DNA of 30,340 nucleotides from a virus. Shown piece by piece: positions 1 through 30,340 of this stretch (positions are counted from its first letter, which is position 1; the number at the start of each line of letters is the position of its first letter). Made by a program: the position numbers and the translations under genes. The notes below the pieces were generated by a model. The model ran no database searches. It was not told where the DNA came from and saw nothing but the letters and a program-made list of their open reading frames with translations. The stretch covers positions 1-30,340 of the IMG/VR virus record IMGVR_UViG_3300030107_001753; one strand, 5' to 3'.

Positions 1-687
1 ACTAAAGACGCTTTCATTCAAGCTATAGGCTCACACAATGTGGCTACATTAGAAGAAATGTCAGAACTACATTTATATGATTTTGGTATATTTATAGAAC
101 TTCAGCCAGATGAAGAAGAAAAAGCTATGCTTGAAAACAATATTCAAATGGCTTTACAACAAAAAAATATAGAATTAGAAGATGCTATAGACGTTAGAGA
201 AATAAAAAACATAAAGCTAGCAAATCAAATTTTAAAAATAAGAAGAAAGAAAAAACAAAACAATGACAGACGTATACAATTAGAAAATATACAAGCGCAA
301 TCTCAAGCTAATTCTCAAGCGGCTCAACAAGCCGCACAAGTAGAGATACAAAAAGATCAATCATTATCACAATCAAAAGCTCAATTAGCTCAAGTCCAAG
401 CCCAATTAGATATGCAAAAAATGCAACAAGAAGTTGAAGCTAAAAAACAATTAATGGAACTAGAGTTTAATTACAATATGCAACTTAAAGGCCTTGAAGT
501 TGATAATATGAAAAACAGAGAAAAACAAAAAGAAGATAGAAAAGATGAAAGAACTAAAATCCAAGCCTCGCAACAGTCAGAGCTTATTGATCAAAGAAAA
601 ACAGGTAAACCACCTAAAAACTTTGAATCAGCAGGTAATGATATTATAGGTGGAGGTTTTGATTTAGAGGCTTTTGAGCCTAAATAA
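1..687 (+). CDS. Portal protein, C-terminal part (5' end outside window)
   Basis: The reading frame is open from base 1, so this is the tail end of a longer gene; the GTG at 40 is an internal valine and not a credible start. The visible 228 residues begin with a compact alpha/beta piece (LHLYDFGIFIELQPDEEEK) and a helical stretch with the pattern 'LEDAIDVREIKNIKLANQILKIRRKKKQ'. From memory this matches the end of portal proteins of crAss-like and marine Bacteroidetes phages. A long Gln/Ala/Lys-rich coiled coil follows (about residues 95-200), as in the portal barrel region. The last ~25 residues hold FESAGND (bases 622-642), a motif repeated in the next protein. The portal forms the dodecameric DNA channel at one capsid vertex. 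Its place directly before a scaffold-like gene and the capsid gene supports the call. Identity rests on remembered family resemblance and synteny, not on a search. Confidence 0.72.
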   Translation, partial: TKDAFIQAIGSHNVATLEEMSELHLYDFGIFIELQPDEEEKAMLENNIQMALQQKNIELEDAIDVREIKNIKLANQILKIRRKKKQNNDRRIQLENIQAQSQANSQAAQQAAQVEIQKDQSLSQSKAQLAQVQAQLDMQKMQQEVEAKKQLMELEFNYNMQLKGLEVDNMKNREKQKEDRKDERTKIQASQQSELIDQRKTGKPPKNFESAGNDIIGGGFDLEAFEPK

Positions 688-716
688 AAATTTATTAACT
701 ATTATTATATTATATT

Positions 717-1901
717 ATGGAAGAAAACAAAGAAAACGTAGTTGAAGAAACTACACAACAAGAAACAACTGAACAAGTTGATGAAAGTAAATTTGAGTCT
801 GCTGGTAACGATGACGTTATAAAAGTAGATTTAAGTAAACCAACAAAACCAAAAGAAAATGAAATTAAAGAAGATAACGCTGACGACGGCGGAGTGGTTA
901 CAGAGTCTAAAGATGCCGAGCCCACAGAAAAACAAGAAGAAGTACAGCCGGAGACTGAAGCACAAGAAGCTCCAGTATTAGAAGAGATTACTGAAGACTC
1001 TACAGAAGAAGAAATTACTGAAGTAGAAGAAAAGATTGAAGAAGCTGTAGTTGAAGCAAAGTCTACTGGTGAACCATTACCAGAAAATATTCAAAAGTTA
1101 ATGGACTTTATGGAAGAAACCGGTGGTGATATACAAGATTACGCAAGATTAAATCAAGATATAAGTAAGTTAGATGACAATAGCGTTTTATATGAATATT
1201 ATAAACAAACTAAACCTCATTTAACTACAGATGAAATAAACTTCCTTATGGAAGATTCTTTTTCTTACGATGAAGAAGTTGACGAAGAAAGAGATATTAA
1301 AAGAAAAAAACTAGCATTAAAAGAGCAAGTTGCCAGTGCTAGGTCCTACTTGGACGGGCAAAAGTCCAAATACTATGAAGAAATTAAAGCTGGTTCAAAG
1401 CTTACGCAAGAACAACAAAAAGCTGTTGATTTTTTTAATAGATACAACAAGGAGTCAGAGGCTACAAAAAAGACTGTAGAAAATAACACTAGAATATTTG
1501 ATCAAAAAACAAATAATCTTTTTAATAACAAATTCAAAGGTTTTGAATATAACGTTGGTGATAAAAAGTTTAGGTTTAACGTAAAAGATGTTGATAGTGT
1601 TAAAAAAATACAAAGCGATTCTAATAATTTTATGACAAAGTTTGTTGATAAAAACCTCGCTTTAACAGATGCTAAAGGGTATCACAAGTCTTTATTTACA
1701 GCTATGAATGCCGATGCTATTGCTAATCATTTTTATGAGCAAGGTAAAGCTGATGCTTTAAAAGAAAGTATTGCTAAATCTAAAAACATAAACATGGATC
1801 CGCGTCAGTCTCAAGGTACAATTGAAGCTGGTGGAATAAAAGTAAAAGTATTAGGTGATAATTCTTCTGATTTTAAGTTTAAAATTAAAAACAATAAATA
1901 A
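717..1901 (+). CDS. Putative scaffolding (prohead assembly) protein
   Basis: 394 residues. The first ~120 are extremely rich in Glu, Asp and Thr and look disordered. The middle (~120-330) is mainly charged helix, with a stretch 'LALKEQVASARSYLDGQKSK' that could form a coiled coil. The C-terminus is basic (ending FKFKIKNNK), a common way for scaffold proteins to bind the capsid shell. No enzyme motif was seen. It lies 29 bases after the portal gene and 19 before the capsid gene, the usual place for a scaffold. The ATG at 717 is the only sensible start; its leader is pure A/T with TATTATATT directly before it and no Shine-Dalgarno sequence. Residues 26-32 read FESAGND, as in the portal C-terminus. 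The scaffold role is inferred from position and composition; a head-decoration or core protein is possible. Confidence 0.55.
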   Translation: MEENKENVVEETTQQETTEQVDESKFESAGNDDVIKVDLSKPTKPKENEIKEDNADDGGVVTESKDAEPTEKQEEVQPETEAQEAPVLEEITEDSTEEEITEVEEKIEEAVVEAKSTGEPLPENIQKLMDFMEETGGDIQDYARLNQDISKLDDNSVLYEYYKQTKPHLTTDEINFLMEDSFSYDEEVDEERDIKRKKLALKEQVASARSYLDGQKSKYYEEIKAGSKLTQEQQKAVDFFNRYNKESEATKKTVENNTRIFDQKTNNLFNNKFKGFEYNVGDKKFRFNVKDVDSVKKIQSDSNNFMTKFVDKNLALTDAKGYHKSLFTAMNADAIANHFYEQGKADALKESIAKSKNINMDPRQSQGTIEAGGIKVKVLGDNSSDFKFKIKNNK

Positions 1902-1920
1902 CAATTAAAATTACAAAATT

Positions 1921-3429
1921 ATGGCAATTACTGCAGGAAGTGCGTTGAACAGTGCGCCTACGCATAGGCAACAAACACTAGCAACAAACTATTTAGATTT
2001 CAACCAAGATATGGGTTGGGCTCAACAATACCTGCCAGACTTGATGGAAAAAGAAGCTGAGGTTTTCGGACCTAGAACAATTTCTGGTTTCCTTGCTCAA
2101 GTTGGTGCAGAAGAGGCTATGACATCTGATCAAGTTGTCTGGTCTGAACAATCAAGATTACACCTATCTTATTTAGGTAATATATCTGCTCATTCAGGTG
2201 GTACATCAGCATCTGGTGAAATTACATTAGAAGCTGATATTGACGGAAACACTGCCAATATAGCTACTCATGGTATTAGAGTTAACGATTTAATTATCGT
2301 TGCTAATAAGCTTGGTACAGCTAAATGTATCGTTAGAAAAGTAGAAGCGTCTGGTGGAGTTATCGATGTAGCTCCTTATGGATTAGCTAACTTGTCTACT
2401 TTAGAATTAACTACTTCAAAAGCTACTACTATATTAGTTTATGGTTCTGAATTTGACAAAGGTGAGCAGTACAGAAGTGCTACCGCTGAAGCTACACAAT
2501 CTTCTACAAGAGGTGCTAATGAGCCTTCTTTCAAAACTTTTGACAACAAGCCAATCATTATGAAAGATTACTACGAGGTATCAGGATCTGATTCTTCTAG
2601 AATTGGTTGGGTTGAAGTATCTGCTGAAAATGGTCAATCAGGTTACCTATGGTACTTAAAAGCTGAGGCTGACACAAGAGCTCGTTTCACTGACTACATT
2701 GAAATGGCTATGTTAGAGTCTGAGCTTGGTGTTAGCGGTACAGACGATGTTGATGATTTCTTAGGAGCTGCTAGAGCAACTGCTGCTACTGGTCAAGCTA
2801 CAGGTACTGAAGGTTTATTCGCTGCTATAACTTCAAGAGGTAACGTTACTAATGGTGTAACAGGTGTTAATCCTGCTACTGATTTAGCTGAATTTGACGC
2901 TATCTTAGCTGAGTTTGATAAGCAAGGTGCTATTGAAGAATACATGATGTTTGTTAACAGATCTACTAGCTTAGCTATGGATGATATGTTAGCTTCTATG
3001 AATTCTTATGGAGCTGGTGGTACATCTTACGGTGTATTTAACAACTCTGAAGATATGGCATTAAATTTAGGTTTTACTGGTTTCAGAAGAGGTTCTTATG
3101 ACTTCTATAAGTCTGACTTTAGATACTTAAATGATAAAGCTACAAGAGGTGGTATTAACGATGCTGCTGGTGCTGGATCTGCAATAAGAGGGGTTATGAT
3201 TCCTGCTGGTACTTCTTCAGTTTATGATCAAACTGTTGGACAAAGCATGAAGCGTCCTTTCTTACACGTAAGATATAGAGCTTCACAAACTGATGACCGA
3301 AGATTAAAAACTTGGGTTACTGGTTCTGTTGGTGCTGCTACATCTGCATTAGACGTTATGCAACTACATTTCTTAACTGAAAGATGTTTAATCACTCAAG
3401 GTGCTAACAACTTTATGTTAATGAAGTAA
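1921..3429 (+). CDS. Major capsid protein (HK97-fold type)
   Basis: 502 residues, starting MAITAGSALNSAPTHRQQTL. It is recognisable by the block at about residues 228-250 (GWVEVSAENGQSGYLWYLKA followed by EADTRARF), which I associate with the major capsid proteins of crAss-like phages and relatives infecting Bacteroidetes. The region around residues 60-175 is beta-rich and may be an insertion domain. Composition is balanced (Ala, Gly, Ser, Thr), unlike the Lys/Glu-rich neighbours. Codon use also differs: synonymous choices include more C-ending codons (TTC, AAC, GAC), as expected for the most highly expressed virion gene. It lies after portal and scaffold and is followed by a very strong terminator hairpin, again typical of a capsid gene. 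The N-terminus shows no clear pro-peptide, and no prohead protease is in view. Confidence 0.85.
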   Translation: MAITAGSALNSAPTHRQQTLATNYLDFNQDMGWAQQYLPDLMEKEAEVFGPRTISGFLAQVGAEEAMTSDQVVWSEQSRLHLSYLGNISAHSGGTSASGEITLEADIDGNTANIATHGIRVNDLIIVANKLGTAKCIVRKVEASGGVIDVAPYGLANLSTLELTTSKATTILVYGSEFDKGEQYRSATAEATQSSTRGANEPSFKTFDNKPIIMKDYYEVSGSDSSRIGWVEVSAENGQSGYLWYLKAEADTRARFTDYIEMAMLESELGVSGTDDVDDFLGAARATAATGQATGTEGLFAAITSRGNVTNGVTGVNPATDLAEFDAILAEFDKQGAIEEYMMFVNRSTSLAMDDMLASMNSYGAGGTSYGVFNNSEDMALNLGFTGFRRGSYDFYKSDFRYLNDKATRGGINDAAGAGSAIRGVMIPAGTSSVYDQTVGQSMKRPFLHVRYRASQTDDRRLKTWVTGSVGAATSALDVMQLHFLTERCLITQGANNFMLMK

Positions 3430-3437
3430 ATCATTTT

Positions 3438-3474
3438 AAAAGTCCGGGGCTTCGGCCTCGGCCTTTTATTTTTT
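3438..3474 (+). terminator. Strong UUCG-loop intrinsic terminator after the capsid gene
   Basis: The left arm at 3438-3450 pairs with 3455-3467 over 13 positions, with one mismatch and one G-U pair, closed by a cUUCGg tetraloop at 3451-3454. A T-rich tract (ATTTTTT) follows. The G/C-rich stem stands out sharply from its A/T-rich surroundings. It lies 8 bases past the capsid stop codon and 24 bases before the next gene, so it probably sets a high capsid transcript level relative to downstream genes, and may also protect the 3' end. Confidence 0.9.
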
Positions 3475-3498
3475 ATTAATTTTATTATATATTATATT

Positions 3499-4341
3499 AT
3501 GGCAAAAAAAGAAACAAAAAAAGTTGAGGTAGAAACACCTCAAGTTAAAGAAAAAGTAGCAGTTAAAGCTGCTCCGGTTGTAGAACAACCAAAACCAAAA
3601 AAAGTTCAATCTGTAAAACCAAAATGGGAAATAAAAAATAGATTATATCATTTAAAAGGCAGAAACAAACCTTTATCGTATATGTTAAAAAGTTCTGACA
3701 TATATTATTTTGATAAAGAAAAAGGTTATGAAAGAGAATTAAAATATACAAAAAATCAAAGAACACCTTTTGTTGATGAAATGGCAGGTGATCAAAGATT
3801 AGAGCATATTATATTTAGAAATGGTGCTTTGTTTGTAGAAAAAGAAAAAACTACTTTACAAAAATTATTAGATTTACATCCATTTAAAAATAAAATATTT
3901 TATGAGCATAATCCAGTTGAAGAAGCCGCTAATGAAATAGAAGTGTTAGAAATGGAAGCTGATGCAATATTAATGGCTAGACAAATAGACGTTGATTTAG
4001 CAGAAGCTATTATGCGTGTAGAAATTGGTTCTAAGGTGTCAGAGATGAGTTCTAAAGAACTTAAAAGAGATTTGTTAGTGTTTGCACGAAACAATCCTGC
4101 TTTGTTCTTAGAATTAGCCGCTGATGATAACGTTCAACTTAGGAACTTTGGTATTAGAGCTGTAGAGCTTGGTATTATTGATTTATCTTCTGATCAAAGA
4201 AACTTCTTATGGAGTTCTAATAAAAGAAAAATAATGACAGTTCCTTTTGACGAGCATCCATACACTGCTTTAGCGCATTGGTTTAAAACTGATGAAGGTA
4301 TGGAAATATATGCAAATATAGAAAAACGATTAAATTCGTAA
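3499..4341 (+). CDS. Head-associated protein of unknown function
   Basis: 280 residues. The first ~45 are rich in Lys, Val, Pro and Glu and look disordered (MAKKETKKVEVETPQVKEK). A folded core follows in two parts: a beta-rich section at about 45-125 with 'WEIKNRLYHLKGRNKPLSYM' and 'YFDKEKGYERELKYTKNQRT', and a helical section at about 140-280 with 'LRNFGIRAVELGIIDLSSDQ' and 'KIMTVPFDEHPYTALAHWFK'. I remember similar proteins next to capsid genes in marine phage metagenomes, always uncharacterised. It is bracketed by two UUCG terminators, so it may have its own transcript level. Decoration protein, head-completion protein or capsid-binding factor are all possible; nothing in the sequence settles it. 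Confidence 0.85.
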   Translation: MAKKETKKVEVETPQVKEKVAVKAAPVVEQPKPKKVQSVKPKWEIKNRLYHLKGRNKPLSYMLKSSDIYYFDKEKGYERELKYTKNQRTPFVDEMAGDQRLEHIIFRNGALFVEKEKTTLQKLLDLHPFKNKIFYEHNPVEEAANEIEVLEMEADAILMARQIDVDLAEAIMRVEIGSKVSEMSSKELKRDLLVFARNNPALFLELAADDNVQLRNFGIRAVELGIIDLSSDQRNFLWSSNKRKIMTVPFDEHPYTALAHWFKTDEGMEIYANIEKRLNS

Positions 4342-4353
4342 CAACCTTAGTAG

Positions 4354-4385
4354 AGTAACCACTCTTCGGGGTGGTTACTTTATTA
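4354..4385 (+). terminator. UUCG-loop intrinsic terminator
   Basis: An 11-base-pair stem is formed by 4354-4364 (AGTAACCACTC) and 4369-4379 (GGGTGGTTACT), with one G-U pair and a UUCG loop at 4365-4368. A short T-rich tail follows. It starts 12 bases after the stop of the preceding gene and ends about 20 bases before the next ATG. It has the same loop type as the terminator after the capsid gene. Confidence 0.85.
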
Positions 4386-4399
4386 AAATTAAAAAAAAT

Positions 4400-5128
4400 A
4401 TGGTAAGTGTAGATACAGTATATCAAAGAGTTTTAGCGTTAGCTAATAAAGAGCAAAGAGGCTATATAACTCCTCAAGAATTTAATTTGTACGCTAATCA
4501 AGCACAAATGGAAATTTTTGAACAATATTTTTATGATTTAAATCAATTTAAAAGAATACCAGGTAACGATAGTGAATACCATGATATGGTTGGTTTAATA
4601 GAAGAAAAAATATATCCTTTTAAACATTCTTCTCAAGCTGTTGATGGTTTGCTTTTAACAAATCTAAGCAACTTTTACAGGCTAGGTGATGTTTATGTTT
4701 TACAAGACAACTTTGATGCTTTTGCACAAACTCCTTTTGATAAATCAATATTTGTTGAAGAAATAAATAAAACTGATTTAATAAAAACACAAAGCTCACC
4801 GCTTACAAAAGCAACGCAAAGTAGACCTGTATATTACGTTGAAAACAATCAATTATACTTTTTTCCAAAAACACCTATTAGTGGATCTTTTGAGCTTTCT
4901 TATATAAGCAAGCCTAAAAAAGTTAACTGGACTTATATTGTTATAGGTGAAAAAGCATTATACAACAATAGTGCTACAGATCATCAAGACTTTGAGCTAC
5001 ATGTTTCTGAAGAAACTAAATTAGTTACAAAAGTATTACAACTAGCGGGTGTTGGTATAAAAGATTATACTTTAGCACAAGCCGCTACTCAAAAAGAAAT
5101 AAGTAAAATACAACAAGAAAAACAATAA
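4400..5128 (+). CDS. Putative head-tail connector/adaptor protein
   Basis: 242 residues, with the N-terminal signature 'VYQRVLALANKEQRGYITPQ' followed by 'EFNLYANQAQMEIFEQYFYD'. I recall this block as widespread in marine phage structural proteins encoded after the capsid gene. The N-terminal half is helical, as in small adaptor proteins that bind the portal ring; the middle (about 140-180) is beta-rich, with 'RPVYYVENNQLYFFPKTPIS'. The C-terminus is a helix rich in Lys and Gln (TQKEISKIQQEKQ). It stands between head genes and the ring/tail genes, 4 bases ahead of the next ATG, which suggests translational coupling. The role as portal-bound adaptor (position analogous to P22 gp4 or T7 gp11) is inferred from position and helical start, not from a catalytic or binding motif. 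Confidence 0.6.
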   Translation: MVSVDTVYQRVLALANKEQRGYITPQEFNLYANQAQMEIFEQYFYDLNQFKRIPGNDSEYHDMVGLIEEKIYPFKHSSQAVDGLLLTNLSNFYRLGDVYVLQDNFDAFAQTPFDKSIFVEEINKTDLIKTQSSPLTKATQSRPVYYVENNQLYFFPKTPISGSFELSYISKPKKVNWTYIVIGEKALYNNSATDHQDFELHVSEETKLVTKVLQLAGVGIKDYTLAQAATQKEISKIQQEKQ

Positions 5129-5132
5129 ATAA

Positions 5133-6710
5133 ATGGCGTTATTAGACAGTACTCATCAACAATATTATCAAAGTGACAACCATGGAAATTATCAATTTGT
5201 TTCTTTAAACGACATAATAAATCAATTTATGGTTGTATATGTAGGTGAAGGTAAAATAATATCAAAAGCTAGTAGAATAGATGTGGCTTTTCACGCACAA
5301 AGAGCTTTAGCTGAATTAAGCTTTGATACTTTTAAATCTGTAAAAGCTCAAGAAATAGTACTACCTCCTACTTTACAAATGATACTACCACACGATTACG
5401 TAAACTATACTAAAATTAGTTGGAGCGATAGCTCTGGTATAAAACATCCTTTATACCCTACAAAAGATACTTCAAATCCTTTTATGGTTTCTCAAGATGA
5501 TATAGGTAATTATATATTTCCTTCTTCATTTAGTTTAGGTACAAATATGGATTTTAGTGAAGATTTAGTTGCGCCTTGGTTTCATCATAGCCCAGCTAAA
5601 TATAATTATGATTCTGATGGTAGCACTCCAACTACTGACGATACAATAACTATTGAAAATGGTGTTTTAACTTTTAAACAACACGTACATGAAGGGTATG
5701 GAAGTAATTTAAGTAAAATATACGCTTGTTGGCAAGGAATAGATGTTACTGGTGTTGGTACTTTAAATATTTCTGCTACTGGTACGTCTCAAGGCTCTGC
5801 AACTAATGTTTTAGGTGGTAGAATAAGAATTGGAGTAACAGCTACTAATCCAAATGATTACAACCCTCCATCTTTTTATAATAAGCCTAACATAGTAAAC
5901 GATCCTGTTGACCCAACAGACGCACCTTTTGTTATACCTTATGAAAGTAGTAAAGCTACTTCTCCAGAAATGAGTCTTACACCTTGGTTGCAAACTTTAG
6001 ACAGTGTTGATGCGTATTTAGAGTGGGAAGACGGACAGGCTTCAACTAAAAGCCTTACTGGTGAAAATGGTATAGATGTTAGTCAGGTAGATAAAATTTG
6101 GATTGTTATAAACTCCATTGGTAAGTTTTCAACAGATGGCAGTACAGACTCTTCTACTTTTGAAGCTACTTCAACGACTAACAAAATAGATGACATTATA
6201 CTTACAAGTGAAGAGTCAATGTCTTATTTATCAAATGCTACTACTACATCAACAACTTGGAGCAATTTTAAATCAGAAAAGCCAGTAGAAAATAATATTA
6301 ACGATTATCAAGATTTTGAAAACAATGTATATTGGCCAAACGAAGGGGAAAGATATGGATTAGAACCTAGACTCGCTCAAACAAATGGTACGTTTTATAT
6401 AGATGACATATTAGGAAAAATACATTTTTCATCTAACGTTTCAGGAAAAACTGTAATATTAGATTATATAAGCGACAGCTTAGGTACTGAAGCAGAAATG
6501 AAAGTGCACAAACTAGCAGAAGACGCTATGTATAAACATATTCTATGTGACTTGATGAGTGGTAGAGCTAACGTAGGTAGAGGTCAACTACAATATTATA
6601 AAAAAGATAAATTTGCCGCTGTAAGAAAAGCAAAATTAAGATTATCAAATATTAAATTAGAAGAATTAACTCAAATACTTAGAGGCAAATCTAAGTTGAT
6701 AAAACATTAA
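5133..6710 (+). CDS. Putative tail ring/tubular protein with central beta-rich insertion
   Basis: 525 residues. The N-terminal part (1-~125) contains 'NDIINQFMVVYVGEGKIISK', 'FHAQRALAELSFDTFKS' and 'LPHDYVNYTKISWSDSSGIK'. The C-terminal part (~370-525) contains 'TNGTFYIDDILGKIHFSS' and a Lys-rich helical end. From memory these two flanks are conserved in a marine phage structural family and resemble neck ring proteins of podoviruses. Between them (about 140-366) is a Ser/Thr/Asp-rich beta region with 'TITIENGVLTFKQHVHEGYG' and 'KIWIVINSIGKF'; its strand pattern suggests one or two jelly-roll (carbohydrate-binding-like) domains. It begins 4 bases after the preceding stop and ends 3 bases before the giant tail gene. 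The ring role is an inference; the virion-structural assignment is firmer. Confidence 0.6.
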   Translation: MALLDSTHQQYYQSDNHGNYQFVSLNDIINQFMVVYVGEGKIISKASRIDVAFHAQRALAELSFDTFKSVKAQEIVLPPTLQMILPHDYVNYTKISWSDSSGIKHPLYPTKDTSNPFMVSQDDIGNYIFPSSFSLGTNMDFSEDLVAPWFHHSPAKYNYDSDGSTPTTDDTITIENGVLTFKQHVHEGYGSNLSKIYACWQGIDVTGVGTLNISATGTSQGSATNVLGGRIRIGVTATNPNDYNPPSFYNKPNIVNDPVDPTDAPFVIPYESSKATSPEMSLTPWLQTLDSVDAYLEWEDGQASTKSLTGENGIDVSQVDKIWIVINSIGKFSTDGSTDSSTFEATSTTNKIDDIILTSEESMSYLSNATTTSTTWSNFKSEKPVENNINDYQDFENNVYWPNEGERYGLEPRLAQTNGTFYIDDILGKIHFSSNVSGKTVILDYISDSLGTEAEMKVHKLAEDAMYKHILCDLMSGRANVGRGQLQYYKKDKFAAVRKAKLRLSNIKLEELTQILRGKSKLIKH

Positions 6711-6713
6711 TAT

Positions 6714-9700
6714 ATGCCAGAGATTAAGAACACTTTTGTTCAAGGTAAAATGAATAAAGACCTTGACGAAAGATTATTACCAAACGGACAGTATAGAGAT
6801 GCAATGAACGTTCAAGTTGCTACTTCTGAAGGGGCAAATGTTGGGACTGTTCAAAATGTATTAGGTAATGAGCTTCGTGGAGGCGTAACTGGTAATTGTG
6901 TTGGATCTATTGCAGATGAAAAAAATAATAAACTATATTGGTTTGTTCGTGTAAATGATTCTTTAAACGCTATATATGAGTATACAGAAGGTCAAAATCC
7001 AATACCTGTTTTTATTGATCATCACAATGTATTAGAGTTTGGTGATAGAATTATTACTGGTATAAATATAGTTGATGACTTTTTATTCTGGACAGATGGT
7101 TTTAACGAACCTAAAAAAATTAATATAACAAGAAGTAAACTAGGTACTATAAACGACACAACTCATACTAAACTTGTGGTTAATGACGCTATTGTTCAAG
7201 ATGCTAATGGTAATGTTGATATACAAAAAGAACACATTACGGTAATAAAAAAGAAACCTACTTCTAAGTTAAACGTAGAAATAATAACAAGTAGCGCTAT
7301 AACAAAACCTAGTTTATTTGAAAAAACTTTATCTAGACTTTCATATAGATATAAATACGAGGACGGAGAGTATTCTGCTTTTGGTCCGTTTACAGACGTT
7401 ATCTTTCAGCCTTTATATCCTACAGGCATAAATCAATCTAACTATTTTACTTCAAAAGAACCTTACAATTTAACTATGCTTAATAGTATAGAGTCTTTAA
7501 ACGTATATGACTTTGTAGCTCCTGACACACCCAAAGACGTTGTTCAAGTTGATATTTTATATAAACAAGAAAACTCACCTGTTGTATATTCTATAACTAG
7601 TATAAAAAAAGACTCTAATTATTGGAATGATTATGGTTACAGACAAGGTGAACCCACTACTTCTAATTATTCAAAATACAGTGGTAAATATTCAGTAACT
7701 TCAGAAAACATTTATGCGGCTGTTCCAGAAAATCAATTATTAAGAATTTATGATAATGTACCTAGAAGTGCTTTAGCTCAAGAAATAACAGGTAGTAGAT
7801 TAGTTTACGGAAACTATATTCAAAACTACGATATAAGTGATAAGCCAGAAATATATGTTGATTACGGTAATAGATTAAATTATATACCAAGCGTAAGTCA
7901 AGAGTTCTATACTTTTCCAGCTAACGTATTAAAATCAATAAAGTCACAAAGAAACTATCAGTTAGGTATAGTTTTTGGTGATAAATATGGTAGAGAAACA
8001 CCTGTATTTTCTTCAACAGAATCTGCTGTTAAAATACCTTGGGAGTCTGGTAGTGTAAAATCAGCTAGTCAATCTCACCAACTAAAAGCTTATGTGTCTT
8101 CAAATATACCGACTTGGGCTGATTATTATAAGTTTTATATAAAACAAACTTCTAGCGAATATTATAATTTAGTAATGGACAAGGCTTACACACCTACAGA
8201 AGATGTTGATAAAGAAGAAAGAGAACACTTGTGGATATCTTTTAATTCGTCTGATAGAAACAAAGTAAACGAAGAAGATTACTTAATAATAAAGAAAAAA
8301 CTAGACTCTGCTACTCAATTTAGCACAGAAAATAGATTTAAAATATTAGGTATAGTTAACGAGGCTCCTGACGCTATAAAATTTAAATATAAAATATTAG
8401 GACAACACGATAATAAAACTACAGGTGATTACGATGGGGTATTAGATGGTAATCCTATTGGTACTAGTTTAACGCACGATGCTAGTTTAGTTCCAAAAGG
8501 TTTATACACGAAATATCAATCAGCTAATTCACAAACACCTTTAAGATTTGATATAACAGGTTGTAACACTATAGTTTTAAACAAAGAGAATTTTGAAGAC
8601 CTTGATAATGGTGGCGCTTCTTTAATATCAACTGATACAAGACATAATGAAATAAAAGATTTATATATTTCTTGGTTTAAAACAGAAAATAGTAACGTTT
8701 ATAAATCTAGAAGATATAGAATAGTTAGTATAATGGTAAATGCTGATTCTTCTGCTTTTGGCTTACCCAACATGACAGAAGCTGAATATATAATTAAACT
8801 AGAAAATCAAGTCAACGCTACTGATGCTGATATAGCTAAACACGCTACAGACACTGGCACACATCCTAGATTAAATGAAAATCTTACTGTTACTATAGAA
8901 AGAAAAGATTTAAAAGACATGGATCAGTTTTCTGGTAGATTTTTTGTTAAAATAGTAAGTGATCCTAAGTCTGATGAATTACAACAACAACCTGGTACAG
9001 AGTCTTTAGTAACTTATACTGTAGAAGAGCAAGCAGGTAGTTATTGGTTTGCTGACGATCCTTTAACAACTGATTCTAAGTTACAAGATACTACCCTCAC
9101 GCACACTTTACCAGCTTCAGGAAGCAATAATCTTGCAATTGAAATTGCAGGTACTACTATTTCTGTAAATAATTATGTTCATTGGGGTTATCTTTTGGAC
9201 CACGCTACACTTAATGGTAATAGATTTTTTATTGATAATTTGCTTTTCCGTGCAGGTCAAAATGACCCTAGTAATTCTTATGCTAAAAACTCTGGAGAAG
9301 TTCTTGCTGGCGCTAGATGGACTTACGGCCAAATAACATGGAGTAACACTATAGACGTAGATCAAAAAATGCCACCTACAAAAATATTAAGTAATGGCTC
9401 TGATTACTATGCTGTTGAAGATCCAGAATATTGGGAAGATGATTTAAAGAAAAACTACTGGCCTAGAGTACTTAGTGCTCAGTTAGACTCTCCTAGTCAA
9501 ACTGTTTGGCAAGGAAACAATACTCGTTGGGAGAATATAGTTAGAGTTTGGACTAGTGGATCAAATATAAATAGTCATGATGGTGCTTGGGACGATTACG
9601 AAGAGCGATATAGCAACGAGTTTGATGGTAATGATGGTGAAGATACTTTTTCACCTTATTATTTAACTAGAGAAAAAGCAACTTCAAGATGGAAGCCTTA

Positions 9701-12700
9701 TGCTAAAGACTCTAGTCTTGGCTGGTATTATGAAGATACATTGGTTGGAGATCAACAACCAAATGTCAACGGTTGGTTAGCTATACCTCAAGACCCTAGT
9801 GATGTAGCGCTTTTACAAAGCACAAACTGGTCACCTATGTTTTCTATAACTCCAGGTGCTGTTGATCCTTTTTGGTCAACCTTACACGGTACTACTCATA
9901 GTGTTGGTGGTGCTCCAAACTGTATGGAGGGTATTGTTGTGACAGACGACGTACACACAAGTAGTGATCCTTTGATAGGTCGTAGAAGGTGGAGACAAGA
10001 AGGTGATATTACTACTAGCAATAGTTTTCCTAGCGACGTATATGGTACAACCGGTGGTAAGGTTTTTATGCATTTATCATTTTTAGGTCCAGGTAAAGAT
10101 TTAGTTCCAGATCCTATAGATTTAGTAGGTGTTAAAGCTACTGGTTATAATAGTTTAGCTAAAAAATTACAAGGTATTTGGGGTGGTGGTGTTTTTGTAC
10201 CTGATTCTTATGTTGGTAATAACACTTTATTAAACGACTCAGACCCAACAAAAGGCTCAGATAATTTTGTTGTAGAAATGGAAGGTAATTACGTTCAGAG
10301 TTCTGGTGATGATAGAGCTGATAGCAATTTTTATACAGAACCAATTGCGCCAGGTCCTGGTGTAGGTCAAGGTTACGACCTAGCATATCAAGAGCTACAC
10401 GAAAAACAATGGGATATAGATTTTCCTAGTACAACTGAATCACAAGCTAACGCACGTTTTGCAGACATGTTAAAAGTTCCTGGTACTCAATTTAGATTTA
10501 GTGCTGATCCAGATGGTATTGTTTATACTGTCAACGCTTGCACTGTAAAACGTTTATATAACCATACTTCTTGGAGAAAAAGATATGATTGGGGAACAAA
10601 CAATAGTCCTCCAACAACAAATTTAGGTGTAGGTAGTATTGAAAAAAACTCTATTGATTGGGCAAAACGTATAGGAACAGCCGATGAAATTACATACGCG
10701 GGTCACCTGAAAACGATGATAACGCAGTTTGGTAAAGCGAGTAATAGAAGGTTGGTGTTTATATTAGAACTTGATAAGGACCCCACAGATGCGGCTGTAT
10801 CTCCTAATTTTAATCCTTGCGATGCGGCAAACGGTTTAACAGCTAATATTGCTTCAGAAATACAAATTGTAACTTCAGGCTCGTATAATCTTTTAGGCGA
10901 AATTTCTTCAATACCAACTATATTTGAAACAGAACCAAAAAGCGACTCTGGTTTAGATGTTTATTACGAAGCTTCTGGAGCTGTTCCTAGTAGAATAAAC
11001 GCAGATAATAATGAAATATTTGCACCTATAGGTTGTAAAGTTGAAATAGTAAACGCTGATGGAACGTTATTTGGTTTAGCTAGAACTAGTATTAATTATA
11101 TTACTGAAGACATAATATTAAATAACTGGAGTGACACCAACCCGTTACAAGTATTTTTTACTAATAGAGTTGGAGACGCTGGTTTTAATAAATTTGATAA
11201 TCAAGGTAATGAAATAGATTATACTAATAAATATATAAGATTTTATAGAGTTGATGGTAGTTATACAACTGCTCAAATAAACTCGCCGGAGGAAAATATA
11301 GATTATAGTGGTGGTACTAACAATGTAATAAACTCTTTTAGCATATTAGAATCAACTCAAAACATGGAGGCTGGTTTAAGTTGGTATAATTGTTTTTCAT
11401 TTGGTGATGGAGTAGAGTCTGATAGAATTAGAGATGACTTTAATGAAATGAGGATCACAAATGGAGCTAGAGCGTCTACAACTACAGAAGAGCCTTACGA
11501 AAGAGATCATAGAAAACACGGTTTAATATTTTCAGGTTTATATAACTCTAACTCTAGTTTAAACGAGTTAAATCAGTTTGTAATGGCTGAAAAAATAACA
11601 AAAGATATAAATCCTACTTATGGTAGTATTCAAAAACTGTTTAGTAGACAAACAGACTTAATAACATTTTGTGAAGATAGAGTTGTAAAAATATTAGCAA
11701 ATAAAGACGCTGTATTTAATGCTGATGGTAATCCGCAGTTAACAGCTAATATAAACGTGCTAGGTCAAACTATTCCTTTTATAGGTGACTATGGTATATC
11801 GCAAAACCCAGAGTCTTTTGCTAAAGAATCTTATAGAGCTTATTTTGCTGATAGACAAAGAGGCGCTATATTAAGATTATCAAAAGATGGATTAACTCCT
11901 ATATCAGAGGCTGGTATGCACGATTGGTTTAGAGATAACTTAAGGTATGCTGACAATATTATAGGTAGCTACGATGCGTATAAAAGAAATTATAATGTAA
12001 CTTTAAAAGATGCCATAGCTACAAACTTAATAACAAACACTGATATATCACAAGGTGTTACACTATTAGAAACTATTGTTCCTGATGTTAATTATTCTAG
12101 TAATCCTACAGGAACTATTTTTGATGAATCTACTATGAGATTTAATTTGCCAGGCGATGGTTACCAACCTTGGGTTAATCCTTCTGACCAATTTGTTTCA
12201 AACTACATGAATCCTAATTTACTATCGCATGTAGTTATAAGGGAATATCCTTTTATTGGCCAACATACTTTTCAAGCGCCTATAGCAGCAGGTACCGTTT
12301 ATAGCCCCTCTAGTTCTGAAAGTTATACTAAATTTCAAAATAATTGGAATAACAACACTAATAGGTATATGGCTATTTATGGTGGTCTTACTAACGGTTT
12401 TAACAACGTTACTGGCAACCCTCCACATAAGCACAGTAGAACGTTTAATGGTGTCGATATTATAGACACGCCGGGTAATTCTGGAACACCAAATAATGGT
12501 ATAAACGCAGCTCAAGCTACAACACTTTTTAATAGAAATATTTTTCACGTTGGCCAATCAGACATGACTGGTTTAGGTTTGTCACCTTCTGGTGGTGGTG
12601 GTACTACGGATGGTGAAGAGTATGGATATGATGAGGGCATAGTTTTTTACAGCTATCCACCTTATGATCAAAATATAACTTTATTACCTACTGATTATTT

Positions 12701-15700
12701 ATCTCACGACGATTATATTACTTTTCCAAAAGATTTTCCAAACGATTTAACAACTATATCAAATAACTTTTTTACTGGTACTTATATTTTAGATTATACC
12801 GCTAACGCATTATCTACGGGTGCAACAGGTTTATTTAATACTGGTATTAATGGTGCGCCTATGAAACCAACTACCGTGTTTAATGGTGAAGTTGTTTATT
12901 TCAAAATAGAATGGTATACACCAAGGTACATGGAAATGGCTCAAGGACCTTATGATAATGTAAACGGTCCATCACTTAACATCCCGTCTACGCCAAGTGC
13001 AAATAAACCGGGTTCTGGTGTTTATAAAGGTTTTACAATAAAATTACATGACGGTACGCCTGCTGCTGACGGTTCAAGTGTTATTAGTTCTGATATACTT
13101 ATGTCAGCTGCTGATATGCAGATTACAGATTCTACAAGCCATTTTGATTTTAATCCTTACCAATCTTTAGACTACAAAACCTCAGGTACTATTATCACCG
13201 GAGGAATAAGTTCAGATGAAGATTATGCTGGAGAAACATTTTATGAAGCAGCGTTTAAATTTAAAGACCCTAACGGTAATGAGGTGAGCGCTATAGCTGT
13301 GCAAGACTTACAAATCACAATACACCCTAGGTATACTGATGCTCAAGGTAACGAGTTAACAGATCCTCGACACCATATAGGTTCTATGGTTGTGACTAAG
13401 CTTGAATTAAAAAAACAGTATAGATTAGAAAACGTAGGTACACCTGCTATTGTTGCTCAATACGACGTACCGGGTTTACCAGAAAACGACGTGCTTGCTT
13501 GGACAGAAGTTATTATACCTGAATTACCTGCTTATTGGCAAAGTCCTACTACGTCGCTTACAAGTTATTTAACTATGACAGAATCTGAAAGCTATTATGG
13601 TCTTTCAAATCCTCCTACAGAACGTGTAGAAGATAAAATATTTCAAAATATATCAACTGGAGTATACACTATTACGCCTGGTGGACTTAAATGGTATGAA
13701 GGTGTTGACAACGGGGTTACTGGTTATAGAGATACTTATTCTCTTCCAAACTACATTTATTTTCCAGAAGCAGATCCTAATCATATTTTTAATGTTGAAC
13801 TTGCTCCTTATGATAACATTGATGACGACACTAATGATGTTTATTTTAACCAAGGAGATGATTTTATACATCAGACAGGTATAGACGAAACAATTAATAT
13901 TGATGCTAGTAACGTTGATGTTATGCTTAGATTTGCGCCTGTAGATAGCGCTGGTGCTCAAACGTCGCTAGAAAAAGGCGCTTGGTACTGCGTGGACGTT
14001 TGGGAAGACGAAGATGGTTTAGATCCCGTAGTTAATGGAACTTGGAGCCAAGCCGCTACAGGTAAAATATATGTTAAAGGCGTTTGTAATAACAATTTAA
14101 ACAACGGTAATGTTCAAGGTAATTATTTAAGTACCTTAGATTGGGGTACCGGTGGTACTATTATACAACAATATCCAGTTGGTCATGTAGGTAGAATATT
14201 AAACACCGGTATTACATATTTAAATACTTTCACTCCAGAAATGTCTATACAGCTAGAAACTTACAAACCAAATATAAAAGGTTCTACTGAAGCAAGTGGT
14301 GTTTGGACTTTAGTTAACGGTGTAGATAGAAACAACATTGATACAAGAACTTATGGTAGTTGGCATAATCAAGGTAGTTATAGAGCGATATTTCAGCTAC
14401 ATGCTAATAGTACTGTATGTGACGCTGGTATACCTCAATATTTTGATATAGTTTTTTCTAATGTACAAATTGACGTACAAAAAATAACAATTACAAAAAT
14501 ACAAAATCCAACACAAACAGATAATACTAGTGATGAGTATGGAGACGTTTCAGACGTAGTAGGTTCTAATTTACTACCAACTATAAGCTCTTCTGCACCT
14601 TGGATAACTAATGACGCGTGGAGAGGAACTAATGACGGCGGTGTTAAAATGCTTGGTTTTAGACAAGGTTTACAAGATCCTAAAGTTTATTATTTAAAAG
14701 ACGCTGCTTACGCTAATTATGGCGGTTTAAATTTTGATTCTTATGCTTATCAAGTTAATTATGACGCGTCTAATAATCAAGAAAACCCAGGTGATAACGC
14801 AACTTGGCATTACCACTTTAACGATCACGCGACTATTACCTCGCCACACACAGGAACACAAAACGCTCCTACACAAAGCGATGATGGTTGGGAGTTGTCA
14901 TTTAGCGTAAACCCAGGACTAAATAAATTTGGTACACCAAGAGCAGATATAGAAGGAGGTTTTTATGGTTATGTAGCCGGTAAGATTAATAGTGGTAATT
15001 TTGATGGTTTTGCTTTTAACAATATACAACATATTGGTGATTACAAAATAATAGGTAATATTTCTAGCACGCAAACTGGTAATCCTTATGAAATACTAAT
15101 AAAGCAACCAGGTAGCGTTGATTACGAGCCTTACAACACTATAAACGGATTAAGTACAGTAGGTACTATATCTTCAGTGTTGTCTAACATAAGCTTGAGT
15201 ACAAACGAAAATGAAGCTCAAGTTAGATTTGGTTCTCTTAGTTCACCATCACAAGCTTTTGTTGGTGCTATAGATAATATATATTTAAAAGACATAACTA
15301 GTTATTTTACTGGTGGTAGTGCTAACTCTTGGAGTTTTCAAGGTTTTGACACAACTGATGATGACTTTATATTCTTTGACGATACAGATCCTTCAAATCC
15401 AGTTATAACTTTTAATAATGCTCCTATGTACACACCTGGAGTTTTAACACCTACTATCGCAGATAGAATACAACTTACACAAGCTATATCGACAACAGCT
15501 TCTATTGGAGATAATTTTTTAATTGAGTTTGAGTTTAATAATATTACAGGTGGTAGAATTCAAGGTTATTATTTTAATTCTGCTGGAAAAGGATTTAGAT
15601 TTTATTCTTATCCAGCCTCTGGCTTAAATGGCTCTGGGTATTATAGTAGATTACACACAATAGGAGATGATGATATAGTAAGTGGTGAGCTAGTAAACAC

Positions 15701-16466
15701 TTTAGTTATTTATGTTGAAAGCGGAGTAGTTAGTGGTAGTATAGATAATATAAGAATGTTAACTCAATTTGAGTTATTACCAAGACACTTACAGGCTAAT
15801 CCTGATGATAATCCAGATAGATTATCACCAACAACTTTAAGTTACAATGAAGACGTTAGAGGTTGGGTTAGTTTTAAATCTTACATACCAGAACAAGGTT
15901 TAAGTTTAACTAAAAAGTATTATACTATTAGTGGCGGTAATCTACACGAGCACCATGTTGAAGGCCAAGAACGAAATCGTTTTTATAACACTTACATAGA
16001 GTCTTCTTTAACCGCTGTATTAAATCAAGAACCATCTATTGTTAAAACATTTAACACTTTAAATTATGAAGGAACTCAGTCAAGAATAAATCAATTTGAA
16101 GTAGATAGTAACACTGGTTTGAGTAATATAAAACCTTATAATATTTCTAATAAAACTGGTTGGTATGTTGACAATATAAGAACAGACAAGCAGAGTGGTA
16201 ATATACAAGAGTTTGTAGAAAAAGAAGGTAAATGGTTTAACTATATAAATGGTGATTTAAACGCTCCAATATCAACATCAGAGTTTAGCTTTCAAGGTAT
16301 AGGAACAGTATATAGTATTGTAAGTACTACTGCAACACCAATAACAGGACCTTCGGGCTCACCACCAACAGCTGCGCCTTTAAGCCCACCGCCACCAACA
16401 ACAACAACAAACGGTGGTAATGGTGGTAATGGTGGTAACGGCTCAGGTGGAGGCGGAACTTATTAA
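6714..16466 (+). CDS. Giant tail 'stabilization'-type protein with large insertions
   Basis: 3250 residues, the largest gene here. The opening (FVQGKMNKDLDERLLPNGQY, then RDAMNVQV and GTVQNVLGN) is a signature I associate with the stabilization proteins of crAss-like phages, thought to be related in role to P22 gp10. Propeller-like repeats follow (62-145), then a fibronectin-like stretch (~207-235) and 'GIVFGDKYGRETPVFSS' (~417). A second conserved block at about 1600-1765 contains 'FCEDRVVKILANKDAVFNAD' and 'YRAYFADRQRGAILRLSKDG'. A third, at about 3038-3185, contains 'DVRGWVSFKSYIPEQGLS' and 'VKTFNTLNYEGTQS'. Between these lie roughly 1000 and 1270 residues of apparently lineage-specific beta-rich sequence, including likely jelly-roll domains at about 2725-2860 and 2862-3015. 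It ends in a Pro/Thr then Gly/Asn low-complexity tail. Probably it forms the neck/tail hub and displays host-binding domains. There is no stop or frameshift throughout. Confidence 0.72.
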   Translation: MPEIKNTFVQGKMNKDLDERLLPNGQYRDAMNVQVATSEGANVGTVQNVLGNELRGGVTGNCVGSIADEKNNKLYWFVRVNDSLNAIYEYTEGQNPIPVFIDHHNVLEFGDRIITGINIVDDFLFWTDGFNEPKKINITRSKLGTINDTTHTKLVVNDAIVQDANGNVDIQKEHITVIKKKPTSKLNVEIITSSAITKPSLFEKTLSRLSYRYKYEDGEYSAFGPFTDVIFQPLYPTGINQSNYFTSKEPYNLTMLNSIESLNVYDFVAPDTPKDVVQVDILYKQENSPVVYSITSIKKDSNYWNDYGYRQGEPTTSNYSKYSGKYSVTSENIYAAVPENQLLRIYDNVPRSALAQEITGSRLVYGNYIQNYDISDKPEIYVDYGNRLNYIPSVSQEFYTFPANVLKSIKSQRNYQLGIVFGDKYGRETPVFSSTESAVKIPWESGSVKSASQSHQLKAYVSSNIPTWADYYKFYIKQTSSEYYNLVMDKAYTPTEDVDKEEREHLWISFNSSDRNKVNEEDYLIIKKKLDSATQFSTENRFKILGIVNEAPDAIKFKYKILGQHDNKTTGDYDGVLDGNPIGTSLTHDASLVPKGLYTKYQSANSQTPLRFDITGCNTIVLNKENFEDLDNGGASLISTDTRHNEIKDLYISWFKTENSNVYKSRRYRIVSIMVNADSSAFGLPNMTEAEYIIKLENQVNATDADIAKHATDTGTHPRLNENLTVTIERKDLKDMDQFSGRFFVKIVSDPKSDELQQQPGTESLVTYTVEEQAGSYWFADDPLTTDSKLQDTTLTHTLPASGSNNLAIEIAGTTISVNNYVHWGYLLDHATLNGNRFFIDNLLFRAGQNDPSNSYAKNSGEVLAGARWTYGQITWSNTIDVDQKMPPTKILSNGSDYYAVEDPEYWEDDLKKNYWPRVLSAQLDSPSQTVWQGNNTRWENIVRVWTSGSNINSHDGAWDDYEERYSNEFDGNDGEDTFSPYYLTREKATSRWKPYAKDSSLGWYYEDTLVGDQQPNVNGWLAIPQDPSDVALLQSTNWSPMFSITPGAVDPFWSTLHGTTHSVGGAPNCMEGIVVTDDVHTSSDPLIGRRRWRQEGDITTSNSFPSDVYGTTGGKVFMHLSFLGPGKDLVPDPIDLVGVKATGYNSLAKKLQGIWGGGVFVPDSYVGNNTLLNDSDPTKGSDNFVVEMEGNYVQSSGDDRADSNFYTEPIAPGPGVGQGYDLAYQELHEKQWDIDFPSTTESQANARFADMLKVPGTQFRFSADPDGIVYTVNACTVKRLYNHTSWRKRYDWGTNNSPPTTNLGVGSIEKNSIDWAKRIGTADEITYAGHLKTMITQFGKASNRRLVFILELDKDPTDAAVSPNFNPCDAANGLTANIASEIQIVTSGSYNLLGEISSIPTIFETEPKSDSGLDVYYEASGAVPSRINADNNEIFAPIGCKVEIVNADGTLFGLARTSINYITEDIILNNWSDTNPLQVFFTNRVGDAGFNKFDNQGNEIDYTNKYIRFYRVDGSYTTAQINSPEENIDYSGGTNNVINSFSILESTQNMEAGLSWYNCFSFGDGVESDRIRDDFNEMRITNGARASTTTEEPYERDHRKHGLIFSGLYNSNSSLNELNQFVMAEKITKDINPTYGSIQKLFSRQTDLITFCEDRVVKILANKDAVFNADGNPQLTANINVLGQTIPFIGDYGISQNPESFAKESYRAYFADRQRGAILRLSKDGLTPISEAGMHDWFRDNLRYADNIIGSYDAYKRNYNVTLKDAIATNLITNTDISQGVTLLETIVPDVNYSSNPTGTIFDESTMRFNLPGDGYQPWVNPSDQFVSNYMNPNLLSHVVIREYPFIGQHTFQAPIAAGTVYSPSSSESYTKFQNNWNNNTNRYMAIYGGLTNGFNNVTGNPPHKHSRTFNGVDIIDTPGNSGTPNNGINAAQATTLFNRNIFHVGQSDMTGLGLSPSGGGGTTDGEEYGYDEGIVFYSYPPYDQNITLLPTDYLSHDDYITFPKDFPNDLTTISNNFFTGTYILDYTANALSTGATGLFNTGINGAPMKPTTVFNGEVVYFKIEWYTPRYMEMAQGPYDNVNGPSLNIPSTPSANKPGSGVYKGFTIKLHDGTPAADGSSVISSDILMSAADMQITDSTSHFDFNPYQSLDYKTSGTIITGGISSDEDYAGETFYEAAFKFKDPNGNEVSAIAVQDLQITIHPRYTDAQGNELTDPRHHIGSMVVTKLELKKQYRLENVGTPAIVAQYDVPGLPENDVLAWTEVIIPELPAYWQSPTTSLTSYLTMTESESYYGLSNPPTERVEDKIFQNISTGVYTITPGGLKWYEGVDNGVTGYRDTYSLPNYIYFPEADPNHIFNVELAPYDNIDDDTNDVYFNQGDDFIHQTGIDETINIDASNVDVMLRFAPVDSAGAQTSLEKGAWYCVDVWEDEDGLDPVVNGTWSQAATGKIYVKGVCNNNLNNGNVQGNYLSTLDWGTGGTIIQQYPVGHVGRILNTGITYLNTFTPEMSIQLETYKPNIKGSTEASGVWTLVNGVDRNNIDTRTYGSWHNQGSYRAIFQLHANSTVCDAGIPQYFDIVFSNVQIDVQKITITKIQNPTQTDNTSDEYGDVSDVVGSNLLPTISSSAPWITNDAWRGTNDGGVKMLGFRQGLQDPKVYYLKDAAYANYGGLNFDSYAYQVNYDASNNQENPGDNATWHYHFNDHATITSPHTGTQNAPTQSDDGWELSFSVNPGLNKFGTPRADIEGGFYGYVAGKINSGNFDGFAFNNIQHIGDYKIIGNISSTQTGNPYEILIKQPGSVDYEPYNTINGLSTVGTISSVLSNISLSTNENEAQVRFGSLSSPSQAFVGAIDNIYLKDITSYFTGGSANSWSFQGFDTTDDDFIFFDDTDPSNPVITFNNAPMYTPGVLTPTIADRIQLTQAISTTASIGDNFLIEFEFNNITGGRIQGYYFNSAGKGFRFYSYPASGLNGSGYYSRLHTIGDDDIVSGELVNTLVIYVESGVVSGSIDNIRMLTQFELLPRHLQANPDDNPDRLSPTTLSYNEDVRGWVSFKSYIPEQGLSLTKKYYTISGGNLHEHHVEGQERNRFYNTYIESSLTAVLNQEPSIVKTFNTLNYEGTQSRINQFEVDSNTGLSNIKPYNISNKTGWYVDNIRTDKQSGNIQEFVEKEGKWFNYINGDLNAPISTSEFSFQGIGTVYSIVSTTATPITGPSGSPPTAAPLSPPPPTTTTNGGNGGNGGNGSGGGGTY
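16413..16439 (+). repeat. Three tandem 9-base units at the C-terminal end of the giant tail gene
   Basis: The unit GGTGGTAAT occurs three times (the last ends in C), coding for Gly-Gly-Asn repeats. It follows an ACAACAACAACA run coding for a Thr tract. Together they form a flexible C-terminal tail (PPPPTTTT, then GGN repeats, then GSGGGGTY). Slippage would change length in frame. Confidence 0.85.
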
Positions 16467-16476
16467 AAAATAAAAT

Positions 16477-17730
16477 ATGGCACGAATAACAAATTTTAGT
16501 ATTGATGAAAGTAATATATCAGGATCTGCAACAAAAAGAGCTTTTAATATAGGTGGTGATATTGGTTCTGAGTTTATATTACAAATAGTTAGTAGTGAAA
16601 ATAAATTTTACAATTTTAAAAGTAATACTTTTACAGCTGCAAATGTTTTTGACTCAGAAAACGTGTTAAGAAAAACTTTAGTTTCTGCAAACGAAAAAGG
16701 ATTTATTTTGTTTCCAGCTATTAGTGGTACAATTACTTATAATGTTATTTTAATAGCAACTTTAGAATCAGGTACAACGCTTAGTGGTTTAGGTTCTGGA
16801 GGTAATAATGTTATTAATAAAACTATAACTCAACAAGGTAATGTTACAGTAACGCTACATTTAGATACGGCAAACACCGATAGCTATGGCGACCCAACAA
16901 CACCAGCTAATTTAGAAGATCCACCAGCTGCAGACATTACGGTTTCAGCGCCACCTAATTTTAGCGGTAGAACAGACTTAAGTACAACTTATATAGTTTA
17001 TAATAGAAAAACCTCTGCTAACGGTTTTGGTTTAAGATTAACTAGACAACCATTAGATACTGATTGGTATTATCAAGAAACAGAAGTGATAGTTTCAAAT
17101 CCAGCTGGAGACGGTATTAGCGGTAACACTATAACTGTAGCTGATTTAACAGGTATAGTTGAAGGTATGGAGCTTGTATATCACAAAGGAACAACTACGC
17201 CTTCAGCTACGACAACAATTACAGATATAAATGAAACTACAAAAACAATAACCTTTTCTACTTCAACTGCTTTTGAAGAAGGTGAAACAGTAACGCTTAG
17301 GGCTTTTGGAAGTACAACTATTAGTCAAGCGATTGGAGGTACTATTGCATTTAACACAGCACCACCAAAAGCCAAAATGGAAACCTTAACAAAAACAGTT
17401 AGAGCTGGAGCTACTAGTGCTAGTATAGCTGTTGCTGATACTTATGGCGTGTCTGGTGGTAGTCATGTTACTGTCACTGGTCTTGGTATTAATAACGCTA
17501 CTACTAACAATATAAACTCTGTAACTGAAGATTTTGATGGTAGTGGAACCGATGGTGTTATAGTAATGGATAACTCTTCTACAGTAACAACAGGAACTAT
17601 TTTAACCTTTACAGGTTCTTCAGATCAAATAAAAATAGCTTTTGGAACTTCTATTTTAGTTTTTCCAGCTACTAACAAAACTATATTTTTAAAACTAGAT
17701 AACTTTATAACGCCCGGAGCGGCATCATAA
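16477..17730 (+). CDS. Beta-rich tail fibre-like protein with duplicated domain
   Basis: 417 residues, rich in Thr, Ser, Gly, Ile and Val with almost no Cys or His, as in fibre and spike proteins. The N-terminal ~110 residues (MARITNFSIDESNISGSATK, then 'FNIGGDIGSEFILQIVSSEN') resemble, from memory, a recurrent marine phage virion protein start. A Pro-rich linker lies at about 140-160. Two similar 73-residue segments, about 206-278 and 308-380, share the pattern 'ITVADLTGIVEGMEL' and 'IAVADTYGVSGGSHV', with the same strand order after it. They look like a duplicated small beta domain. The gene begins 10 bases after the giant tail gene and ends 2 bases before the next start. Fibre or tail-accessory role is inferred from composition and position. 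No enzymatic motif was seen. Confidence 0.6.
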   Translation: MARITNFSIDESNISGSATKRAFNIGGDIGSEFILQIVSSENKFYNFKSNTFTAANVFDSENVLRKTLVSANEKGFILFPAISGTITYNVILIATLESGTTLSGLGSGGNNVINKTITQQGNVTVTLHLDTANTDSYGDPTTPANLEDPPAADITVSAPPNFSGRTDLSTTYIVYNRKTSANGFGLRLTRQPLDTDWYYQETEVIVSNPAGDGISGNTITVADLTGIVEGMELVYHKGTTTPSATTTITDINETTKTITFSTSTAFEEGETVTLRAFGSTTISQAIGGTIAFNTAPPKAKMETLTKTVRAGATSASIAVADTYGVSGGSHVTVTGLGINNATTNNINSVTEDFDGSGTDGVIVMDNSSTVTTGTILTFTGSSDQIKIAFGTSILVFPATNKTIFLKLDNFITPGAAS

Positions 17731-17732
17731 TT

Positions 17733-18092
17733 ATGCAAATAAAATTCAACTCAAAAATAAATAATGTATCTTTACAAGTTGGAGATAGTGCTTATTATAT
17801 ACCTATGGATACGTCAATCACGACAATTAATCAAACGTACAATCATGTAGACCCAATATTTATAGGTGTTATATCTGGCGTTGGTAATGACTTTATAGTT
17901 TTAGATGACAGCACTTTAAGCCAAGACGCGGCAAACGTAGTGTCTCAAGACTTTATAATGTTTTCAAAAAATAAAATTGTAAATAATACTAGCATGTTAG
18001 GTTATTTTGCTGAAGTTAGATTAAGAAACAATTCTACACATGGGGCTGAAATGTTTGCCTTAAGCTCTGAGGTTACTGCTAGTAGTAAATAA
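17733..18092 (+). CDS. Small virion structural protein, function unknown
   Basis: 119 residues, beta-rich. An N-terminal part with 'NNVSLQVGDSAYYIPMDTS' suggests a small barrel. The C-terminal part, 'DFIMFSKNKIVNNTSMLGYF' followed by 'AEVRLRNNSTHGAEMFALSS', is a pattern I recall in small proteins beside tail genes of marine phages. It starts 2 bases after the preceding stop (TAATTATG), so translation is probably coupled to the fibre-like gene. Its size, lack of enzyme motifs and position make a small tail or fibre-attachment component likely, but no specific role can be given. A gap of 53 bases follows it, the second longest intergenic space after those holding the terminators. Confidence 0.7.
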   Translation: MQIKFNSKINNVSLQVGDSAYYIPMDTSITTINQTYNHVDPIFIGVISGVGNDFIVLDDSTLSQDAANVVSQDFIMFSKNKIVNNTSMLGYFAEVRLRNNSTHGAEMFALSSEVTASSK

Positions 18093-18128
18093 ACGCTAAA
18101 AACTGTAACTATATTAATACAGAACAAG

Positions 18129-18143
18129 TTAAATTAAATTAAA
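18129..18143 (+). repeat. TTAAA triplet repeat in the leader of the acetyltransferase-like gene
   Basis: Three exact tandem copies of TTAAA run up to the start codon at 18146 (followed by TTATG). The gap 18093-18145 has no terminator hairpin and no Shine-Dalgarno sequence. It could serve as an unstructured A/T-rich leader favouring initiation in a Bacteroidetes host. Promoter activity cannot be judged. Confidence 0.6.
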
Positions 18144-18145
18144 TT

Positions 18146-18556
18146 ATGAGCAATATAACCTTTAGATCGTTTAAAGAAGGTGATTATGAAATGTGTTGTA
18201 AGTGGTGGAAATGGTGGTGGAAAGATATACCTGTTAAAAAAGAGTTACTACCACAAGATGGCACATGTTTTATTATAGAAAACAATAACACGCCTGTAGC
18301 TGCTGGATTTTTATATACATTTGAAAATCCATTAGTAGCGTATGGTCCAACGTGGGTTGTGTCAAACCCAGAATATAGAGAAAAAAATAGAAGACAATTA
18401 TTAGAACTTTTAATAACATGCATAGAAGAAGAAGCTAGAAAGCTTGGAGTGGTACAGTTATTTACTGTTTGTGGTAATAGATTTATGCAACAAATACATA
18501 AAAAACTAGACTGGTATATGCAGCCAGCAGCCTATGAGGCTTTTAAATATTTATAA
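18146..18556 (+). CDS. GNAT-like acetyltransferase (phage-type, degenerate CoA loop)
   Basis: 136 residues with the short GNAT layout: N-terminal 'ITFRSFKEGDYEMCCKWW', a central pair of strands (TCFIIENNNTPVAAGFLYTF), a 'VVSNPEY' strand, a helix at about 82-99, and a final 'LFTVCGNRFMQQIHKKLDWY' segment. GNAT enzymes move an acetyl group from acetyl-CoA to an amine. The pyrophosphate-binding loop, usually R/QxxGxG/A, reads R78-E-K-N-R-R here and has lost both glycines, so activity is uncertain. A run of tryptophans at 20-25 (WWKWWW) is unusual. The gene sits between tail and ejection genes, 2 bases ahead of the next ATG. Similar small GNATs occur in marine phage structural clusters, to my memory. 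Substrate unknown. Confidence 0.6.
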   Translation: MSNITFRSFKEGDYEMCCKWWKWWWKDIPVKKELLPQDGTCFIIENNNTPVAAGFLYTFENPLVAYGPTWVVSNPEYREKNRRQLLELLITCIEEEARKLGVVQLFTVCGNRFMQQIHKKLDWYMQPAAYEAFKYL

Positions 18557-18558
18557 AT

Positions 18559-19233
18559 ATGGGAAAAAGAAAACAAAGACGTTTAGAGCGACAAATGATG
18601 CAGGCTACTGAAACACAAATGCAGGAGCAGCAAGAAAAATTAAATGTTCAACGAGAAACTCTTGATCAACAAAAAAAAGAATATAAAGAATTTACCTTTC
18701 AAAACCCTTATGCTGATGTAGAAAACTTCTATGAAGACATACAAGTTGACACTCAAGCTGCAGAGTTTCAAATGGAACAAGCTGCTCAACAAAGAGCCAA
18801 TATATTATCCAGTTTAAGAGGTGCTGCTGGCGCTAGTGGTATAGGTGGCTTAGCACAAGCTTTAGCTAATCAAGCTACTATGCAAGCTAGACAGGTTAGT
18901 GTTGATATTGCTAGACAAGAGCGACAGGGACAAATGATGGCTAGACGAGGCGCGCAACAAGCGGACATGCTTAGACGTCAAGGTGAAGCTGCTATTCAAA
19001 GTGCAGAGTTTGGTAGAACATCTACTTTACTTGCTTCTGAGTATGGTCAAGCAGCTGGAGCTGAAGCTGGCGTACAAGCTGCTTATGGAAATCAAATGTC
19101 AGCATTTGGTGCAGCTTCACAAATGCAATCAGCTAGAATGGGTATGTATGGTCAAATAATAGGTGGTATCGCTGGTGGTATTGCTACGGGTGGTGCTGCC
19201 CCAGGTGGTTTTCTTACAAAACTAGTATCTTAA
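18559..19233 (+). CDS. Putative internal virion/ejection protein, Gln/Ala-rich
   Basis: 224 residues. A basic start (MGKRKQRRLERQMMQ) leads into a Gln/Glu-rich coiled coil (about 10-55). The stretch 'EFTFQNPYADVENFYEDI' follows, then a long Ala/Gln/Arg-rich helical region with 'LSSLRGAAGASGIGGLAQAL' and alternating 'MARRGAQQADMLRRQGEA'. The end is Gly/Ala-rich and hydrophobic (QIIGGIAGGIATGGAAPGGF), long enough to insert in a membrane. This build is typical of small internal virion proteins that are ejected ahead of the DNA (position analogous to T7 gp14 or P22 gp7). It is the first of three consecutive genes of this style. No sequence-specific proof of ejection exists here; the call comes from composition and order. 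Confidence 0.6.
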   Translation: MGKRKQRRLERQMMQATETQMQEQQEKLNVQRETLDQQKKEYKEFTFQNPYADVENFYEDIQVDTQAAEFQMEQAAQQRANILSSLRGAAGASGIGGLAQALANQATMQARQVSVDIARQERQGQMMARRGAQQADMLRRQGEAAIQSAEFGRTSTLLASEYGQAAGAEAGVQAAYGNQMSAFGAASQMQSARMGMYGQIIGGIAGGIATGGAAPGGFLTKLVS

Positions 19234-19255
19234 AAATTTTTAAATAAACAAAAGT

Positions 19256-20899
19256 ATGGCAAAAAAAACAGGAGGATTAAATTTAGCGGGTAGTGCAGAT
19301 CCAAGTATAGTACAAGCCGCGACTAAAATGGGTATGGCTGCTGTACCAAGAAACCTTAGTAAAGCTTTTGGTATGATAGCACAAGGCTATAGCCAACAAA
19401 TGGCTAGTATTGGCCAAGTAGGTGCTCAAATAGGTCAGGTAGCTGGTAAATTAGCAGCGCCATTAATAAACAAAGCAGTAGATAGAATAAAAACTTTAAA
19501 TACTCAAACAATGGGTATGTCTGATGTTGATGCTACGTTAATACAAAGAATTAATGAAATAAAAGAAGATGGTAAGAATAAACGTTTAAACAAAGAAACT
19601 AAAGATTTAGGTAAAACTCAATTAGATAATATTGTTAACAGTGCTAATCAATTAAGAGCAGGCTCTTTAGGTATAGATTTTAGCGCTTTTAATTTAAGCC
19701 CTGCAATGTATAATGATTTTGATCCTGAAAACTCTAGTAAAAAAAATATGACAATGCTTTTTGCTCGTGCTGCACAAAATGAAAACTATGGACCTTTAAC
19801 AAAAGAAGATGGGGTTACTGATGAGTTTGTAGGTGTACAACTAATGCCGTTTGCTAATAAAAACGGAGAAATAAAATTTAGATTAGAAAAAGGTAATAAA
19901 GTAATAAGTGGTATTGATAATGAAGGTAAATTACAATATACTAGTGAAGATAACGATTTAACGCCTTTTGCTGTTGATGTAAAAGATTTTTCTAAAAACT
20001 TGATAGTAGAGAGCCAATTAAGGTCAGTGTATAATGGAGAAATTAACGATGCTATTAAAGAAGGTGTTAAAACAGGTTTTTTTGATGAAACAGCTCTTGT
20101 TAATCGTTTAAAAAATGCTAAAACAAAAGAAGGTCAAGGTTTAACTAGTAATGATCAAGAAGACTTAGCAACACACTTATTTGATATAGCTGATGAAACT
20201 TATTGGGAACATTTACAAGGTTTAAACGAAACCACTGCTACAGCTTTTTTAGAATCAAACCCTAAGATAGCAAGTACTTTATTGAATTACGCTAGAGATA
20301 TTGATGGTAAAGATGGAGTAACAACTGCTGATTTTAAAGGCGAGGGAGGCTTTGAAAATTATATATATGCTTTAAGCAAAAGTCCTGAAGGTTTAATTGC
20401 TTTCTTAAAAAATGAAGCAAAAGACAATTATGATAAATTTCCGAAAAAAGACAAAAAGATAATAAAAGATGATCAATATGAAATGCCAGGTGGACAGTAT
20501 ACTGGTAAATATAGAGTAGATAGAGATGTAAAATTATTAAATCAAGATCCTAATACAATACCTAGACAAACAGCTTGGAATGGTACAATATGGAAAAAAC
20601 AAAACGGGCAATACCAAGTATTTGAACCAAAACTAAAAAAATATGTTAATACAACTAAAGACAACTTAAGTGTTATTCTTAAGTTTGACGAAACAGTTGG
20701 TTATAAAACAAGTACATCTAGCACTTCTAAAATGACCATACAGGAAGCTAACAGTATACTTGCGGGAACAGCTGGTATTGTCCCACTTGAAAGAATAGAA
20801 GAAGCTAAAGCTGTTTTAGGAGTACAACAAGATGACCTGTTAAACAACAAAATGTTTAACATTAGTAATGTTCAAGAAAATCCAAAACAATCAAGATAA
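19256..20899 (+). CDS. Putative internal virion/ejection protein
   Basis: 547 residues. The first ~75 are hydrophobic and small-residue-rich with regular Met, Gln and Gly ('GMIAQGYSQQMASIGQVGAQ'), similar in style to the C-terminus of the preceding protein and likely membrane-active or oligomerising. The rest is a soluble, helical, Lys/Asp/Asn-rich body. Residues 348-359 read DIDGKDGVTTAD, an acidic loop like calcium-binding loops of dockerin or EF-hand type, though spacing is not canonical. The C-terminal part (~490-530) has a helix pair with 'IQEANSILAGTAGIVPLERI'. It begins 22 bases after its neighbour and ends 3 bases before the giant gene. I do not recognise a characterised family; the ejection role follows from context. 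Confidence 0.55.
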   Translation: MAKKTGGLNLAGSADPSIVQAATKMGMAAVPRNLSKAFGMIAQGYSQQMASIGQVGAQIGQVAGKLAAPLINKAVDRIKTLNTQTMGMSDVDATLIQRINEIKEDGKNKRLNKETKDLGKTQLDNIVNSANQLRAGSLGIDFSAFNLSPAMYNDFDPENSSKKNMTMLFARAAQNENYGPLTKEDGVTDEFVGVQLMPFANKNGEIKFRLEKGNKVISGIDNEGKLQYTSEDNDLTPFAVDVKDFSKNLIVESQLRSVYNGEINDAIKEGVKTGFFDETALVNRLKNAKTKEGQGLTSNDQEDLATHLFDIADETYWEHLQGLNETTATAFLESNPKIASTLLNYARDIDGKDGVTTADFKGEGGFENYIYALSKSPEGLIAFLKNEAKDNYDKFPKKDKKIIKDDQYEMPGGQYTGKYRVDRDVKLLNQDPNTIPRQTAWNGTIWKKQNGQYQVFEPKLKKYVNTTKDNLSVILKFDETVGYKTSTSSTSKMTIQEANSILAGTAGIVPLERIEEAKAVLGVQQDDLLNNKMFNISNVQENPKQSR

Positions 20900-20902
20900 C
20901 AC

Positions 20903-23900
20903 ATGAGTGAATTAACAGGTATATTACAAGAATACGTAGCTACTGCTAACAATCCAGAGTATAAAGTTGATAACAAAATAGACTGGAACGTTATTAATAG
21001 TAAGTTTACAAAAGAATTTAAAGAGTACGGCTGGGACGTAGGCATTTTACAAGAATACGTAGCTACAGCTAATAATCCTAATTATAACGAAGACTGGGAT
21101 ATCATAAACTCTAAATTCAAAGCAGATTTTGATTTTGAAACAGATTTTTCACACACAACAAAAGAAAACGCTACGTTGTATAAAATGTCTGGCGATAGAG
21201 GTAATATATACGATCGTTTTATTAGTATTGACCCTGAAAAAACTGCTGAAAAACAAAAACAATTTTTTGGTATATTAAATAAAAAAGAGGCTGTTAACGA
21301 ACTTAAACATCTTTTTGGTGATAATCCTAATATTAAAATTAAAAAAGGATCTAGTTGGAATTTAAAAAATCCTAATAAAGTTATAATTGAACATTATGAC
21401 GCCAAAGGAAATGTTGATGATGAAGTAGTAATAGATTTTGGAGTAGAAAAAAGTCTGTTAGGTGCCGCAGATTGGATGAAAAAAGACATGTACAGAAACA
21501 ACACAATAAATTTAGTTAATTTTTTTAATAAACACTTAAAACAACAAGATGTTTTAAAAGTACAAGAAAATATTAACGACATGTTACCTCTTTTAGATGG
21601 TATGCAGGAAATTGATGAGTCGTTTGTTCAAAAGCAAGCAGACGAGTTTATTACTAAAGACGAAAAAGGTAACTATTTAAAACCTAATTTATTTAAACCT
21701 TACGGAAGACAAAATTATAATGCAGATGGAACTAAAGGTTTTGCTAAAACTATTTATCCTTATAAAGAAGAACTTAAAACAGCTGAACAAATATTAAGAA
21801 ATGGAGGTGTAGATCCTAGCGAAGAGCAAATACAAAAACTAGCAAGACAGATAATTTATGATCAAAGTATCAACGATGAAAAGGATAGAATATACACAAA
21901 ATTTGCTAATCAAATTGAAGATGAAGTAGATGTAAGTGGAGAGCCTATATATGTTGGAAAAGATTTTATACGTTACGCCCCGCCTACACGAACTGATATT
22001 CTTCAAAAGCTTAAAATTGCGCAAAGTTTTAGTTTAGAAAAAGAAAGAAGACAAATTTTAACATACGAAATAAATCATAGTTCTAAAATAAAAGATTTAG
22101 AGCAAGGTGAAGAAGCTCGTAATATACAAAATGTTAATGAAATAGTTGAAGATTCTACAAAAGAATTTACAATAGAAGAAGGGCAAGAAGTGCTACAACT
22201 AAAAGATGGTAGAAAAATACCAAAAGATTTATACGAGCAGTACTTAACAGACGTAGCTGTTTGGAGTAAAAAACACGAAGATCTTATTAAGTGGGAGGAA
22301 GAAAACATTGAAAAAGTAAACGAACTAATAATTAAAAACGAGGCTACTGAATATAGAAACAACCTGCTACAAAGAAACTATAACGATTGGGAAAAGTTTT
22401 ATACTGGTGTAGGTACAGGTTTCATGAATATTGTTAATAAGTCAATGTTTGGTGTTTCTAAACTATCAAGCGCTTTAGTAGGTTATGACAATAAAAATTT
22501 AGATAACCTATATATAGAAATGGAAGAAGCTCAAAGAGCTTATTATAACACTTTTCAAAAAGATATAAAATTTAAAGACGCTTTTAAAGATGGTAATTTT
22601 AGTACTTTTTTTATACAAGAAGTAATGCATCAAATACCTGTATACGCTACTATAGCAACTGGTCCTGTAGGTATTAGTGTTTTAGGAGCTAGTAGTGCTG
22701 GTGATAATTGGTTAAGAATGGTTGAGAACGATAATTTTTATCGTACTGACACTAATTTGTTTAAAAAATCTCTTATTAGTGTTGGATATGGAACTGCTGA
22801 AATTATTTTTGATAGATTCTTAACTTTTCCAGTATTAAAAAGATCTTGGAATATGATATACGGCGCTAGTAGAAACACTATGTCAACTGGTGTAAAAGCT
22901 TTTAAGCGTTACGCTCAAAAAAATGCAAAAAAAGCTTTAGTGTTTAGTCCACTCGCAGAAACTGCTTCAGAAGGTTTTACAACAACAACACAGAACCTAT
23001 TAACAGGAAGACCTATTACTGAAAATTTAAATCACGCTTTGTTTAGCGGTGCTATGTTTGGTACCATGTTTGGTCATGTACCTTTTTATTATGGCGCTAT
23101 GATGAATACATTTTCTGATTACGATTCTAAAAAGAAATATAGACAAAATGTAGAAGATATAACGGATTTAGAATTAGAGTTAGATGGTACTAAAAAATTT
23201 ATATCACCTGAAGTTGCTAGCGCTATTAGACAAGAAATAGATAATAGAAAGCTAGAGAACGAAGAAATAATAAAAGACATAGATAAAAAAGCTAATAACA
23301 TATCTAAAGAGTGGTTTCTTGCATATAATGAAGCTACAACTAAACAAGAAAAAATAAGGTCTCAAGCTGAAGCGATATATAACGATAAAAATTTAAGTAA
23401 TTCTCAAAAAAGAAAATTATTAGATGGTTTAGAAAGAGGGTTTGCTGAGCAGCAAAGATATCGAGATATGATGCGAGACGAAAAAGTTTTTGGAAAAAAG
23501 TTTTATGGTTTTCTTAACAGTCAAACAGAAACAGATAAAAAAAGAAGACAAGAAATATTTAATAAAGCCGCAACAGAGTTAGTAAATGAAGGTAAAGAAG
23601 CTAGTGATGCTGCTATAGAAAAAAGAGCTAATTTTATTTATAACGCTGAAGAAATAAATAGAGATTTTGAAGAAAAAAGAGGTAAAACTAAATTAGGTAA
23701 ATCTATAGAAAACGCTCAAACTAAAGAAGAAGCTATAACCTATATAAACAACTTAAAAAACGTTAACGAACAAGCCAAGCAAGCTGCTATTAAAATTATA
23801 GAAGAAGGTGGTAATGGTGCTAATATGCAAACTTTAGATGGTGACTTTATACCTATACAAGTTGTAGAAAATATGGCTAACAATGATAGACTTGAAACAA

Positions 23901-26900
23901 GAACTCACGAGCTTGGTCATACTATATTATCAGAGGCTTTTGCAAAAGATTCAGATGCTTTTGCCGGTATAGCCGCAGCTATATTACATCATGTTCAATT
24001 TAGAAACCCAAATCTATACACTAAATTAGTTGCTTTATCTAGAGGTAATCCTGAAGAAGTTATAACTAACTTTATGGAAGAAATTGTTAAAGAAGATTTA
24101 TACAATCAAAAAAACAAAGGCTTAGCGGCTATAATGGGTTTTATGTTTGGAAAAGGTATACAAAAAGCTACTAAATCAGATGTTGAATTTAATTTTGAAG
24201 GAGAAACCGATGTGGTTGCTTTTATAACTGAATTAGCTAAAAAAATAAAAGCCGGTACTTTAACTTTAAAACAAAGAGAAGCTATTAAGAAAAGTAAAAT
24301 AGCTAGACAAGTTCAGCAAATAGAAGGTGCTTTGGAAAAGAAGTTTCCTAAAACAACACCTAAAACTAAAGCATCTAGGGTCTATCAACAAATTGAAAGC
24401 ATGAAAAGTGACTTAATGTCAAAAGATGCTAAAGTTAAAAAAGAAACAGCTTTAATGATGGCTTACATGTTAGAAAACGAAGTAGATAGAAGGTTACCTA
24501 AAATACAAGGAATATCTTTAGAAGACAGACAAGATATAGTAAGAGAATTTTTATTTGATGAAAATAGAGGTTTAGTTGGTTTGTTAATGAAGTACGATGA
24601 AAAAATAAATCCTAGTATAATGGGTTATTTAAACTCTATTGTACCTAAAACAAGATTAAAATTATTAGATGCTAGACTTATAGAGTTTTATAAAAACGAT
24701 CCTAGATTTGGTAATATTTTAAAATCGCTAGCTGAAGAAGGTGTGGCTGCTAAAGTTGCTAAACAAACCGTTAAAGATGAAACAGATAAAATAGACGAAA
24801 AACCTGATACTAAACCAGTTAAAGTTAATGTTCTTAAGTTTGAAAAAGTTTCTAAAGTAGCAAACACTTTAGCTAAACTAGTAGCACCATATATTTCTAA
24901 AAAACTTAAAGCTAAAGAAATAATTACATTTAAAGATGTTTTTGATGCTTTTACTGGTAAAGTAGCAGAAAAAATATTTAACGTGCCTGGCGCTAAAATT
25001 ACTGATCCAAAGAAAAACTTAACTTATGCTAAAAAAATAGTTAATGGTATTCCTGAGTCTTCTGAGGCTGGTAACATACAAAGCTTTTATGCTACTGGAG
25101 ATGCTATGAGAAAGTTTATAAAAATATTACCTCCAGAAAATGTTAGTAGTGAAACAGCTGACATAAATGAACTTGGTGAAAATATAGACGTGTCAAGAGA
25201 TGTTTTAGGTAAAAGTTTAGGTTTAAACAACAGAATGTTAAATTACTTTTATAACAAAACTGATAAAAGATCAAAAGGCTTATCATCACAACCTTTTATA
25301 TGGAAACTAAAACCAGAGTTTATAAATCCAACTAACGAAACTGTAGAAAAAACTAAAAAAGATTTTGGTATAACACCGCGTGGTGAATTAAATATTTATA
25401 ATAGAGATATAGGTCAGTTATTAAAAGGAGCAGCTAAGTTTCAATCACAACAAACAAGTATATCTATTGCTCAAAGAAAACTAGATGATGTAAAAAAGAA
25501 ATTACCTAAAGAGCAAGTTCCAACAATAAACCAACAAATAGCAGACTTAACAGCTGTTCAAAGCAAAGTTGCTTTTAGCGCTAGATTTGAGGGTATTTTA
25601 AATGATTTTGATAAAGTTTACAAAGGTGCTTTAATGGAAGCTTACTACAAAATAGAAGCTGGACCAAAAGGTGACTACTACAAACACGCTAATCAATACC
25701 TAGATGATATAAGAGTAATGCATGGTATTTTTGGTCCTGGTTTTTTAAACGCTAACGAACTTATAAACGGTATAAAAGGTATTCCTAAAGACATAAAAGA
25801 ATATATAAGAGCAGAGCTTAAAAAGTTTGATTTTAACGAAGGAACAAGAGGAAAATTTCCAAAAAGAGACTTTGCTAAATTTATAAGAGGAAAAGCAAAA
25901 GGTCAAGGGGTTTTAACCGTAAAACATATTCAAAAAGCTGGTAAACAGGCTATTGATGAGTTTAATAAACAAGCTGAAATAAATTTTAATCATATGTGGA
26001 CTAAAATAAATGAAGCCATTAGTGAAAACCCTGCTTTAGCAGTTCCTATATTACACTTCTTAAGTAACGCGGTTAACTCTAAAACACATGTTCAAAGAGC
26101 TGGTGCAGCTTTTACTCATTATGACAAAACAATTAAAGGTAAAGTTTATCTTGAACATGCTTTACAAAACATAAATGCTATAGACTTTTTAATAAGATCA
26201 GTTTTAGATCCTGAGGTTGATTTTAAAGAAGCTTTTAATTCTTTAAAACAAAACTACAGGCTAATAGGAGTTAGCGTTAAAGATAATTCAAAATTAGATA
26301 ATGGTTCTTATGTAGATGAAAACGGAAAAACTGTTTCTTTTAAAAACGGTATGGGATTAATAAACGGTAAAAAATGGGATGTTTACGCTGATAATTGGTG
26401 GCAAAGATATTTTAACGAGATAATAGGTAATTTAGAAGGTGGTATTAATCCTAACAACTTTGTTTCTGTTGAAACAGGTATAACCATGGCAAACGAGTTT
26501 AATATAAACAAAGAGGGTAAACCTAGAGTTGTTAAAGCTAGTATTGGTAAAAGCGTTGTTTTATCTAATGCTGTTAAAGCGTCTAGATCTGCGTTTGATA
26601 AATTTCAAGCTCAAAAACAAAAAGGTAAAGAATTTGTTGAATCAATAAGACCACAGTTAAAACAATCTAGAGGTATCACGGTTTTAGACTTTGATGATAC
26701 ATTAGCTACAACTAAATCTTTAGTTAAATATACTACACCAGAGGGCACAACAGGGACGTTAAACGCTGAAGAATACGCTAAAAATTATCAAGGCTTATTA
26801 GAGTTAGGGTATAAGTTTGATTTTTCAGAATTTAATAAAGTTGTTAGTGGTAAATTAGCACCATTGTTTAATAAAGCTATAAAGCTACAAAAAAAGTTTG

Positions 26901-29263
26901 GCCCTGAAAACATGTTTGTGTTAACAGCAAGACCACCGGCCGCTCAAAAAGCTATATTTGATTTTTTAAAAGCTAATGGTTTAAATATACCTTTAAAAAA
27001 TATAACTGGTTTAGGTAATTCTACAGCGGAAGCTAAAGCTCTTTGGATAGCTGATAAAGTTGCTGAGGGTTATAATGATTTTTATTTTGCCGATGATGCT
27101 TTGCAAAATGTACAAGCTGTTAAAAACATGTTAGATCAATTTGATGTTAAGTCAAAAGTTCAACAAGCTAAAGTTAAATTTAGTGAAAAACTAGATGTTG
27201 ATTTTAATAAGATATTAGAAGAAACAAAAGGTGTAGACGCTAAGAAAAGATTTTCTGCCGCTAAAGCAGCTAAACGAGGAGCTAAAAAAGGTAAGTTTAA
27301 TATATTTATACCTCCTTCTGCAGATGACTTTAATGGTTTATTATACTACTTTTTAGGCAAAGGTAAACAAGGTGAAAAACATATGGAGTTTTTTAAGAAA
27401 GCTTTAATAAACCCGTTAAATAGAGCATATAGAGAGTTAAACGATGCTAGACAAAGCGTTGCTAGTGACTATAACGCTTTAAAGAAAAATTATTCTGATG
27501 TTCGTAAAAAATTAAATAAAAAAACACCTGATGGTGATTTTACATATAGCGACGCTGTTAGAGTTTATTTATGGGATAAACATGGTTTTGATATACCTGG
27601 TTTGTCTAAAACTGATCAAAAAGCCTTATCTGATTTAGTTAAAAAAGATAAAAGATTACTTGAGTTTGCTGAGTCATTAAGCGTTATTTCTAAACAAAAA
27701 GAAGGTTATGTACCTGCAGGAGAAAACTGGTTAGTTGAAGATATTAGAAATGATTTAGATGCGGCTACAAATAAAATAGGTAGAAAACAATTTTTTCAAG
27801 AATTTATAGACAATGTTGAAATTATATTTTCAAAAGAAAATTTAAATAAAATAGAAGCTATATATGGTAGTAATTTTAGAGAAGCTTTAGAAGATATATT
27901 ATATAGAACTATAAACGGTACAAATAGAAACTTTGGTAAAAATAGACTTGTAAATGGTTTTATGAACTGGATAAACGGATCTATAGGTGCTACCATGTTT
28001 GTTAATGCAAGATCCGCTGTGCTACAAACTATATCTATGGTTAACTTTATTAACTGGAGTGATAACAACTTTTTTAAAGCTGCTCTTGCTTTTGCTAATC
28101 AAAAACAATTTTGGGCAGATTTTTCAATGATATTTAACTCTAATATGTTAAAGCAAAGAAGATCTGGTTTAAAAACAGATATCAACGCTGCTGAGTTAGC
28201 TGGTTATGTTAGTAAGTCAAAAGAACCTTTTAAAGCCGCTATAAGTTGGTTGTTAAGTAAGGGATTTTTACCTACTCAAATTGCTGATAGTTTTGCTATA
28301 GCTATGGGTGGAGCTACCTTTTATAGAAATAGACTTAATAGTTATATAAAACAAGGTTATACTAAAGCTGAAGCTGAACAAAAAGCTTTTGATGATTTTG
28401 CTGAAATAGCAGAAGAAACACAACAATCTGCAAGACCAGATAAAATATCGCAACAACAAGCCTCACCACTTGGTAGATTAATACTAGCTTTTCAAAACAC
28501 ACCTATGCAGTATATGAGATTAACTAAAAAAGCCACTTTAGATTTAGTTAATCGTAGGGGTGATGATAAAACTAATATATCTAAAATAATATATTATGTT
28601 GCTGTTCAAAACTTAATATTTGGGGCTTTACAATCAGCGTTATTTGCTATGGCATTTGGAGACGAAGATGATAAAGATGACGAGTTCTTTAAAAAGAAAA
28701 AAGACCGTGTAATTAATGGTAGTATAGATACTATATTAAGAGGTATGGGTATAGGTGGAGCGGTTGTAGCTACTTTAAAAAACGTGGTGCGTAAATTCCG
28801 TGAAGAACAAGAAAAACCTAAATGGAAACAAGATGAATATGCTGAATTATTAGAAGCTTTACAGATATCTCCACCAATAGGTATTAAAGCTAGAAAGTTA
28901 GTACAAGCTAAAAGAACTTATGTGTGGGATCAAGACGTTATGAGAGAAATGTCTATGCTTGATATTGACAACCCTGTTTGGGATGCTGTGGGTAACACAA
29001 TAGAAGCCACAACAAATATTCCTTTAGCAAGGCTACATAACAAAGTTGATAATATTAGAGAAGCTTTAAACGCAGAGCACGAGGCTTGGCAAAGAGTAGC
29101 GTTTGGTTTAGGTTGGAGCTCTTGGAACCTTGGTATTGATGGTATAGGTGTTAAAAAAATAGAAGCTATTAAAGACGAAATAAAAAGAAAAAAGAAGCTA
29201 GAAAAAGAATTAAAAAATAAAAAGAAAAAGAAAACTAAGTTTAAATACTATTATAATTATTAA
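20903..29263 (+). CDS. Giant ejection-type virion protein with HExxH and HAD modules
   Basis: 2786 residues. The N-terminus has two copies of 'GILQEYVATANNP' ending in 'INSKF' (residues 6-35 and 47-72). Hydrophobic segments occur near 576-600, 710-735 and 2560-2590. H1002-E-L-G-H1006 is a zinc-metalloprotease-type HExxH; E1059 or E1060 (in NFMEE) could be the third ligand. At 1929-2065 there is a complete HAD hydrolase set: D1929-F-D-D-T, T2008-A-R-P, K2045 and D2064-D2065. The C-terminal region has 'LGRLILAFQNTPMQYMRLTK', a block I recall in large marine phage proteins, and ends in a Lys-rich tail. Large multi-module proteins of this style (sometimes called polyvalent proteins) are injected with phage DNA. 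It could act on the envelope or on host metabolites early in infection. The gene follows two other ejection-like genes. Motifs are seen; activities are inferred. Confidence 0.65.
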   Translation: MSELTGILQEYVATANNPEYKVDNKIDWNVINSKFTKEFKEYGWDVGILQEYVATANNPNYNEDWDIINSKFKADFDFETDFSHTTKENATLYKMSGDRGNIYDRFISIDPEKTAEKQKQFFGILNKKEAVNELKHLFGDNPNIKIKKGSSWNLKNPNKVIIEHYDAKGNVDDEVVIDFGVEKSLLGAADWMKKDMYRNNTINLVNFFNKHLKQQDVLKVQENINDMLPLLDGMQEIDESFVQKQADEFITKDEKGNYLKPNLFKPYGRQNYNADGTKGFAKTIYPYKEELKTAEQILRNGGVDPSEEQIQKLARQIIYDQSINDEKDRIYTKFANQIEDEVDVSGEPIYVGKDFIRYAPPTRTDILQKLKIAQSFSLEKERRQILTYEINHSSKIKDLEQGEEARNIQNVNEIVEDSTKEFTIEEGQEVLQLKDGRKIPKDLYEQYLTDVAVWSKKHEDLIKWEEENIEKVNELIIKNEATEYRNNLLQRNYNDWEKFYTGVGTGFMNIVNKSMFGVSKLSSALVGYDNKNLDNLYIEMEEAQRAYYNTFQKDIKFKDAFKDGNFSTFFIQEVMHQIPVYATIATGPVGISVLGASSAGDNWLRMVENDNFYRTDTNLFKKSLISVGYGTAEIIFDRFLTFPVLKRSWNMIYGASRNTMSTGVKAFKRYAQKNAKKALVFSPLAETASEGFTTTTQNLLTGRPITENLNHALFSGAMFGTMFGHVPFYYGAMMNTFSDYDSKKKYRQNVEDITDLELELDGTKKFISPEVASAIRQEIDNRKLENEEIIKDIDKKANNISKEWFLAYNEATTKQEKIRSQAEAIYNDKNLSNSQKRKLLDGLERGFAEQQRYRDMMRDEKVFGKKFYGFLNSQTETDKKRRQEIFNKAATELVNEGKEASDAAIEKRANFIYNAEEINRDFEEKRGKTKLGKSIENAQTKEEAITYINNLKNVNEQAKQAAIKIIEEGGNGANMQTLDGDFIPIQVVENMANNDRLETRTHELGHTILSEAFAKDSDAFAGIAAAILHHVQFRNPNLYTKLVALSRGNPEEVITNFMEEIVKEDLYNQKNKGLAAIMGFMFGKGIQKATKSDVEFNFEGETDVVAFITELAKKIKAGTLTLKQREAIKKSKIARQVQQIEGALEKKFPKTTPKTKASRVYQQIESMKSDLMSKDAKVKKETALMMAYMLENEVDRRLPKIQGISLEDRQDIVREFLFDENRGLVGLLMKYDEKINPSIMGYLNSIVPKTRLKLLDARLIEFYKNDPRFGNILKSLAEEGVAAKVAKQTVKDETDKIDEKPDTKPVKVNVLKFEKVSKVANTLAKLVAPYISKKLKAKEIITFKDVFDAFTGKVAEKIFNVPGAKITDPKKNLTYAKKIVNGIPESSEAGNIQSFYATGDAMRKFIKILPPENVSSETADINELGENIDVSRDVLGKSLGLNNRMLNYFYNKTDKRSKGLSSQPFIWKLKPEFINPTNETVEKTKKDFGITPRGELNIYNRDIGQLLKGAAKFQSQQTSISIAQRKLDDVKKKLPKEQVPTINQQIADLTAVQSKVAFSARFEGILNDFDKVYKGALMEAYYKIEAGPKGDYYKHANQYLDDIRVMHGIFGPGFLNANELINGIKGIPKDIKEYIRAELKKFDFNEGTRGKFPKRDFAKFIRGKAKGQGVLTVKHIQKAGKQAIDEFNKQAEINFNHMWTKINEAISENPALAVPILHFLSNAVNSKTHVQRAGAAFTHYDKTIKGKVYLEHALQNINAIDFLIRSVLDPEVDFKEAFNSLKQNYRLIGVSVKDNSKLDNGSYVDENGKTVSFKNGMGLINGKKWDVYADNWWQRYFNEIIGNLEGGINPNNFVSVETGITMANEFNINKEGKPRVVKASIGKSVVLSNAVKASRSAFDKFQAQKQKGKEFVESIRPQLKQSRGITVLDFDDTLATTKSLVKYTTPEGTTGTLNAEEYAKNYQGLLELGYKFDFSEFNKVVSGKLAPLFNKAIKLQKKFGPENMFVLTARPPAAQKAIFDFLKANGLNIPLKNITGLGNSTAEAKALWIADKVAEGYNDFYFADDALQNVQAVKNMLDQFDVKSKVQQAKVKFSEKLDVDFNKILEETKGVDAKKRFSAAKAAKRGAKKGKFNIFIPPSADDFNGLLYYFLGKGKQGEKHMEFFKKALINPLNRAYRELNDARQSVASDYNALKKNYSDVRKKLNKKTPDGDFTYSDAVRVYLWDKHGFDIPGLSKTDQKALSDLVKKDKRLLEFAESLSVISKQKEGYVPAGENWLVEDIRNDLDAATNKIGRKQFFQEFIDNVEIIFSKENLNKIEAIYGSNFREALEDILYRTINGTNRNFGKNRLVNGFMNWINGSIGATMFVNARSAVLQTISMVNFINWSDNNFFKAALAFANQKQFWADFSMIFNSNMLKQRRSGLKTDINAAELAGYVSKSKEPFKAAISWLLSKGFLPTQIADSFAIAMGGATFYRNRLNSYIKQGYTKAEAEQKAFDDFAEIAEETQQSARPDKISQQQASPLGRLILAFQNTPMQYMRLTKKATLDLVNRRGDDKTNISKIIYYVAVQNLIFGALQSALFAMAFGDEDDKDDEFFKKKKDRVINGSIDTILRGMGIGGAVVATLKNVVRKFREEQEKPKWKQDEYAELLEALQISPPIGIKARKLVQAKRTYVWDQDVMREMSMLDIDNPVWDAVGNTIEATTNIPLARLHNKVDNIREALNAEHEAWQRVAFGLGWSSWNLGIDGIGVKKIEAIKDEIKRKKKLEKELKNKKKKKTKFKYYYNY
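20918..21118 (+). repeat. Imperfect N-terminal repeat, two copies
   Basis: Copy 1 is 20918-21007 (30 residues), copy 2 is 21041-21118 (26 residues). Both read GILQEYVATANNP...Y..., then W(N/D)(V/I)INSKF. The 20 bases TTACAAGAATACGTAGCTAC are identical at 20924-20943 and 21047-21066, a spacing of 123 bases (41 codons). Copy 2 lacks four residues. The near-identity of DNA suggests a fairly recent duplication or recombination. Confidence 0.9.
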
Positions 29264-29264
29264 A

Positions 29265-30305
29265 ATGAAAAGATTATTATTATTATTACTTACACTGTGT
29301 ATAGCATTGTCTGCTAGTTCACAAGATTTTAAAAAATATTTTAAATTTGCTACGTTTTATGGTGCTGTTAGTGGTGGAACTTCTATATCAGATGTAGATG
29401 TATATTCAGTTGCAAACGGTTTAGAAACTCAAACAGTAAAAACCCCGTTTGACTACAACATAGCTTTTGGTGTTAGAAAAATAGCTAGGTTTGGTTATGA
29501 AAATAGAGCTAATACTTTTTATGATGGTACAGAAACTTCTTTTTCAGATGCTGCTACTATAGGTAAAATAAGTGGCTTAGAGTTTTTATTTGAGGCTGAT
29601 ATGAAAAGACAAGAAGGCGTAGAGTACTTAGATCAAAATCATTTTATAAGATATGTAGCTGACAAATGGATTGCTAAAGTTGAGTATTTAGTTGACGGTT
29701 TTGCGGACGTAGAATACTTTGAAGCTTCTCAAAGATATAGGTATAAAGTTAGTAATAAGTTTTCTATAAACATAGGTGCCTCACAAAGAATAGCAGAGCC
29801 TTATGGGTATAATCCATTAGACGAGTGGGTATTAAGTAATGGTGATATACACTACACTTATTTAGCTTTACAAGAAGGTTATAACGTAGATGTGTTTAAC
29901 AATGAGTATTACGATCCACAAGGAAATTTAGTAGCAACAAGTAAAGATGTATGGGAATCTGTAATAATACCTAATATACTCTCTGATTATGTGGAACGTA
30001 AAAGAGATGAGTTACCTGCTGAGTGGAATTATTCTTTAGTGTTAGGTTTTGATTATTATCATTATACTAAAACTTTTTGGTTACACTCTTGGGCAAATGT
30101 ATTACCTTATCATCACGATATAGGTTCTAAGTACTCTTATCACAAGTATAATAACAATGAGCAATGGTATGATTATTCAGGAGGATTAATACTTGGTTAC
30201 AAACTAAATAAACATTTAGGTATGTTTGTAGAAGGAAAATATAATAAATACTGGAATCGTGAGTGGCATGATTTCAAGTTTGGAATTAACTATGTAATAT
30301 TTTAA
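29265..30305 (+). CDS. Secreted, probably outer-membrane beta-strand protein
   Basis: 346 residues. The start MKRLLLLLLTLCIALSASSQ is a classical signal peptide with likely cleavage after S19 and a Gln at the new N-terminus, a style common in Bacteroidetes. Cys12 does not sit in a lipobox. The mature part is rich in Tyr, Phe, Trp and Asp, with many alternating hydrophobic/polar stretches suited to a transmembrane beta barrel: 'YNIAFGVRKIARFGYE', 'KWIAKVEYLVDGFADVEYFE', 'FSINIGASQRIAEPYGY' and 'GLILGYKLNKHLGMFVEGKY'. The C-terminus ends in F after alternating F337, F339, I341, Y343 and I345, resembling barrel closing strands. The start codon comes 1 base after the giant gene's stop. It would be exported and inserted in the host envelope; superinfection exclusion, help with lysis, or a virion role are all possible. 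Barrel topology is inferred. Confidence 0.65.
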   Translation: MKRLLLLLLTLCIALSASSQDFKKYFKFATFYGAVSGGTSISDVDVYSVANGLETQTVKTPFDYNIAFGVRKIARFGYENRANTFYDGTETSFSDAATIGKISGLEFLFEADMKRQEGVEYLDQNHFIRYVADKWIAKVEYLVDGFADVEYFEASQRYRYKVSNKFSINIGASQRIAEPYGYNPLDEWVLSNGDIHYTYLALQEGYNVDVFNNEYYDPQGNLVATSKDVWESVIIPNILSDYVERKRDELPAEWNYSLVLGFDYYHYTKTFWLHSWANVLPYHHDIGSKYSYHKYNNNEQWYDYSGGLILGYKLNKHLGMFVEGKYNKYWNREWHDFKFGINYVIF

Positions 30306-30307
30306 AA

Positions 30308-30340
30308 ATGACAAAAGAATTAAATGAAGACACATCTTTT
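30308..30340 (+). CDS. Start of a further gene (3' end outside window)
   Basis: An ATG two bases after the preceding TAA opens MTKELNEDTSF up to the window edge. Spacing fits the operon. I vaguely recall small membrane proteins starting this way in marine phages (possible holin-type), but 11 residues cannot support a function. Confidence 0.55.
   Translation, partial: MTKELNEDTSF

Follow-up and report, generated by a model that had tools for sequence, protein, structure and literature searches.

Portal proteins throughout a family of Bacteroidota podoviruses carry, close to their C-terminus, a short conserved box that is almost certainly a functional peptide, and in part of one marine clade a look-alike of this box is found near the N-terminus of the protein encoded next, a putative scaffold. 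We infer, with a probability of roughly 0.4, that both boxes dock onto one acceptor during prohead assembly. The box is conserved, lies in disordered protein ends, is restricted to portal and scaffold, and has had independent codon histories in the two.

The stretch of DNA analyzed here (the window) comprises 30,340 of the 37,337 bases of record IMGVR_UViG_3300030107_001753, from an uncultured virus. It opens with a portal gene cut at its 5' end, followed by genes for a 394-residue acidic protein and the major capsid protein (1921..3429, + strand; phrog_13704, E 7.4e-96), and then by further virion genes. Relatives were gathered using the major capsid protein as an anchor, which yielded 80 loci in the window's clade and 210 outside of it, plus annotated records. 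The capsid protein search matched 85 phage records, and the named relatives among them, all <60% identical, were Flavobacterium Elemovirus phages, Maribacter phage Panino, Cellulophaga Callevirus phages, and MW202828. Judging from these relatives, the window most likely stems from a podovirus-like phage of a marine Bacteroidota host. Where relatives encode the large virion structural protein (of 1324 residues in phi38:1 and roughly 1490 in elemoF), the window has a protein of 3250 residues (6714-16466), more than twice that length. Directly following the virion genes are a 346-residue protein with a signal-peptide-like start (29265-30305), which by eye has the look of an outer-membrane barrel and matches no family, and a short thioredoxin-like protein (L002:164-520; a sub-threshold match), likewise with a signal-peptide-like start. 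Beyond the window, at about 30862-32880 of the record (L002:522-2540), lies the gene of a secreted protein of 672 residues, the C-terminus of which holds a sorting domain for type IX secretion (TIGR04183, E 2.9e-9; PF18962, E 1.4e-10), suggesting that it is exported by the T9SS of the host.

The portal tail box

The window holds the C-terminal 228 residues of the portal (1..687, + strand; 5' end outside the record), which match positions 605-824 of the 827 in the phrog_6547 profile (E 3.9e-36) and are 51% identical to a portal annotated as P22-like. The portal fold was assessed on a full-length relative (L003), the model of which (pTM 0.65) has a helix at 651-780 and then a disordered tail at 783-808 that holds the box, with pLDDT <50 throughout this tail after the 130-residue barrel helix. 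A profile search of solved structures with the portal found none, and Foldseek returned the phicrAss001 portal gp20 (PDB 7qoi, E 1.8e-23; also 7qog) and P22-type portals as the closest solved folds, gp20 being a weak homologue in sequence (profile E 3e-8). The window portal is placed by these matches in the phrog_6547 family as a barrel portal of the P22-crAss type. Both gp20 and the P22-type portals extend a long C-terminal barrel into the head, as is predicted here, and thus, by homology, the tail box would sit at the inner end of the barrel, within the head. The C-terminus of gp20, as examined here, has no FES box, whereas the barrel helix of the present family ends in a conserved, disordered tail box.

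In the window, this box reads FESAGND (622..642, + strand), its phenylalanine being homologous to F788 of the L003 portal. The sequence-only reading had located it correctly but had the portal end in ...FDLEAF, when the actual end is ...FDLEAFEPK. Portal tails of the window's clade carry F[ED]S[AST][GS][ND]D in 74 of 79 cases, usually followed by ILGGGFDLGxF, and FES is found in 153 of the 181 portals from outside the clade, as FES[NTS]ED[ST]LDGFDLAEFEPR. The FES box is also present in the tails of elemo, Panino, and MW202828, and more distant tails read IDFRSGNTSITGDL in phi38:1 (FRS) and IDFSKKFSLESL in phi18:3. The box phenylalanine is invariant in an alignment of 28 diverse portals. Across 67 distinct marine portal tails, F and S occur in 67/67 and E in 64/67, and the corresponding figures for the other-family tails carrying the box are 117/117 and 116/117. 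In two other clades the box residues are fixed and their codons vary freely, which argues for selection on the protein. The conservation of the portal peptide across homologues was therefore borne out, with strong protein-level selection throughout the family, and we picture the last 25 or so residues as a flexible, inward-facing docking peptide of the form x-F-E-S-x-x-D-...-[FG]-[DS]-L that would be kept throughout the family. Two portals (L115 and L126) have the tail unit twice, with an extra copy, IDFQNSEDDLDGF, upstream of MNFESNEDSLDGF, a behavior known from modular peptides. Three loci of the window's clade (L045, L048, and L054) have a portal tail without the box (KNFEEEEEGTDMGSILFA-like) together with a strongly basic scaffold N-terminus (KIKVKKPKKKKS-like), and the two traits are possibly linked.

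The look-alike box of the putative scaffold

The protein encoded next (717..1901, + strand; 394 residues) is a putative scaffold by its gene order, acidity, and helicity, as it is encoded between the portal and coat genes, has an acidic, disordered N-terminus, and is largely helical in its model. It had no match in PHROG or Pfam, its profile search of solved structures returned unrelated proteins only, and its model gave no usable Foldseek match, with the P22 scaffold appearing only at E 9.7. We also tried crAss001 gp31 as a scaffold homologue and rejected it for having no detectable similarity. On whether the protein leaves the mature virion, as a scaffold would, the annotations are divided: a homologue in phage phi40:1 is annotated as structural from MS/MS and the homologue in phi18:3 is not so annotated; phi18:1 gp92, which is cited in the phi38:1 annotations, is absent from the 65-feature phi18:1 record. 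The AlphaFold2 model is weak (mean pLDDT 68, pTM 0.36, about 50 at the motif), and residues 1-100 are disordered, pLDDT reaching ≥50 only at 23-36, which covers the box and the start of the VIKVDL peptide that follows it. Both boxes are thus in ends predicted to be disordered, in agreement with the sequence-only reading.

The scaffold box occupies residues 26-32 (792..812, + strand). Together with the portal box it accounts for two FESAGND-coding 21-nt stretches, versus zero expected from shuffled window DNA, and the two differ synonymously at four of seven codons (GAA/GAG, TCA/TCT, GCA/GCT, AAT/AAC), the coordinates and the codon differences being just as the sequence-only reading had them. 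Some pair among the 14 proteins of the window shares a 7-mer in 9.9% of shuffle trials, and the portal-scaffold pair alone shares a 6-mer in 190 of 20,000 (about 1%). Thus, judged from the window alone, the match is weak evidence and only suggestive; it is the family's sequences that make it solid.

Among the 73 distinct scaffold N-termini in the window's clade, 29 have an F[EDKQ]S box compared with 0.7 in shuffles, an excess that is inflated by shared cassette ancestry. Outside the clade, an F[ED]S box is found in 0 of 152 distinct N-termini, and scaffolds there start MEIKVREV- or MEFKVRAL-like. Within the clade, the N-termini come in three interchangeable forms, namely KF[ED]SAG[ND]DSVIKVDLSKP, two strand units (DNVTKVDL..DDNVIKVDL), and KPNINEDGDYVVNLSKP. 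The VIKVDL strand peptide (residues 34-39; 816..833, + strand), the counterpart of the [FI]KV strand with which scaffolds of the family start, is present in both the FxS and the double-strand cassettes and is older than the box directly before it. The letters of the box range over FKSVDDD, FDSYEDP, FESKDNP, and FESAGND, and the exact FESAGND, found only in the scaffolds of the window, L341, and L368, stands at one end of this range, the general form being a looser F-x-S-x-x-[DN]-[DP]. A disordered-region box is therefore conserved in portals, and in scaffolds it is found in about 40% of one clade. Homologous portal-scaffold pairs, which the sequence-only reading had put forward as the test of its idea, accordingly gave a divided answer: the portal peptide is conserved, but it stands without a scaffold partner in the other clades and in about 60% of its own.

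The resemblance is nonetheless specific to these two proteins. A search of about 1.09 million residues for F[ED]S[AS]G found 70 portals, 18 scaffolds, and one other ORF, and among the loci kept from a database scan with an FES-x-GND pattern, the matches lay in 115 portals, in two scaffolds, in one short fragment resembling a portal, and in a single ORF unrelated to either. The ten best non-portal matches of a profile of the clade's portal tails were scaffold N-termini, and the fourteen best non-scaffold matches of a profile of the scaffold box were portals, with this reciprocal resemblance being confined to 7-8 residues. A profile of non-marine portal tails did not find scaffolds among all ORFs, so the resemblance is limited to the clade. 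In 20 records searched whole, there were 21 pattern matches, all consistent with a portal tail or a scaffold start, and the proposal to look for the box in other virion proteins accordingly turned up none. The T4 capsid targeting sequence is a short terminal peptide that brings proteins into the prohead; it resides on cargo, whereas the present box is on portal and scaffold only and cleavage is not indicated. A T4-like cargo-targeting peptide was rejected, as no other protein in the 20 whole records has the box.

A serious rival is that docking is genuine for the portal tail alone and that the scaffold likeness is coincidental, an acidic, Ser/Ala/Gly-rich disordered segment before VIKVDL having drifted through FxS forms until one of them matched the 7-mer of the portal. 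The breadth of the scaffold letters, the rarity of the exact 7-mer, the chance level of a shared 7-mer among the window's proteins (P about 0.10), and the lack of a scaffold box in most relatives would all be expected from such drift. It sits less easily with the reciprocal best profile matches and, even allowing for the inflation, with the number of boxes in the clade. Moreover, the F and S of the scaffold box are invariant across the cassette despite two unrelated Ser codon families (AGC/AGT in 22 boxes and TCT in 7, compared with TCN in all portals examined), and a serine kept through a change of codon family favors selection on the residue.

Silent-site conservation beneath the portal box

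Within the window's clade, the portal box is overlain by a nucleotide-level conserved island (CTAAAAACTTTGARTCNKCAGGTAATGATATA; 614..647, + strand), which is the strongest synonymous-constraint window of the portal gene and lies 80-105 bases upstream of the scaffold start, as measured from the Phe codon. Its silent sites are nearly fixed at codons -3, -2, and +3 to +7 of the clade's portals (CCT at P(-3) in 51/51, GGT in 64/65, AAT in 68/68, and ATA in 58/59), and the codons for F, E, and S vary. Since other clades fix the residues without fixing the codons, whereas this clade fixes silent sites, FES reads as a protein motif family-wide, and the AGND-I codons flanking it appear to also carry a DNA or RNA function in the window's clade. 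The island may have a regulatory role or may mark a recombination junction beside the often-swapped scaffold cassette.

These findings raise the question of whether the portal AGND owes its fixation chiefly to a DNA or RNA element that overlaps it. Such an element (a promoter, a processing site, a hairpin, or a recombination junction) would serve the scaffold gene, which lies 55-80 bases downstream, and the scaffold match would then be partly accidental. We consider this unlikely. The near invariance of codons +3 to +7 beside the variable F, E, and S codons, the top rank of the constraint windows, and the frequent swapping of the downstream cassette are what such an element would produce, but other clades keep FES at the protein level without silent constraint, the scaffold boxes use different codons, and the island occurs once per record examined, with no second copy in its own record or in the clade loci. 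A repeated promoter was rejected for want of that second copy and of any sigma-70-like match overlapping the island within 400-2100, and an RNA hairpin was unconvincing, the fold energy being no better than that of shuffles (z -0.51). One pair of the potential stem exchanges C-G to T-A in 13 rows, and the other pairs break.

Acceptors, cassette exchange, and assembly

Supposing that the two boxes do share an acceptor, our candidate lies within the scaffold, in its conserved C-terminal domain, an assignment that is more doubtful than the sharing. The scaffold model has a strand at residues 34-37, and its only other strands of at least three residues form a conserved beta-hairpin at 275-280/283-288 (residues 275-288; 1539..1580, + strand). 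Across 70 scaffolds, F273, G275, and F276 show no variation. Because there are no other such strands, addition of the N-terminal strand to this hairpin, in cis or in trans, is the likely reading and a lead to follow, the pairing having been deduced from DSSP assignments. Because it presents the tag 12 times, the portal ring would on this view look to the scaffold like a preformed partner and would seed assembly.

In place of the scaffold domain, both boxes could engage a third internal partner, i.e., an ejection or cargo protein or the capsid protein, and of these a cargo acceptor is the strongest alternative if an acceptor is shared at all. In P22-type portals, the wing binds scaffold, and ejection proteins attach to the barrel and crown (PMC13386823), so that a tail at the barrel tip might serve cargo instead, and the portal of phicrAss001 carries a bound cargo domain on the inside of the head (PMC10172136). 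The portal tail, predicted to emerge where the barrel ends inside the head, would be well placed for such a partner. However, no cargo protein in the 20 whole records has the tag. We looked for residues in scaffold, portal, and capsid protein that co-vary with the scaffold box and obtained strong raw associations, which correspond to ≤9 independent pairs on supported branches, too few to point at any partner. A third partner, which would be one form of the shared-acceptor reading and compatible with it, is in our estimate unlikely.

Counting against shared docking of any kind is that the box is missing from about 60% of the clade's scaffolds and from those of all other clades, while the portal box is kept, which means that the scaffold box is not needed for assembly. 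We envision the scaffold copy as optional, because relatives exchange the box for a second [IT]KV strand unit. The idea of a shared docking peptide for a third partner, as originally put forward, hence draws support from the flexible ends, the selection on the portal, and the restriction of the box to the two proteins, and is weakened by the many portal-only relatives and the variable scaffold letters.

The presence of the scaffold box requires 19, 13, and 13 changes on trees of the capsid protein, the scaffold C-terminal domain, and the portal, respectively, and at least 14, 9, and 7 of these changes are forced by well-supported branches. The N-terminal segment has thus often been swapped or lost, and the switching of cassettes, seen at 717-900 and in clade relatives, suggests recombination at the portal-scaffold junction. 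One could also imagine that the scaffold box was copied or gene-converted from the portal 3' end into the adjacent scaffold 5' end, which we deem improbable. The genes are neighbors, and just 2 of 21 bases, both silent, separate the scaffold box of the window from the portal box of its close relative L003. Most scaffold boxes, however, encode Ser by AGC and are 6-13 bases, out of 21, away from the box of their own portal, and the flanks do not match. Given TCN serines in portals and AGY serines in most scaffold boxes, a plain copy of portal DNA fails to explain most of the clade's scaffolds. The earlier assertion that the match is not a recent DNA copy consequently holds for most of the clade and is weaker for the window itself. 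A processing role, also raised earlier, with both peptides as prohead protease cleavage sites, has nothing beyond the location in flexible ends in its favor and is very improbable, as most scaffolds lack the site and the annotations of three relatives show no prohead protease in the region of the head genes.

In its complete form, our proposal would have the scaffold mimic the inward tail of the portal, both engaging one acceptor, plausibly the scaffold domain, with the portal seeding and the scaffold extending the assembly, and with the cassette being exchanged at a conserved DNA junction; all of these parts holding together is rather unlikely. Portal-scaffold docking as such is known from tailed phages. 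During P22 gp1-gp8 and HK97 nucleation, the portal is recruited via scaffold contacts, and the gene order of portal, putative scaffold, and coat is the same here. In HK97, the portal wing contacts scaffold coiled coils (PMC10275583), and the described portal-scaffold contacts use the wing domain (PMC13386823, PMC10275583), whereas here a short peptide is common to the portal tail and the scaffold. Pervagoviridae (Callevirus phi38:1 and phi40:1), Elemovirus, Panino, and MW202828 share these three genes as homologues in identical order, and their putative scaffolds are without an F[ED]S box. The exact string FESAGND was not found in the searchable literature, nor did we find literature combining portal protein, scaffolding protein, short linear motif, and procapsid, and the family-wide portal tail box appears to be undescribed. 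If function is confirmed, the peptide conserved on the portal tail, together with its incomplete echo on the scaffold, would be a new form of such docking. A seven-residue box kept on the portal tail and echoed on the scaffold would give a small, mutable handle on an assembly step in an abundant, little-studied group of Bacteroidota viruses, and even if the scaffold echo is coincidental, the portal tail box can be tested in the cultured Flavobacterium phage elemoF and Cellulophaga phage phi38:1.
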